Below, one piece after another: positions 1 to 51,303 of a stretch of DNA of 51,303 bases; positions within the stretch are counted from its first letter, which is position 1, and each line of letters starts with the position of its first letter. The stretch lies in IMG/VR virus record IMGVR_UViG_3300005288_000004, positions 1-51,303 of that record, one strand, 5' to 3'. Below the pieces are notes generated by a model that did no database searches, was not told the origin of the DNA, and was given only the letters and a program-made list of their open reading frames with translations. Both the position numbers and the translations under genes were made by a program. This DNA is from a virus.

Positions 1-130
1 CGATCGCGGGCCATGAACTCCGTAGAGCCGGTGTCCGAGTAGAGGTACAGCGGCCAGAACACGTCCCGGTCATTCGTGGACGTGCCACGGTGCCGCGACC
101 CGGCCACCGCTGGCGAAGTGCTAGACAACC
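1..130. repeat. 130-bp direct terminal repeat (left copy)
   Basis: Bases 1-130 are identical to 51174-51303. The distal tail gene stays in frame when the two copies are merged (305 + 673 = 978 nt, 326 codons), so this is one locus seen twice. A break inside a tail gene is not a natural phage end. The likely cause is the overlap an assembler leaves when it opens a circular or circularly permuted genome. Confidence 0.95.
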
Positions 131-305
131 GTTCGAACGACGGCAGATGTAAGCCCCTCAGGCCCGGCCGCAGGAACAATCCCGTGGCCGGGCGCGTGAG
201 CTCCCATTCGCTGCCGTCCCAGCCCCGCCAAGAGAGGTCGATGCCTCTCCATGGTGAGGCCGGCGGCTGCGGCGGCATGTACGGGATGGCGTAAGCGATT
301 CCCAC
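1..305 (-). CDS. distal tail protein, N-terminal part (gene crosses the window ends)
   Basis: This is the first part of the gene that finishes at 50501. The start is a GTG at 305 (MGIAYAIPY), preceded by GGAGG 7 nt upstream and placed just after the tape measure stop at 318. The frame reads through to base 1 and continues at 51173, for a total of 325 aa. The product is of the distal-tail/Sipho_tail type, the hub that joins the tail tube to the tail tip. The order tape measure, distal tail protein, Gp37-like protein supports this. The gene is intact on the circle and only the cut splits it. Confidence 0.85.
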   Translation of the reverse strand, partial: MGIAYAIPYMPPQPPASPWRGIDLSWRGWDGSEWELTRPATGLFLRPGLRGLHLPSFERLSSTSPAVAGSRHRGTSTNDRDVFWPLYLYSDTGSTEFMARD

Positions 306-317
306 TAGTAGGCCTCC

Positions 318-3300
318 CTAGATTCCGAAAGCGGCGAAAGTGTCCCGCCGCTTCGTTTCGATACGGTCGGCAACCTCGTGAGGATCCCAACCGACGTTGC
401 CGTAGAAGTTGGTGTCCCCACGGCCGCCGCCTTGCGCTGCCAGTCGGCTGATGTCCGCCCACTGCTGCGGGTTGAGGATCGCCTCAGGCTTGCCGGTACG
501 GTTGACGACCTGCGAGATGCCGGGAGGCAGGATGCCGCCCATGTCATACAGCGCAGGGTCTCCCGTTGCCGAACCCTTGCCGCCGGTGATGAGGTCGGTG
601 ATGCTGCCGAACAGCTTCTTGCCGACGCCGATAGCGAGGTCTGCGATCATGCCGGCCGCGGGGAACGCCTCCTTGAACTTGGACAGCAGTCCGTCGAGGA
701 TGCCCGCCAGCGGGTTGAACCCGCCGCCGGAAGGGACGCCCGCGCCGCCGAGATAGCTGTACGGGTTGATGTCGTTCGGCCACCCGCCGGCGAAGGTCCC
801 GAAGTGCAGGTGAGGACCAGACGTGATGCCGGTGTTACCCGACAGCGCGATCTGCTGCCCCGCCCGAACCATGTCACCGACCTTGACGGCCATGGAGGAC
901 AGGTGAGCGAACCACGACTGGATACCGGATCCGCCGTCGACGTGGACCTCGTTGCCGCCCCAAACGCCAGGCGCCTGAACGCCGGGCCCGGACCAACTGA
1001 CCCGGCCGTTCTCCGTTGCGAACACCGGAGTGCCGACCGAAGCTGCGAAGTCGACGCCCTTGTGGATCCGGTTGTAACCCTGCGTCTCGATCATTTGCGT
1101 CAGCGGGTTTACGATGCCGCCCTTGGCGAAGCCCTCACCGAAGAGTGCCCGCACCTCGGATGCCTTCCGGCCCATGATGGCGGCCTTGTTCATCGCGTAC
1201 AGGCGCGCGCGCTCGTACGGGTCACGCATGACCTCGGAGACCAGCACGCCCTCACCCTGACGCATCGGCACCAGCTGATCGTCACCGTTACGCCAGGACG
1301 ACTGCCCCGGAAGTATGCCACCGCGGGCGAACCCGTCAGGGAGCGCCACACGGGGCAGCTTGTCGATGCCCGGCAGGATCCCGGCCACGGTGTTGAACGC
1401 ACCGATCAGGCCATCATTGATGACCGTGTCGATGACGAACTTCACCGGCATCTTGGCGATCTCGATCAGCTTGTCCCAAGCCGTCTTGATGAAGCCAACG
1501 CCCTTGTCGAAAGCATCCGGGATCGTCTTCGTAATGAAGTCCGACAGCGTGTCAAAGACAGGCTTGATGACGTTTTCCCAAACCCACTTGATGGCATTAC
1601 CGATACCATCAAACGCAGGCTGGATGACGTTGTTCAGCACCCAGACGAGCGAGTCGAACACCGGCTTTATGACGTTGTCCCAAACCCACTTGATCGCGTT
1701 ACCGATACCGTCAAAAACAGGCTTGACTACGTTCAGGTAGAGCCAGTTGAGCGCGTCCGGAATGACCGTCTGGAAGAAGTAAACCCAGTTGTCGAACACG
1801 GGCTTGATTACGTTGGTCCAGACCCAGTTGATTGCGTTCCCGATACCGTCGAACACGGGTTTGATGACGTTGTCGTAAAGCCACGTAAAGACGGCGGGAA
1901 GGGTGACCTGGAACAGGTAAACCCAAGCGTCGAACGTGGGCTTGATGACGTTGTCCCAGACCCACGAGATGGCCGTACCGATCGCGTCAAAGACCGGCTT
2001 GATAACCGAGTCATGTAGCCATGTGAAGGCTGCCGAGAAGACGTCGCGGATGAAGCTGACGGCGTTGTTAAACACCGTCACCGCGCCATTCCACCAGTCC
2101 GAGATGACGTTGCCGATGGCAGTGAACGTATCCACCATGCTGTTCCAGAAGACCATAAACAGCGGGATCAAGATGTACGTGACCAAGGAAACGATCAGCT
2201 GCCCGACGCCTCGGAAGAACATGTAGAATCCGCCGATAATGACGCTCGCGGAATCAAAGACCGGCTTGAGGATATTCAGCCAGAGCCAGTTGAATACCGC
2301 GCCCACAGCGTTCACTGCCACAGATATGCCGTCGAAAACCGGCTTGATGATCGTTTCGTACAGCCAGTTCAGCGCCGAACCGATGCCGTCAGTTGCGTAC
2401 TTGACGCCGTCCGTGAACAGCCATGTGAACGCGTCGCCGACAACATGGGCAGCGGCGGAAATCCAGTCGAACACTGGCTTGATGATGTCCGTCCAGAGCC
2501 AGCTGAAGAACCCGCCCACAGCCTTGATCGCGTTATCCCACGCCGGCAGTGCCGTGTCCGTGAACCACGAGACAACGACGCCGATAGCATCCTGAATCCA
2601 CTTGAAGGCGTTAGTGACGGCTTCGGAGACCCATCGCATTGCAGCGTCTACGCCGTCCTTGAACCAGCCGATGTTCTCGTAAGCCGCCCAGATGGCCGCG
2701 CCGATCGCGGCCACGGCCAGAATGATCCAGCCCACGGGCCCGAGCGCGATCAGCCAGGCCGCAGCGATCCTGACTGCGTTGATCGTTGCCTGGGCGGCCA
2801 TGAGGATCCAGCCGCCGACCATGACCGTAACTGCCCACGAGTGCGAGAAGGCAGCCCCGATGGCCTCGCTCTTCGTTATCCCCCATGCGATCTTCTGCTG
2901 TACAGCCGACTTCATGGCCTCGACGCCCAGCGCTACCCAGTGCGGGATGAGCGACAGGATGATGAGCCCAACGACGATGCCAATGGGCTCGCGGAACTCC
3001 CAAATCTTCTTGATGACATCGCCAAGAATCGAGATGGATTTCTCGAACGCCTCACGGATACCGGCGCCGGCCTTCACCCAGCCCTCAAGCTGGCCGGAGA
3101 ACTGGTCGCGGGTCGCTGCGTCCATGGATATGCCGCTGGCGATCCCGATGATCGCGTCCCGAACGCCGAGCAGGAACCCAACCAGGGGCGAGTCTTCCTC
3201 CCACCCGAAAGCGTCGAAGAGCTTCCCCTTGTAGTCGCCTTTCACGATGAGGTCATAAAGGCCCTCCGCGCCAGCTTTGGCCTTGAGTAGGAAGTCAACG

Positions 3301-4262
3301 AAGGGTGAGTCTTCCTCCCAGCCGAAGGCTTCCCGGAGTTTGCCGGTGTAGTCACCCTTCACGATCAGGTCGTACAGTCCTTGGGCGCCGGTGATGGCCT
3401 TGTCCAGGAATACGCCGATTGCCGCGCCAGCGATCTTCGCTCCAGCCTCAAGGGGCTTGAGCCACTCAATGGCGCCGGAGAAGAACTGCTGAATCTTGGG
3501 GTACACGCCGGACAGCAGCGAGGCGCCGATACGGCCGACAGCGGCCATGGTGTTTTTGAAGGCTCCCTGCAGGGTCTTTCCGGATTCCAGAGCGGCGCCG
3601 CCAAGACCTGCTTCCATGGCGTTCTGGAAGGTCTCGAAGTTGATCTTGCCCTCAGACGCGAGGTTGACCGTCTCTTCCGCAGTCTTCCCGAGCTCCTTTG
3701 CCATGAGCTGCACAATCGGGATACCCGCGTCGTTGAGCTGCGCGATCGTGTCGCCCTGGATCTTGTTGGACGTAGCAACGCCATTGAAGATCGCACCCAT
3801 ATCGGACATCCCGACGCCAGCGATGGTAGCCGCGTCGCCGGTCAGCCGGAGGGTCCTCTCAAGCTCGGCGCCGGGCTTGATGCCAGCGGCAACTGCGCCG
3901 GCAGCAACTGTGGCGGCCTCGTCCAGCCCGAATGCCGTGCCCTTCACGGCTGCCATGGCGTTGTTCATGATGCTGGTGACTGACTCGACGTCGTGGCCGA
4001 GTCCGGTCAGCTTGGCCTTGGCGTTCTCGATTGCCTGCAGCCGACCAAAACCCTTGGTGAGGGCCACGCCGAGCCCGGCAACTGCTGCGCCACCGACAGC
4101 CAGCGCCCCGGCCTTGAGAGCCCCGCCAAGGGCATCCCCCATCTTGGACCCGGCGGACCTGCCAGACTTTGACGCTGCGTCGTCAAGCTCGCGCCCAACC
4201 TGCTTCTGGAGATCCTTGAATACCGGGACCACCAAAATATCTGCAACGCCGATGGTGGGCAT
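318..4262 (-). CDS. tape measure protein with M23 peptidase domain
   Basis: This 1314-aa protein sets tail length and sits inside the tail tube. The chosen ATG ([10 protein letters not shown]) has AGGAGG just upstream; the longer open frame to 4397 overlaps the chaperone gene and lacks such a site. The N-terminal third has Gly/Ala-rich helices and hydrophobic segments. A tandem pair of about 40-residue units ([11 protein letters not shown] then GWEEDSP) lies near 3180-3390. From about 1540 to 2500 there are many Trp-rich repeats of the type [16 protein letters not shown]. The C-terminal part (about 700-1130) is an M23/LysM-type metallopeptidase with HKGVDF and GPHLHFG, both metal-binding signatures present. 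Tape-measure peptidases of this kind are thought to open peptidoglycan during DNA entry. Confidence 0.95.
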
Positions 4263-4281
4263 GGGTCCTCCTATGGAGTTG

Positions 4282-5075
4282 TCAGATGTCTTCGGGCGTG
4301 AACCCGAACTGCTGGACGAAGAGCTCAGCCCAGTTGCGTTCCGCTGCCGCGATGGCACGGTCAATCTCGGTGTACGGGGCGGGGAACGGCTTCTCATCGC
4401 CGGGCTTCCCGCCGGCTACCGCGATGCTGACCTGCCGCAAGCCTTTGATGGCGTGCAGGATCTCGCGGAGCATGGTGATATTCAGGTCGAACTCTGAAAT
4501 TCTGGGGGACCACGGATCAGAGTCATCGTCCTGGCGGGACAGTCTCAGCTCCGCCAAGTGTTTGGCCGCTTCCGGGTCATTGGCGATCGCCTCGTTGAGC
4601 CTGCAAGCGGTGGGCAGGTTGTCGATCAGCTCGAGCAACGCCACCCACCGCTTGGCCCGGAACCACTCCGCCAAGTCCACGCCGAACTCCCGTAGAAGGT
4701 CGGCGCGGATCTGCGGGCGGTAACGGGCGATCAGCTCGCGGAGGCGGTACCTTCCCCCGGAGTCCCTACCGTCTGCTGGTAGTAGGCCATGACGCGCTCG
4801 ATGAGTGCACCATGGACGCGCAGAGGCAGCCGGGCCGCGACGTACGCCTCATAGTCCTCCTTGGACAGCCACTCCGCGAGGAGTGCGAAGTCCGTCCGGC
4901 CGGTGCCCTCGAACTTGGCGAAGAACGCCTCAGCCTCGACGGCGGGCAGGTCGTACAGGTCAGGGAACGTGATGCGCTTCCCGCCCTTGAGTGCGAGCAC
5001 GAAAGGTTCCGGCTTGGCGACCTCCGCCTCGAGGGCTGCGAGGGTCAGGTTGATGTTCGGCTTGTCTACGGCCAT
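4282..5075 (-). CDS. tail assembly chaperone GT (product of -1 frameshift)
   Basis: This is the long form of the tail chaperone. Translation starts at the ATG at 5075, slips back one base at GGGGGAA (4758-4752) and continues in the overlapping frame to 4282, giving about 264 aa. After the slip the frame reads [15 protein letters not shown] and then joins the segment starting [10 protein letters not shown]. That segment has no start site or ribosome site of its own. Tail chaperones G and GT, made by frameshifting just upstream of the tape measure gene, are conserved in siphophages; they coat the tape measure protein during tail assembly. Position, heptamer and open -1 frame all agree. Confidence 0.9.
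4731..5075 (-). CDS. tail assembly chaperone G (unshifted form)
   Basis: The protein is 114 aa and acidic, starting [12 protein letters not shown], and lies between the major tail protein and the tape measure. It is the in-frame product that ends a few codons after the slippery site GGGGGAA. In lambda-type tails the short form is made in excess over the frameshifted form, and both bind the tape measure while the tube assembles. The upstream sequence GGAGG lies close to the ATG. Confidence 0.92.
   Translation of the reverse strand: MAVDKPNINLTLAALEAEVAKPEPFVLALKGGKRITFPDLYDLPAVEAEAFFAKFEGTGRTDFALLAEWLSKEDYEAYVAARLPLRVHGALIERVMAYYQQTVGTPGEGTASAS
4752..4758 (-). other. programmed -1 frameshift heptamer GGGGGAA
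   Basis: On the minus strand the zero frame reads CCG GGG GAA. Slipping back one base gives GGG GGA and opens a frame that continues for about 160 codons. GGGGGAA-type heptamers are known at this place in other siphophage chaperone genes. The stop of the short form lies nine codons after the slip. Confidence 0.88.
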
Positions 5076-5104
5076 GGTGTTACCTCCGGGTGTGAGGGGT
5101 GGGT

Positions 5105-5269
5105 TTACTTGGTGGACTTGGGTGCGTCAGCCTTGGCGGCGTCAGCTTCCTTGACGTCGGCCGTGCGGGCCTTCTGCTCGGTGTATCCATCGCGGCGCAG
5201 CTCGGCGGCCTCGGTGGAGACGGCGGTCTCGACGGTGTGCTTACCGTCCTTGGAAATGAAGCGGGGCAT
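5105..5269 (-). CDS. small basic/acidic protein between tail genes
   Basis: This 54-aa open frame starts at an ATG (MPRFISKDGK) 11 nt after a GGAG site and ends in a Lys/Ala-rich tail (DAAKADAPKSTK). It sits between the major tail protein and chaperone G, fills what would otherwise be an empty 270-bp gap, and follows the same strand and spacing. I do not recognise the family. The first residues resemble small structural proteins often found next to major tail genes in actinophages, but that is only a resemblance. Confidence 0.7.
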   Translation of the reverse strand: MPRFISKDGKHTVETAVSTEAAELRRDGYTEQKARTADVKEADAAKADAPKSTK

Positions 5270-5354
5270 ATCGGCTCCTAAAGATTTCGGGTGTCAGGTG
5301 GAAACGGTGCGCGCCGCCACACCCGGAGAACGACGCGCACCGTGCTTGAGGGGG

Positions 5355-6020
5355 TTACGGTGCGGCGGTGAAGCCCATGACCGTCTTGTGCGTCACAGCA
5401 CCGGTACCGCCGATGTAGTGGCGGACAGGGGTGCCGATCTCCGAGTCAGTGAAGACGTCGAACGTGAGCGGCTGGGAGACCGGGTCGCCGGTGCCCCACT
5501 TCTGAGAGTCGGTGGAAGCGAGCTTCACCGCGCCGTAGCCGCGGCCCAGGATCCAGTTCGCGGCGGCCGGACCGTCAGAGCCGACGATCAGGAGACGGTA
5601 CTCCTGGCCAACAGGCAGGTCAGGCTCGTCGATGACGATCTCGCCCGTGGTCACGTCCTGCGTGACCGCGGAAAGGTCCGTGCCGTACGTGAGCTCCAGC
5701 ATGTGCTTGCGGCCGGTCTCCAGAGGCGTCATGGTCACGGACCGCGCAACCTCAGTGATGTCGGACCGCACCGCGGACGCATAGCCCAGCGCTGTCACAT
5801 CCTCCTTGGAGATGTCCCGGCCGAACTCGTAGCCGTCCGGAGTGACCAGACCGACAGGCAGCCAGCCCAACGTCTTCAGGTCGATCAGGGCACCGCCAAC
5901 GCCGAACAGCGTCTCGGGGAGATCGACGGTGGTGGGGGCCAGGAAGGCGACGGCCTTCTGGATTTTGCGGATCAGGGCGCGTTCGTCGGAGTCCTGACGG
6001 ATGGTATCGAAGGTAGGCAA
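5355..6020 (-). CDS. major tail protein
   Basis: The protein is 221 aa. It sits between the tail terminator and the tail chaperones, the fixed place of the tail-tube subunit. It has mixed beta-type sequence with no membrane segment and ends in a Gly/Thr-rich strand region (GGTGAVTHKTVMGF). It would stack in hexameric rings to form the tail tube. A GAAAGGGG site precedes the ATG. Expression is expected to be high, late in infection. Confidence 0.85.
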   Translation of the reverse strand: MPTFDTIRQDSDERALIRKIQKAVAFLAPTTVDLPETLFGVGGALIDLKTLGWLPVGLVTPDGYEFGRDISKEDVTALGYASAVRSDITEVARSVTMTPLETGRKHMLELTYGTDLSAVTQDVTTGEIVIDEPDLPVGQEYRLLIVGSDGPAAANWILGRGYGAVKLASTDSQKWGTGDPVSQPLTFDVFTDSEIGTPVRHYIGGTGAVTHKTVMGFTAAP

Positions 6021-6065
6021 AATAGACCCCTTTCAAGGGCGATGAGTTGATTTCCCCGTTTGGGG

Positions 6066-6470
6066 TCAGAGGGGCCGGGACGTCACAAGGAAAGTCGCGG
6101 CTGCTTTGTTCAGCGTGTCGGACTGGTAAGGGACGTCGGTCGGGGTGATGTCCGCAGCGATGCTGTCGATGTACCCGGACGGCGTCTCAATGTCAGATCC
6201 GATGATGGATGCGCTGATGGACTCGAGCGTGCTCAAGGCTTGCTGGCCGGGCGCGTAAACCTCGAGCGTTGCCCGGTCCACCCGGTCAACGAATCCCCGA
6301 GTGCCGCCAGTGACGTAGATCAGGACCATCGGAAACGGTGGCTTGATTGCGCCGTACTCGTTGGCGTCGATCTGGTAGACCGCCCGGACCGGCTGTCCGA
6401 GGTGCGTGGCCCCGTCGATCAGGTCGAACAGTGCGTCACGGGTATCCGGGAAGACTAGAGCGTCAATCAT
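6066..6470 (-). CDS. tail terminator protein
   Basis: The protein is 134 aa and lies between the HK97-gp10-like gene and the major tail gene, where tail terminators (lambda gpU type) are encoded. It begins with an aspartate-rich helix, followed by strands that include PFPMVLIYVTGG. Its ATG overlaps the stop of the gene upstream (TAATG), so the two are translationally coupled. The role is to cap the finished tail and dock it to the head. The function is assigned mainly by gene order and size. Confidence 0.7.
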   Translation of the reverse strand: MIDALVFPDTRDALFDLIDGATHLGQPVRAVYQIDANEYGAIKPPFPMVLIYVTGGTRGFVDRVDRATLEVYAPGQQALSTLESISASIIGSDIETPSGYIDSIAADITPTDVPYQSDTLNKAAATFLVTSRPL

Positions 6471-6868
6471 TACCGCCCCTTCGACCAGTTAGCAGCCTGC
6501 GCTTTGGTAGCCTGCCGCTGGGTGCCGTCCCGGCGCGTATAGGTGACCATCTCGCGCCCGCCATCAAGCGTTGGGCGGGCGACAGCCATAGACTCAGCCA
6601 CGCGCAGCAAGATCGCGTCGCGTGTGTCGCGCCAGTCCTTGCGGGACTCGCGGACCACGGCGCCGGCGCGGCGTTCGTTCGCCCAGCCGGCAGTGACCGT
6701 CGTCGGCGCGGCCTCGTACTCGCCGCGGCCAACAGCCTGCGCGTTACCCGCCAGACGTTGCGCTGCCGCCAGCGTCGCCTCGCCGACAGCCGAAGAGGTC
6801 GCGATGTCCCGGAGCCCAGCGTCGTCGGCCATGTAGCTCCGAGACCCGGGAACCTTACGGAGTGCCAT
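6470..6868 (-). CDS. HK97 gp10-like head-tail joining protein
   Basis: The protein is 132 aa and rich in Ala and Arg. It lies between the head-closure-type gene and the tail terminator, the place of HK97 gp10-like neck proteins. The C-terminus is basic (KAQAANWSKGR). It overlaps the genes on both sides by one base, as expected for a tightly packed head-tail connector cluster. The role is inferred from order, size and overall character, as I see no diagnostic motif. Confidence 0.6.
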   Translation of the reverse strand: MALRKVPGSRSYMADDAGLRDIATSSAVGEATLAAAQRLAGNAQAVGRGEYEAAPTTVTAGWANERRAGAVVRESRKDWRDTRDAILLRVAESMAVARPTLDGGREMVTYTRRDGTQRQATKAQAANWSKGR

Positions 6869-7239
6869 CAGGCCATCACCAACCCAACCTCAGAGCCGTA
6901 CGGCCACTCGCCAGGGCGCCCGTCCACCGACCACGTCCCGGCCATGCGCGCTCCCGCGGGAACGATGACGCGGTCAGCAGGAAGGAACGTGAACCCGGGG
7001 TCCCGGTAAAGGACGGCCGTGGAACTCACAACATCGGCACGGTCCACCGGATCAGCGGTCGCCCGCGGCCCGATCAAACAATCCGTCACGGGGATCTCCT
7101 GACTGGGCAGCGGGTTGCCCTTCGCGTCACGGCCGCCGCCACGGAGCACCACAACATCTGTGCGCCACGACTTCGGGAACCTCTTCACGAGCGACAGGCC
7201 AGGCACGCTGTATTCCGGGAACGCGTAAGCAATACCCAT
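6868..7239 (-). CDS. head closure / head-tail connector protein
   Basis: The protein is 123 aa starting MGIAYAFPEYSVPG, preceded by GGGAGG. A longer open frame to 7326 overlaps the upstream gene and was not used. It has beta-rich sequence with a late segment GTWSVDGRPGEWP of the kind seen in phage stopper (head-closure) proteins of actinophages. It sits second in the four-gene connector block. The first residues (MGIAYA) resemble the start of the distal tail protein (MGIAYAIPY), probably by chance. Confidence 0.6.
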   Translation of the reverse strand: MGIAYAFPEYSVPGLSLVKRFPKSWRTDVVVLRGGGRDAKGNPLPSQEIPVTDCLIGPRATADPVDRADVVSSTAVLYRDPGFTFLPADRVIVPAGARMAGTWSVDGRPGEWPYGSEVGLVMA

Positions 7240-7240
7240 C

Positions 7241-7645
7241 TCAACCTCCCGGGTGAATCGTCCATGCCTGCCGGCGGGGACGAGACTTGCCCAACAGCCG
7301 CTTGTCGGCGGCCGACAAGTAAACATTCCCGTCAGGATTCAGCACCTTGCCGCCCATCGAAAACGGGCCACTGCCGAACTGGATCGACTCCATACCAGCA
7401 GTCGGTGCGTCCTCAGAAATGTCCATGGCTCGCTTGACCATGCGGCAGACAACGAGCCTCGGGATGTCCGGATCCATTCCGCCGTCTTCCACCGGAATGG
7501 AGAGTCTGACATCGATGTCCGGATAGTTCCCGCGGGCCTCAACCGATGCTTCATGCAGCTTCTGAGTGGCTTCGGGTTCATCCTCGGCAGGCAGGTCCGG
7601 CCAGTGAAGCTTGAGGTCGGCCAGTGTCGCGTAGTCGCTGGCCAT
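7241..7645 (-). CDS. head-tail adaptor (gp6/gp15-like)
   Basis: The protein is 134 aa and starts MASDYATLADLKLHWPDLP. The opening pattern, a short strand, a Leu-rich helix and then W-PD, is typical of helical adaptor proteins that dock under the portal (HK97 gp6, SPP1 gp15 class). The middle holds an LVVCRMVKRAM helix followed by a GPFSMGGKV loop. It is the first connector after the capsid block. Confidence 0.7.
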   Translation of the reverse strand: MASDYATLADLKLHWPDLPAEDEPEATQKLHEASVEARGNYPDIDVRLSIPVEDGGMDPDIPRLVVCRMVKRAMDISEDAPTAGMESIQFGSGPFSMGGKVLNPDGNVYLSAADKRLLGKSRPRRQAWTIHPGG

Positions 7646-7650
7646 GGCGC

Positions 7651-7983
7651 TTACTTCCGGGTGCGGCCGCGGCGGGCCGCGGCAGGTGCCGTGAAGTCAG
7701 GCTGTTCGTCAGCGGCGGGAGGACTGGAGTCATCCCCGTCGCTGTCACCGTCCGCTCCGTCGTCGGCACCAGAGTCGCCGCTGGAGTCGCCGTCGGGCTC
7801 TTCATCCTGCGAACCCGAATCGGCGGAGCTATCGGCCTCGTCAGAGTCGGCCGTTTCCTCGGGTTCGAGGACGTGCTCTCCGACTTGCTCGACGGCCCAC
7901 TCGGGGACTTTATCCCCGGGATTGAAACTCACGGGCCGGTACTCTGGATTCATGAGGGCTACGTGCGTAGAAAACTTGGGCAC
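7651..7983 (-). CDS. acidic low-complexity protein after the major capsid gene
   Basis: The protein is 110 aa. The first 45 residues are ordered-looking (MPKFSTHVALMNPEY). The rest is a long Asp/Ser/Glu run, about 50 residues and strongly acidic, that ends in a basic tail (ARRGRTRK). It starts at GTG after AAAGGAA. Proteins of this shape are common just after capsid genes in actinophages and have no known function. The acidic stretch could act in head assembly or mimic DNA, but that is speculation. Confidence 0.75.
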   Translation of the reverse strand: MPKFSTHVALMNPEYRPVSFNPGDKVPEWAVEQVGEHVLEPEETADSDEADSSADSGSQDEEPDGDSSGDSGADDGADGDSDGDDSSPPAADEQPDFTAPAAARRGRTRK

Positions 7984-8051
7984 TGTCGTTCCTTTCGCTC
8001 AAGGGGGTTAGGGATGGGGCGCGACCAAAGCCGCGCCCCATCAGGTCACGC

Positions 8052-9068
8052 TCAGAGGACCGTGGCCACCAGCGACAGGTTGGCGTTGGCCAGCACCGGG
8101 AGGGCGATGGCGTCCGACTCCACCGTCGCGATGTGCGGGATCGAGGTCGCCTTGTGGGCGCCGACAACGACACCAGGCTGCTCGACGTCAGACAGGCCGT
8201 AATCGGCCTCCTGCGAAGTCAGAGTCTGACCCCAGAAGGTCCCGCCCAGCTCCGACTCACCGGACATCGGATCAACCGGGGAGGGCAGCAGGAGCAGCTT
8301 GTTGTCCGACAGGACACGGCCGCCGGAGGTACGACGGTCATAGATGGTGACCGGCGGCAGACCAGCAGCGATCAGGTACTGCCGAACCTCAGTCTCGATG
8401 GCCGGCCGGGTAGCGCCGCCAATCAGAGTGGTCTTGAACTGGTCGCCTGCGGCCAGTGCTGTGAAGACGCGCTGGGGCATCACGATGGCGCCCGGAGCTT
8501 CCTCGTCGTTCGTGGTCTTGTAGGTGGCCACCAGCGTCTGCAGGTAGGTGAGGCGGTCCACGGCGGACGTGGACCACAGCTGCGCGGCCGTCAGGGTGTG
8601 GCCAGCGGTGCGACCGAAGTCGTCATCGAAGAGCACGTTGCCCTGGTTGACGGTGGCCTTACCGGTTTCCAGCACGGTGCCGCGGAGGCGCTCGATGCGG
8701 TCTGCAATAGCCTTCGCGACGTTCTTGGCTTCCTTGAGGATGCTGTTACGCAGCACGTCATCGGAAGCATTACGGGAGCGCAGCTGGTCGTACTCGGAGA
8801 TGATCCGCTTCTGCCCAAGGGGCAGCATCTCGAGCGTGACGCGCTGGCCCGTGGTGCTACCAGCGATCTCGGGCTCAGCATCGAACGCACGGAACGATGC
8901 TTCAGCGACGAGGCCAGCCTGGCCCTTCACGAAACGAACATTGATGTCGTTCACGAAGGTGTTGGGCAGCCATGGGGCAAGCGAGGTCCGGTTGACTTCC
9001 AGATCCTCAAGGGCCGTGCGGACGTAGCCGGTCAGCTCGGCGGGAGTGATGAGATCAGTCCAAAGCAT
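8052..9068 (-). CDS. major capsid protein
   Basis: The 338-aa protein lies after the scaffold and decoration genes. Sequence and length fit the lambda gpE type of HK97-fold capsid protein: MLWTDLITPAELTGYVR at the start, a mid-region FDDDFGRTAGHTLTA and a C-terminal strand region. The ATG has AAAGGGGG 8 nt upstream. A separate decoration protein next door supports a lambda-like shell. Hundreds of copies build the head. Confidence 0.93.
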   Translation of the reverse strand: MLWTDLITPAELTGYVRTALEDLEVNRTSLAPWLPNTFVNDINVRFVKGQAGLVAEASFRAFDAEPEIAGSTTGQRVTLEMLPLGQKRIISEYDQLRSRNASDDVLRNSILKEAKNVAKAIADRIERLRGTVLETGKATVNQGNVLFDDDFGRTAGHTLTAAQLWSTSAVDRLTYLQTLVATYKTTNDEEAPGAIVMPQRVFTALAAGDQFKTTLIGGATRPAIETEVRQYLIAAGLPPVTIYDRRTSGGRVLSDNKLLLLPSPVDPMSGESELGGTFWGQTLTSQEADYGLSDVEQPGVVVGAHKATSIPHIATVESDAIALPVLANANLSLVATVL

Positions 9069-9084
9069 GAGTCATCCCCCTTTC

Positions 9085-9471
9085 TTAGACGAAAACGATG
9101 GTGGTTGCGGACAGCTTGGCGGCGGCGGCCGGCTTCACGAAGGTCACAGGGACCTTCGAGGCGACGACGCGGCCGTGATCGTAGAGCGGCACCGGGAAGT
9201 CGGACGTGCCGACTACGCGCTGATCCGTGAGCACGAAGCCCGCCAGGATTCCGGCGCCGGTTACGGTGCCTTCAGTGGCGTCGTACGGGACGAGAACGCC
9301 ACCGACCTTCGCCACGGGGGTGCCGGAACGGATGTAACCGTCCGGGTAGTGGGTGCCGGCAGTGAACGTGGAGATGTCGATGGTTTCGGTCCGCGCATTG
9401 TTGATCGCGTGGCCGGAACCAATCCAAGACATGTTCCCGCTGCCGAACGATTCGGTAGTCAGACGAGGCAT
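9085..9471 (-). CDS. head decoration protein (lambda gpD-like)
   Basis: The protein is 128 aa. It sits directly before the major capsid gene and is rich in Gly, Thr and Val with short strands (GTPVAKVGGVLVPYD), as in trimeric head-stabilising proteins. It probably binds the threefold points of the expanded shell. AAAGG lies upstream of the ATG. Confidence 0.8.
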   Translation of the reverse strand: MPRLTTESFGSGNMSWIGSGHAINNARTETIDISTFTAGTHYPDGYIRSGTPVAKVGGVLVPYDATEGTVTGAGILAGFVLTDQRVVGTSDFPVPLYDHGRVVASKVPVTFVKPAAAAKLSATTIVFV

Positions 9472-9483
9472 GATAAAGCCTTT

Positions 9484-10116
9484 CTAAGAGTTCTTCTTGT
9501 GCTTGCTTTCGTAGAGCTCCCGGCCTGATGCCAAAGAGCCCTCGGCGGGTTTCTCGCCGTTGCGGGTGCCTGACTTATGTACTGGGTCAGGCTTCGGAGC
9601 TTTCCCCTCAGCGCGGGCGTACAGATCGGAGATCTTCTTGGCAGAGGCGAGGTAGCTGGCCTCGTCGGTCCCGGTCACCAGGTCTTGGTAGTCCTTGGGC
9701 ACGGGGTGTTCGGCCAATGCAGCAAGTCGCGCGTTGGTGGCTTTGAGCTTCGCGTTCTCGGCCGCCTGATCGTCTCGTTCCTTCTGCGCCTTCTGGATGT
9801 CGGACAGCTTGGCGTCCTCCGCGGCCTGAATCTTCGCCTCGGCTGCGGCGGCTCGCTTCTCAGCAGCCTCCGCCCGTGCCCGTTCGGACTGCAGCGCCTT
9901 GATGCCGCCCTCGCCGAGCTTTTCGTCGGCCTTCGCGGCCTCCGCAACTGCAGCATCAGCCGCAGCCTTCGCTTCAGCAGCAGCGGCGGCCTGGGCGGCG
10001 GCCTCGGCACCGTCCTCCATGACGGCGTTACCGAAGGTCTTTCGGTGGAACGCCATGAGAGCGGTTAGACCGCCCGGTGCCGTGATGTCAATGCCGTGGG
10101 GGAACTGCTTTTTCAA
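9484..10116 (-). CDS. scaffolding protein
   Basis: The protein is 210 aa. The middle is a long Ala/Glu/Lys-rich coiled coil and the C-terminus is basic (ELYESKHKKNS), a common scaffold design. The start is taken as a TTG (MKKQFPHGIDI) with GAAGGAG 8 nt upstream, since the longer frame to 10170 has no such site. It sits between the MuF-like gene and the decoration gene and would shape the procapsid before being released. Confidence 0.85.
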   Translation of the reverse strand: MKKQFPHGIDITAPGGLTALMAFHRKTFGNAVMEDGAEAAAQAAAAAEAKAAADAAVAEAAKADEKLGEGGIKALQSERARAEAAEKRAAAAEAKIQAAEDAKLSDIQKAQKERDDQAAENAKLKATNARLAALAEHPVPKDYQDLVTGTDEASYLASAKKISDLYARAEGKAPKPDPVHKSGTRNGEKPAEGSLASGRELYESKHKKNS

Positions 10117-10185
10117 TGGGAAAGCTCCTTCGTGAAAGCCGCATCGCACGGCGAATAACCCTGCCCGCATCGCACGGAAGGGAAC

Positions 10186-10926
10186 TTAGTGGGTGTGGAC
10201 GCCGTCGTTGACGTGGTCTGGGAACTCGCGGCGCATCGCAGCCGCAATATCCTTCATGTCGCCGGAACCGGCCGCGTCGCGGGCGATCTGGTACATGTCG
10301 TAGAAGTCATCCGGCAAATAGCCGGGCGGGTAGTCATCGCCGGGCCGCAAAGGAACCGCCTGGCAATCGCAGAACCCGTGATATTTGTCGCCGTCAGCCC
10401 GTGTTTTCGCTGACTTCTCGGAGACATAAACCGCATCTCGAGAGGCCAGGGTCAGGCACCAAGAGCAAGTCTTCGGCCCCGATGGAACCCGGGCCCACAG
10501 GGCGCCCTCACGATCCGCGTTCCACGCGATGGTGTCGCGGCCGAACTGCTTCACGTACTTGTCAGTCGCTATCGTGAGCGCCGACAGCATCGCCGCCGGC
10601 TCCGGAGTCCACAGTTGGCCAGCAAGGTACCGGACCTTTTCCTCAACGCGAGTGCCCGTCACGGCGGTGGCCGGGGCGGCGACTCGGAAGCGCCCGGAGG
10701 CTCCCGAGTCGGCCCGCTGCTCCTCGTACCAGTCCATGGCCAGAACCTCAGCGACCTGCCCGTACTGGGCCACCAGTAACGGCATGAACTCCAGCAGCGC
10801 GTCGCGCGCAGCTTCCGGCCGGGACAAATCGAGCGCTGCGAAATAGGCGGCCAACTCGGCTGCCACCCGGTCCGAAAGCTCAGCAGATGCCAAGCGATAC
10901 CGTTCGATCGACTCGGGATCAACCAT
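10186..10926 (-). CDS. MuF-like minor head protein / capsid maturation protein
   Basis: The protein is 246 aa. The N-terminal half is helical. The C-terminal half has a Cys/His cluster, TCSWCLTLAS followed later by YHGFCDC, which can bind a metal and is typical of the phage Mu F / VG15 family found after portal genes in actinophages. Its ATG overlaps the portal stop (TGATG). Such proteins enter the head and may help maturation or ejection. A protease role is often assigned by position, but I see no clear protease triad. Confidence 0.78.
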   Translation of the reverse strand: MVDPESIERYRLASAELSDRVAAELAAYFAALDLSRPEAARDALLEFMPLLVAQYGQVAEVLAMDWYEEQRADSGASGRFRVAAPATAVTGTRVEEKVRYLAGQLWTPEPAAMLSALTIATDKYVKQFGRDTIAWNADREGALWARVPSGPKTCSWCLTLASRDAVYVSEKSAKTRADGDKYHGFCDCQAVPLRPGDDYPPGYLPDDFYDMYQIARDAAGSGDMKDIAAAMRREFPDHVNDGVHTH

Positions 10927-12371
10927 CAGACCGCCGCCGCGGCGACCGTCGTGGCGGGATCACTGAACACGGGAGCCGCAGTGGACTTCGCCGCCGCGAG
11001 AAGAGTGTCCAAACGAGTACTAGCCTGCATACTCTTCGCGTACGCAAGGTTCCTCTCGATCTGCGACTTCGTCAGACCGTATTCCTCCATCGCAACCTCA
11101 GGGTCACCGTTCGGGAACGTCATGGCGTACTTCTGCGCCGAGTCAGCACGTGCAGCGCGGGTCGGCGTCCCGGCATTCGAGAAGTGCGCCTTCAAGCCCC
11201 GCAGCTCCGAAGCCATAGCCGGCGTGATGCCCCCGTACTTGACGGCAATGATCGTCTTGGCCAGGTTCTGCCGGGAGATCCCGTAACTGAGATCCCGCTC
11301 ATACTCGACCATGGCGATCATGTCCGACTCGGACGCGAGAATAGCGTCAGCGCTCGACGGATTGTCGTGGATGATGCCCAGGTAGCCGACCGGCATGGAC
11401 AGTTCACTGGACACCATCAGGCCGATGGTCCGCAGCATCTCACTGTGCGGCTGCATTGACGCCTGCTGCAGCTGCTCGAGCTTCGGGGTAATCAGATCGC
11501 CGGTTTCCTCATCCCGGGTGTTGGGCAGCGCCCACACCCCGCCAATGAGTGCGTCCAGCGGTGAAATTCTCTTGCCCGTTTTGGAGTCGGTGAAGTGCTC
11601 TTCCTCGGCGCCCAGCAGCGTCCGCTGGGGTGCCGAGAAGAACTCTGCCGTTACCTCTTGGCGGAGCATCGTGCGGACGCCACGGTCGATGTAGCCCATC
11701 AGGGGACGCGTCACCCGCGACCGGCCCATGGTCCGGCTCAAGGACCATCCCCAGATGTAGGGGACGCAAGGAACGAAGTCGGCCACCCCGACGTGCTCGC
11801 GGGTAACCTTCCACTCCCGATCCGTGCGCTCAACGCTGAGAGTCATGCCCGGCATGTACAGCAGATACTCGACGCCGCTGATGAATTCCAGCGCCATCAT
11901 CACCCGGTTCGACCGAGGGTCGATTTCAGCCGTGCCCTCCTCCGCCGTGCGGGCGGAGACAATGACCTCAGGTTCCCCAAGGATCTCGTCACCCGGAGTT
12001 ACGAAGACAAACGACACGCCATGCTGAAGCGACGACTCGATGGCCATCCGCTCAACAGAAGCGTAGTGAGTGTCTTCGAATGCGCCATGGATCTCATCCA
12101 GAAGACTCGACTTACGAGGAAGGGTATAACCATCCGGACGAATCCTGGACGCCGGAGTGATGATTCCCTTCCGGGCCCAACCGATCGGCGTCTGGAAATC
12201 AACCATGTGCGGCGGCACCGAAAATCCGATCTTGTCCAGACGCTTCTTGTCATCGACATACTTGGTCCGCAGCTGGTTCCGGCTCGCCTTCTTACGGATC
12301 GTCCTCAACATCCGGTTGAACGCTGACGACTCCGAATCAGTCAGGCGGCGTGCCACATCAAGAACAGCCAA
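10926..12371 (-). CDS. portal protein
   Basis: The 481-aa protein lies directly after the large terminase, with the mixed alpha/beta pattern of SPP1-gp6-like portals. Features include PYIWGWSLSRTMGRSRVTRPLM before the long helix region (written here in parts: PYIWGWSLS, then TMGRSRVTRPLM) and a helix ending SSELSMPVGYLG. The start is the TTG at 12371, because AGGAGG lies 8 nt before it; the upstream GTG at 12380 overlaps that site. It forms the dodecameric ring through which DNA enters and leaves the head. Confidence 0.9.
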   Translation of the reverse strand: MAVLDVARRLTDSESSAFNRMLRTIRKKASRNQLRTKYVDDKKRLDKIGFSVPPHMVDFQTPIGWARKGIITPASRIRPDGYTLPRKSSLLDEIHGAFEDTHYASVERMAIESSLQHGVSFVFVTPGDEILGEPEVIVSARTAEEGTAEIDPRSNRVMMALEFISGVEYLLYMPGMTLSVERTDREWKVTREHVGVADFVPCVPYIWGWSLSRTMGRSRVTRPLMGYIDRGVRTMLRQEVTAEFFSAPQRTLLGAEEEHFTDSKTGKRISPLDALIGGVWALPNTRDEETGDLITPKLEQLQQASMQPHSEMLRTIGLMVSSELSMPVGYLGIIHDNPSSADAILASESDMIAMVEYERDLSYGISRQNLAKTIIAVKYGGITPAMASELRGLKAHFSNAGTPTRAARADSAQKYAMTFPNGDPEVAMEEYGLTKSQIERNLAYAKSMQASTRLDTLLAAAKSTAAPVFSDPATTVAAAAV

Positions 12372-12383
12372 GTAGGCCACCTC

Positions 12384-13892
12384 CTAGAAAACGATTGCGC
12401 CCCGGACCTTCTTCTCAGAAGCCTTCGGGATACGGCGGGCGAACTTCGTGGCGCCGAAGTGAGCACAAGTCACTGCGACGGTTGGAGCGAGATCAACGTC
12501 AAGGCTCGTCCGGTTCCACTTGAATGAGCCTGGGCGGTTCTTGATCGGATCCTGCGTGGTGTTCTTCGCGGAGTTGTCGAGGTGTTCCTGACCGAAGTGT
12601 GTGACGGCCGGGTGCTTCTCCACCGCTTCATGCAGGCCCGCGCAGGCCTGCGTGTATTCCTGGCCACTGAGGATGAAGACCTTCATCTTCTTCGCTTTCA
12701 GGCGAGCCTCCAGCGGGTCCCTGGCCGGGGAGTAAGCATCGATGACCACCGGGACCCGTCGCTTGCACCGCTCCCACAACCACTCCACGAGCGCCGTCGT
12801 GCCACGCTCATCAAACGGAGCGTCGGCGGCCAATTCAAGATGGATGTCCTCGCCCTCAGCGAAGGTCGAGACTCCGATCGAAACCTTCGTCCGCTCCGGG
12901 TTCATGTCGACGCCATACGCGGCGACAGGCCACTCAGGATCCGGATCATCAATCGCCCGGTCATCCCACTTCGTGAACGCCAGCTTGCCGGCCACCGAAG
13001 GCGTCGGCCACATGTTCAGCCGCTCACGCGCGAACGAGCGCGGGGAGAACTTGTGATGCTCCGTCTCCACCGTCCGGAGCTTGATGCGGCCGCCCAATGC
13101 GGGGTTAGCTTCAGCCCAGTTCTTGCGGTCCGCTGTGAAGACCCTCAACTCGGCATCGGACATCTTGTCGACGTCACCGGACGGGGAGTGCTCCACCCAC
13201 GCCGAGCGCTTATCAGCCCCGGTGACAGCCGCGTTCCGGACCCGCACGAAAGGCTCACCACGCTCGGACAAGTCCTTCGGGGGAGTGCCCATGTAGATCG
13301 TGATCGGATCACCAGACGGGGCGGCCGAAGTAGTCGGCTCAAGAGCCTCCTGCTCGTCCTCCTCGTACTCCTGACCCTCATCGACCACGAGGACGTCAAA
13401 CGAGCTACCGCGGCCCGCGCCACCCGTGCGAGCGCCAAGCTCAATCAAGCCGCCCTTGTGGAGCTCAATGGCTTCCTGGCCGTTCGTCTTGCGGATCTCC
13501 TTGACCAGCGCATTCAGCTCAGGGAACTTCGCGTGAGGATCGTTCACCCTCGTGCCGAAGAAGTGCATGAGGCGCTTGAACGCCTTGCGCGCCGAGCTCA
13601 ACAGGTGCGACGTGTGCAGGATCTTCATGTTGAGGGCCACCATCAGGTAGAGCTCAACGATCTCCAGCGCGCCGTTCTTGCCGTTCTGCCGGGGGACACT
13701 CAGGCCCCAAGTCGACGCCACCCATCCGGCGTCATCCGTCCGGAGCCACGCCCGAACAACCTCGGCCTGCCAAGGATCCGCGATGTAGTCGTAACCTTCA
13801 GCGAACTCGAGAGCGTTCTCAGCATGCTCCATGCTGTAGCCCCGCGGGGAAGGTGCCGTGTTGAAGCGTGCGACCTGTGAACCGACCAGCAC
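12384..13892 (-). CDS. terL: terminase large subunit
   Basis: The 502-aa packaging motor has both domains. The ATPase part has a Walker A-like SVPRQNGKNG at residues 65-74 and a Walker B DVLVVDE at 166-172. The C-terminal half carries the nuclease region, with VDMNPERTKVSIG and PVVIDAYSP providing acidic residues. The GTG start has AGGTGG upstream. It cuts the DNA concatemer and pumps it into the procapsid through the portal encoded next. Confidence 0.95.
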   Translation of the reverse strand: MLVGSQVARFNTAPSPRGYSMEHAENALEFAEGYDYIADPWQAEVVRAWLRTDDAGWVASTWGLSVPRQNGKNGALEIVELYLMVALNMKILHTSHLLSSARKAFKRLMHFFGTRVNDPHAKFPELNALVKEIRKTNGQEAIELHKGGLIELGARTGGAGRGSSFDVLVVDEGQEYEEDEQEALEPTTSAAPSGDPITIYMGTPPKDLSERGEPFVRVRNAAVTGADKRSAWVEHSPSGDVDKMSDAELRVFTADRKNWAEANPALGGRIKLRTVETEHHKFSPRSFARERLNMWPTPSVAGKLAFTKWDDRAIDDPDPEWPVAAYGVDMNPERTKVSIGVSTFAEGEDIHLELAADAPFDERGTTALVEWLWERCKRRVPVVIDAYSPARDPLEARLKAKKMKVFILSGQEYTQACAGLHEAVEKHPAVTHFGQEHLDNSAKNTTQDPIKNRPGSFKWNRTSLDVDLAPTVAVTCAHFGATKFARRIPKASEKKVRGAIVF

Positions 13893-13902
13893 GCCGCACC
13901 AC

Positions 13903-14301
13903 CTAGCCGTTCAGTTTCTTAGCCAACCTCTGCAGTGGTGAGACGTTGTCAGGAAGATCGGCTTGTACGGGCGGAGCAGCTGCAGCCTTCGAATCGGCGG
14001 GGGAGAGCTTCGTGAGAAGGTTGGCCAGCGCTGTCGCCTGCTGCCGGGCCTCAGCCAACGGAGCAGCGAACTTCACCTCGACGTTGATGTTCCGATCGCC
14101 ATCCTCGTCAATCTCATCGAGGTGCAACCGGAACTGCATCAGGTTCAGGACGCCCTTGCCCTGAATGATGTTTTCCAACTCGTCCAGGCGATCAGCAGTG
14201 CGAGCAGCTTCAAGCACCAAGGCGTTCCGCGGGACATCGTTCGTGGCCATTGCCTGCCACAGGACCACGCCGCGGTCACCAAGACCGGCAGGAACATCCA
14301 T
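13903..14301 (-). CDS. terS: terminase small subunit
   Basis: The protein is 132 aa and sits 10 nt upstream of the large terminase. It has a helical N-terminal half (DVPRNALVLEAARTADRL), a long acidic central stretch (DEIDEDGDRN) and a C-terminal helix. This matches the P27-type small terminases of actinophages, which recognise the packaging site. The Ala/Pro-rich linker near residue 110 precedes the part likely to touch the large subunit. Confidence 0.8.
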   Translation of the reverse strand: MDVPAGLGDRGVVLWQAMATNDVPRNALVLEAARTADRLDELENIIQGKGVLNLMQFRLHLDEIDEDGDRNINVEVKFAAPLAEARQQATALANLLTKLSPADSKAAAAPPVQADLPDNVSPLQRLAKKLNG

Positions 14302-14310
14302 CGGAACCTC

Positions 14311-14661
14311 CTAGTACCCGGTGATCAAACCGTCAGAGCTCGTCGCCAAGGCTGGCCGGATCTCATCAAGCGTCCACTCTCTGGTGCCGATCGGAACATA
14401 GCAACGGTCCAGCCGCGTTCCTCGAAGCGAGCGGGTGAGATCCACTGACAGGAAGAGGACGCGCCCGCCGTTGGGAAACGAAATCTCCTGATCGCCGTTC
14501 GTCCAACGCAGCGTGGCCGCTTCGCGCAACTCCGGGAACTCATCAACGATCTCCGTCATGAGCCTGCGCACCGAGCTGGAGCGATCAGTGAAGATGCCTA
14601 CTCGCCCGCCGTCAACTGCCGCGAGCATCGCATCGTCAAGCATCGGCTTAGGCAAGATCAT
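14311..14661 (-). CDS. small protein resembling the middle of a terminase ATPase domain
   Basis: The protein is 116 aa, ATG with AAGGAG upstream (MILPKPMLDDAM). It has the strand-helix pattern that follows Walker A in large terminases: GRVGIFTDRSSSVRRLM, then EISFPNGGRVLFLS, then TRSLRGTRLDRCYVP, then DEIRPALATS. In the true terminase the matching piece is GGLIELGARTGGAGRGSSFD before VVDE. There is no Walker A, so it cannot be a complete ATPase. It is the first gene of the packaging block. It could be a decayed or repurposed ATPase domain that helps the motor. The likeness is my reading of the motif order, not an alignment. Confidence 0.65.
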   Translation of the reverse strand: MILPKPMLDDAMLAAVDGGRVGIFTDRSSSVRRLMTEIVDEFPELREAATLRWTNGDQEISFPNGGRVLFLSVDLTRSLRGTRLDRCYVPIGTREWTLDEIRPALATSSDGLITGY

Positions 14662-14867
14662 CTGTAGCTCCTTGGGCGGGTAGCGCGGACGGCATCTCGG
14701 CTCGGAGGCCGGGCAAAAAGCCCCAGCCGGCCTCAAGGGCCGAGCTCGGGGGGATATTTTTCGCTATGCCTGGGGGAGCGAGGAAATAGGGGTGGGGAGG
14801 GGTCCTCCCCCTACCCCTCTTTTGGGGCTCCTGGGATACGAGATCTCGTATTTGGGGTTATCCACAC
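14662..14867. other. non-coding gap, candidate packaging (cos/pac) region
   Basis: This gap lies between the first packaging gene and the HNH gene, where cohesive ends of HNH-bearing actinophages are usually found. It holds a G/C-rich hairpin (stem GGGGAGG/CCTCCCC, 14794-14810), a perfect 16-bp palindrome ATACGAGATCTCGTAT (14836-14851) and a DnaA-box-like TTATCCACA (14858-14866). I cannot locate the cut itself. Confidence 0.4.
14836..14851. repeat. perfect 16-bp palindrome
   Basis: The sequence ATACGAGATCTCGTAT is identical on both strands. It lies in the gap before the terminase genes, 6 nt from a TTATCCACA. It is a possible protein-binding site for the small terminase or HNH protein. Confidence 0.6.
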
Positions 14868-15173
14868 TCACCATTTCCGACTGGTTTTGAGTGGTTTTGC
14901 CTTCAAAACGGTCATTGTTTTGGGTGCTGGCCTGTTGCCTTTGGATTGATTGCACTTTCGACAACACACAAGGAGGTTTTCAAGCTTGTCTTGGCCTCCA
15001 TTGGCATGTGCGAAGACGTGGTCAGGCTCTGCGCTTGCTGGTGTGCGGCTGACGTCGTAGTCGAGCTTGACTTGGCAGTAGGGGCAGCGGTCTATGCCTT
15101 GCGCTCGGGCTAGGTGGAGTGCGCGCCTGCGGACTTTCTTCCATTGGCTTGTGCCAGTGCGTGAAGTCGCCAA
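14868..15173 (-). CDS. HNH endonuclease next to the packaging genes
   Basis: The protein is 101 aa. It has CPYCQVKLDY, then EPDHVFAHANGG, then NLLVCCRKCNQSKGNR: two Cys pairs bind the structural zinc, with DH and N-K as the HNH catalytic core. The start is a TTG after AGGTGAG. In many cos phages an HNH protein beside the terminase is needed for specific cutting at cos, and the position here fits that role. It is expressed with, or just before, the late genes. Confidence 0.88.
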   Translation of the reverse strand: MATSRTGTSQWKKVRRRALHLARAQGIDRCPYCQVKLDYDVSRTPASAEPDHVFAHANGGQDKLENLLVCCRKCNQSKGNRPAPKTMTVLKAKPLKTSRKW

Positions 15174-15174
15174 G

Positions 15175-15180
15175 TAGACT
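15175..15180 (+). promoter_or_regulatory. -10 element of a leaderless promoter
   Basis: TAGACT ends 8 nt before the ATG at 15189, and there is no Shine-Dalgarno site. Transcription would start at or next to the start codon. No clear -35 is seen. Confidence 0.5.
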
Positions 15181-15188
15181 CACCTGCC

Positions 15189-15548
15189 ATGGGACTAAAG
15201 GAGTGGGCTGCTAAGGCGCCCGTAGCGACGTATGGGATGCTCACGCTGTACAAGGACAGGGTGCGATGCCTTGAGTCGAAGCAGAAGGGCGAGTATCCGC
15301 TTACCGGTGTGACTGCCGTTGTGGAGTCGGGCGAGGCGCTATCTCAGCGTGTGACTCTTACCCGGTTCGCTGCTTTCGGCCTGATCTCTCTGGCCATGAA
15401 GAAGAAGTCAGGCGGTGAGTCTTACCTGCTGATCGAGGGTCCCGAGTTCGCTTGGACGTTCGAGGTCAAGCGTGGTGATCAGGCTAAGGCCCAGGCGTTT
15501 GCTGCCAAGGTGCGGTCGGCCGCTAAGGGGTCCATCAGCGCCGAGTGA
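15189..15548 (+). CDS. small plus-strand protein, PH-domain-like
   Basis: The protein is 119 aa and lies against the direction of both neighbours, 15 bp divergent from the HNH gene. The sequence alternates short strands (GMLTLYKDRVRCLESK, EYPLTGVTAVVESG, SYLLIEGPEFAWTFEV) and ends with one helix, the pattern of a PH-like fold. There is no signal peptide or membrane segment. An apparently leaderless promoter suggests it is expressed independently, perhaps from the prophage. The function is unknown; a role in lysogen physiology or exclusion of other phages is only a guess. Confidence 0.75.
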   Translation: MGLKEWAAKAPVATYGMLTLYKDRVRCLESKQKGEYPLTGVTAVVESGEALSQRVTLTRFAAFGLISLAMKKKSGGESYLLIEGPEFAWTFEVKRGDQAKAQAFAAKVRSAAKGSISAE

Positions 15549-15756
15549 AGCCTATGGGCCTTGTGCGGCGCGTGCGGTCTTCGTCGTCGTAGAGGGGCTC
15601 ACGTTCGCTGCGTACGTGGAGCTCAGGAGGCACGCTGTACGAGTGAGCATGGTCGCTGCGGGCCTCGCCTGCTCCCTCGGGGCCGAACTCTTGAGGCTCG
15701 TTCATCGCGGCTGCTGATGCTTCGAGCCAGGCGCATATGGCGCGGTATAGGCGCAT
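15535..15756 (-). CDS. hypothetical 73-aa protein
   Basis: The ATG has a strong AGGAGG 6 nt upstream (MRLYRAICAWLEASAAA). A short N-terminal helix is followed by a charged, disordered region with many Glu, Arg and His. It converges with the plus-strand gene at 15548, overlapping it by 14 bases. No family is recognised. The ribosome site is the main reason to accept it. Confidence 0.55.
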   Translation of the reverse strand: MRLYRAICAWLEASAAAMNEPQEFGPEGAGEARSDHAHSYSVPPELHVRSEREPLYDDEDRTRRTRPIGFTRR

Positions 15757-16028
15757 GTGCCCTCCTGTAAGTGTTGCCCCGCCAGTATCAGCCGCTGGTG
15801 TGGGCGTGCCCGGGTTGGTACCGACTTACGCCCTCGGCAGCCCTTAGACGAGTTGATGCTTGGGCGGGCTGCGTTGGCTGGTCGGGACGTGTTGCTAAGC
15901 CTGGGGGTGGATGGTGCGTGCGCGCAGGGTAGCCGTGTGGAGTTTGGGGGCTCCGACTATCCCTTCGTTGGGTCTCACCTGACGTTGACGCGCACGCCAC
16001 ACCTCTACCGGGGAACGGGATGTTCCCG

Positions 16029-16109
16029 TGGGCTGGCAGGAATCGAACCTGACGCTATTTCGACCGGCCGCATGTTCCAGCGGTCAAGGCCAGCTAACTC
16101 GTTCAGCCC
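16029..16109 (-). tRNA. tRNA-like element, not canonical
   Basis: Read on the minus strand, the 81-nt segment has a T-arm (CAGG-TTCGATT-CCTG) and a six-pair acceptor-like stem (GGGCTG with CAGCCC) ending in A. The D-arm is weak. The anticodon stem has four pairs (CCGC/GCGG) with an 8-nt loop, so no sure anticodon can be named. It may be a degenerate or unusual phage tRNA, or a tRNA mimic within a longer RNA. Confidence 0.35.
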
Positions 16110-16181
16110 GCGTCCTCCGGACTTTCACCGGTATGCAGGCGCCCATGGGCTCTTCTCGCGTTCCGCCCGCGATGGGGCAGC

Positions 16182-16217
16182 AAAAAAGCCGGTCGCTTGG
16201 CGATCCGGCTTTGTTTT
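16182..16217. terminator. bidirectional terminator after the early operon
   Basis: The stem is AAAGCCGG/CCGGCTTT (16185-16192 with 16205-16212). A run of A lies on the left and TTTGTTTT on the right, so it can end transcripts from either side. For leftward early transcripts it follows the gene ending at 16269. Confidence 0.75.
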
Positions 16218-16268
16218 AGGGACGTCAAAAACGCCCTCGTGAGACACTTTAACACATCCTAAGGCCCC

Positions 16269-16862
16269 TCACGCGAGGCTTTCTTCGCGGCGTGTTTCGT
16301 ACCAGACGTCCAGCACGTCGTGAGGGTAATAGGTGGGTTGCGGGGCCCTTTCGACTGCTTTGAGCTTGCCCCGATGGGCCCAGTTCCGGATGTCCTTGCT
16401 CGTCACGACGATCTGGGCATGCAGTTTGAGCCAGGGGAGCAGTTGGCGTGTTGGCATTGCGGGCGCGATGTTCTTGATGCGCTCGCGGTTGGCGGCGTGG
16501 TTGACGGGCGGTTCGTTGGGTCCGCTGACGAGTATTTCGGCTTTGGTGACCCACTCTTGTATGAGCCAGGCGAGGCCGGCGGCCCGCTCGTCCTCAGCGT
16601 AGGTTTTGGCGTTCCACCCGACTGTCCGGAGGTTCTCTTGCAGCTGGAGCGCATCGAGGTTGATGGGTGCCGCGCTCCCGGGCTTATGTCCACCGCCGCC
16701 ACCTCCTCCGGCTGGCCTGACGTTGTCGAGTTTGGCGATTGTGACGGTGAGGGCTTTTACAAGGTCTGGGACCATGTCGAGCCAGGCTTGCAGGTCGCGG
16801 ACGCATTGGGTGCAGAGGTAGGTGCTGGTGTGGTTTTGGCAGTCCTCGGTGGTGCATTCCAT
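16269..16862 (-). CDS. DNA-binding protein with N-terminal Cys cluster and C-terminal HTH
   Basis: This is the last gene of the early operon, about 197 aa. The N-terminus has a zinc-type cluster (ECTTEDCQNH then YLCTQC) and helices, followed by a Gly/His linker. The C-terminal 45 residues (TSKDIRNWAHRGKL, then YYPHDVLDVW) form a MerR/excisionase-like winged helix. The ATG at 16862 lies 4 nt past an overlapping GTG at 16868; either could be used. Such proteins recur at the early-late boundary in actinophages and may control late transcription or bind the nearby packaging region. Confidence 0.75.
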   Translation of the reverse strand: MECTTEDCQNHTSTYLCTQCVRDLQAWLDMVPDLVKALTVTIAKLDNVRPAGGGGGGGHKPGSAAPINLDALQLQENLRTVGWNAKTYAEDERAAGLAWLIQEWVTKAEILVSGPNEPPVNHAANRERIKNIAPAMPTRQLLPWLKLHAQIVVTSKDIRNWAHRGKLKAVERAPQPTYYPHDVLDVWYETRREESLA

Positions 16863-16864
16863 GC

Positions 16865-17095
16865 TCACTTGCCGACCACTTCCCGGACGTCGAACGCCTT
16901 GGTTGCAAGCACGAGGATCCGCTCACTATCGTCGTCGTCGCTTGTGTAGTTCCAGAACCCGATGCGGCCGTGGTCGTAGAAGTAGATTTCGTGGGCTTCA
17001 ATCTCGCGAAGGTTGCCGCCGTCGTCGACCCTGTATGAGAACTTGCGGATCTTGCGGGGCGGGTCGGCTTCGGTCAGTTTGCCGTAGAAGGTCAT
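16865..17095 (-). CDS. hypothetical 76-aa protein
   Basis: It starts MTFYGKLTEADPP with AGGAGG 7 nt upstream, and its ATG overlaps the upstream stop (ATGA). The sequence is strand-rich with an acidic loop (SDDDDSE). The middle segment EIYFYDHGRIGFW suggests a small beta-sandwich. The family is not known to me. It is part of the continuous early operon. Confidence 0.7.
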   Translation of the reverse strand: MTFYGKLTEADPPRKIRKFSYRVDDGGNLREIEAHEIYFYDHGRIGFWNYTSDDDDSERILVLATKAFDVREVVGK

Positions 17096-17280
17096 CGGCT
17101 GCCTCCTGCTTCGAGTTTGATTATTTGGAGCCGCCATCCGGTGGTGACTTTGATGGGTTCTCGCGGGTCGATGCCGAGGTTTAGTGCGTCTTGTGCGAAT
17201 GCCCAGAGGTCGCCAACGGTCATCCCGGTTTTCTTGTCTTCGGCGTTCCGGACGAATGTGATCGCGTTTCCGCTCATCAT
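17092..17280 (-). CDS. hypothetical 62-aa protein
   Basis: It starts at one of two tandem ATG codons overlapping the upstream stop (TGATG). The sequence MTVGDLWAFAQDALNLGI looks like a helix, followed by VTTGWRLQIIKLE. Short proteins with this T-VGDL-F-x-A pattern, which often end in a strand rich in aromatic residues, occur widely in actinophage early operons. No function is known. Confidence 0.7.
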   Translation of the reverse strand: MMSGNAITFVRNAEDKKTGMTVGDLWAFAQDALNLGIDPREPIKVTTGWRLQIIKLEAGGSR

Positions 17281-17822
17281 CAGGCGCCGAGGATGAGCTG
17301 CAGCCGGCGTCGGAAGTTGGCCAGGTCGCTTCCGTAGGGCGCCTGATGCTCGGTCAGCTGCCGGATCATGTAGAGCTGATCTTGCATCCGGAGCTTGTCG
17401 TAGTCGGTGCTGTCAACGCCCTCCTGCGGGAGTGCGTCGAGGCTGAACGGCCTTTCCAACTCGACAGTGCGTTTGATAGCTGCTGCGGCACCCTCAGCAA
17501 CCCATTTGGCGGCGACGCTATCGAACACGCCGCTGGGGGTTTCCAGCCAGCACATCGATCCCGTACCTATGGCCTGACCCACGATCTCTTCAATCGACGG
17601 GTAGGTGTCCGGCTCGACGGATGGCCGCCATGGCTCGGTGTGCGTCTGCAGATTGGCGTCAGTTGCACCGACGACGGTGCAGGCCGGGTTTGCCTTGCGG
17701 GTGTTCCGCATCGCTTCTTCCTTGTTGCGTGCCATGGCGTGGAAGTACCGGCTTTCGGTGCTGCCGGGCGGGCGGAATTCGATGGTGTAGCTGGTGAGGT
17801 TTGTTGGCTGCGTTTCAGACAT
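17280..17822 (-). CDS. hypothetical 180-aa protein
   Basis: It starts MSETQPTNLT with AGGAG 8 nt upstream; the longer open frame to 18203 is antisense noise over the RusA gene. The N-terminal half has a strand pattern with YFHAMARNKEEAM. The C-terminal half is helical, with RQLTEHQAPYGSDLANF. I do not recognise the family. It overlaps the end of the RusA gene by 8 bases, so it is coupled to it. Confidence 0.72.
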   Translation of the reverse strand: MSETQPTNLTSYTIEFRPPGSTESRYFHAMARNKEEAMRNTRKANPACTVVGATDANLQTHTEPWRPSVEPDTYPSIEEIVGQAIGTGSMCWLETPSGVFDSVAAKWVAEGAAAAIKRTVELERPFSLDALPQEGVDSTDYDKLRMQDQLYMIRQLTEHQAPYGSDLANFRRRLQLILGA

Positions 17823-18225
17823 TTTGGGGCTCCTGAGTGATGGTGAGGTTGGCGCCGGGGACGTTGTCGGCCCAGACTTTGCGGATGTCCCAGTGGACGA
17901 TTCGGGCGTCGTCGGTGATGACTTTGGCGTTGGTGAGTGCGTCACCGATCGCGCGCTGCAACTTATCCAGATCTGGCGGCCCGGCGGGTGCGGTGGGAAA
18001 GCGCGTCTTGTTGGGCTTCCGGATGCTGACTGTTCCGGACACGGCCACTGGCCCGTCGAAAGGCGCCCAGTCCGAACCTGTGACGGACCTCGCGGCAGCT
18101 TCGACTGCTGCCCGCCAAGCCGGGAGCTTCTTAGACGACTCGACCATGCGGCCGCCACCGACATGCTTCTTGCTGCCCTGCGGCGCCGGAGTACCGTGAA
18201 CAACGATGTGAACGCCCGGGATCAT
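17815..18225 (-). CDS. rusA: RusA-like Holliday junction resolvase
   Basis: The protein is 136 aa. It has the family layout: an N-terminal strand with GTPAPQGSKK, then PPDLDKLQRAIGDAL with the paired catalytic Asp at about 85 and 87, then ITDDARIVHWDIRKVW with further acidic residues near 105. The ATG at 18225 overlaps the upstream stop (ATGA). It cuts four-way junctions made during recombination-driven replication, clearing branches before packaging. It works with the exonuclease, SSB and SbcC-like genes upstream. Confidence 0.92.
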   Translation of the reverse strand: MIPGVHIVVHGTPAPQGSKKHVGGGRMVESSKKLPAWRAAVEAAARSVTGSDWAPFDGPVAVSGTVSIRKPNKTRFPTAPAGPPDLDKLQRAIGDALTNAKVITDDARIVHWDIRKVWADNVPGANLTITQEPQNV

Positions 18226-18524
18226 CGTCCGCCCCACTTTCGACGGTCCCGACGAAGGCCGGGATCGTGTGGGATGTTGGCCGGCGGGAGCTGCGCCTTT
18301 TGGAGCTGCTCGGTGGTTTCAATGATGGTCCGGGCCATCTCAACGTAGGCGTCAATGACAGGTTGGAACGCTTCCCCGATCAGCTTGAACGCGTGGGCCA
18401 GGGTCCGCTCGTGGGCTTGTTGGTATTCGACTGCGCGGAAGTGGTCGTCGGCCTTGACGTGGTCATTGCAGAGCTCGCAGTGGTAGACCCATTGAGCCTT
18501 GCCTTCTTTGCGGATCCTGGTCAC
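18222..18524 (-). CDS. small zinc-finger-type protein
   Basis: The protein is 100 aa. It has CELCNDHVKADDHF then EYQQAHERTLAH, a possible Cys2-His2 metal site, followed by a long amphipathic helix and a basic C-terminus (RRDRRKWGGR). The GTG start overlaps the upstream stop (GTGA). It is probably nucleic-acid binding; the exact role is unknown. Confidence 0.72.
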   Translation of the reverse strand: MTRIRKEGKAQWVYHCELCNDHVKADDHFRAVEYQQAHERTLAHAFKLIGEAFQPVIDAYVEMARTIIETTEQLQKAQLPPANIPHDPGLRRDRRKWGGR

Positions 18525-18916
18525 GGTTCGTCTCCTTCAACGACGGAAGCCTCGGCGTCTGCCAAGGCTTCGTGGTGTTTTCCGATGTGGGTTTGTGGTC
18601 TGATTCCGGCTTTTACGTCGGCCCAGCATGATCTGCATGTGTGGGCGTCTTGGCCGATGTGGTCCGCGCATGGCGGAGGCTTGGGTAGGTGGGCTCGGGC
18701 CGCTTCTGGCCAGTGCGGTCCGGGGTGGAAGATCGGGGCCGGGGTCTGGCATGTGCGTTCCATGGCCTTGGTGGTGGCGGCGATGGTCAGGGCGCCCAGG
18801 CTTGGGACGTCGCGGTGCTTGTCGATGAGTGACACCAGCGAGGCGACGGGCCAGTCTGGTCGGATCTCGTGAAGCAGGTACGCGACGGCTCGTCCTTGCT
18901 GGTCCGTGATGGTCAA
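18521..18916 (-). CDS. hypothetical protein with C-terminal Cys/His motif
   Basis: The protein is 131 aa and starts at a TTG (MTITDQQGRAVAYLL) after AAAGGAA. The first 60 residues look like a helical domain found in small phage proteins (YLLHEIRPDWPVASLV). The second half has HTCRSCWADVKAG with nearby His residues, likely a metal site. The first 50 residues resemble helical domains of DNA-binding phage proteins, but the role is not known. Confidence 0.7.
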   Translation of the reverse strand: MTITDQQGRAVAYLLHEIRPDWPVASLVSLIDKHRDVPSLGALTIAATTKAMERTCQTPAPIFHPGPHWPEAARAHLPKPPPCADHIGQDAHTCRSCWADVKAGIRPQTHIGKHHEALADAEASVVEGDEP

Positions 18917-19125
18917 TGGAAATTCCTTTCAAGCCAAAAAGTCCCGAACCTCGCGTATCACCTAAGGTGACGATTGGTTGGAAACTGTTTCATCTCTTCT
19001 CTAAAAGCCAGCCAAAGACAAAGCTGAGATCGACCACCCAAGGTGAGGTTTAAGTACTTGGTCTTGGTCTTGGTCTTGGGCATTGTTCCTGACGCGTCCT
19101 GTCCCACGGGACAACATGCGGGACA
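18917..19125. other. non-coding gap with inverted repeats, candidate origin
   Basis: This gap lies downstream of the replication-type gene. It has a palindrome CACCTAAGGTG (18960-18970), a near copy CACCCAAGGTG (19036-19046), and four tandem TTGGTC/TTGGTCT units (about 19058-19081). Between them lies a stretch richer in A and T. These are features of a replication origin or an operator, though nothing here is decisive. Confidence 0.35.
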
Positions 19126-19470
19126 TCAGCGTTCCTCCGCCGTTCCGCTCCTGTTCTTGCGCCATTCCGCCTTCCGATCGCGAGCCTTTGCCTTATCGAT
19201 TTCGACCTGTTTCTTGGTGCGCTGGTATTCCTCCCAAGAGAGGAATCGGTAGTCCTCGTCTTCGGCCACCCAGAATCCGGACTTGATGAGCTTCTGCGCG
19301 AGCTGCTTTCCCCGGGGCCACGACTCCACGTACCAGGCCGGCACGAGACCATCTGTGAGGTAGTCGGTGCAGTAGGTGCCGCAGAGGACCCACAACCCCA
19401 TCGCTTCAAGTCCGGCCTTACGGGGCTTCGGGTGGGAGTGCATCTTGTCGTCGGCATTGAACCAAGCCAT
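19126..19470 (-). CDS. short replication-initiator-like protein
   Basis: The protein is 114 aa. It begins MAWFNADDKMHSHPKP and has the winged-helix pattern of the replisome-organiser domain found in many actinophages, with WVAEDEDYRFLSWEEYQ and a basic end (DRKAEWRKNR). Family members usually run on for 100 residues or more with a Ser/Arg-rich tail. Here the frame stops, and tail-like sequence with repeated TTGGTC units follows in another frame. It may be a natural short form or a frameshifted gene. It would load host replication proteins at the origin. Confidence 0.65.
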   Translation of the reverse strand: MAWFNADDKMHSHPKPRKAGLEAMGLWVLCGTYCTDYLTDGLVPAWYVESWPRGKQLAQKLIKSGFWVAEDEDYRFLSWEEYQRTKKQVEIDKAKARDRKAEWRKNRSGTAEER

Positions 19471-19827
19471 CTACCGGCCGCCTTTGCTCTTGTGGCACGG
19501 TTCGCAGAGCGTCTGAAGGTTGTCCAGCAGGTTGCTCCCACCGTCGATGTACCGGATGATGTGGTCGACCTCGAATGGCGCTCCGGCGCCGCATCGCAAG
19601 CAGGCTTTGTCGCGCTCGATGACCCTTCGTCGTGTGGACTTGGACAGGGGCTTGGTCCGCACGATGTTGCCGCCGGAGTTGACCTTGTAGAGGCTTGCTC
19701 CGGCGGCATCTGTTGCGGTCAGTAAGGAAGACCCCTGGGCGGCTAGGAGCTTGATGTCCAGGGCCCGCCGCGCCTTCCACGCATCGATGGGCATGGACCC
19801 GTCATATGGCGGGAGGATGGTTGGCAT
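19471..19827 (-). CDS. HNH endonuclease
   Basis: The protein is 118 aa. After an Ala-rich N-terminus comes RRRVIERDKACLRCG, then FEVDHIIRYIDGG, then NLQTLCEPCHKSKGG: a complete HNH fold with two Cys pairs for zinc. The ATG at 19827 has AAAGGA upstream. It stops one base before the replication-type gene. It could be a free-standing homing nuclease or a DNA-processing enzyme. Confidence 0.88.
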   Translation of the reverse strand: MPTILPPYDGSMPIDAWKARRALDIKLLAAQGSSLLTATDAAGASLYKVNSGGNIVRTKPLSKSTRRRVIERDKACLRCGAGAPFEVDHIIRYIDGGSNLLDNLQTLCEPCHKSKGGR

Positions 19828-19868
19828 TGCTGGTCCTTTCTCGGACGGGCCCAAAGGCCGCCCGCGTA

Positions 19869-19874
19869 TATGAT
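19869..19874 (+). promoter_or_regulatory. -10 element of a leaderless promoter
   Basis: TATGAT ends 6 nt before the ATG at 19881. No ribosome site is present, so the mRNA should begin at the start codon. Confidence 0.6.
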
Positions 19875-19880
19875 CCGGGG

Positions 19881-20492
19881 ATGGATATCGTTTGTGGTGA
19901 CGCGTTGGGGATTACCTGCGGCACGTGGGTTGCTTTTTGGAATGGAGCCATAGGAGCCTTTTTTGCAGCGATCACGGGTGCTCTCGTAGCGTTAGGCGTT
20001 GTCTTTCTGACCAACCGCCACAATGCGAGGGAAGGGGAAAGGACCCGGCAGATGAACGCCATAGCTGACTTCCTGGCGGCCGCCGAAACGTGCCTACATG
20101 ATCGTGAGCCCGGTCCCGGCGGGGTTGGTTCGCCTGATGTCATCGTGCAGATGAGATCAGCCCTGGTGAGGCTCGAGATGTCCGGAAGGGACGCAGGGCA
20201 GCTCATTGAAGTCCTCCGAGACTGGCCGTACAAGCTGTATTTGCTGGAACTCCGTGTTGGCCCAACGAAAAAACTTGATTCTGAACGTCAAAAGGCTGCT
20301 TGGCCTGTCTTGCGATCCTGCGTCGTCGCACTCCTGACGTATGCGCCCAGTTGGACGAGCGCTAGGAAAGCGGCGCGAGCCGAAATAATCTCGAGCCTCA
20401 GCCAACACAGCCGGGCGATGTCTGCATACCTTGCTGCCAAAAAAGAAGAGGAAGATGAAGCGACAGAAGTAGCAGCAACAGAATCTGGATGA
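19881..20492 (+). CDS. membrane-anchored accessory protein
   Basis: The protein is 203 aa on the plus strand inside the leftward early operon. A single membrane helix lies near residues 17-42 (WNGAIGAFFAAITGALVALG in part), followed by a long charged, helical cytoplasmic part with EREAR-type segments and an acidic end (KKEEEDEATE). The upstream ATG at 19806 is possible, but TATGAT 6 nt before 19881 argues for a leaderless start there. It converges on the methyltransferase gene. Isolated, self-promoted membrane genes of this kind in prophages often block superinfection. That role is inferred from context only. Confidence 0.82.
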   Translation: MDIVCGDALGITCGTWVAFWNGAIGAFFAAITGALVALGVVFLTNRHNAREGERTRQMNAIADFLAAAETCLHDREPGPGGVGSPDVIVQMRSALVRLEMSGRDAGQLIEVLRDWPYKLYLLELRVGPTKKLDSERQKAAWPVLRSCVVALLTYAPSWTSARKAARAEIISSLSQHSRAMSAYLAAKKEEEDEATEVAATESG

Positions 20493-20511
20493 CTACAGAA
20501 CGCACTGCAGA

Positions 20512-22170
20512 TCAGGCCGCCACGAGCGATCCAGCGCCGGAGAGTGAGAGTGCTGCCACGATGAACAGGTCACGAGCGGCTGGAGGTGTGACAGCGTTCC
20601 CAGCTTGCTTGACCTGTTCGCGCTTGTTGCCGGTCATGATGTACGTCTTGGGGAATGCCATGCCTGCGCTGATTTCGTATGGTTCGAGCATCCGGAATTC
20701 GCAGTCCTCGATGTCGGGGACGGTCCATTCGGTGATGGCGTGGTGCTGGCCACCGGCGCTGAAGGTTCCGAACGGGTCGGTGGTGGGCGCGTTGGATGCG
20801 GCCAGGTGCTCGGGTGACGTGCCGCGCATGGTGGTGACCATGGCGAACCGGTCCGTGGTGCTGATCGTCGGGATGGCCTTGGACACGGGGTGCATCTGTC
20901 CGTTGCCGTAGTACTCCATGAGCATGTGGCTTCCGGGCGGCGCGAGGAGGGACTCGTGCATGCCACCGCCGACGAGAGTCCTCAGAGGAGAGAACGCTGT
21001 CGCCGTGCGGGACGCGTCGGAGCCGCTGACGTTGTTGACGATCATGGGCATTGCGAGGAGCCCGGTTTCGTTGCGCGTGGTCTGCGTCCGCAGGACATCG
21101 GTCACAGGCGCGGCGACCTTGCCCAAGCGACCCTCTACGGGCACGAGCAGTGACCGGGTGTAGCTGGTCGTCTGCGTCTGGAACGGCTCCGAGTGTACTG
21201 GGCTGATGATCTCGGCGCCGCGGACGGCATCGATGCTGACTGCCTTGCCGTGGTAGCGCTTGAGCCCTGCCGCAATCCTGGCCATGGTCTTTGGAACGAG
21301 TGGCTTGGTGCGGTCTCCGATGCGCTGGCCGCGGAGCTTCCAGTCGATCGCGGACGCGGCAGGCAGCCAGCCGGGTTCGATGATGGAGTTGTGGCATTTG
21401 GTGTTTGGGCACCGGTAGACGTACTGGGCTTTGTAGCGGCCCCACCGGTATTTGGGGTTCTTCCATGACTGGACGCAGCGCACGGTTTCGTCGCAGGCGT
21501 GGCAGTGGGCGAGTGGCATGAGGAGGTCGAAGTTCGGCCGGCGGTTGCCCTTGAGCCAGAACATGACGTACATGCGGTCGCGGGACTGCGGCGCGGGGAG
21601 TCCGCCGAGCTGGGCGTGCATGGAGTTCATATACACGATGTGGTGCTCGTAGCCGAGCGCGTCCATGGCCATCAGCCAGGCGTCGAACATGACCCATTTC
21701 GCGGCGTCCACGACGTTCTCGGTGATGATGAGCTTGTACTTGTGCCACTCGGCGAACCGGGGCACGTCCCACATGGTGGCGCGGGAACGGTCGGCGGCCT
21801 CGTCGGCGATGGAATCCCCGAACAGGTCGGCTTGGTTGGTGATCCGTTTCTTGCCCTTGGCCACCGAGTGGTTCGTGCACTCGGGTGAGGCCCAGAGGAT
21901 ATCCGAGGTGGCGATGTAGCGGGGGTCCGTGATCTGAATGTCCGCGCAGACGTGGTCCGTCTCGGGATGGTTGGCGTTGTGAGTCTCGATCGCCCGAGCC
22001 CAGTGGTTCATGGCCGTCTTGATCGTCACTCCCGGAACTTCTAGCGCGCCGGTGGATGATCCGCCGGCACCACAGAACATGTCGGTGGCCGTGAGCTCGT
22101 TGTTGGCTTGCTGCATGAACTGCTGAAGGTCGGCCAGGATGTCTTGGCGCTCAAGGAGTGCGGTGCTCAT
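20512..22170 (-). CDS. DNA cytosine-5 methyltransferase with unusual motif IV and Cys-rich insert
   Basis: The protein is 552 aa. Motif I is DMFCGAGGSSTG (residues 30-41) for S-adenosylmethionine. Motif IV reads SPECTNHS (95-102) where most C5 enzymes have PPC. Motif VI is ENVV (151), motif VIII is QSRDR (195-199) and motif X-like QAGNAVTP is near 522. The target-recognition region has Cys pairs (CHAC at 223-226, CPNTKC at 254-259), a likely zinc ribbon. No restriction partner is nearby. It probably protects phage DNA from host restriction. Its ATG overlaps a small upstream frame. Confidence 0.9.
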   Translation of the reverse strand: MSTALLERQDILADLQQFMQQANNELTATDMFCGAGGSSTGALEVPGVTIKTAMNHWARAIETHNANHPETDHVCADIQITDPRYIATSDILWASPECTNHSVAKGKKRITNQADLFGDSIADEAADRSRATMWDVPRFAEWHKYKLIITENVVDAAKWVMFDAWLMAMDALGYEHHIVYMNSMHAQLGGLPAPQSRDRMYVMFWLKGNRRPNFDLLMPLAHCHACDETVRCVQSWKNPKYRWGRYKAQYVYRCPNTKCHNSIIEPGWLPAASAIDWKLRGQRIGDRTKPLVPKTMARIAAGLKRYHGKAVSIDAVRGAEIISPVHSEPFQTQTTSYTRSLLVPVEGRLGKVAAPVTDVLRTQTTRNETGLLAMPMIVNNVSGSDASRTATAFSPLRTLVGGGMHESLLAPPGSHMLMEYYGNGQMHPVSKAIPTISTTDRFAMVTTMRGTSPEHLAASNAPTTDPFGTFSAGGQHHAITEWTVPDIEDCEFRMLEPYEISAGMAFPKTYIMTGNKREQVKQAGNAVTPPAARDLFIVAALSLSGAGSLVAA

Positions 22171-22292
22171 GATGGGTCCTTATCTGCCAAGGGTTGCTTG
22201 GTCTTCTTGAGGTTTTGTGGCGGCTGCTCTTCGAGGTCGTGAGGGCCGAGCAGATCGAAAATGTCTGTCTGGCCTTCCAAGATCTCGTCCAA
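22167..22292 (-). CDS. small leader-like protein before the methyltransferase
   Basis: This 41-aa frame starts at a TTG (MDEILEGQTDIFDLLG) and has a charged C-terminus. Its stop overlaps the methyltransferase ATG (ATGA). The phrase LTLDEILEG is typical of small conserved phage proteins. It starts within a few bases of the stop of the preceding gene. It fits the gap exactly, but the start codon is uncertain. Confidence 0.5.
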   Translation of the reverse strand: MDEILEGQTDIFDLLGPHDLEEQPPQNLKKTKQPLADKDPS

Positions 22293-22294
22293 TG

Positions 22295-22594
22295 TCAGCC
22301 GCCTGTGTTGTGCCGGTATGCGCGGCTGTTGGCGGGCACGGCGGGGGCTTCGATGACGATGACTTGGTGTGCGCCGCCGGATCCAGGGACGCGGCGGCCG
22401 TCTGCGATGCAGGCCCGGGGTGGGCCGACGATTCGCGCTTGGTGACGGTGGGCGACGGTGGGGAGGTCGCCGATGGCTTGGAGTATGAGTTCCTGGTCGG
22501 TCTGGGCTGTGCCGGAACCGTCGACGATGGGCCAGACGGCCCGGAAGGTATGGGTTGCCGTCGGCGGTGCGGGCCGGGGCTGGGGTTTGGTCAT
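22295..22594 (-). CDS. hypothetical 99-aa protein
   Basis: It starts MTKPQPRPAPPTATHTF, with its ATG overlapping the clamp stop (ATGA). A Pro-rich N-terminus is followed by strands ending in VIVIEAPAVPANSR. No family is recognised. Its place between clamp and methyltransferase suggests an accessory replication or modification role, without direct evidence. Confidence 0.65.
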   Translation of the reverse strand: MTKPQPRPAPPTATHTFRAVWPIVDGSGTAQTDQELILQAIGDLPTVAHRHQARIVGPPRACIADGRRVPGSGGAHQVIVIEAPAVPANSRAYRHNTGG

Positions 22595-23724
22595 GAGGGC
22601 ATCCGTACGGGCATGATCAGGTGCTTGGGTGACTTCGGGTCGTTGGTCTCCAGTCCCGCGAGGGAGAACAGGAACGGCTTCGGCGCGGTCGTGTAGGAGA
22701 TCCGCACCTTGTCCCCGGTCAACTGCTGCAGCGTCTCCACGAGGTAGTGGGGATTGAAGGCGCACCTGATCTCTTCCTTCAGTCCGGCCGCCACTCCGCC
22801 AACGGCCAGCGGGGCCTTTGACGGGCCGAAAATGCCATAGCCGAACGTCACTTCTGCGCCACCGTCGGACAGGCGGATGATGCAGGGTGAGGACCGCTCG
22901 CCCATCCTCTCGGCTACCTTCACGGACTCGAGTAGTGCGACTCGGTCGACTTCAAACGAAGCTGTGACGCTCTCGGGGAACAGGGACCTGATCTTGGGGT
23001 AGTCCCCGTCGACGCTCATTGACGTGAACGTGGCGTGCTCGGTCTTGATGCTGATGAGTCGATCACTGAGACCGATCACGACGTCGTCTCCGGCGAGGAA
23101 TCGGTCTAGGGCTTTGATGGTGCGGTAGTTCAGAAGGAAGGCCGCGCTGCCTTCGCCTTGCCCTTCGACGTGGTCCGCGGCCAGCCGATATCTGTCGGTT
23201 GCGAGGAGCTCCATGGCGCCGTCGCCGATGGCTACCCGGACGGCGGTGAGGATCGGAAGCGTGTCGTCTTTGGATGCGGCGGTGGATACGCGGCGCAATG
23301 CTGCCCGGAAGTCGCCGGCTGGGACTGACAGGAAGTCGGTGGGCGACAGGTCCGGGATCTCCGGGTATTCAGCGACCGGCATCGTCTCGGCGTGGAGTTC
23401 GTAGCCGCATGCCGAGACTGTGACCTTCTTGCCGTCCAGGGCGACCGTGACGGGCGCTGTTTTCGCCTTGCCCGTGGTGGTGCGAATGGCGTCGAGCAGC
23501 CATCGGTAGGTGACGAGGAACGGGGAGCCCTGACCTTCGGCCTCGGCCAACGTGCTCACGCATGAGGTGTCATAGTCGTACGCGGACAGGATCCCGGTCG
23601 CTGGGTCGATGTGGACGCTGTAGAGGACTGGCACAGCTTTCTTGCCGGCCATCGCCGGGGAGAGGCGGGTCAGGGCCGTGATCCAGTCCTTGGCCGGCGC
23701 GGTGACTGCTTGAAGACTGCTCAT
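22591..23724 (-). CDS. dnaN: DNA polymerase III sliding clamp (beta subunit)
   Basis: The 377-aa protein has the full length of bacterial clamps and their three repeated domains. Family signatures include FLVTYRWLLDAI in domain 1, LPILTAVRVAI and LLATDRYRLA in domain 2, and PHYLVETLQQL near the C-terminus ending MPVRMPS. The ATG has AAGGAG upstream. It rings DNA and tethers polymerases. There is no phage polymerase here, so it must work with host enzymes, perhaps recruiting the host polymerase to phage DNA. Confidence 0.95.
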   Translation of the reverse strand: MSSLQAVTAPAKDWITALTRLSPAMAGKKAVPVLYSVHIDPATGILSAYDYDTSCVSTLAEAEGQGSPFLVTYRWLLDAIRTTTGKAKTAPVTVALDGKKVTVSACGYELHAETMPVAEYPEIPDLSPTDFLSVPAGDFRAALRRVSTAASKDDTLPILTAVRVAIGDGAMELLATDRYRLAADHVEGQGEGSAAFLLNYRTIKALDRFLAGDDVVIGLSDRLISIKTEHATFTSMSVDGDYPKIRSLFPESVTASFEVDRVALLESVKVAERMGERSSPCIIRLSDGGAEVTFGYGIFGPSKAPLAVGGVAAGLKEEIRCAFNPHYLVETLQQLTGDKVRISYTTAPKPFLFSLAGLETNDPKSPKHLIMPVRMPS

Positions 23725-23727
23725 TGT

Positions 23728-23961
23728 TTACTCCTTGAGATCCGGGTATGAAAAAGGCCCCGGTCTCGGGGCCTTGGGTTTGCGGTTGCGCGTGCGCATG
23801 ATGTTGCGGACGGCGGTTTCGCCGGTGGGGTCGCGGACTGTTTGCCGGGCTTTGTGGTTGGCGTCGTCCTGGGCCCGCGCCTTGACGTGGTGGCCGCAGG
23901 TCCCGCGGGAGAGGCAGATGTCGTGCGGTCCCCGGCAGATGAAGCAGCAGGGGTCGGCCAT
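23728..23961 (-). CDS. small zinc-binding-type protein
   Basis: The protein is 77 aa, MADPCCFICRGPHD then CGHHVKARAQ: a likely treble-clef metal site. The rest is basic. Its ATG overlaps the upstream stop (TGATG). The last codons form a terminator hairpin (23751-23773). It could bind nucleic acid; the role is unknown. Confidence 0.68.
   Translation of the reverse strand: MADPCCFICRGPHDICLSRGTCGHHVKARAQDDANHKARQTVRDPTGETAVRNIMRTRNRKPKAPRPGPFSYPDLKE
23751..23773 (-). terminator. terminator inside the 3' end of a gene, before the clamp
   Basis: Stem GGCCCCG/CGGGGCC with a 4-nt loop, followed on the minus strand by TTTTT. It is encoded within the last codons of the 77-aa gene. It would reduce clamp expression from the upstream transcript. 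Confidence 0.65.
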
Positions 23962-24404
23962 CAAGCGGATCCGTTCGCGAGCTCGAGGAGGACGTCGGCA
24001 TGGCACGGCTTATCGAGTGGGCACCAGCAGGCGAGGTCCTTGCCCGCAAGCTCTTCACGGATTGAATCGACCAGCGAGTGACGCTTCCATTCGCCCGGCC
24101 AGCTGCCGCCGGTGACATATGCCCGATAGCAGAGGACGATCTCTTCGCGGGTCATGTACCGAACATTGACGGGCGTGATGCGCCCACCGGGGTGGAAGTA
24201 GTCATGCCGCATACCGTCCGCGCTGATCCTGCCTTCGTACTCCCACGACTTGTCAGGGTGGTGGATGGCGGGTTCGCGGGCAAGGCCTGACCGATCCCTG
24301 AGGACGAACGGGTTTCCCCATTGGGAGCCGCGGCCGACGTACACCGCGCCTTCTGGCATCCTCCAGCCCTTGGTCCGCTTCCGCTGCACACGTGCCGGGC
24401 TCAA
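23961..24404 (-). CDS. DUF4326 protein
   Basis: The protein is 147 aa. It begins MSPARVQRKRTKGWRMP and continues VYVGRGSQWGNPFVL. The end is DLACWCPLDKPCHADVLLEL, the Cys/His signature of DUF4326. The TTG start overlaps the upstream stop. Members occur in many phages and some appear next to nucleotide-metabolism genes. Function is unknown, with a possible link to nucleotide or DNA modification. Confidence 0.9.
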   Translation of the reverse strand: MSPARVQRKRTKGWRMPEGAVYVGRGSQWGNPFVLRDRSGLAREPAIHHPDKSWEYEGRISADGMRHDYFHPGGRITPVNVRYMTREEIVLCYRAYVTGGSWPGEWKRHSLVDSIREELAGKDLACWCPLDKPCHADVLLELANGSA

Positions 24405-24709
24405 GCGGCATCAGCCCGCTTCGCGATGTGCGTTTCGATCAGGTCTGGCCGGAATCCTGACCAGTGTTCATCTCCTTCGACTGCGGAGACGAACACAACC
24501 GGGGCCTGCAGGTAGCCCAGCCCGCCGACGGTGACGTCGCGCGTGATGAAGTCTCGGGCCGCGGCATCCTCGGTGATGTCGACCTTGATGTAGAAGATGC
24601 CATCGCGGTCGAGCATCTTGAAGGTTTGCGTGCATTGGACGCACTTCGGCTTGGTGTAAACGACAGTGGCGACACCTTCGCGTGCCTGGAGTTCTTGTGC
24701 GTGGTTCAT
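24401..24709 (-). CDS. nrdH: NrdH-type glutaredoxin
   Basis: The protein is 102 aa with a thioredoxin fold: TVVYTKPKCVQCTQTFKML carries the redox CVQC at residues 23-26, followed by VTVGGLGYLQAPVVFV and HWSGFRPDLIE, which are family landmarks. NrdH supplies electrons to class Ib ribonucleotide reductase. The phage has no reductase of its own, so it likely boosts the host enzyme during infection. It couples to the DUF4326 gene by a 4-base overlap. Confidence 0.92.
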   Translation of the reverse strand: MNHAQELQAREGVATVVYTKPKCVQCTQTFKMLDRDGIFYIKVDITEDAAARDFITRDVTVGGLGYLQAPVVFVSAVEGDEHWSGFRPDLIETHIAKRADAA

Positions 24710-24774
24710 GGGTTCCTTCGGGTGGAGCGCGGCGCCCGGCCGGGGGAGTGGCCAGGCGCCGCGAGATGTGGTGG

Positions 24775-24936
24775 TTAGCGGCGGAAGCTGCGATCGAACT
24801 TGGCGTCGAAGTCGTCCAACGCCTTCCGCGTCTTCCGCGCTGCGATGCTGATGGCGATGACGGCGACGATGACGTACAGCAGGAACAGGCCGCCGATGCA
24901 GGCTGCGATGGTGAGGATGATTGCGATGGGGTCCAT
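24775..24936 (-). CDS. small single-pass membrane protein
   Basis: The protein is 53 aa: MDPIAIILTIAACIGGLF opens one long hydrophobic helix (residues 4-32), followed by a basic, helical cytosolic tail (KTRKALDDFDAKFD). A purine-rich AGAGAGAAG site precedes the ATG. It lies just after a terminator and before the redoxin gene. The function is unknown. Confidence 0.7.
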   Translation of the reverse strand: MDPIAIILTIAACIGGLFLLYVIVAVIAISIAARKTRKALDDFDAKFDRSFRR

Positions 24937-24960
24937 GGTTTTCTTCTCTCTTTGGGCATG

Positions 24961-24984
24961 AAAAAAGCCGCACGGTGGCGGCTC
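24961..24984 (-). terminator. intrinsic terminator in the early operon
   Basis: Stem AGCCGC/GCGGCT with a 6-nt loop, followed by TTTTTT on the minus strand. It sits between the 137-aa gene and the small membrane gene and probably attenuates the operon. Confidence 0.65.
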
Positions 24985-25014
24985 GGGGAGGTGGTCAGGC
25001 TTGCGGAATTTGGT

Positions 25015-25428
25015 TCAGGGCAGGAGGCTGAGCTTTCGGGCTGCTGTCTTGGTTATGGGCTTACGGCACCCGCCACATATCCAGCGCGGTTGCCCGTTGC
25101 GGATCTCGCCGCGGTAGTCGCCATGTTCATGAGGCGCGAACGCATGTAGCTGGACCAGCCCCTTCTCCGTGGTGGCGCGGTAGTCCACCCGGTCCGCCGC
25201 GGGGTGGTGGCGCTGGCCCCGATACGCGCAGTAGCGGTACTTGCTGGGCTTGGCCTCCCCGAACGCCTCCCGGAACCATTCCAGCGCCCGGTCCTGGGCG
25301 GCGAAGTCCACGGGCCCAAACCTGGGCATGGAGATGGTCACGTTGGTCCGGGAGACATCCAAGGTGACGGACGCCGGAAGAACGCCAATATCTCGGCCTT
25401 CGAGGATGATGTCCGTTTCAGCTCTCAT
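25015..25428 (-). CDS. hypothetical protein with C-terminal CxxC
   Basis: The protein is 137 aa, starting MRAETDIILEGRD; its ATG overlaps the SSB stop (TGATG). The first 60 residues alternate strands. Later come FREAFGEAKPSKYRYCAYRG (in part) and, at the end, WICGGCRKPITKTAARKL, half of a zinc ribbon. The family is not recognised. Its position after SSB suggests a DNA-linked role. Confidence 0.65.
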   Translation of the reverse strand: MRAETDIILEGRDIGVLPASVTLDVSRTNVTISMPRFGPVDFAAQDRALEWFREAFGEAKPSKYRYCAYRGQRHHPAADRVDYRATTEKGLVQLHAFAPHEHGDYRGEIRNGQPRWICGGCRKPITKTAARKLSLLP

Positions 25429-25934
25429 CAGTACGTTGCTCCGTTCCCGGGGTCGTTGCCCCATCCGCCGGCGGTGGTCGCGGGCTGGTTGCCGCCCCAG
25501 CTGCCGCTTTGACCGGCGGTGTTGGCGCCCCATCCCGGTTCAGTGGTGGGCGGCGCTTCGTTGGCGGCGTACGCCTGGCCGTGGAAGGTGAGGTCTTTGC
25601 CGATGGACTCGACACGGATCTCGTCAGCGCTGCGCTTCTCGCCCTCTTTGGTTTCGTACTCACGGGTGGTGAGCTCGCCGTAGACGATGACGTTGTCGGA
25701 CTTCTTCAAAAGATTCGCGATGTTCTGTGCGCGGGCGAGCTTGCCTTGATCCCATGCGGCGCAGCGCCAGAACTTGGTGGGCTGGTCTTTCCACTCGTTG
25801 GTGTTCTTATCGAACCTCCGGGCCCGTACTGCGACCGTGAAGTTCGAAACGGCGGAACCGGACGTCGCGTACCTGAGTTCGGGGTCGGCGGTCAGCCGGC
25901 CCTTGATGGTCACGTATGTTTCGTCCGACATCAC
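25428..25934 (-). CDS. ssb: single-stranded DNA-binding protein
   Basis: The protein is 168 aa. An OB-fold spans residues 1-110 (TIKGRLTADPELRY at the start, FWRCAAWDQGKLA and NVIVYGELTTREY inside). A Gly/Trp/Asn-rich linker follows. The end is GNDPGNGATY and lacks the acidic DDIPF-type tip that recruits host repair proteins. The start is GTG at 25934 or ATG at 25931, both overlapping the upstream stop. It coats single strands during phage replication and recombination. Confidence 0.93.
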   Translation of the reverse strand: MMSDETYVTIKGRLTADPELRYATSGSAVSNFTVAVRARRFDKNTNEWKDQPTKFWRCAAWDQGKLARAQNIANLLKKSDNVIVYGELTTREYETKEGEKRSADEIRVESIGKDLTFHGQAYAANEAPPTTEPGWGANTAGQSGSWGGNQPATTAGGWGNDPGNGATY

Positions 25935-27154
25935 GCCACCTGCCCGTCTTCGATGATGATGCCGCGGCCGTCGCCGTCGCCAACCATCTCGATCCAGACT
26001 TGGAAGTCGTTCTCGCGGGCGATCCCTTCCACGAGCGCGAGGTTGTCTGAGTCGAGGAGGGAGCCGTCTGCGATGCGGATGACGCGGAGCTTGGGGTTGA
26101 GCGCGATCGCCATGGCCAGGCTCGCGCGCAGCTGCTCGGCGCCGGATGCCTGCCGGAAGGGGATGCCGTTTAGTAGCACGCCTGTGTCATCAAAGCCGAG
26201 TGGCAGGCCGCCCGGGAACGTGGCATTCGCCAGCCCGTCAGCCTTTTGCTTGTCGATGGCGGCGAGGGCGTCGGTCAGGTCTTCGGCTTCGCGGGCCTTG
26301 CGTCCCCACGCGTCTCCGGCATTCGTCCAGGCTTCGTAGGCGCGCACGCCTTCATTGATCTGCTCGGCGTTGTTCATCTTCGCCTGGATGGCTTCGAGGT
26401 CAGGCAGGCCTTCGGTAGCCTTCCAGCGGTCGAGAGCGGCCTTCATGTCCGCTTCGTGGGCTTCGGCTTCGGCGAGTTCCTTGCGCAGATGCTCGGCGTC
26501 AGCGACGGCCCCGGCGTAGTCCTTCACGTCGGTCGCGTACTCGTTGAGCGTTTCCTGCGCGTCGCGGTATTCCTTCAGCAGGTCGGTCACACTGACGGGC
26601 TTCAGGTCGGCCATGTCGGGCGTGATCTCGATCGCGGCGACGGCGGCTTGCAGCTGTTTCGACTCACGGTTGGCTTCAGCGCGGCGTTCGAATACGTCCT
26701 TGCGCTTGGCGGCCAGCTTGTCGAGGTCGAAGGGGAGGTCCACGAGGTCCAGGAGGGTGGCGAGCTGGTCACGGTCGGAGAGCTGCGTGAACGCGAGCGG
26801 GTCCAGTGAGAGCTTGCCGAGTAGGTCGTCGAGCTTGGCCTGGCCCTTGGGGTACACGGCGCCGTCGTGGGACTTGACGGTGAGCGTGGATCCGGAGGCG
26901 GTGAAGCGGCGGGTGACGATGAGCTCTTCCGTTTCGAGGACGATCTCGGCGCGCTCCTCGCCGTCACGGATTGGCTTGGGCGTTGTCTTCGCGTTCACGC
27001 CGCCGAGCGCCGCGGTGATGCTGTCGAGAACGGACGTCTTGCCCTGCCCGTTCTTCCCGGCGACGATGACGAGGTTTCCATCGGGATCAGGGGTGATCTC
27101 CGCGGCGACGAGCCTTTTGTAGTTAGTGGAGGAAAGGCGAACGATCTTGGTCAC
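25931..27154 (-). CDS. SbcC/RecF-like AAA ATPase
   Basis: The protein is 407 aa, starting at GTG (MTKIVRLSSTNYK) with AAAGGAAA 8 nt upstream. Walker A is GKNGQGKT at 33-40. A central coiled coil (RKELAEAEAHEADMKAAL and similar) joins it to the C-terminal half, which has SGAEQLRASLAMAIAL (ABC signature) and IRIADGSLLDSDNL (Walker B region). This is a compact SMC-type nucleotide switch. Next to an exonuclease, it may act like SbcCD or RecF in strand processing. No SbcD nuclease is present, so the YqaJ enzyme may be its partner. Confidence 0.85.
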   Translation of the reverse strand: MTKIVRLSSTNYKRLVAAEITPDPDGNLVIVAGKNGQGKTSVLDSITAALGGVNAKTTPKPIRDGEERAEIVLETEELIVTRRFTASGSTLTVKSHDGAVYPKGQAKLDDLLGKLSLDPLAFTQLSDRDQLATLLDLVDLPFDLDKLAAKRKDVFERRAEANRESKQLQAAVAAIEITPDMADLKPVSVTDLLKEYRDAQETLNEYATDVKDYAGAVADAEHLRKELAEAEAHEADMKAALDRWKATEGLPDLEAIQAKMNNAEQINEGVRAYEAWTNAGDAWGRKAREAEDLTDALAAIDKQKADGLANATFPGGLPLGFDDTGVLLNGIPFRQASGAEQLRASLAMAIALNPKLRVIRIADGSLLDSDNLALVEGIARENDFQVWIEMVGDGDGRGIIIEDGQVA

Positions 27155-27714
27155 TGGGTGGTTTCCTTTGTGGTGGTGTTGACGTAGTCGATGACGTATT
27201 GGGGCGCGCCCTGCCCGGCGAGCCATTCGATGTAGTTGGGTACGGTGCCCTCGGCGATGGCCTTGGCGGTATCTGCCTTGACCTTGTCGTTGATGACGGG
27301 CGCGGCGGGTTCCGAGCGCGTCGGCGCGAGGTCGGGTAGGGGCTGGACGGTGAATGTCCGGCGCTGTCCACGAGCCACCGTGATAGGCACATGCACAGGC
27401 TTGTTGCCAATGTGCGACATGTGGGAGATCCGGATCCCGCCCGGGACGTCCTTGCCGAACCTGACCGTCGCGTCCTTGAACAGCGTCACGCGCCGGCCGA
27501 TCCATACGTCTGCTTCGTCGCCCCATAGGACCATTAGGACGCGCAGCATTCCCAGCGGTGGACGCCATGCGCGGCCTTCGCCCTCGACTAGCTCGATGTC
27601 ATATTTCTGCTCGGCCGCGCCGTCCTTCACTCCGGCGACTGTGAATGTGCGGGGCCCTCCGGTGAAGTCGTCCGCGTTCCATTGGTCAGAGCGTGGCTCG
27701 GCTGTGATTTTCAA
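27151..27714 (-). CDS. conserved protein between exonuclease and SbcC-like gene
   Basis: The protein is 187 aa. A strand-rich first half contains WGDEADVWIGRRVTLFKDA and GGIRISHMSHI. The second half is a Pro/Lys linker and a short helical end (NYIEWLAGQGAPQYVID). The pattern recurs in actinophages between a YqaJ nuclease and recombination genes. It may bind single-stranded DNA or anneal strands as a recombinase partner; this rests on gene order alone. It overlaps both neighbours by 4 bases. Confidence 0.75.
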   Translation of the reverse strand: MKITAEPRSDQWNADDFTGGPRTFTVAGVKDGAAEQKYDIELVEGEGRAWRPPLGMLRVLMVLWGDEADVWIGRRVTLFKDATVRFGKDVPGGIRISHMSHIGNKPVHVPITVARGQRRTFTVQPLPDLAPTRSEPAAPVINDKVKADTAKAIAEGTVPNYIEWLAGQGAPQYVIDYVNTTTKETTQ

Positions 27715-28532
27715 AGCTTCAACTCCAGTTCGAGGTAGTGGTCAATGCGTTCGGTCATAGGCATGTCAGCGGTGGCGGCGAGGTACGTGCTCACCATTTC
27801 GGTGGCTTCCTTCTCAAGCCAGGCCGCAGCCGCGATGATCGCTGCCCGCCATTCAGGGTTTGGGTAGACCCGTTTCGTCCAGAGCTTCATGCCTCCGGAG
27901 TAGCTGGTGTAGTCGATCCATGACCGGCCGGAGACAAGCAGCCCGGTTTGGAGTTGAGCCATGTTCTCGGCCGGCACCTCATTGGCGAGGACTGTTTTGA
28001 GCTGGATCTTCTGGGCCCGGCTCTTGATCTCGATCAGCCCGTCTTCACCAACGAGCCCGTCCGGTGAGTACCCGATCTTGAAGCCTTCGAAGTGCCGGAC
28101 CATGAACCCGAGCTCGGTGACGGGTGCGTGGTGCTCGGAGTAGGCGTCTCTCGCGTACGGCTCATCCAGGGTTCCGCGCTCCATCGCCCGTGATGTCGGT
28201 ACCGGTTCGACGTGGCCGGTGATACGTTCGGCTGCGAGCGTCAGCACGAGGCCCCGTGCCGTATCGCTGGTGTGGTCTACGGTGATCACCTTGTCCAGTT
28301 CGCGTGCCGCTGCAGCGCGTGCCGTGTGGAGTGTCTTCAGCGGGCCCGGTGAGCGTTTCCCCTTGCACGGGTCGGCCGCTGCTGCGCCACATTCCGGGCA
28401 GTCGGTTTCTATCGCTGAGGGTTGGCGGGAAGTCACGAGTAGGCCGACGACGGATGCGGTCACGATGCCGCATCGTTCCGCCAGCCACTCGGGTGATCCC
28501 TGCTCTAGGTCCTTGAAAATTTCCAAGCTCAT
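27711..28532 (-). CDS. YqaJ-type (lambda-exonuclease family) nuclease with zinc-type insert
   Basis: The protein is 273 aa, start MSLEIFKDLEQGSPEWL. Catalytic residues of the fold are present: RGTLDEPYARD (Glu near 124), GYSPDGLV (Asp 158) and LIEIKSR (Glu 168, Lys 170). An unusual insert at 45-72 has CPECGAAAADPC then LHTARA, a Cys3-His metal motif seen in unrelated actinophage proteins. It digests one strand of DNA ends for recombination with SSB and RusA. Confidence 0.92.
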   Translation of the reverse strand: MSLEIFKDLEQGSPEWLAERCGIVTASVVGLLVTSRQPSAIETDCPECGAAAADPCKGKRSPGPLKTLHTARAAAARELDKVITVDHTSDTARGLVLTLAAERITGHVEPVPTSRAMERGTLDEPYARDAYSEHHAPVTELGFMVRHFEGFKIGYSPDGLVGEDGLIEIKSRAQKIQLKTVLANEVPAENMAQLQTGLLVSGRSWIDYTSYSGGMKLWTKRVYPNPEWRAAIIAAAAWLEKEATEMVSTYLAATADMPMTERIDHYLELELKL

Positions 28533-28551
28533 GTGTCCCCAATCTGGGCAT

Positions 28552-28574
28552 AAAAAATGGACCCTTTCAGGTCC
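28552..28574 (-). terminator. weak terminator upstream of the exonuclease gene
   Basis: Stem GGACC/GGTCC with a 6-nt loop, followed on the minus strand by a T-rich run (ATTTTTTAT). It overlaps the stop of the small Cys-rich gene. The stem is only five pairs, so it probably attenuates rather than stops transcription. Confidence 0.5.
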
Positions 28575-28713
28575 GTTGGTTGGTTCCGTGTTCCCGGCAT
28601 TCGGGGTTGGTTGGTCGGGTTTTCCGTGGCGTGTACCGCCAAGGCGGGCAGCTGCATCCTGGCTGCTTGTTGTTGCCACGCGACCAGTTCTCTTTGCGGT
28701 GGTCGTGGTCCAT
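28567..28713 (-). CDS. 48-aa Cys-rich mini zinc-finger protein
   Basis: It starts MDHDHRKENWSRGNN and has GCSCPPW, then PECREHG: three Cys and a His suited to one zinc. AGGA lies 6 nt before the ATG. It begins 7 nt after the upstream stop. Tiny knuckles of this type are frequent in actinophage early operons; function is unknown. Confidence 0.58.
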   Translation of the reverse strand: MDHDHRKENWSRGNNKQPGCSCPPWRYTPRKTRPTNPECREHGTNQRT

Positions 28714-28719
28714 TGGGTC

Positions 28720-28989
28720 CTATTCGGCGGGGTCGTTCTCGTCCCAGTGGGTCGAGAACAGGAGGGATGGTCCGTTGATCCCGGCGCGTTGCCGGGCGAT
28801 GTTGTCGCCGGAGATGGGGAATCCCATCCATGGCATGCGTTCGATGGCGTGCTCCAGGATGCGGATGATTCCGTGGGACAGGTCCGCCATGGCGGTGCGG
28901 TGGTCGACTCCGCACACCTCGCACACGGCGCCGCCCACGAGAGACTCCTGCTCGCGCGCCTGACGCTCCCTCGTGTCCTCTGCGCTCAC
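28720..28989 (-). CDS. hypothetical protein with CxxC motif
   Basis: The protein is 89 aa. It has GGAVCEVCGVDH near residue 20, half of a metal site, then a helical region with HGIIRILEHAIERM. The GTG start overlaps the preceding mini-frame (GTGA). The family is not known to me. Confidence 0.68.
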   Translation of the reverse strand: MSAEDTRERQAREQESLVGGAVCEVCGVDHRTAMADLSHGIIRILEHAIERMPWMGFPISGDNIARQRAGINGPSLLFSTHWDENDPAE

Positions 28990-29069
28990 TTGGCGGCCGC
29001 CGCGGGCTTGATCGGGTGGTGGACGATGATGTTGCCGGTGATCTCGACGCGGGTCTGTGAGGAGCTCAC
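28986..29069 (-). CDS. 27-aa mini-frame coupled on both sides
   Basis: GTG start, MSSSQTRVEITGNIIVHHP. It overlaps the upstream and downstream genes by GTGA at both ends, so a ribosome could move straight through. Its size makes it uncertain, but without it the 80-bp gap would be the only break in this coupled run. Confidence 0.45.
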   Translation of the reverse strand: MSSSQTRVEITGNIIVHHPIKPAAAAK

Positions 29070-29446
29070 TTCGATGCCCCCGCCCGGTCGATGGCTTCTA
29101 CCCACTGGACTGCCACGGCCGCCACTTGGACCAGTTCGGTGCGCAGCTTGGCGGTGTCTTCCTCCGCGAGGGCTTCGAAGACTTCCTCCAGCAGAATGTC
29201 CGCATACGTGACGGTGCCGTCCTTGGCATGTCGGTCTGTGGCGGACTTGGCTTGCAGCGCGAGGCCGAAAGCGAAGTGACGGTTGACGATCATGTTGCGC
29301 TTGCCCCGGACAATCTCAGCCACGGGTGTGGTGTTCGGTCCGGTTCCGTTGGGGTGGTTCTGCTCGCCCCACTTGATGTCTTGGCGGCCGCGCTCTGACG
29401 CGACTTCTTCGATCACTTCAAGGGTGGTGCTGGTGTGCGCGCTCAT
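29066..29446 (-). CDS. MazG-like NTP pyrophosphohydrolase
   Basis: The protein is 126 aa starting MSAHTSTTLEVIEEV. The pattern EVASERGRQDIKWGEQNHP followed by ILLEEVFEALAEED and TELVQVAAVAVQWVEAI is the all-alpha NTP pyrophosphatase type, with the metal-binding Glu/Asp residues in helix pairs. It would hydrolyse (d)NTPs to monophosphates, for instance to clean or rebalance pools during replication. It fits beside NrdH as nucleotide metabolism. Confidence 0.8.
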   Translation of the reverse strand: MSAHTSTTLEVIEEVASERGRQDIKWGEQNHPNGTGPNTTPVAEIVRGKRNMIVNRHFAFGLALQAKSATDRHAKDGTVTYADILLEEVFEALAEEDTAKLRTELVQVAAVAVQWVEAIDRAGASK

Positions 29447-29652
29447 GATGAGCCTTTCTGGTGAAAGTGGGGTGCGTGGGTGATGTCCTGGCGGAGCATG
29501 GCCCGTGCTTGGTCGGTGAGGTCGTCCCATTGGGGGAGTTTGAGGCCCCATGCTCGGGCCACTTCGGCGTCTTTGGTGGTGATGACCGGGGCAGCCGGCG
29601 CTACAGGGCGTCGGCGCCGGAACCATGAACGGCGGGCGGTTGTCGGGCTCAT
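29443..29652 (-). CDS. hypothetical basic 69-aa protein
   Basis: The protein starts MSPTTARRSWFRRRRP, highly basic, then has WGLKLPQWDDLTDQARAML and a His-rich end. The ATG overlaps the HNH stop (ATGA). It may bind DNA; no family is recognised. Confidence 0.62.
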   Translation of the reverse strand: MSPTTARRSWFRRRRPVAPAAPVITTKDAEVARAWGLKLPQWDDLTDQARAMLRQDITHAPHFHQKGSS

Positions 29653-29981
29653 GCGACACCGTTCTTCCTCGTAGCGGACCGCGTTGCGGCGTGGTGGTCC
29701 TTGTCGTAGTGCAGGTGGCAGCCCTGGCACATTGCCTTGAGGTTCTCGTCCCGGCAGTCCTCCGGGATGTGGTTCAGGTGCGCCGTGGTGAGGACGACGT
29801 TGGAGCCAGTGCCGTAGGCGGGCATGCCGTGACGGTTCGGGCAACGGCCCTCATGGGTGCCACGGCCGCACTCGCCTAAACACTCGCACTGGTACTCCGC
29901 CCGCTCGAACCGGATCCTGGCGCTAATCTCTCTCCAGTCCTCCGGGTAGCGCAGCTTCTCACTGGCTCGGATCGGGCTCAC
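29649..29981 (-). CDS. HNH endonuclease with extra Cys-rich loop
   Basis: The protein is 110 aa, GTG start (MSPIRASEKLRYPEDW). The zinc and catalytic parts are CECLGECGRGTHEGRCPNRH, then TTAHLNHIPEDC, then LKAMCQGCHLHYDKDHH. The first Cys-rich loop is larger than in plain HNH proteins. It is the third HNH gene of this phage. It may nick DNA at early times or be a free-standing mobile nuclease. Confidence 0.88.
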   Translation of the reverse strand: MSPIRASEKLRYPEDWREISARIRFERAEYQCECLGECGRGTHEGRCPNRHGMPAYGTGSNVVLTTAHLNHIPEDCRDENLKAMCQGCHLHYDKDHHAATRSATRKNGVA

Positions 29982-30274
29982 GCGGTCACCTCGTCGTAGT
30001 GGGGGAGGGTGGCGAAGCGCCAAAGCATGGTGGCTTGGTGCCGGTGCGCCTGCGTCTCGGGCATCCCGTCGTATCCGTCATTTTCGGAGAGGCTGTTCTC
30101 GTGGAGGAAGGCTGACCGGTAGTACTCGGCGGCGAGCTCGGCGTCCGTGAGGCGCTTACGTTCGCCGTACATGTCAGCGATGTGGGGCAGCATGAAGGTG
30201 TCCTTCCACCGGTACCAAGTGTTGCCGTGGCGGTCGAGGACCTTCGGGTGCGGAATCGGGAGCGTTTCACTCAT
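29978..30274 (-). CDS. hypothetical protein with RFATLPHYDEV tail
   Basis: The protein is 98 aa, MSETLPIPHPKVLDRHGNTWYRW, then helices with RLTDAELAAEYYRSA. The last residues RFATLPHYDEVTA closely match the end of the 43-aa protein at 32250-32381 (RFATLPHYDEVQP). The shared tail suggests a binding peptide or a recombination event. Its ATG overlaps the upstream gene. Confidence 0.7.
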   Translation of the reverse strand: MSETLPIPHPKVLDRHGNTWYRWKDTFMLPHIADMYGERKRLTDAELAAEYYRSAFLHENSLSENDGYDGMPETQAHRHQATMLWRFATLPHYDEVTA

Positions 30275-30491
30275 CGTCTGCTCCTGCTGCTTTGAGTGCG
30301 GCGCGGCATTGGCGGACGATCTCTCCGGCCTGCCGTACGGCGAGCCAGTCGCCGCGCTCGCCGACAGCTGCTTGGACGGCGAGAGTGTGAGCGTCATCCG
30401 CGGCGGCCAGCTCCTGTGTGAGGCGCTTCCGTTCAAGGATCTTCGCTACCGCTGCCTGCCCAACCGGGTCAGCCAGGAACCCCGCCGTCAC
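30267..30491 (-). CDS. hypothetical helical 74-aa protein
   Basis: The GTG start at 30491 overlaps the upstream stop (GTGA) and has GGGAGG 8 nt before it. Two Ala-rich helices (ELAAADDAHTLAVQAA and AGEIVRQCRAALKAAG) suggest a helical hairpin. No family is recognised. Confidence 0.65.
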   Translation of the reverse strand: MTAGFLADPVGQAAVAKILERKRLTQELAAADDAHTLAVQAAVGERGDWLAVRQAGEIVRQCRAALKAAGADDE

Positions 30492-30832
30492 TGTGCTGCC
30501 TCCCATGCCGTGACGTGGCGCTTCATGAGCGGCGCGGTGTCGCCGTACTCGGCGGCGTAGTCCTTTACGTCGCCCTCGTCAGTCCAGAGCTCGCCCTCGT
30601 CGTCCGTGAACTGGAGGTCGGATCGCTTGTGGTCCAGCGCGTACTCGGTGTGGTCTGCCTTCACGTAGCCCGCGGCGAGGGCGTGGTCGGCCATTGCCTT
30701 GTAGTGCTCAACTTGGCCTTGCTGTTTTCCGGAAACCTTGAACCATATCCAGTCCTGAATGGAGGACTCTCGCGGCTGGTTGCCGTTGTCGCCGATGAAC
30801 AGTTCGAGGGCCAGTTCGTCGCGGGCGTTCAT
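30488..30832 (-). CDS. hypothetical acidic 114-aa protein
   Basis: It starts MNARDELALELFIGDNG, overlapping the upstream stop (ATGA). The pattern ADHALAAGYVKADHTEY suggests a small wing-like unit; the rest is acidic. I do not recognise it. Confidence 0.65.
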   Translation of the reverse strand: MNARDELALELFIGDNGNQPRESSIQDWIWFKVSGKQQGQVEHYKAMADHALAAGYVKADHTEYALDHKRSDLQFTDDEGELWTDEGDVKDYAAEYGDTAPLMKRHVTAWEAAQ

Positions 30833-31113
30833 GCCATCACCCACCGGCCGTGAGTCTCGCCGCATGCCTGCCGGGAGAGGATGTGCATGGGTACCGGGGC
30901 TTCGTCGATGAACGCCTGGGCTTCGTCACGGGTGGGGAAGGTCAGCCAGACGTTGCCGGAGCCGGTGATCGCCGCAGCGTACTCGGTGCGCGTCGCTTCC
31001 AGCTCTACGAGGGCCTTCGCCCCGCGGACAGCCTCGCGGAACTGCCGGAAGTTCTCCGGCGTCTCAGGTATCGCCTCGATACTGGCGAGCAGGGTCTGCG
31101 CCGTGATGGTCAT
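30829..31113 (-). CDS. hypothetical 94-aa protein
   Basis: Helical N-terminus (TLLASIEAIPETPENF), then strands (NVWLTFPTRDEAQAFID). It overlaps both neighbours by ATGA. The strand-helix arrangement may resemble a ferredoxin-like fold. The family is unknown. Confidence 0.66.
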   Translation of the reverse strand: MTITAQTLLASIEAIPETPENFRQFREAVRGAKALVELEATRTEYAAAITGSGNVWLTFPTRDEAQAFIDEAPVPMHILSRQACGETHGRWVMA

Positions 31114-31253
31114 GCCGCAGCCTCAGTTTCCGCGGGGAAGGCCTCGGGCATGTCGGTTAGGGTCAGGATTGCGGCGAGGAGGCTGTTCGCCTCGTCGCGG
31201 AGTACAACGGCGCGCCACGCTTCCGGTCGGCAGTAGGTGCGGTTCTTGCTCAT
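31110..31253 (-). CDS. hypothetical 47-aa protein
   Basis: It starts MSKNRTYCRPEAWRAVVL and is mostly one helix, followed by an Ala/Glu-rich end. The ATG lies 2 nt after the preceding stop. Known only by its fit in the operon. Confidence 0.55.
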   Translation of the reverse strand: MSKNRTYCRPEAWRAVVLRDEANSLLAAILTLTDMPEAFPAETEAAA

Positions 31254-31255
31254 GA

Positions 31256-31444
31256 TCAATACCCCATTCTTGATTCGTAGTCGTGTTCGCGGGCGTCGTC
31301 GGCGGCGTCCTCGTCGGTGTAGTCGTGCTGCGGGCAAACGTCGCCCTCTTCGTCGACCTCGTTTTCGCAGTACTCCGCGGGCTCGGGATCCTCATACATG
31401 CGGGCGGCCCGGGTCTGAACCGGGCAGTAGATCGGGTCCGTCAT
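31256..31444 (-). CDS. acidic 62-aa protein with Cys motif
   Basis: It starts MTDPIYCPVQTRAARMYED, then EYCENEVDEEGDVCPQHD: four Cys and His residues that could hold zinc, in a very acidic chain. ATGA overlap upstream. The acidity suggests protein binding or DNA mimicry. Confidence 0.62.
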   Translation of the reverse strand: MTDPIYCPVQTRAARMYEDPEPAEYCENEVDEEGDVCPQHDYTDEDAADDAREHDYESRMGY

Positions 31445-31611
31445 ACGTCCCACCTCAAACGGCCGGAGCGAGCAGCGGACATCGCAGCGGACCAGCTCGG
31501 CAGACTGTCGTAGTTGCCGGGGGTGATGCCAACGTTCCACCACCTGTAGGCGTGTGGTCGCTGCGCACAGCACCAGTCGCGGCACTGCCAGACCGTGAAT
31601 CTGCGGCTCAT
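31441..31611 (-). CDS. hypothetical Trp/Cys-rich 56-aa protein
   Basis: It starts MSRRFTVWQCRDWCCAQR and carries HAYRWWNVGITPGNYDSLP. The many Trp and Cys residues suggest a compact metal- or disulphide-linked fold. ATGA overlaps at both ends. Confidence 0.6.
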   Translation of the reverse strand: MSRRFTVWQCRDWCCAQRPHAYRWWNVGITPGNYDSLPSWSAAMSAARSGRLRWDV

Positions 31612-31787
31612 GACGCCCACCGGCCCCGGTCGAGCAGATCGGGGAACTCTTCGAGCGCCGCGGCCAGTTCCTCGTCGTCCATTGCCTCTATCGAGGCCAG
31701 GATCCGGTCGTGACGGATAGCGCGGGGAATCCAATACACGGCCCCAACAATCGTGGCGGCCAGGATCAGGACGTAGAAACCGTTCAC
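31608..31787 (-). CDS. small single-pass membrane protein
   Basis: The protein is 59 aa, GTG start overlapping the upstream stop, with AAGGAG upstream. One membrane helix spans residues 3-20 (FYVLILAATIVGAVYWI). A charged cytosolic helix follows (MDDEELAAALEEFPDLLD). Function unknown. Confidence 0.7.
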   Translation of the reverse strand: MNGFYVLILAATIVGAVYWIPRAIRHDRILASIEAMDDEELAAALEEFPDLLDRGRWAS

Positions 31788-32059
31788 AGTGCAACTCCTT
31801 TGTTGATCCGGCGGCGCCAGATACTCAGCACGCCGTTCTTGCGGGACCTCGATGTGGACTTCTCATATCGGACGTGCGTGATGTAGCCGAGAGCGCTCGC
31901 CCGGCTGAACGCCTGCCCAGCCCAGTTAGCGACCGGCGGACGGCGCATCTCCCGCATAAGGTCATCCGCGGAGAACTCGGCCTGAGCTGCGGCCAGATCG
32001 ATGATGGTGGCCAGTGCGTCGTCTTTCCACGCGTCGTCCTCTAGGGCGGCGGCCTTCAT
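31784..32059 (-). CDS. winged-helix-like 91-aa protein
   Basis: It starts MKAAALEDDAWKDDAL. The pattern FSADDLMREM, WAGQAFSRASALGYITHV, and a basic wing-like RSRKNGVLSIWRRR fits a winged helix for DNA. It may be an early regulator or a replication factor. ATGA overlap with the upstream gene. Confidence 0.68.
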   Translation of the reverse strand: MKAAALEDDAWKDDALATIIDLAAAQAEFSADDLMREMRRPPVANWAGQAFSRASALGYITHVRYEKSTSRSRKNGVLSIWRRRINKGVAL

Positions 32060-32253
32060 GCCGACTTCTTCCGTGCCGCGTAGGCGGCGATGTCTCGTTT
32101 GATCCGCAGTTCGCGGGCCATCTCCATGGCAGTGGTGAGCTCGTCCGGGGCCAGCGTCACGTTGCCCCGTATAGATTTCGGTCGGGGCCACCTATCGACA
32201 GGTACCGTCTTGGCGCCGGCGCGGCAGGCTCGGATGACTGTCCGGTCGTTCAC
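32056..32253 (-). CDS. hypothetical basic 65-aa protein
   Basis: GTG start overlapping the upstream stop. It has RGNVTLAPDELTTAMEMARELR, a helix, and a basic end (AYAARKKSA); quoted in part. No family is recognised. Confidence 0.62.
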   Translation of the reverse strand: MNDRTVIRACRAGAKTVPVDRWPRPKSIRGNVTLAPDELTTAMEMARELRIKRDIAAYAARKKSA

Positions 32254-32381
32254 GGCTGAACCTCGTCGTAATGAGGGAGGGTGGCGAAGCGGCGGAGGAT
32301 GTCCATGCGCCGCCATTCCGTGTCCGGGCTAACGAGTCGGATGCCATCGCTGGTGACGGAATATCCCTCATGGACCGTCAT
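32250..32381 (-). CDS. 43-aa protein with RFATLPHYDEV tail
   Basis: It starts MTVHEGYSVTSDGIRL and ends RRFATLPHYDEVQP, nearly the same tail as in the 98-aa protein at 29978-30274. The overlapping ATGA couples it to the upstream gene. It may be a fragment or a minimal form of that family. Confidence 0.58.
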   Translation of the reverse strand: MTVHEGYSVTSDGIRLVSPDTEWRRMDILRRFATLPHYDEVQP

Positions 32382-32638
32382 GCCGCCAACCTCCTGGCTG
32401 CGTTGGCCGCGTTCCGTTCGGCGCGTTCGTTCATGACGTTGTCCGTGGCCTCTTCCCCTGTGGGATCGGAGACTTGGCGGAAGTAGTCTTCGACGGTGAG
32501 GCGCCACCCTTCCGGCATGGATGCGTGATGCTTCTCAATCCGGCGTGCGGTCTTCTTCATCTCGGAGAATGTGGCGGTGATGCCGTGCGACTGGTTGTAG
32601 GTGGCGAGCATGGACAGGTAATCAGTGTTTTTGGGCAT
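32378..32638 (-). CDS. hypothetical helical 86-aa protein
   Basis: It starts MPKNTDYLSMLATYNQSHG with GAAGAAGGG upstream. It is mostly helical and basic, with MKKTARRIEKHHASMP and an Ala/Asn/Arg-rich end. This is the start of the run of overlapping small genes. The family is not recognised. Confidence 0.65.
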   Translation of the reverse strand: MPKNTDYLSMLATYNQSHGITATFSEMKKTARRIEKHHASMPEGWRLTVEDYFRQVSDPTGEEATDNVMNERAERNAANAARRLAA

Positions 32639-32755
32639 GACAAATAGACCCTTCTTCTCGCAAGGGACACGAGAGTGATGGTGAATGCAGGAGGAAGATG
32701 CCCTGAGGTGGGCGACGGTGGTGCTGGGTGCCGGCGCTTAGCGCTGCAGCTGGTG

Positions 32756-32944
32756 TTACTTGGTGGGAGGTTCGGCGCTCAAGCCGTCGAGCCAGGCGTC
32801 GAGGTCTGCGTGTCGGATGACGCCCTTGGTGTTGGCGTATCGGGCCAAGAGGTTCCCGTCTGCGACTTGCTGCTTCAGGGTCCGGACTGAGTAACCGGTC
32901 TGTTCCGCGGCTTCCTCGAAGGTGTAGGCAAGCTTGGCGCTCAT
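32756..32944 (-). CDS. excisionase-like / MerR-type HTH protein
   Basis: The protein is 62 aa. The compact winged-helix sequence TFEEAAEQTGYSVRTLKQQVADG, then ARYANTKGVIRHADLDAWLD, is the HTH_17/Xis layout (quoted in parts). It is the second gene after the early promoter and overlaps the Cro-like gene by ATGA. It could direct integrase toward excision or control early genes. Confidence 0.8.
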   Translation of the reverse strand: MSAKLAYTFEEAAEQTGYSVRTLKQQVADGNLLARYANTKGVIRHADLDAWLDGLSAEPPTK

Positions 32945-33189
32945 GCCACCCTCCGAGGTGATAGAAGTTCGGAGGGGAGTATGTCCGCAAGCTGGCGGTC
33001 TAGGGCGGCGGCTATGGAACCTAGCTCTCGGAGTGTGAAGTCTGTGTGTCCATCGAGCTTGCGATTGAATGTGGTGAGGGGGATGCCCGATTCCCGGGCT
33101 ACAGCGTTTCTGGTGGTCGACTTCTCCGCTATTCCCAGAAGGATGTTTCGGTTCGTGGCTGAGGTGATTTCAGCGGCTTTGCTTTCCAT
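32941..33189 (-). CDS. Cro-like repressor, first gene of the early operon
   Basis: The protein is 82 aa. An HTH lies in the middle: TRNAVARESGIPLTTFNRKL, followed by DFTLRELGSIAAAL. It has no oligomerisation domain, as in Cro proteins. Its promoter (33196-33224) carries the operator TAATCCCC..GGGGATTA, and the ATG sits 6 nt after the -10, so the mRNA is likely leaderless. It faces the HTH gene at 33345 across a shared control region. It probably shuts off the lysogenic promoter. Confidence 0.82.
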   Translation of the reverse strand: MESKAAEITSATNRNILLGIAEKSTTRNAVARESGIPLTTFNRKLDGHTDFTLRELGSIAAALDRQLADILPSELLSPRRVA

Positions 33190-33195
33190 ATGGAT

Positions 33196-33224
33196 AAGGT
33201 AATCCCCATTTGGGGATTAAGCAA
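33196..33224 (-). promoter_or_regulatory. early leftward promoter with operator in the spacer
   Basis: On the minus strand: TTGCTT, a 17-bp spacer, then TACCTT, and the ATG of the Cro-like gene 6 nt further on. The operator palindrome occupies the spacer. This is the only strong promoter seen for the early operon. Confidence 0.7.
33200..33219. promoter_or_regulatory. operator palindrome TAATCCCC-N4-GGGGATTA
   Basis: The inverted repeat has 8-bp arms and contains the core CCCAAATGG on the minus strand. The same core lies in the opposing promoter at 33320-33328. Repressor binding here would block the early promoter. Confidence 0.75.
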
Positions 33225-33308
33225 GTAGCGACACTCCAAATCTAAGTAGTCAGCCTGCTGCGTACAAGTAGTGAATGCTCAAGATAGACGCAGGAATCCC
33301 CAAGCTGG

Positions 33309-33338
33309 TTGTTAATGTGCCCAAATGGCGGATATTCT
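33309..33338 (+). promoter_or_regulatory. rightward promoter with operator core
   Basis: TTGTTA, an 18-bp spacer with CCCAAATGG (33320-33328), then TATTCT, with the ATG at 33345 6 nt further on. A CCATATGG (33341-33348) covers the start codon. Confidence 0.6.
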
Positions 33339-33344
33339 CTCCAT

Positions 33345-33599
33345 ATGGGAACTTACGGAACAGACATCCAGTCCGCCATGGCCGTGCAGATCAAAGCCGA
33401 GATGGCCGCCCGCGACTGGAAGCAGCCGGACCTGGCCGAAAAGGCTGGCATTCCGACGAGCACGCTGCACCGGTACCTCGGCGGCACGCGCGACATCCCA
33501 TTGCCAGCCTTTGCGGAGATTGCAAGCGCGCTCGGACTGTCCATGGTGGAACTCGCAGCCCGAGCGCAGCGCCGGCTAGATGGAGAGAACGTCCAGTAG
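33345..33599 (+). CDS. HTH repressor (candidate immunity repressor)
   Basis: The protein is 84 aa, MGTYGTDIQSAMAVQIKAEM. The HTH DLAEKAGIPTSTLHRYLGG is followed by LPAFAEIASALGLSMVEL, a small Xre/Cro-C1 domain (quoted in parts). It is divergent from the Cro-like gene and shares operators with it. It is probably leaderless. Either this protein or the one at 34008 holds the prophage silent; its position opposite the early promoter favours this one. Confidence 0.82.
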   Translation: MGTYGTDIQSAMAVQIKAEMAARDWKQPDLAEKAGIPTSTLHRYLGGTRDIPLPAFAEIASALGLSMVELAARAQRRLDGENVQ

Positions 33600-33761
33600 T
33601 TTCAGGCCATGCACTTCTGCAAGGTCGCCTGCCTCCCGGAGGGTAATGGGATGCTCTGCGCGCTTGCGGCTGGCGACGTAGTCAGAGCTCTCCCCCCAGG
33701 CTTCGCAGAGCACGCTGGTTGGCGTGGCGTTGGCAAGTTCTACTACTCCCTGAAACCGCAT
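33576..33761 (-). CDS. small HTH-like protein convergent with the repressor
   Basis: The protein is 61 aa. The C-terminal half, HPITLREAGDLAEVHGLKLL, looks like the end of an Xre-type domain. It overlaps the last 24 bases of the repressor gene on the other strand. The ATG has GGGGA upstream. It could regulate the repressor by antisense transcription or by pairing with it. Confidence 0.6.
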   Translation of the reverse strand: MRFQGVVELANATPTSVLCEAWGESSDYVASRKRAEHPITLREAGDLAEVHGLKLLDVLSI

Positions 33762-33865
33762 TTATGATCCCCAGTTTTTCGAATATATGTTCTATTGGTC
33801 ATCACCATAGAGCATCGGGCAGACAGGCACGGAATGTGGCATCGGCCAGATGACATTCATTATGC

Positions 33866-33875
33866 CCCATATGGG
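33866..33875. promoter_or_regulatory. operator-like palindrome CCCATATGGG
   Basis: This is a perfect 10-bp palindrome, one base different from the CCCAAATGGG core of the main operator. It lies in the divergent gap between the 61-aa gene and the HTH gene at 34008. Confidence 0.55.
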
Positions 33876-33941
33876 TCACTACTTCGGGGTAACTCTACCC
33901 CTCGTGACAATCCGGGAGTAGGTTGGAATCGTCCGGCGTGG

Positions 33942-33955
33942 GACCCATATGGGTC
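33942..33955. promoter_or_regulatory. operator-like palindrome GACCCATATGGGTC
   Basis: This is a perfect 14-bp palindrome with the CCCATATGGG core, 53 bp upstream of the TAGCAT of the next HTH gene. With 33866-33875 it forms a pair spaced about 76 bp apart. Confidence 0.6.
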
Positions 33956-34007
33956 GGACGTGCGGCGCTAGAGTCTTGGTGATCTAGGGACGGATAGCAT
34001 CATGATC

Positions 34008-34232
34008 ATGCCCAGCGGAAAACAGCCGGTCCCCGGACCACTCGCACGCGCTTTTTCCGCGCACGTGCGCGTGGTCATGGAGCGTGACGGTGTGACGGCG
34101 TCCGCGCTGTCTGTGGCTGCCGGAGTGTCCCGTAACTACCTGGGCAAGCGCCTCCGCGACGAGGTGCCATTCACCCTCAACGACGTCGAGGCCATCAGCA
34201 GGGCTCTGGGACTCGATCTGCCCGTGCTCTGA
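34008..34232 (+). CDS. second HTH repressor-like protein
   Basis: The protein is 74 aa from the ATG at 34008, which lies 7 nt after TAGCAT; a first ATG at 34002 is too close to that element. HTH: VTASALSVAAGVSRNYLGKRL, then TLNDVEAISRALGLDLPVL (quoted in parts), an Xre-type domain without extra parts. A strong terminator follows. Two CCCATATGGG sites lie upstream. It may keep the lysogenic state or modulate the other repressor. Confidence 0.78.
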   Translation: MPSGKQPVPGPLARAFSAHVRVVMERDGVTASALSVAAGVSRNYLGKRLRDEVPFTLNDVEAISRALGLDLPVL

Positions 34233-34243
34233 GCGCACAAAAA

Positions 34244-34278
34244 AGGCCCCGCCGTATTGGCGGGGCCTGATCTGTTTT
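34244..34278 (+). terminator. terminator after the second HTH gene
   Basis: Stem AGGCCCCGCC/GGCGGGGCCT with a 5-nt loop, then a T-rich run (GATCTGTTTT). It isolates the immunity genes from attP. Confidence 0.85.
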
Positions 34279-34376
34279 ACGGGGCATACGTGAGGCTGTG
34301 CGCGCTCAGTCCATTTGGTGCACGATCAGCGTGGTTGAGTACACCATCGGGTACACCTGCCCCGATTCGAGCCAGT

Positions 34377-34410
34377 AAAAAACCCCTAGAAACCTTGATT
34401 TCTAGGGGTT
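34377..34410 (-). terminator. terminator carried with attP (from a host tRNA-Thr gene)
   Basis: Perfect 12-bp stem AACCCCTAGAAA/TTTCTAGGGGTT with a 6-nt loop, followed on the minus strand by TTTTTT. It lies 6 nt beyond the copied 3' end of the tRNA, where the host tRNA's own terminator would lie. Confidence 0.85.
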
Positions 34411-34416
34411 CTTCCC

Positions 34417-34470
34417 GAGCTTCCTATCAGAATCGAACTGATGACCTTTTCATTACGAGTGAAACGCTGG
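34417..34470 (-). other. attP: 3' half of tRNA-Thr(CGU)
   Basis: The minus strand reads a tRNA from the anticodon stem to the acceptor end: TTTCA-CTCGTAA-TGAAA (anticodon CGU), AGGTC, the T-arm ATCAG-TTCGATT-CTGAT, then AGGAAGC. The 5' half is absent, so it is not a working tRNA. Tyrosine integrases commonly use tRNA 3' ends as attachment sites, and the integrase begins 300 bp away. After integration the host tRNA-Thr would be restored. Confidence 0.88.
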
Positions 34471-34608
34471 GGTAGAATTGGAGCATGCCCACGCCAGTAA
34501 ATCCGCGGAATCTAGCGGATTTTGGGGCTACGAAGTATGCACCAGCTTGACCAGTCGTGCACAGTAATGAGTACACTAATGAGTACACCTACGAACGGAA
34601 GGTTCGAG

Positions 34609-34794
34609 ATGACGTTGAGCCCCGAGCTAATCGCACTATCTGTCGTCCTATGGACATGGTTGATTGGCATGCTGATTGCCCCGTATTTCGAGCGACAGTT
34701 AGGCCCGGCCAGCTGGCCGGGCCGGGCCTTTGCTGGTCTTGCCCAACTCATGGAGCGCGGATGGAATGCCGCGACGCGTCGTGGCACGCGGTAA
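34609..34794 (+). CDS. small membrane protein before the integrase
   Basis: The protein is 61 aa, ATG with GGAAGG 7 nt upstream. One membrane helix (LIALSVVLWTWLIGMLIA) is followed by a Trp/Arg-rich basic end. It overlaps the integrase start by 29 bases, so both are in one transcript. A role in excluding related phages is possible, but without evidence beyond position. Confidence 0.6.
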   Translation: MTLSPELIALSVVLWTWLIGMLIAPYFERQLGPASWPGRAFAGLAQLMERGWNAATRRGTR

Positions 34795-35992
34795 GGGCGA
34801 GGGTGCGCTCTTCAAGGACGCCCGCGGTTTCTGGACCGTCCGCATCGAGCTGCCCAGCCATGATGGGAAGCGCCGGCAGAAGGTCATCCGCCGGAAAGAC
34901 AAGAAGCTGGCCATGGCCGAGATGACCAAGCTCAAGAAAGAGCTCAACCAGCTGGGCGATCTGCCGACGTCGAGCCTCACCTTGGAGAAATGGCTGCGGC
35001 GCTGGATCGACGACATCGCGCCGAACGAGGTCAGACCCAAGTCCTACGCCTCCTACAAGTCCACCGTCGACGGCTGGCTGATCCCACTGCTGGGGAAGCG
35101 AAAGATTGACTCACTCAGCGCGGACCACATCCGCGACATGTACAAAGCGATCATGAGTACACCCAAGGCGCACGGACTCCGCGGCCGTACAGACCTGCCG
35201 CCGGACACACCCATGGTCGGGCCGGACACCGCGATCAAAGCCCACGCCGTCCTGTCGTCCGCGCTCAAGACAGCCATGCGCGAAGGGAAAGCCACCCGGA
35301 ACGTCTGCGAAATGGTGGACCCACCACGCAAGGGCAAAGTGGAACAGGGCGCGCTCAGCACAGAGCAGGCCATCGAACTACTCGCGCACCTCACCACACG
35401 CGACGACCGGGCACTCTGGGCAACGTACCTGCTCACCGGGGCAAGGCGCGGCGAAATCCTCGGGCTCGAAGCCGACCGGGTAACGGACACCCTGGACCTG
35501 TCATGGCAGCTGCTCCGGATCACGGACATCAGCAAGGCGCCGGCCGACTACGAATACCGGCACCTCCGGGGAACGCTGTATCTCACGCGGCCGAAGTCCA
35601 AGAGTGGCTGGCGCATCATCCCGCTCGTCGAACCGCTCCGGTCCATCCTGGCGCTCCACATGCAGGGTCGTGGGGATGGGCTCGTGTTCCTTGACCGGGG
35701 AAACCCCTGGGACCCTGACGCCACAACCGATGCGTGGGCGAAGCTGCTGGCCGAGGCCGGGCTACCCAACGACGTCGTGCTCCACGGCGCCCGGCATACC
35801 GCCGTGGACCTGCTGGACGCTGCCGGAGTCGACTGGGACACCATCAAGGACATCGTCGGACACTCCACCACCAAGATGTCCAAGGCCTACCGATCCAAGC
35901 CAGACATGAAACGCCTCACCGGGGCGCTCGAACAGATGTCCCGGATGCTCGAACCGGCCAAGCCGGCCGCCGCCACGGTCGCGGACAACTGA
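34766..35992 (+). CDS. int: tyrosine integrase
   Basis: The protein is 408 aa. An N-terminal arm-binding part (GEGALFKDARGFWTVRI) and a core-binding SAM-like domain (LTLEKWLRRWIDDI) precede the catalytic domain. The catalytic residues are seen: Arg in TGARRGE (near 228), His-x-x-Arg in HGARHT (340-343), His in GHST (366) and the nucleophile Tyr in SKAYRS (375). The start at 34766 follows GGAGCGCGG; an upstream ATG at 34730 is possible. It integrates the phage at the tRNA-Thr site and, with an excisionase, reverses it. Confidence 0.96.
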   Translation: MPRRVVARGKGEGALFKDARGFWTVRIELPSHDGKRRQKVIRRKDKKLAMAEMTKLKKELNQLGDLPTSSLTLEKWLRRWIDDIAPNEVRPKSYASYKSTVDGWLIPLLGKRKIDSLSADHIRDMYKAIMSTPKAHGLRGRTDLPPDTPMVGPDTAIKAHAVLSSALKTAMREGKATRNVCEMVDPPRKGKVEQGALSTEQAIELLAHLTTRDDRALWATYLLTGARRGEILGLEADRVTDTLDLSWQLLRITDISKAPADYEYRHLRGTLYLTRPKSKSGWRIIPLVEPLRSILALHMQGRGDGLVFLDRGNPWDPDATTDAWAKLLAEAGLPNDVVLHGARHTAVDLLDAAGVDWDTIKDIVGHSTTKMSKAYRSKPDMKRLTGALEQMSRMLEPAKPAAATVADN

Positions 35993-36346
35993 TCACTCCG
36001 GCAGGAATCCGGGGAGCCTGTTCCCCCAGCGGATGTTCCGGAAGCGGGGCGGGCAGCGGCGGTACTCTTCGATGTCCCACTCCGAATCGGTGACCCTCCG
36101 GACGTTCTCCCTGGGCACCCACGCCCAGTGGGAATGGTTGTCGTCGTCGAACCACGAGACGATGATCCGCGTCGCCGTCCACCGGTCACCGCGGGCGTAG
36201 ACGGTCACGGTGCCGCCGCCAGCCAGAGGCACGTCGGCGGACACCTTCGGCAGGTGGCCGTACTCCCAAGATCTGGGGTCATCCCCCGGCCCGGGCTCTG
36301 ACCGGAGATACTCGTAGGTCGTGCCGTCCAGGGTGAAGGTGTGCAT
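35993..36346 (-). CDS. hypothetical 117-aa protein
   Basis: It starts MHTFTLDGTTYEYLR and is strand-rich with many Trp and Arg (DDDNHSHWAWVPRENVRRV). It converges with the integrase with no gap. TAGCAT lies 7 nt before the ATG, so it is likely leaderless and expressed in the lysogen. The family is not known. Confidence 0.75.
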   Translation of the reverse strand: MHTFTLDGTTYEYLRSEPGPGDDPRSWEYGHLPKVSADVPLAGGGTVTVYARGDRWTATRIIVSWFDDDNHSHWAWVPRENVRRVTDSEWDIEEYRRCPPRFRNIRWGNRLPGFLPE

Positions 36347-36404
36347 GGTCGCAATGCTATCGACACGACGAAGGGCGCCGCTCCACCGAGAGGCAGCGCG
36401 GGGC

Positions 36405-36410
36405 TATAAA
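36405..36410 (+). promoter_or_regulatory. -10 element of a leaderless promoter
   Basis: TATAAA ends 8 nt before the GTG at 36419. There is no ribosome site. It would drive the 47-aa gene and the HTH gene behind it. Confidence 0.65.
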
Positions 36411-36418
36411 GTGATCGG

Positions 36419-36562
36419 GTGAAACTTTTCGGCGTCATCCGCACCAAAGAGACCAGCACCATCGAAGTCGAAGCAGCCTCCTACCAAGATGGCCTCACCC
36501 AACTAGAGATGCAGGTCCCAGAGGGCTTCCAGCTCCTGTCGGTCAGAACCGAGAAGGACTGA
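36419..36562 (+). CDS. 47-aa protein at a leaderless promoter
   Basis: GTG start (MKLFGVIRTKETSTIEVEA). A short strand-helix-strand pattern ends ISL-type residues FQLLSVRTEKD. It stops 2 nt before the HTH gene, so it may serve as a translated leader for it. Family unknown. Confidence 0.62.
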   Translation: MKLFGVIRTKETSTIEVEAASYQDGLTQLEMQVPEGFQLLSVRTEKD

Positions 36563-36564
36563 CC

Positions 36565-36801
36565 ATGGGGGAAGTTGCCCCGCGCCGTTTCCTGACCGTC
36601 GAGCAAGTGGCCGAAGAATTGAACGTCGGCATCCCACTCGTCCGCGCCCTGCTGAAATCTGGGGAGCTCAGAGGTTTTCAGGTCGGTGGACGCGGCATGT
36701 GGCGGGTCGGAGCGGCTGACGTCGAGGAATACATCAGCCAGGCGTATGCCAAGACGGCGCGGATCATTGAGGCTGGAGATCTCGCTGACGAAGAGACCTG
36801 A
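36565..36801 (+). CDS. excisionase-like HTH protein
   Basis: The protein is 78 aa. FLTVEQVAEELNVGIPLV, then ELRGFQVGGRGMWRVGAADVEEYI: a MerR/HTH_17 winged helix (quoted in parts). It begins 2 nt after the 47-aa gene. Two Xis-type genes exist (the other at 32756). One may act in excision and the other in regulation; the sequence does not say which. Confidence 0.82.
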   Translation: MGEVAPRRFLTVEQVAEELNVGIPLVRALLKSGELRGFQVGGRGMWRVGAADVEEYISQAYAKTARIIEAGDLADEET

Positions 36802-36978
36802 GTCAAAAAGGAACCCCAACGCGAGTTATGGGGGTGACTCGAGCGCGGGGTCCTCGGGTGCGCGGGCCAGCGCCGCAGTGATGGCGCCAGCCCGTCGCAT
36901 CGACTCAAGATCCTCGACGCCACCTATGCAAAATGGCGTCGGCGGAGAACTGTCATCACTATTTTGTACAGTGTCCCC
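36802..36978. other. intergenic region upstream of the 92-aa gene
   Basis: No gene is seen. The 3' part is A/T-richer than the surroundings and ends in the -10 element TACAGT (36967-36972). Confidence 0.5.
36967..36972 (+). promoter_or_regulatory. -10 element of a leaderless promoter
   Basis: TACAGT ends 6 nt before the ATG at 36979. Confidence 0.55.
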
Positions 36979-37257
36979 ATGGAAGACATCGAAACTGATT
37001 CATCAATGACCGTGCAGGACCTAACCGCCCGACATGCTGGCCAGAGGGTCATCATTCAGGACTGGTCGACGAGGGTGGAAGGTGAGCTTCATAAGTTCGA
37101 TCTCGTCTGGGTCGGCGGCATGTCAAGCGGAAACACGACCCATACCCCTGTCGAGCTTGCAAGTGTTCGTTTGCTCATTGGGCAAATCACCGTCGAAGTT
37201 CCGGTCGATGCCACGGTGGAGCTCCTGGGGCCGGCGCGAGCAACGTTCGGCTGCTAA
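36979..37257 (+). CDS. hypothetical 92-aa accessory protein
   Basis: It starts MEDIETDSSMTVQDLTARH and is strand-rich (RVIIQDWSTRVEGELH, LLIGQITVEVPVDATVELL), a likely beta-barrel of the SH3/OB size. It stands alone between its own promoter and a strong hairpin (37274-37304), a typical single-gene prophage insert. Function unknown. Confidence 0.72.
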   Translation: MEDIETDSSMTVQDLTARHAGQRVIIQDWSTRVEGELHKFDLVWVGGMSSGNTTHTPVELASVRLLIGQITVEVPVDATVELLGPARATFGC

Positions 37258-37273
37258 GCGGAAACGACGAAAT

Positions 37274-37304
37274 GCCCCCAGCATCCATAGTGGATGCTGG
37301 GGGC
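37274..37304 (+). terminator. strong hairpin after the 92-aa gene
   Basis: Stem of 14 pairs, GCCCCCAGCATCCA with TGGATGCTGGGGGC, and a 3-nt loop. It is followed by GATTTC, so the T-run is weak. It likely ends the transcript. Confidence 0.75.
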
Positions 37305-37357
37305 GATTTCAGTTAGGGAACTTAACCGGCGCTTCGGGCCGTGCTGGATGAGGTTGA

Positions 37358-38149
37358 ATGGCGCGTATGCAAACTCTCCAAGTCTCAATGCCGTCGTTCA
37401 TGTCGCTTCGACTAGAGATGAAGTGGAACGGCAACCACCTGGCAACCGGAACGGGCTTCATCGTCATGCATGCTGACCGGCCTTACCTCGTCACCAACTG
37501 GCACAACTTGGCTGGCAGGAACCCGGGTACCAACGAGGTGATGAGCTCGCATGGCGTCACTCCCGATGAAGTGCACATCCTGCACAACACGAAGGATCAG
37601 CTTGGAACGTGGATGTTCAAATCCGAACGGCTCGTTGACATTGACGACAAGCCGCTGTGGCTAGAGCACCCGAGCGGCGGACGCCAGGTTGACGTCGCGG
37701 CGCTTCCCTTGACTAACACGGACGGCGTCCACTTGTTCCCCTACTCCCTCGATTACGGTCCAGAAGAAGATCCGGTGCTGCTCACACCTTCAACAGCTGT
37801 CAACATCGTCGGGTTTCCCTTCGCCCAAAGTTCAGTCGCCGGCATCGGCATTTGGGCCCGTGGAACCATAGCATCCGAACCCGAGCTGGATTATGGAGAA
37901 TGGCCGCGCTTTCTGATTGATAGCCGCACCAGACCGGGCCAGTCTGGCTCTCCGGTGGTCTTCTTCTCCCCGGGCGGTGCGGTGCTCAGGCGGAGCGGGA
38001 CCACGGCATTCGGCGGCCAAATCATTCAGCTTCTGGGAGTCTATTCAGGCAGGATCAACGATCAGTCCGATATTGGCATCGTCTGGAAAAATGACGTCAT
38101 AAGGGACATTGTGACCCAAACTTGGGTCCGTCCAGTGCCAGGCAATTAA
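37358..38149 (+). CDS. trypsin-like serine protease, prophage accessory gene
   Basis: The protein is 263 aa. It has the chymotrypsin-fold triad: His49 in VTNWHNL, Asp112 in VDVAALPL and Ser196 in GQSGSPVV. The glycine-rich entry GTGFIV is also present. No signal peptide or membrane segment is seen, so it probably acts in the cytoplasm. GAGG lies 5 nt before the ATG. Single cytoplasmic trypsin-like proteases in mobile elements can be effectors of phage defence or regulators; no partner gene is obvious here except the small genes nearby. Confidence 0.88.
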   Translation: MARMQTLQVSMPSFMSLRLEMKWNGNHLATGTGFIVMHADRPYLVTNWHNLAGRNPGTNEVMSSHGVTPDEVHILHNTKDQLGTWMFKSERLVDIDDKPLWLEHPSGGRQVDVAALPLTNTDGVHLFPYSLDYGPEEDPVLLTPSTAVNIVGFPFAQSSVAGIGIWARGTIASEPELDYGEWPRFLIDSRTRPGQSGSPVVFFSPGGAVLRRSGTTAFGGQIIQLLGVYSGRINDQSDIGIVWKNDVIRDIVTQTWVRPVPGN

Positions 38150-38166
38150 CCGGTCTTTCGGCCCCC

Positions 38167-38172
38167 TATACT
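38167..38172 (+). promoter_or_regulatory. -10 element upstream of the acyltransferase
   Basis: TATACT ends 6 nt before an ATG at 38179 that opens a 22-codon frame. AATTAA lies 17 bp upstream as a possible -35. Confidence 0.55.
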
Positions 38173-38178
38173 TCTCGC

Positions 38179-38247
38179 ATGGGGATGGCACCGATTGAAC
38201 GGCTTCTGATCTGGTTCAACCGTTCACGTAAATGCAGGCTCGACTAG
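38179..38247 (+). CDS. possible 22-aa leader peptide
   Basis: It starts MGMAPIERLLIWFNR and would begin at the 5' end of the mRNA. It stops 42 nt before the acyltransferase start. It may be a leader that tunes downstream translation. Low certainty. Confidence 0.35.
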   Translation: MGMAPIERLLIWFNRSRKCRLD

Positions 38248-38289
38248 CGGATATCTGGGCTATCAAACAATTTTGGGGGAACGTTTATC

Positions 38290-39411
38290 TTGAGTCGATC
38301 ACGCCTGCTTGTGCGCAGCACCATCGGGAGCCAGTTCGGCCGGCGCAACAGCTTGAACCTGATCAGGCTGGTGCTAGCGTCTTCCGTCATAGTCTCCCAT
38401 GCCTGGTCGCTCGGGGGATTTGGGCCTGAGCCGCGAATCGGCTCCACCACCGTCGGCTCACTTGCGGTACTTTGCTTCTTTGCCATTAGCGGTTACCTGA
38501 TCACGATGAGCCGTGAGTCAACGCCGGGCTGGCGATACCTCTGGCATCGCTTCCTACGTATCTTCCCTGGTTACTGGGTTTGTGTACTGTTTATCGCCGC
38601 AGTCGTGGCGCCCCTTGCCTGGCTCAAGTACCAGACAACTTTCGATGGGTACCCGCTGGAAGGGGCATTCAAATACGTGGTCGGAAACTTCGCGTTGAAG
38701 ACCACCCTCGTGCCGTCCATCGCTGGCACGCAAACCACACTGAACCCCAGCTTTCAATACTGGAATGGTGCCGCTTGGAGCCTGTTCTTCGAATTCTTGT
38801 GCTACATACTGGTCGCCATCTTGGCTTACCTTCGGCTTCTCAAGCCCTTAGGTGTGGGAATCGTGCTTGCCGGTGGATCGGCGCTCCTGCTCGCATGGGA
38901 AGTGGTGCCCGGGCCGATGGAGGCTTTGCTCTTCAGGAGTCAAGATGCCTACCGCCTGGTCACGACGGGGACTGTTTTTGCCGCAGGCTCGATGCTGTAC
39001 CTCTACCGTGACCGCATAGCCTGCTCTTGGCGAATCGCCGCAGGCTCGGCAGTGATTCTGGGCCTTGGCCTGGTGTTCCTCAAGCACCCCGAGTGGGCGG
39101 TAGCGGGGCCGGTCGCCTACTTGATGATCTGGCTGGGAATCCGGCTCCCGCTCCACAACTTAGCCAAGACTGACATCTCATACGGGACCTATATTTACGC
39201 ATACCCTGTCGCCCAGTTGCTAACCATCTATGGTGTGAACGACTTGGGCCTTGTCCCGTACGTTGCCGTCACCTTCCTAATCGTGGTGCCACTGGCTGCT
39301 GCCAGTTGGTTCGGGATCGAGAGGAAGGCTCTGCGCCTGAAGCACTTTGGGGCTACCAAGCGAAATGCCCCTGCGCGTCATCTCGATCCCGAACCTGCTC
39401 GCTTGACCTAG
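38290..39411 (+). CDS. OafA-type membrane acyltransferase
   Basis: The protein is 373 aa with about ten membrane helices. It carries the acyltransferase-3 signature: SLNLIRLVLASSVIVSHAW (the His in the first helix), CFFAISGYLI, and RFLRIFPGYWV. The TTG start follows GGGGGAA. OafA-like enzymes move acetyl or other acyl groups onto surface sugars at the membrane. In the prophage it would O-acylate the host glycan and so change the phage receptor. It lies next to the exported tailspike paralog and the polymerase-like gene. Confidence 0.9.
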   Translation: MSRSRLLVRSTIGSQFGRRNSLNLIRLVLASSVIVSHAWSLGGFGPEPRIGSTTVGSLAVLCFFAISGYLITMSRESTPGWRYLWHRFLRIFPGYWVCVLFIAAVVAPLAWLKYQTTFDGYPLEGAFKYVVGNFALKTTLVPSIAGTQTTLNPSFQYWNGAAWSLFFEFLCYILVAILAYLRLLKPLGVGIVLAGGSALLLAWEVVPGPMEALLFRSQDAYRLVTTGTVFAAGSMLYLYRDRIACSWRIAAGSAVILGLGLVFLKHPEWAVAGPVAYLMIWLGIRLPLHNLAKTDISYGTYIYAYPVAQLLTIYGVNDLGLVPYVAVTFLIVVPLAAASWFGIERKALRLKHFGATKRNAPARHLDPEPARLT

Positions 39412-39520
39412 ACCAACATGATCCCGTAGCTGGCTGCCACTAGCCGCTTCCGGAGCGCCCCTTAAAGCATGGCGGTTGCGACGGGAACTGGCCGCTCTCT
39501 GTCAGCACCCGCTAGTGCGT

Positions 39521-41380
39521 CTAAAAGCGCTGGTTGTAGATCATTTCCACGGCGATGATGTTTACCGTCGCGGAAACTGTATCTGCAGCATCATCCCCCA
39601 GACGCATGAGCTGGACGCACAGGGTCCCGCCAGGAGTGGAGGGGAATCCGAATTCGTTGGCATTCCATTCGGTGACACTGGTTCGACCTGCAGTTGGAGA
39701 CGCCGCGGCAATCAAATCCCGGTTTGTAGGTATTGCGGTGGGATCGTCGCCAACGGCAACTGTCCTGCCAACCCAGCGGAAGACGACGTTTCCTAGGCCT
39801 GCGGTAGCCCAAGTGACACGGATGGTGCATTTCCCATTGGCGTCGGCGTCCGCCGGGATCGGGATCTGCGCCGTGATCGAATTAATCGCAGCGTCATTCA
39901 GCGGGTACACGACGAACTGGCCCAGGGAAACTGTCGAATTTGTAGAGCTGAGCACCCGAACAGGCACGATGGCGCGTCCGATACGCTCATTCACAGAACG
40001 ACCGTCCGAGATGAAGCCGCTGTTCATGTTCGTTTGGTTGTTGATGAAGTTGCGTAGCTTGAATCGCCCGGGGCCGACAGAGCCAGCTATGTTGATCAAC
40101 GTGTTCGTCGCCGCACCGTTTATGGTGAGGTTGTTGAACATGAGCGAGCCGGCCGTCTGCTGAATGAAGGTGGCGGGTGGGTTGAGGCCGGACGTTCCTA
40201 GAACTGTGTTGGTGAAGTGATTTGCCCTGGTTCCCGATCCCGCTGACGCTTGGCTGATGACTGAGGTGCTCGCCCGCCCGGTTGGGAGGTATACGCGAGT
40301 GTTCGTGAAGGTGCAATCTTGGGCATACTCCAGGTCAATATTGACGTACGTGTCCGGCGCGGCTTGTGTACCCGTGCCCTTCCCCTCAATGTTCAGGTTT
40401 ACGAACTGAAGGTTGCTTGAAGCTGCTCCGAGCGTCTGGTTGCCGGTGATCCTCAGGTCGGGACCGTAGCTGCTGTGAATTGCCAGCGTGGTTATATGGA
40501 TCCCGTCCGACACGGCGACCACTGTCTCACCCTCTGCGTCAGCGAACAGGACGGCAGGGATAGTTCCACTACCGCCGCAAAGCTGGACGTATACGCAGTG
40601 CATCCTGGAATCCCACATTTCACGAATTTCCAGCCCGCAGCCGCCGTTGTTATTCGAGACCCGGATGTTGTTGAGGTAGGAAAGGCTTGACCGGCTGATC
40701 TTCACCACACTGCCGGCCTTGTCGCCCCCATGGAGCGCCAGGTTGTGCAGCTCCATCTGTACGCGCTGGTTTGCTGCTTGCCCGATCCCGGATGCGTTGA
40801 TGATAGGCGTTGTCCCAGCTGTACGCTTCAGACGTGTGGCAAAGATGTTGCCTGAAGCACTAACGCCCTGCCCCAAGAGGCGGACCATTTTGTTCAGCGG
40901 CCATGTCAGCCCACCGTTGACGACCGAATCTCCGTAGGGAAGGACAACGTCACCGCCGCCCGCTGTGGCGCAGGCATTGATGGCGTTCTGGATGGCCGCG
41001 GTGTCGTCTGTTAGGCCATCGAAACGGGCACCAAACTTGCGTACGTCAAACGAATTGTCGAAGGCAAATGTGCCAGAAAGATCCGGTATCTGCGTGCGGG
41101 GTATTTTCAAATCGGTGCCCAGTGTCGCCACACCCGATGCCGTGCCCTTTTCCGCAGTGGGAATGTAGGACGTGGTAGGCGGGTTTTTGTCACCAGGGGC
41201 AGCATTGGCACTGTTCGCTCCAAGAGCTGAAATGGCGGAAATGCCGGTGATAGCAGTAACCAGAGTTCCAAGTCTGAGAAGGCCGCGCCGCTTCACTCCG
41301 GCGTCAGTCCCGGATGGGGGCGGTTCCATCTGCCCGCTCACGCTAGCCACGGGAGCACCGTGATCCGGTCGGCCTGGCAA
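39521..41380 (-). CDS. Tat-exported tailspike paralog (pectin-lyase-like)
   Basis: The protein is 619 aa. The N-terminus has a twin-arginine signal (KRRGLLRLGTLVTAI at 30-44) and a cut site after SANA (60). The rest follows the phage's own tailspike (43647-46085) in order: the linker GVATLGTDLKIPRTQIPDLS, a GLTDDTAAIQNAIN start of the beta-helix, GLEIREMWDSRMHCVYVQ, SLMFNNLTING, and a C-terminal strand domain ending VEMIYNQRF. The spike has GVAGLGSDSK, GLRASEWFNSYINYTYFQ, ELMLSNVSMNG and VELRYERSF. The start is uncertain (41380 TTG or 41329 ATG). It is probably a secreted surface-glycan lyase or binder. Confidence 0.88.
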   Translation of the reverse strand: MPGRPDHGAPVASVSGQMEPPPSGTDAGVKRRGLLRLGTLVTAITGISAISALGANSANAAPGDKNPPTTSYIPTAEKGTASGVATLGTDLKIPRTQIPDLSGTFAFDNSFDVRKFGARFDGLTDDTAAIQNAINACATAGGGDVVLPYGDSVVNGGLTWPLNKMVRLLGQGVSASGNIFATRLKRTAGTTPIINASGIGQAANQRVQMELHNLALHGGDKAGSVVKISRSSLSYLNNIRVSNNNGGCGLEIREMWDSRMHCVYVQLCGGSGTIPAVLFADAEGETVVAVSDGIHITTLAIHSSYGPDLRITGNQTLGAASSNLQFVNLNIEGKGTGTQAAPDTYVNIDLEYAQDCTFTNTRVYLPTGRASTSVISQASAGSGTRANHFTNTVLGTSGLNPPATFIQQTAGSLMFNNLTINGAATNTLINIAGSVGPGRFKLRNFINNQTNMNSGFISDGRSVNERIGRAIVPVRVLSSTNSTVSLGQFVVYPLNDAAINSITAQIPIPADADANGKCTIRVTWATAGLGNVVFRWVGRTVAVGDDPTAIPTNRDLIAAASPTAGRTSVTEWNANEFGFPSTPGGTLCVQLMRLGDDAADTVSATVNIIAVEMIYNQRF

Positions 41381-41765
41381 TCCAGCGAATTACTGTTATA
41401 AGAGTCAACACTTGAGCCTCTCTAAACCCATAAGTTGTCGTCTCTAGAAGCTATTCACTTGGCTAAACATAAAACACAGTGGAGGCTACGCGTTTATTTT
41501 GGTAACAGGTACTTGGTTGGAATCGATGGATACCTTAGCCGAGAACTCGGGGACCACGTCACCACTTGCTAGTGGTGACTAGGTCCCCGAAAGGGCGGCC
41601 AACCGGCATGACAGATCAAGCCCTGTGCGTGGAAAGCTGGACAAAGCATCCGCAGCCAGCCTTCCAGATGCCCGAGCCCCGTCCTGTCTCGGCGAAATCC
41701 CGTGGATACGGATCTACCTGTCACCGGCGATGGTGCCAGCGCCGAGGACGGTCTTTCGGGCCGCG
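41381..41765. other. intergenic region of the glycan island
   Basis: No convincing gene is found in this 385-bp stretch. It is richer in A/T than its neighbours near 41390-41540 and holds TATAAC on the minus strand (41395-41400), a possible -10 for the exported tailspike paralog, plus the large hairpin at 41548-41589. Confidence 0.5.
41548..41589. terminator. large two-part hairpin
   Basis: CGGGGACC pairs with GGTCCCCG. After a 3x3 internal loop, TCACCACT pairs with AGTGGTGA around a TGCT loop. No T-run follows on either strand, so it could be a terminator or an RNA element between the two leftward genes. Confidence 0.5.
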
Positions 41766-43238
41766 CTATCGTGCCGGGGCGAAGGAGTAGAAGCGGTCTT
41801 TGGCGCGGCGCTTTGGAACGGTTGGGCTATCGTCGCGGAAGGACGCTGCGGCCATTCCAAGGGCCAAGAATACGATGGCGTTCCAGGGGTTCTGGTCAAG
41901 CATGTCCACCGAGACGGACCGCCAAATTATGGCAACAATTATCGACCCCGCGCCAATGCCCCACAATCGACGCTCCCCACTGGACTTGAAGAGTGAGCCG
42001 AACATTGGCTGAAGCATGGTGACTGCCATGCCAGCCGCACCCAGCAGGCCAGACTCCAGCACTATTTTCAGCCAGCTGTTATCTACCGTTGCCCGCTTTG
42101 CCGCTGCGGGGTCGATGTCTACGCCGTGCTGATCTGCGAAGAGTGATGGGTCGTAACCGCCGAAGCCGCTGCCGAGCGCCAGGCCCCCATCAGGCCCTTG
42201 CAGCCTCGTGACCCACACTCCGCTCCGCTGGGCCGCACTTGCGTCCGTGCCAGAGATTATTTCTGCAAATGATTCCACCAAGCGCCCGAGTTCTTTCGAC
42301 GCGGCGAACTGCAATAGCAGGAGGGCTGCAGAGACGGCTGCGATACCCAGCACGACGCCCCGTTTGCCAGCCGCCAGGCAGAGCACCAAGAGCCCCAGAG
42401 CGACGGCAACGAGGCCTCCACGTGAGCCTGACGATATGACGCCGAAGGTGAAGAGCCCCATGAGGCCGAGGCAGCACACCTTCAAGCGCATGGGGAGCTT
42501 CACTAGCAGGCAGGCCGCCAGGGCAAGGGTCCCGCAGACGAGGACGAGGGCAAGGTTGTTGGGGTTCCAGATGAATCCGGTGTACCGGGTCAGCCAGCTG
42601 CTGGTGCTGGCGTTGTAGGTTGTCCCTGACGTGAGGAGGCCGCCCCACGTGCCCTTCATAAGGCCAGCCATTTGCAAGAACACTCCGGCCATCTGGAACA
42701 CGCACGTAGCTACGAGGCCGAAGAGGACCCCCCTGTAGTTGGGCCTTTGGTACGCGAGCCAGAGCAAGGGGATAAACATGGCCCAGTTGAGGAACCGAGC
42801 AACGCCGTACCCGGTCGATGCTGCGCCAATCGTGCTGATGACCAAGGAAAGCAACAGAACAGCGAGCCCGAAGGCCAGGAGCTTGGGCATTGGCCGGATC
42901 GACTTACGGCTCAGGGCCACGAAGATGGCAACTACCGCAACAAGGACCGCTAGGCCGAACCGTGCCGTGGTGCCAATCGCGCCGAGGGAAGGGGCCCAGC
43001 ATGTTACGAATATGACGGAGGCGTACAGCCATCCAATCTTTTCCCTGGGGATCATAGCCCCGGCGCCTACTGACCGTGCGATCCATGCGAAGACCAGAAC
43101 CGCTATCGGGGCGAACGCGAGTTTCAAGTCAACGAAAGCAAGAAAACACGAGGCCAAGGCGGCGGCAACGAGGGCCGCGCCCTGAGTTACCGCTTGCTTC
43201 CTTGCGCCGGCATCAATTTTTTGAGTGGTGGCATTCAT
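41766..43238 (-). CDS. O-antigen polymerase/ligase-like membrane protein
   Basis: The protein is 490 aa with about 12 membrane helices. The large extracytoplasmic loop and sequence landmarks fit the Wzy/WaaL family: GTTYNASTSSWLTRYTGF, FGVISSGSRGGLVAVA, and GGYDPSLFADQHGVD followed by DNSWLKIVLESGLLG. The ATG has GAGGATG upstream. Such proteins polymerise or ligate lipid-linked sugars outside the membrane. With the acyltransferase it would alter the host glycan. Phages that convert serotype in Gram-negative hosts carry similar pairs. Confidence 0.85.
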   Translation of the reverse strand: MNATTQKIDAGARKQAVTQGAALVAAALASCFLAFVDLKLAFAPIAVLVFAWIARSVGAGAMIPREKIGWLYASVIFVTCWAPSLGAIGTTARFGLAVLVAVVAIFVALSRKSIRPMPKLLAFGLAVLLLSLVISTIGAASTGYGVARFLNWAMFIPLLWLAYQRPNYRGVLFGLVATCVFQMAGVFLQMAGLMKGTWGGLLTSGTTYNASTSSWLTRYTGFIWNPNNLALVLVCGTLALAACLLVKLPMRLKVCCLGLMGLFTFGVISSGSRGGLVAVALGLLVLCLAAGKRGVVLGIAAVSAALLLLQFAASKELGRLVESFAEIISGTDASAAQRSGVWVTRLQGPDGGLALGSGFGGYDPSLFADQHGVDIDPAAAKRATVDNSWLKIVLESGLLGAAGMAVTMLQPMFGSLFKSSGERRLWGIGAGSIIVAIIWRSVSVDMLDQNPWNAIVFLALGMAAASFRDDSPTVPKRRAKDRFYSFAPAR

Positions 43239-43281
43239 CGGCGCATCCTCGTGTAGCGTCCCCCGCGTTGTCCCTAGTCAC

Positions 43282-43287
43282 TATACT
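43282..43287 (+). promoter_or_regulatory. -10 element of a leaderless promoter
   Basis: TATACT ends 6 nt before the ATG at 43294. No ribosome site is present. Confidence 0.65.
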
Positions 43288-43293
43288 GACTGG

Positions 43294-43650
43294 ATGAACC
43301 CTTGGAAGCACGCGCTTGTCGCGGTGGTCGCTCTCTCAGTTAGCGCACTCGTGTGCTTCACTGGCGAATCTCCCACCCCGACTCCCGCAATGGCATCCGG
43401 GTACACGAATACTTCACTCTCCTCCTACATCGACGCAGTCGACCGGAAATACTCCGGTGCCGTGACTGCTGATGACGCTGCCACTATTGCCATCGGAGCC
43501 TGCGAGGCTTTTGACGCCCACCCTGTCAGTGCATATGCATCGTTCACAGAACGATCCGTCACCTCAGGGCTGAGCAAGAGTCAGGCGGATTTCATGGTGA
43601 GGACAGCCGTCGAGAAGGTCTGTCCTCACCATAGGTCCGACTTGCCCTAA
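43294..43650 (+). CDS. small secreted protein, DUF732-like
   Basis: The protein is 118 aa. It has a signal peptide (MNPWKHALVAVVALSVSALV) and then the DUF732 pattern: SSYIDAVDRKYSG, DDAATIAIGACEAF, and a second Cys near the C-terminus (VEKVCPHH). The two Cys may form a disulphide. It overlaps the tailspike stop by 4 bases on the opposite strand. DUF732 proteins are secreted and of unknown function. In the prophage it might act at the surface with the glycan genes. Confidence 0.8.
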   Translation: MNPWKHALVAVVALSVSALVCFTGESPTPTPAMASGYTNTSLSSYIDAVDRKYSGAVTADDAATIAIGACEAFDAHPVSAYASFTERSVTSGLSKSQADFMVRTAVEKVCPHHRSDLP

Positions 43651-46085
43651 AAGGACCGCTCGTACCTGAGTTCCACCTGGTAGATCCTGACATCGTTGCC
43701 GGTCAGCGTGTCCGTAGCGTCTGCGCCGTTGCGGCTCAGCGTGACCGGGACAATCTGCCCCGGGGTGGCTGTGGCCGCGAAGGTGAAGGTTGTCTGCATC
43801 ATCTGGTTAGCAGTGGCCGGGACGGCGACAACAACGGGCTGAACTTCCGCCGCCGTGGCAACGGTCGTGCTGCCGCCCTGGACGCCGGGCTTGGCCCTTG
43901 CCTCAAGTCGTACATTGCCGGATGTCCCGGGCGTGTACCAGAGCACCCGCACCCGAAGGGGCCGCCCGTTCGATGCGTCGGATGGGATCGTGACATTCCC
44001 GCACCAGTCGGTCTTGACGGACTGGAGCATCTTGTAGACGACCTGGTCGGCGGTCAGTGTTGGTGCGATGACGGTTGCGCCCTGCTGGACGTAGCGGGCG
44101 GGGACTTCGACGGAGCCGAGGTTGGTCGTGCTGCCTGAGCGCTCATCGTGAATCAGCTTGGACCTGTCGGAGACCATGAAGTTGGACATGCGGAAGGCAT
44201 TGATTGCAACCGATGCCCCCACATGGACAAATGCTGTGGTCGGGCTGCCGTTCATAGACACGTTGGACAGCATCAGCTCGCCCGCCGTCATGTCGATGAA
44301 GTACGGGACCACGGCGTTACCGTCCACCACGGTGCCAGCCCACTTGTTTCCGCTGAAGCTGGTGTTACTGAATTTCACTGGGCGGGACGGCTGGACGGCC
44401 GTCCCCTTCATTTCGGCGTGTGGTGCCGTGCATGAAGGGCCGAGATGGAGGAACGAATCCGACATGTGGAAGTCGCCTACGCGGTCCAGATCAAGCAGTG
44501 GGTAGTCCCCGTCGTTGCGCTCCATCTTGCAGTTCGTCATCAGCACGGCAAGCGTCCAATCCTGGCCCGAGGCGTAGCTCGCATCGTTGGACGTGACGCG
44601 AAGGTCGGTCCCAGTGTTACCTTCCCACTCGCAACCGATGAAGTGGATAGTGTTTCCGCCAGCGCCAGCGGAGACGAGCGGACCGGGGCTATCGAGCAGT
44701 ACGGCGGGGCTGGTGCGGCCGCTACCTAGCTGCTGGAAATAGGTGTAGTTGATATATGAGTTGAACCACTCGGAGGCCCTGAGGCCTACGCCAACGTTGT
44801 TGAAGAACCGGCAATGCTCGATGGTGCTGTCCGAGACGCGCACCAGTTCCACCAGCATGCCGGTCTTGTTGGTGCCGTTGAACTCGATGTCCTTCAGCCA
44901 AACCCTGATCCGACCAGTGGCGTCGTAACCGCCAGAAGTGCCGACGCCCCGGAGGATCTGGCCAGTGAATGACCCCTTGCGGCGGAACCGCGTTCCCCGG
45001 ACGCCGGTTGCACCAACCGGGTTGATGTCTTCGCCTTCAATCTTGATCTTGGGACCGACTGGCAGGTTGACCGTAGTAGCGAAGCCGTAGTCACCGCCGG
45101 GGGCGATGATGGTTAGTCCGGCGCCGGTGGCGGCGTAGTTGGCTGCCGCGTAATCAAGGATCGCCTGGAGCTTGGGGCCGTTGTCGGTAGAGGTCGTGTT
45201 GGCATCGGCCTTCATGCCCCATGCCGGGTCCGTAGCGAAGGTGACGCCGAAGGCCAGCCCCACCGCTGGGCGAGGTTCGGCGGCCGGCACGTAGGTGGTG
45301 GATAGGTCCCAGTTCGCAGCGTTGTAGCTCGCGCCCGAAGTGAAGTTGACCTTTGCGGACACCACATCACCGTTCGGGCTGAGTACTTTGTCGCCCGCGA
45401 CGTACGCCGTGGTGGCCTTCCACTTGGGGACAAAGGCGGCAGAAAGGTCACTAACGGAGAGGCGCTGGGGGATATTCGTTTCCAGGAGCTTCGAGTCTGA
45501 TCCGAGACCAGCAACTCCGGACGCGGCGCCCCTGGTAGCGGCGTCCATTTTCGCTACGACAGTGGGGTTGGCGGTAACGACGGCATCAGCGGCGGCACGA
45601 GTGGCTGATGTGCTGTCACCAAGCGCCGTAGCGATGGCAGTGTCTGCTGGGACTCCTGCGGTGGCCGCGGCAGCTTCGGCGGCGGCCTGTGCAGCCTCGG
45701 CGTCAGCTACGGCGCTAGCCAGTGCGGCCGCGGCAGCTCCGGCTGCATCGGCCCCGGCAGTTGAAGCGGCTGCTGCTGCTGCCTGTGCGGCTTCCTTTGC
45801 CGCGATCGCCTCGTTGCGGAGACCGTCGTAGGAGTAGAAGAATCCCTCGAACGCGCCGGACTTCCACTTGACGCGGGGAAGGGTGACGATGCACGGCTGA
45901 GTGAAGCCGTATGCGTTGGACATGAGCGGATTCGTGAGCGGCAATCCGGATGGGTCCTTGATCGCGATGGGCGTGACGCCAGCGGTGTCGTCCGCGTCGT
46001 AAAGGTACACAGTTCCGTTGCGGACCACGTTCTGAGGGTTCAGCGGGTCCACCACGAGCTGCATGTCCAGTGGGTAGTCGGTCAT
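43647..46085 (-). CDS. tailspike / receptor-binding protein (pectin-lyase-like)
   Basis: The protein is 812 aa. The N-terminal 90 residues (MTDYPLDMQLVVDPLNPQN, VTLPRVKWKSGAFEGFFYS) are a tail-attachment domain. An Ala-rich coiled coil follows (about 95-190), then a linker, a pectin-lyase-like beta-helix (from about 280) and a C-terminal strand domain ending VELRYERSF. AAGGAG precedes the ATG. It binds and may cut surface glycan. Its partner in the genome is the exported paralog at 39521-41380. Confidence 0.9.
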   Translation of the reverse strand: MTDYPLDMQLVVDPLNPQNVVRNGTVYLYDADDTAGVTPIAIKDPSGLPLTNPLMSNAYGFTQPCIVTLPRVKWKSGAFEGFFYSYDGLRNEAIAAKEAAQAAAAAASTAGADAAGAAAAALASAVADAEAAQAAAEAAAATAGVPADTAIATALGDSTSATRAAADAVVTANPTVVAKMDAATRGAASGVAGLGSDSKLLETNIPQRLSVSDLSAAFVPKWKATTAYVAGDKVLSPNGDVVSAKVNFTSGASYNAANWDLSTTYVPAAEPRPAVGLAFGVTFATDPAWGMKADANTTSTDNGPKLQAILDYAAANYAATGAGLTIIAPGGDYGFATTVNLPVGPKIKIEGEDINPVGATGVRGTRFRRKGSFTGQILRGVGTSGGYDATGRIRVWLKDIEFNGTNKTGMLVELVRVSDSTIEHCRFFNNVGVGLRASEWFNSYINYTYFQQLGSGRTSPAVLLDSPGPLVSAGAGGNTIHFIGCEWEGNTGTDLRVTSNDASYASGQDWTLAVLMTNCKMERNDGDYPLLDLDRVGDFHMSDSFLHLGPSCTAPHAEMKGTAVQPSRPVKFSNTSFSGNKWAGTVVDGNAVVPYFIDMTAGELMLSNVSMNGSPTTAFVHVGASVAINAFRMSNFMVSDRSKLIHDERSGSTTNLGSVEVPARYVQQGATVIAPTLTADQVVYKMLQSVKTDWCGNVTIPSDASNGRPLRVRVLWYTPGTSGNVRLEARAKPGVQGGSTTVATAAEVQPVVVAVPATANQMMQTTFTFAATATPGQIVPVTLSRNGADATDTLTGNDVRIYQVELRYERSF

Positions 46086-46088
46086 CGG

Positions 46089-46391
46089 TTACTCCTTGTC
46101 CGGGGCGAAGAATGGGAGGTACTTGCGGGTCCACTCGATGACGTCCGTCCGGGCCATGATCTTGGCGAGGGTCGCGGAAACAGCGGTCAGGACAACGGCT
46201 GCTGCAGCAAGGTAGGCATACATCTCCGGCGGCAGGTGCCGGCCGAACCCGTCGAGGATCGTCTGGATGACACCCGGCAGGATTCCCACCAGACCGACAA
46301 GAGCCGCGGGACCGACCTGCAGCGCGGTCCGCCAGAATGCCCGCCAGGGGAATGCCGCCTGCGTGCTCACAGGCGTTTCGTGGTCGCCCAT
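46089..46391 (-). CDS. holin
   Basis: The protein is 100 aa with two membrane helices (ALQVGPAALVGLVGILPGVI and YLAAAAVVLTAVSATLA) and a charged C-terminus (RKYLPFFAPDKE). GAGGAGG lies 8 nt before the ATG at 46391. It follows the endolysin and a small coiled-coil gene. It would open the membrane for the M23 endolysin at lysis. Confidence 0.82.
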   Translation of the reverse strand: MGDHETPVSTQAAFPWRAFWRTALQVGPAALVGLVGILPGVIQTILDGFGRHLPPEMYAYLAAAAVVLTAVSATLAKIMARTDVIEWTRKYLPFFAPDKE

Positions 46392-46771
46392 CACTTGGCC
46401 TCCTCGGTGGTTTCCGCGGCCGGGGTGAGCAGCTTTACGAGGGCCGCGACCTCCTTGCCCAGAGCCTCAACCTCGCCGCGGAGGCTGGCGTTGTCCTGGC
46501 GGGCTTCCTCGAAGTTGTAGGCGCGCCAGTTGACCATCCTCGCGAGCGTGGTCGTGCCGGTGACATTCTTGGTCTTCGCAGTCGGGTCGATCAAGTCGCA
46601 GTCCCGCTTGAGGACCGCAAGCGCGATCCTGTCCAGGACGGCCGCTTCCGACACGACGGAGCGCACGGAGTCTCGGATCCACTTGCGCAGTTCCTCGCGC
46701 CCGTCCTCCTTGCAGAGGATCCAATGCAGGTCTTCAAGGCGTTGCTGGTTCGGGGATTTTTCTTCCGGCAT
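46391..46771 (-). CDS. coiled-coil protein of the lysis cassette
   Basis: The protein is 126 aa, starting MPEEKSPNQQRLEDLHWIL. It is helical throughout, with a C-terminal coiled coil (NASLRGEVEALGKEVAALVKLL, quoted in part) and an Ala/Glu-rich end. No membrane segment is seen. It may regulate lysis or be a structural tail part. The family is not known. Confidence 0.72.
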   Translation of the reverse strand: MPEEKSPNQQRLEDLHWILCKEDGREELRKWIRDSVRSVVSEAAVLDRIALAVLKRDCDLIDPTAKTKNVTGTTTLARMVNWRAYNFEEARQDNASLRGEVEALGKEVAALVKLLTPAAETTEEAK

Positions 46772-46780
46772 GGTGGCCTC

Positions 46781-47419
46781 CTAAAGGGCTCCGAACAGGT
46801 CCAGCAGGAACTGTTCATCGGGGGTGTAAGCAGGCGACGCAGCGGGCGTGGCCGAGCCTTGGGCGGCGAGTCCGCCCCATACGGTGGACGGGTCGATTCG
46901 CCCGTAGATTTTGCCGTTGCCGGTGGAGTAGTTCGAGGTGTCCACGATCCGTTCGGTGTGCAGGTGCGGGCCGAGCTGGCCGTCTCTGCCGCCGGAGGAG
47001 TCCCCGGACAACGCCACGAGGTCTCCCTCGTTGACGAACTGCCCTCGGGAGACTTTGAACTTGGAGAGGTGGGCGTAGACGTCGAGGTCACCGGGCGAGT
47101 ACTGGATGACCATCAGTCGTCCGCCGAAGCTCTTGTAGAAGCCCCATCGGTCGAAGTACCCGCCGGGTCCCCAGCTGTCGTTGCCCGGTAAGTTGACGTC
47201 CCAGTCCGCCCAGATCACGGTGCCGGAGCGGGCGGCACGGACGGGGGTGCCGACAGGGGTGCCGAGGTCAGTCCCGGCGTGGCCGTTCGGCTGGTAGTTC
47301 CCGTACAGCCACACGAGGTAACCCACTCCCGCTGCTGGGCTGGAGTTGGCGACGACGCCTGCCGTGGCGCCTTCCCCGAATCCTTGGGTGACGCGGTGCT
47401 CTGCTGAAACTGGCCTCAT
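46781..47419 (-). CDS. endolysin, M23 peptidase type
   Basis: The protein is 212 aa from the ATG at 47419, which overlaps the upstream stop (ATGA). The M23 fold fills most of it: [12 protein letters not shown] (His47, Asp51), YAHLS (116-119) and GPHLHTE (His152, His154). The C-terminus ([17 protein letters not shown]) is short, with no clear wall-binding domain. There is no signal peptide, so it depends on the holin. It cuts peptide cross-links in peptidoglycan. The tape measure carries another M23 domain. Confidence 0.92.
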
Positions 47420-48093
47420 GGCTTGACCCCTAGTCCGTCGTCGTAAGTACACGTGTATTGAGTGGAGCCGGGCGGGTTGGGGGTGCAGGTCTGCTTGCGA
47501 CCGGTTGCGTCCATGATGGTGATCGACGTCGGCGCGGATCCGGCAGTGCCGGGGGGTCCGTCCGCGCCGTCTTGCCCGTCAGCGCCGGCAGGGCCCTGTG
47601 GTCCAGGCTCACCTGGCGGTCCTTGGGGTCCGGGCACTGTCGATGCGGCCCCGTCCTTACCGGCCGGACCGGGTGCGCCGGGAGATCCAGCAGCACCACT
47701 AGCACCGGGCGAGCCGGTCGCGTCCACGCCATTAGGACCGACAGGACCAACCGGCCCCATAGGTCCAGGCTTCCCGTCCTTGCCGTCCATGCCTGGCAGG
47801 CCCGGAGGCCCGTCAGCGCCCTTTGGTCCGGCGATGGCCTCGGTTGGATTCTGTTGGACCTTGTCGGCCTTGGCGCACAAGTCCCGGTCGTCAACCAGCA
47901 GCTTGCCTTGCGCCTCGCAGATTGTTTGGATGTCCTGTGCGAGCGTCTGACTGTTTGCCTGCGCCGTGTTCTTGTCAGCCGTCGCCGCCACCTGGTTGTA
48001 GACCGTCCAAGCGAGCCCGGCGATGATCACCAATGCGAGGACGAAGAATGCCCATCGCGGCGGGAACTGTTCGCGACGTGAATGCTCACTCAT
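47416..48093 (-). CDS. membrane-anchored collagen-like protein
   Basis: The protein is 225 aa. Residues 14-32 form one membrane helix, followed by a coiled region with two Cys ([16 protein letters not shown]). From about 89 to 186 the chain is Gly-X-Y collagen-like, rich in Pro, Asp and Lys. The end has two more Cys ([15 protein letters not shown]). It sits just before the endolysin. A trimer standing out from the membrane is likely. It could be a spanin-like or surface-adhesion part; its job in lysis is unknown. Confidence 0.85.
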
Positions 48094-48365
48094 ACTTCGT
48101 CCCCCCGGATCTTGGCGCGTAGCTTGTCGATTGTTTCGTCTGCGGCGCGGAGTTCTTCACGGGTTGCCTTATGGTCCGCCCGCTCGTCACGGAGTTCCTT
48201 CCGTGCGGTGTCGCGCTCGGCGTTGGCCGTGGCGATGTCCGTTCGAAGGGATGTGGCGCGTTCGGCGTCGAACTTCCGGTAGAGCAGATACCAGCCTGTG
48301 ATACCGCCAGTAGCGACAAGGGGGGCGGCGAGAGCCTTGACCAGCTCCACGAATTGCGGATCCAC
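48090..48365 (-). CDS. small membrane coiled-coil protein
   Basis: The protein is 91 aa, GTG start with AGGGAGG upstream ([17 protein letters not shown]). One membrane helix (residues 9-28) is followed by a long charged coiled coil ([18 protein letters not shown] and on). It is the first gene of the lysis cassette, and this layout resembles some actinophage lysis membrane proteins. It could be a second holin or a regulator. Confidence 0.75.
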
Positions 48366-48414
48366 ACGTTTAGCCCTCCCTATGCGCGTCGGAAATGAGG
48401 GCCAGATGGCCTTC

Positions 48415-49395
48415 TCATGCCGGGATGACCATGACGCGGAACGCCCGGTTATATGCGGTGAGCCCGAACGATTCAGTCCCGGAGAGCCTGCGAAGATTCA
48501 GGTCAACGGTTGAGCCGCCCGTGATCGGGTTGATCGTAAAGCCGGTGATGTCGTACCACGGCGCGACGGTGTTTCCGAGTGAAGCGACCGCAACATAGCT
48601 AGGCTGCCCGGCAATGGACACGTCAGCATCCCACCGGGTATTGACCTTGCCGCCTTCAAAACGAGCGAGGACTTGCACGTGGTAACGGAATCCGGGATCC
48701 GGGATGGTGATTGACGCCAGCTTGATGTTGTTGCCGTCAGGTGAAGTGGAGATCGGCAGTGCGCCGCTCTGCCAGTCCGTCGCTGCGTAAGTCTTTGCTG
48801 CGGGGGCGATGTCCAGTGCCCACGCAACGAGGTCATTGGGGCCGAGCCACAGCGTCCAGTTGGTGTTAGTGGCGCTGATCGTTATCCGCGTGCCGATCCG
48901 GGTCAGGTACGAGCGGACGAGGTCCTCCTTGGCGAAGTACCCGCCCGCGGTCGCCCACACGCGAAGGTCGATGATCTGCTCCGGTGCGCTCAGCCCGCCT
49001 GTCCACTTCACAAGAGCGAGCGGCTGGTCATCTTCAACGCCCGGGCCAACCTTGCGCGCTGCCGGGATCTCGGCCGTCGCACCGGCCGTGATGGCCACGA
49101 GCGTGGACGGGCCGCCGAGTGCGGGCTGCCAGTTGCGGCGCACGACGATCAGGTCCCAGCGGGTCCCGGAAGCGAGCGTGTCACAGTTGACGATCTGATC
49201 AATGGCGGCCTCATCGGTGACGCCGTGGCCGTGTGCCCGGCCAGCCTTCACCAGCACAGCGTAAGGGATGGTGGGGTGCGCGGTGACCTTGAAGTCGTCC
49301 ACACCGTACACGCCATACTCCGGGCCGCCGGCAAGGTTCTTCGCCCGGTCCGTTTCGGTCACAACACCGTCGTAAAAGACGCTGGTCAAAGCCAT
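48415..49395 (-). CDS. minor tail protein
   Basis: The protein is 326 aa, starting MALTSVFYDGVVTETDRAK, with strand-rich sequence throughout. The opening resembles actinophage baseplate/tail-tip proteins (GGPEYGVYGVDDFKVTA), with the second half like a beta-sandwich (ITGFTINPITGGSTVDL). It overlaps the Gp37-like gene by one base. It probably sits at the tail tip and may help attach the tailspike. Confidence 0.82.
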   Translation of the reverse strand: MALTSVFYDGVVTETDRAKNLAGGPEYGVYGVDDFKVTAHPTIPYAVLVKAGRAHGHGVTDEAAIDQIVNCDTLASGTRWDLIVVRRNWQPALGGPSTLVAITAGATAEIPAARKVGPGVEDDQPLALVKWTGGLSAPEQIIDLRVWATAGGYFAKEDLVRSYLTRIGTRITISATNTNWTLWLGPNDLVAWALDIAPAAKTYAATDWQSGALPISTSPDGNNIKLASITIPDPGFRYHVQVLARFEGGKVNTRWDADVSIAGQPSYVAVASLGNTVAPWYDITGFTINPITGGSTVDLNLRRLSGTESFGLTAYNRAFRVMVIPA

Positions 49396-50501
49396 TAGCG
49401 GGCCTTCCTATCTGCGTTGTCGCGCTGCAAAGCGCGGATTCTTTTCGCCAGCACGATGTCCGTGTCGTCAGTGCGTTCGCCGAGCACCGGAGTGGCGACG
49501 TCGCCGCCCTTGTCCCACGACAGGCGCGCCTCGCGCAGGACGTCAGTGAATGCTTGGCCGCGGACCTTGGCCGTCACCCGGTCGCCCACGTGAAGCCCGT
49601 CGCCGCCATAGCGGAAGTGCTTTGTCTCGGACAGCTCGAGAGACAAACCGGCCATCGGGGCGCCCTCAGCCAGGACCTCGGCGGCGCGGTCGGCGTAGAC
49701 ATCGCCGGATCCGGAATCGCGGGCATCCTGCAGTACTTCGATGACGTCGTTCCACTCGGTCTCGCGTGCCGTATCAGGAAAGCCGCGGAACTCGCGCGCC
49801 ACGCCCTCGCCCTGGCCGCCGACGACGACGCGGGTAGCGTTCGGTGCTGCCAGTGAGTAGGTGCCGCCGATGACTGTCCCGTTCTCCGGGGCCAGCTCGT
49901 GCACGTAGTCGCGGGGCTCGTAGCAGTCCAGCAGCAGGCCTGCGCCTTCCTGCCGGACCGTAACGCCGATGCCTGCTTGGTCAACCGCCGGGAACAGGCG
50001 ATCATAGGCCGGGTGGAATCTGAAGGTGTACTTACCGGAAGCGCCGCGCCCGAGGTCGGTGGCCACGGTCAGCGGGAATCCGAGCCGTGCAGCGTTCTCA
50101 GCCATCACCGTTTTCACGACGGTCTCTGCCGGGCCGGTGATGGACCGATACTCCACGTCCTGGCCCGTCAAGGCTGCTGCTGGCTTCGGCCACGCCAGCC
50201 AGTTGTGGATGATCCTAAAATCGTCCTCGACCGTGAAGGTCAGCGTGGAAGCTGAAGTGAACTGGCCACCAGCCAGGCGCACCGGCCCGGACATCTCGTA
50301 CTCGCCGTGCCGGTAAATCATGACCCTGGCGCCCGGCTCCATGAGATCCGACGCCCGCAGGTGATCCGAATCGATCGTGAACGTCGCAGTGGACTTCATG
50401 TTGTGGCGGATGACCGGCTTCAAATCGAGCGGCCGGCCAATCCATCCGGCAAAGCCCCAACCCCGGTAGACGAGGATTTCGTACGGGATCTCGGAAGCCA
50501 T
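49395..50501 (-). CDS. Gp37-like tail protein (tail-associated hub)
   Basis: The protein is 368 aa. It matches the ReqiPepy6 Gp37-like layout: PYEILVYRGWGFAGWIGR, LTFTVEDDFRIIHNWLAWP, then HVGDRVTAKVRGQAF. The ATG at 50501 overlaps the upstream stop (TAATG) and has GGAGGG 8 nt before it. It forms the ring below the distal tail protein that holds the tip together. The order distal, Gp37-like, minor tail is the standard one. Confidence 0.9.
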   Translation of the reverse strand: MASEIPYEILVYRGWGFAGWIGRPLDLKPVIRHNMKSTATFTIDSDHLRASDLMEPGARVMIYRHGEYEMSGPVRLAGGQFTSASTLTFTVEDDFRIIHNWLAWPKPAAALTGQDVEYRSITGPAETVVKTVMAENAARLGFPLTVATDLGRGASGKYTFRFHPAYDRLFPAVDQAGIGVTVRQEGAGLLLDCYEPRDYVHELAPENGTVIGGTYSLAAPNATRVVVGGQGEGVAREFRGFPDTARETEWNDVIEVLQDARDSGSGDVYADRAAEVLAEGAPMAGLSLELSETKHFRYGGDGLHVGDRVTAKVRGQAFTDVLREARLSWDKGGDVATPVLGERTDDTDIVLAKRIRALQRDNADRKAR

Positions 50502-51303
50502 TACCACGCCCTCCGGTACTTGTTCCGGACGGAGGCGATCACTGTCCCGAAGCCTGTCATCTGGATCGTCAGCGGCCGGTCCTGCCCGCGAGGGATGGCA
50601 ACGAACGCCGACGCAGGGTCAAGCTCCGTCGTGCGGTCCACGGGCGACAGGATCGACCGCGTGGCCGCATCCCACAGCCCATACCAGAGCACCTGCCCGT
50701 CGATCGGGTCAGTGTCCAGCTGCACCGCGTATCCGGCGGGGATGTCGAACGGCACGATGATGTCATTACCGCCGACCCCGAAGGAGACCGCCGTAGTCGG
50801 TCCGACCGCAGTCCACACCGCATAAGCCGGCACGTCGCCGTCGTTCGTGAACGTTGCCGAGCCGAGCGAGCCACCCGGAGACAGGTAGTGGATCGCGTCG
50901 TCAGGGTAGCCGTAGGTGACGCGGTCCTCTTCGGTGATGTAGTAGGGCCGCATGTCACCCTGGGCCCATGACTTCGTGACCGTCTCGCCGAGCCAGTACG
51001 GCTTATCAGCCAGAAGGTTGATGGCGTACTGAGCCCAGCCGCGCTGCACCGGGTCATGGTTCATCTCATCGTCAGACCCCTTGAGCCGCAGCCCGAGGGT
51101 CCGGCGGCCGCCGTTAGGGACGGCCGCCGTCCACGTTCCCTCCATGTCCGGATCCAAGCTCTGCCAGAACGCCCGATCGCGGGCCATGAACTCCGTAGAG
51201 CCGGTGTCCGAGTAGAGGTACAGCGGCCAGAACACGTCCCGGTCATTCGTGGACGTGCCACGGTGCCGCGACCCGGCCACCGCTGGCGAAGTGCTAGACA
51301 ACC
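50501..51303 (-). CDS. distal tail protein, C-terminal part (gene crosses the window ends)
   Basis: This continues the gene that starts at 305. Landmarks are DVFWPLYLYSDTGSTEF, GRRTLGLRLKGSDD, then ADKPYWLGETV and a C-terminal strand region. The segment 51174-51303 duplicates 1-130. An apparent TTG start at 51301 is not the true start. The whole protein of 325 aa joins tail tube to tail tip. Confidence 0.88.
   Translation of the reverse strand, partial: LSSTSPAVAGSRHRGTSTNDRDVFWPLYLYSDTGSTEFMARDRAFWQSLDPDMEGTWTAAVPNGGRRTLGLRLKGSDDEMNHDPVQRGWAQYAINLLADKPYWLGETVTKSWAQGDMRPYYITEEDRVTYGYPDDAIHYLSPGGSLGSATFTNDGDVPAYAVWTAVGPTTAVSFGVGGNDIIVPFDIPAGYAVQLDTDPIDGQVLWYGLWDAATRSILSPVDRTTELDPASAFVAIPRGQDRPLTIQMTGFGTVIASVRNKYRRAW
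51174..51303. repeat. 130-bp direct terminal repeat (right copy)
   Basis: This is an exact copy of bases 1-130. Removing one copy gives a 51,173-bp circle in which the interrupted tail gene is whole. Confidence 0.95.

Follow-up and report, generated by a model that had tools for sequence, protein, structure and literature searches.

A predicted Tat-exported homologue of the tailspike, encoded between Wzy-like and O-acyltransferase genes of a temperate Arthrobacter-type phage

The window analyzed here, i.e., the whole 51,303-nucleotide stretch of the IMG/VR record IMGVR_UViG_3300005288_000004, carries an identical 130 bp at both ends (positions 1–130 and 51174–51303) and thus corresponds to a full circle of 51,173 bp, opened inside a tail gene. 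It contains genes for terminase, portal, protease, scaffold, capsid, tape-measure and minor tail proteins, an M23 endolysin, a spike and a tyrosine integrase and, as read from these genes, is the complete circular genome of a temperate siphovirus. Its closest phages infect Arthrobacter, the N-terminal domain of its spike (P0002) has an 80% identical counterpart in a Pseudarthrobacter genome, and its hosts are soil Arthrobacter/Pseudarthrobacter-type bacteria. Near the integrase, the phages Faja, Shoya and BrayBeast are 78–80% identical in DNA to positions 36306–36746, which sets this segment apart from its flanks. Amid the tail and lysis genes a membrane-anchored collagen-repeat protein is encoded (47416–48093, minus strand; PF01391), and similar proteins are present in the related prophages L094 and L097.

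The P0001 gene is located in the slot between spike and integrase (Table 1), flanked by the genes of a Wzy-like polymerase, whose product had no match in phage records or in 197 Micrococcaceae genomes, and of an O-acyltransferase. The latter gene adjoins that of a trypsin-like protease (37358–38149, plus strand; PF13365 and phrog_7688, of no known function), ahead of which lies a 15-pair terminator-like hairpin (37273–37305). The spike and Wzy genes are separated by a divergent gene (43225–43650, plus strand), whose product, with the likely start at 43294, is a secreted protein of the DUF732 family, known mainly from mycobacteria. Between the Wzy gene and P0001 there are a strong hairpin and an AT-rich leader, with a G+C content of 44% at 41381–41560 against 62% for the whole window, and a sigma-70 consensus scan of the leader produced nothing. 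The hairpin, the leader and the divergent gene together suggest that P0001 probably forms its own transcription unit, which may be expressed in the lysogen.

Table 1. Features of the spike–integrase region (window positions, except for the last two rows)
Feature	Position	Strand	Remarks
Tyrosine integrase	34730..35992	+	other border of the slot
O-acyltransferase (Acyl_transf_3; PHROG O-acetyltransferase)	38290..39411	+	convergent with P0001; Pfam E 1.5e-20; phrog_3333 E 2.3e-25
P0001, predicted Tat-exported spike-domain protein	39521..41380	-	619 codons from TTG 41380; Pfam PF12708 E 2.8e-9
C-terminal beta-sandwich-like domain of P0001	39521..39883	-	common to spike; low-to-medium confidence, pLDDT ~60
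Right-handed beta-helix of P0001, residues 108-460	40001..41059	-	AlphaFold2 pLDDT mostly 70-92; Foldseek
Phage-tail-type linker of P0001 (YIPTAEKGTASGVATLGTDLKIPRTQIPDLSG)	41060..41170	-	also in spike and prophage tail fibres
Twin-arginine signal peptide of P0001 (KRRGLLR ... SANA/A)	41201..41329	-	read from sequence; RR invariant in aligned family
AT-rich leader of P0001	41381..41545	-	TATAAC at ~41400; probable own promoter
19-pair hairpin between wzy and P0001	41546..41591	-	-37 kcal/mol
Wzy/O-antigen-ligase-like polytopic membrane protein	41766..43238	-	Pfam PF04932 (Wzy_C) E 3.4e-6, below curated cut-off
P0002, virion tailspike	43647..46085	-	N-terminal virion domain (1-95), coiled coil, linker, KWK module, beta-helix, C-terminal domain
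Arthrobacter terricola JH1-1 chromosomal Tat-spike gene	L084 8263-9888	-	near EPS cluster
Prophage spike partner of the A. terricola gene	L033 10517-12040	+	

The open reading frame of P0001 begins with TTG at 41380, but ATG at 41329 gives a more usual signal peptide and hence is the likely start. The predicted product combines the features of a Tat substrate, i.e., a twin-arginine motif, a hydrophobic segment and an A-x-A cleavage site, and this signal (K-R-R-G-L-L-R ... S-A-N-A/A) is kept in relatives, with both arginines in 9/9 aligned sequences, in agreement with the Tat signal proposed in the original prediction. The latter had also described landmarks shared with the virion tailspike in the same order, from the linker to the C-terminal end motif, and this likeness proved to be real: BLASTP of P0001 against P0002 gave 115 bits (E = 1e-30) and 155/589 identities (26%), spanning P0001 from residue 57 to the last residue against spike residues 253–812. 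The quoted motif pairs GVATLGTDLK/GVAGLGSDSK and VEMIYNQRF/VELRYERSF sit at aligned positions, the linkers align as a second BLASTP segment (P0001 66–105 against spike 173–218, 43% identity), and the MAFFT identity of the two proteins was 29%. P0001 is thus, by alignment, a homologue of P0002 through the beta-helix and the C-terminal domain. The same alignment bears out the claimed lack of the virion-attachment N-terminal domain, common to the spikes of Arthrobacter phages, and of the coiled coil; the KWKxxTAY module is missing as well.

The original prediction went further and saw in P0001 a copy of the tailspike turned into an exported protein. An exported-type spike-domain protein does, by sequence, accompany the spike in the same phage, but a conversion of the phage's own spike is not established, because the N-terminus belongs to a Tat-plus-linker family of chromosomal exopolysaccharide (EPS) loci and the divergence is large, and with 26–29% identity the word "copy" is too strong. 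A recent duplication inside the phage was rejected on the same identity values; besides, G121, a degraded prophage remnant, shares 30% identity with the spike against 23% with P0001. P0001 therefore appears as an old paralogue of the spike or a separately acquired homologue; an identity of 26% points to an old relation and gives no guarantee that the two proteins share a glycan.

Among 44 related loci the next-best spike for P0001 reached only 38 bits over 195 aa at the generic beta-helix start (a linker-only match aside), and within 50,697 phage records P0001 matched just the linker and the N-terminal helix part of a few spikes. Outside the pair, the shared C-terminal half was seen only in the prophage remnant G121, in searches of 395 Micrococcaceae genomes with P0001 and of 197 with the C-terminal part of the spike. 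Peptide-pattern scans found no relatives of P0001, P0002 or the pair alignment in viral contigs and none of P0001 in genome contigs, and a plasmid search gave no match; relatives came solely from the conserved spike N-terminal domain and from whole-genome searches. With three copies of the shared C-terminal domain known, the presence of two of them in a single phage, at a distance of 2.3 kb, hardly looks accidental.

The AlphaFold2 model of P0001, built on an alignment of just three sequences, had a whole-model mean pLDDT of 61.9, with the C-terminal domain weaker than the beta-helix, and the model of the spike was weak (56.2). The top Foldseek matches of P0001 were phage tailspikes and C5-epimerases/lyases, and WceF of Pantoea stewartii (PDB 6tgf) matched too, with TM-scores low (mostly 0.2–0.5), as expected for such models, so that only the fold class can be read from them; the BFVD matches were pectate-lyase-type phage tail proteins. 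In the structure prediction suggested with the original claim, both models matched the tailspike-like 6tgf (E 1.6e-5 for P0001 and 1.1e-5 for P0002), while a PDB sequence search with P0001 gave no WceF match. The best structural matches of P0001 were the pectate-lyase-type tailspikes of HK620, Sf6 and Klebsiella K2-2 and ORF18 of Geobacillus virus E2, and PHROG tail spike profiles matched as well; in contrast to such spikes, P0001 carries an export signal and lacks the virion-attachment domain. Catalytic residues could not be assigned in P0001, and the models are shallow (mean pLDDT of 62 and 56 for P0001 and P0002, respectively).

The N-terminal part of P0001 has a different affiliation. Its residues ~13–156 match Micrococcaceae genome proteins at 44–64% identity, the shared Tat-linker part reaches up to 66%, and the first ~105 aa are closer to this bacterial family (50–66% identity) than to the spike. 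In a profile search, 15/395 Micrococcaceae genomes carried the Tat-plus-linker module, in which a conserved Tat signal and YVPxAEKGxxSGVATLDxxxKIPxxQxPDLS precede a variable spike-type domain; P0001 conforms to this pattern. The domains following the linker vary freely: there are beta-helices, fibre-like domains and SGNH esterases that carry a C-terminal domain. Several of the domains are those of spikes. Three SGNH members showed 30–38% identity to prophage spikes over long stretches (E down to 8e-53); when the genomes of the chromosomal members of SGNH type were searched for partner spikes, nothing besides the Tat proteins came up. In Arthrobacter terricola JH1-1 a more diverged Tat protein was 78% identical over 487 aa to a prophage spike from that strain; next to its gene lies another one with a Tat-like start (L084 6153–7979). 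The chromosomal genes of the family adjoin acyltransferase, hexapeptide transferase, glycosyltransferase, Wzz and Wzy genes. Nine phage gene sets detected no virion genes near the EPS-locus members, and for these the possibility of unrecognized prophages was rejected. This Tat-linker family of the Micrococcaceae is undescribed and located mostly at chromosomal exopolysaccharide loci; Tat-exported spike domains are thus recurrent there, and P0001 is the phage-borne example. If active, the chromosomal members act in EPS loci outside phages, and phage defence is not needed to explain the family.

The slot between spike and integrase was surveyed in the 44 loci with the spike N-terminal domain, including IMG/VR and genome loci. 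It often holds surface-modifier genes (exported esterases, acyltransferases, Wzy), which in most related phages are oriented against the late genes. Faja encodes there an acyltransferase-like protein (gp34, by sequence) and a Wzy-like one (gp35), Shoya (gp26) and Bauer (gp30) exported SGNH proteins, MrSmee an O-acetyltransferase, Peas an OafA-type protein and an acetyltransferase, and Maja a Wzy-like protein. Exported soluble candidates were present in 29/44 loci (17 after small lipoproteins and poor gene calls were removed by hand) and multi-TM proteins in 20/44. Three tested slot proteins were confirmed as GDSL hydrolases by Pfam, and L031 gave a weak Wzy_C match; the remaining class labels were read from motifs (GDS, hydrophobic profile). 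In most of the loci the exported enzyme did not match the spike of its own locus, but in four (the window, L030, L036 and Shoya; E<=1e-3) it did, against 0.55 expected by shuffling (P=0.001), or three against 0.51 without the window (P=0.009). This is moderate evidence, since the proteins of L030, L036 and Shoya belong to a single esterase subfamily and are not fully independent. The Arthrobacter slot esterases (Shoya gp26, Bauer gp30, L030, L036) resemble P0001 in location and in an N-terminal hydrophobic export/anchor segment, and those of Shoya, L030 and L036 in homology to the esterase domain of their own spike; they differ in being SGNH hydrolases instead of beta-helix proteins and in having lipoprotein/anchor signals in place of the Tat-linker. 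The exported SGNH esterases of L016, L022, L013, L036, L090 and Shoya share PPPVSxKVxxYYxxN after the signal or lipobox in front of varied catalytic domains, apparently a second modular family of exported morons.

The assumption of the original prediction that no Tat-exported tailspike relative had been described does not hold for bacteria: WceF of P. stewartii, encoded in an EPS cluster, has a Tat signal and a tailspike-like trimeric structure, is ~25% identical to a phage spike cutting the same EPS, and acts on its glycan with lectin-like agglutination and slow cutting (PMC7949094). P0001 resembles it in the Tat signal and, according to a shallow model, in the tailspike-like beta-helix, but WceF is chromosomal, Gram-negative and part of a host EPS operon, while P0001 belongs to a temperate phage and lies beside a homologous spike. 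Location in a host EPS cluster is characteristic of the chromosomal relatives, but not of P0001, which lies in a phage beside Wzy and acyltransferase genes. WcaM, from the colanic acid cluster of E. coli, resembles P0001 by description and is a beta-helix protein. Like P0001 it is a predicted Tat substrate (SRRTFL; PMC7549933), but it is chromosomal and belongs to an EPS cluster.

From the phage side, the nearest parallel is seroconversion. In Pseudomonas phage D3, Wzy-type genes change the receptor polysaccharide by Wzy exchange. To our knowledge, no known seroconversion cassette includes an exported homologue of the phage's own spike. Phage-borne O-acyltransferases, as in the window, occur in D3 and among the gtr/oac genes of Shigella and Salmonella phages; alteration of phage sensitivity by phage O-acetylation is established, and for temperate phages of Klebsiella an exclusion via acetylation/deacetylation has been suggested (PMC13123978). 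The window combines a putative polymerase (with Wzy_C below the curated cut-off) and an O-acyltransferase in a D3-like manner, albeit in a phage of a Gram-positive host. In the open-access literature we found no phage coding for an exported homologue of the spike it carries. Tat-exported tailspike-like enzymes are already known in bacteria, while a phage-borne one beside a homologous spike is apparently new.

In the most likely reading, with a probability of about one half, P0001 is an enzyme which is exported, processes polysaccharide and belongs to a lysogenic-conversion cassette; its substrate would be the glycan of the spike, and superinfection exclusion its presumed benefit. The cassette of the temperate Arthrobacter/Pseudarthrobacter phage would consist of the Wzy-like polymerase, the Tat-exported spike domain and the O-acyltransferase. 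The beta-helix, probably trimeric, would be exported in folded state by the Tat system and, outside the membrane, would bind and most likely cleave or trim the surface polysaccharide targeted by the spike, or a close relative of it. Polymerase exchange, acylation and the action of P0001 would edit the coat of the lysogen, so that phages using this glycan would adsorb less well and superinfection would be reduced. The conversion-cassette reading draws on the full-length homology of the helix and C-terminal domain to the own spike (E=1e-30), with G121 as the sole further match to the C-terminal half in the genomes searched, on the loss of the virion parts together with the Tat-type signal, and on the adjoining Wzy-like and O-acyltransferase genes, of types known from receptor-changing phages. 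Further arguments come from the same slot in related phages, often with exported or multi-TM surface modifiers and with own-spike matches above the shuffled expectation, from the chromosomal Tat-linker relatives at EPS genes, the 78% identical spike pair of A. terricola and the WceF precedent, and from the apparent own transcription unit. A possible stripping or masking of the receptor, one of the roles offered originally, fits the Wzy and O-acyltransferase neighbours and the related phages.

The main rival is that P0001 represents a host-type EPS-maturation enzyme, trimming or remodelling the matrix like WceF, captured together with the Wzy gene as a fitness moron with no anti-phage role and resembling the spike only through shared Wzy-type polysaccharides. 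The 50–66% identity of its N-terminal 105 aa to chromosomal EPS-locus proteins, the EPS genes around those relatives, to which the phage cassette is similar, and the precedent of WceF speak for this explanation. Against it stand the C-terminal domain, which the own spike shares and which was found elsewhere only in a prophage remnant, unexpected for a random host gene, and the varied surface modifiers in the slot of related phages. We regard it as possible, at odds clearly below even.

Two other roles appear improbable. The lectin-like agglutination and slow cutting of WceF, together with the lack of an assignable active site, would suit a non-catalytic lectin or decoy, coating or adsorbing to the receptor glycan and blocking spikes, but the opening of the P0001 helix is of the PF12708 lyase/epimerase type, and related phages have several clear enzymes among the neighbours in the slot. 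Equally doubtful is a protein made late in the lytic cycle which would keep progeny from being trapped by stripping the receptor off the dying cell and debris: P0001 does lie on the late-gene strand downstream of the spike, but the divergent gene, the strong hairpin and the AT-rich leader part it from the late operon, and slot genes in related phages mostly run against the late genes. The originally suggested role in progeny release is less favoured because P0001 apparently makes up a transcription unit by itself.

Phage spikes, lysogenic conversion and the WceF-like EPS-trimming enzymes of bacteria, usually treated apart, meet in P0001, which would probably enable the infected cell to remodel by itself the sugar coat that its phage recognizes and, by means of the spike, grips and probably cuts. 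If the conversion-cassette reading is true, the exported protein marks the glycan recognized by an uncharacterized spike, the A. terricola pair illustrates a route from a spike domain to a host enzyme, and many SEA-PHAGES Arthrobacter phages offer a test, with an edited receptor predicted in their lysogens. Tentatively, exported homologues of the own receptor-processing spike domain may be a general anti-superinfection device of temperate phages and, after capture, of their hosts, placed beside the polymerase/acyltransferase cassette and removing or editing the receptor read by the spike, with the Tat-linker as a vehicle swapping spike domains between phages and host EPS loci.
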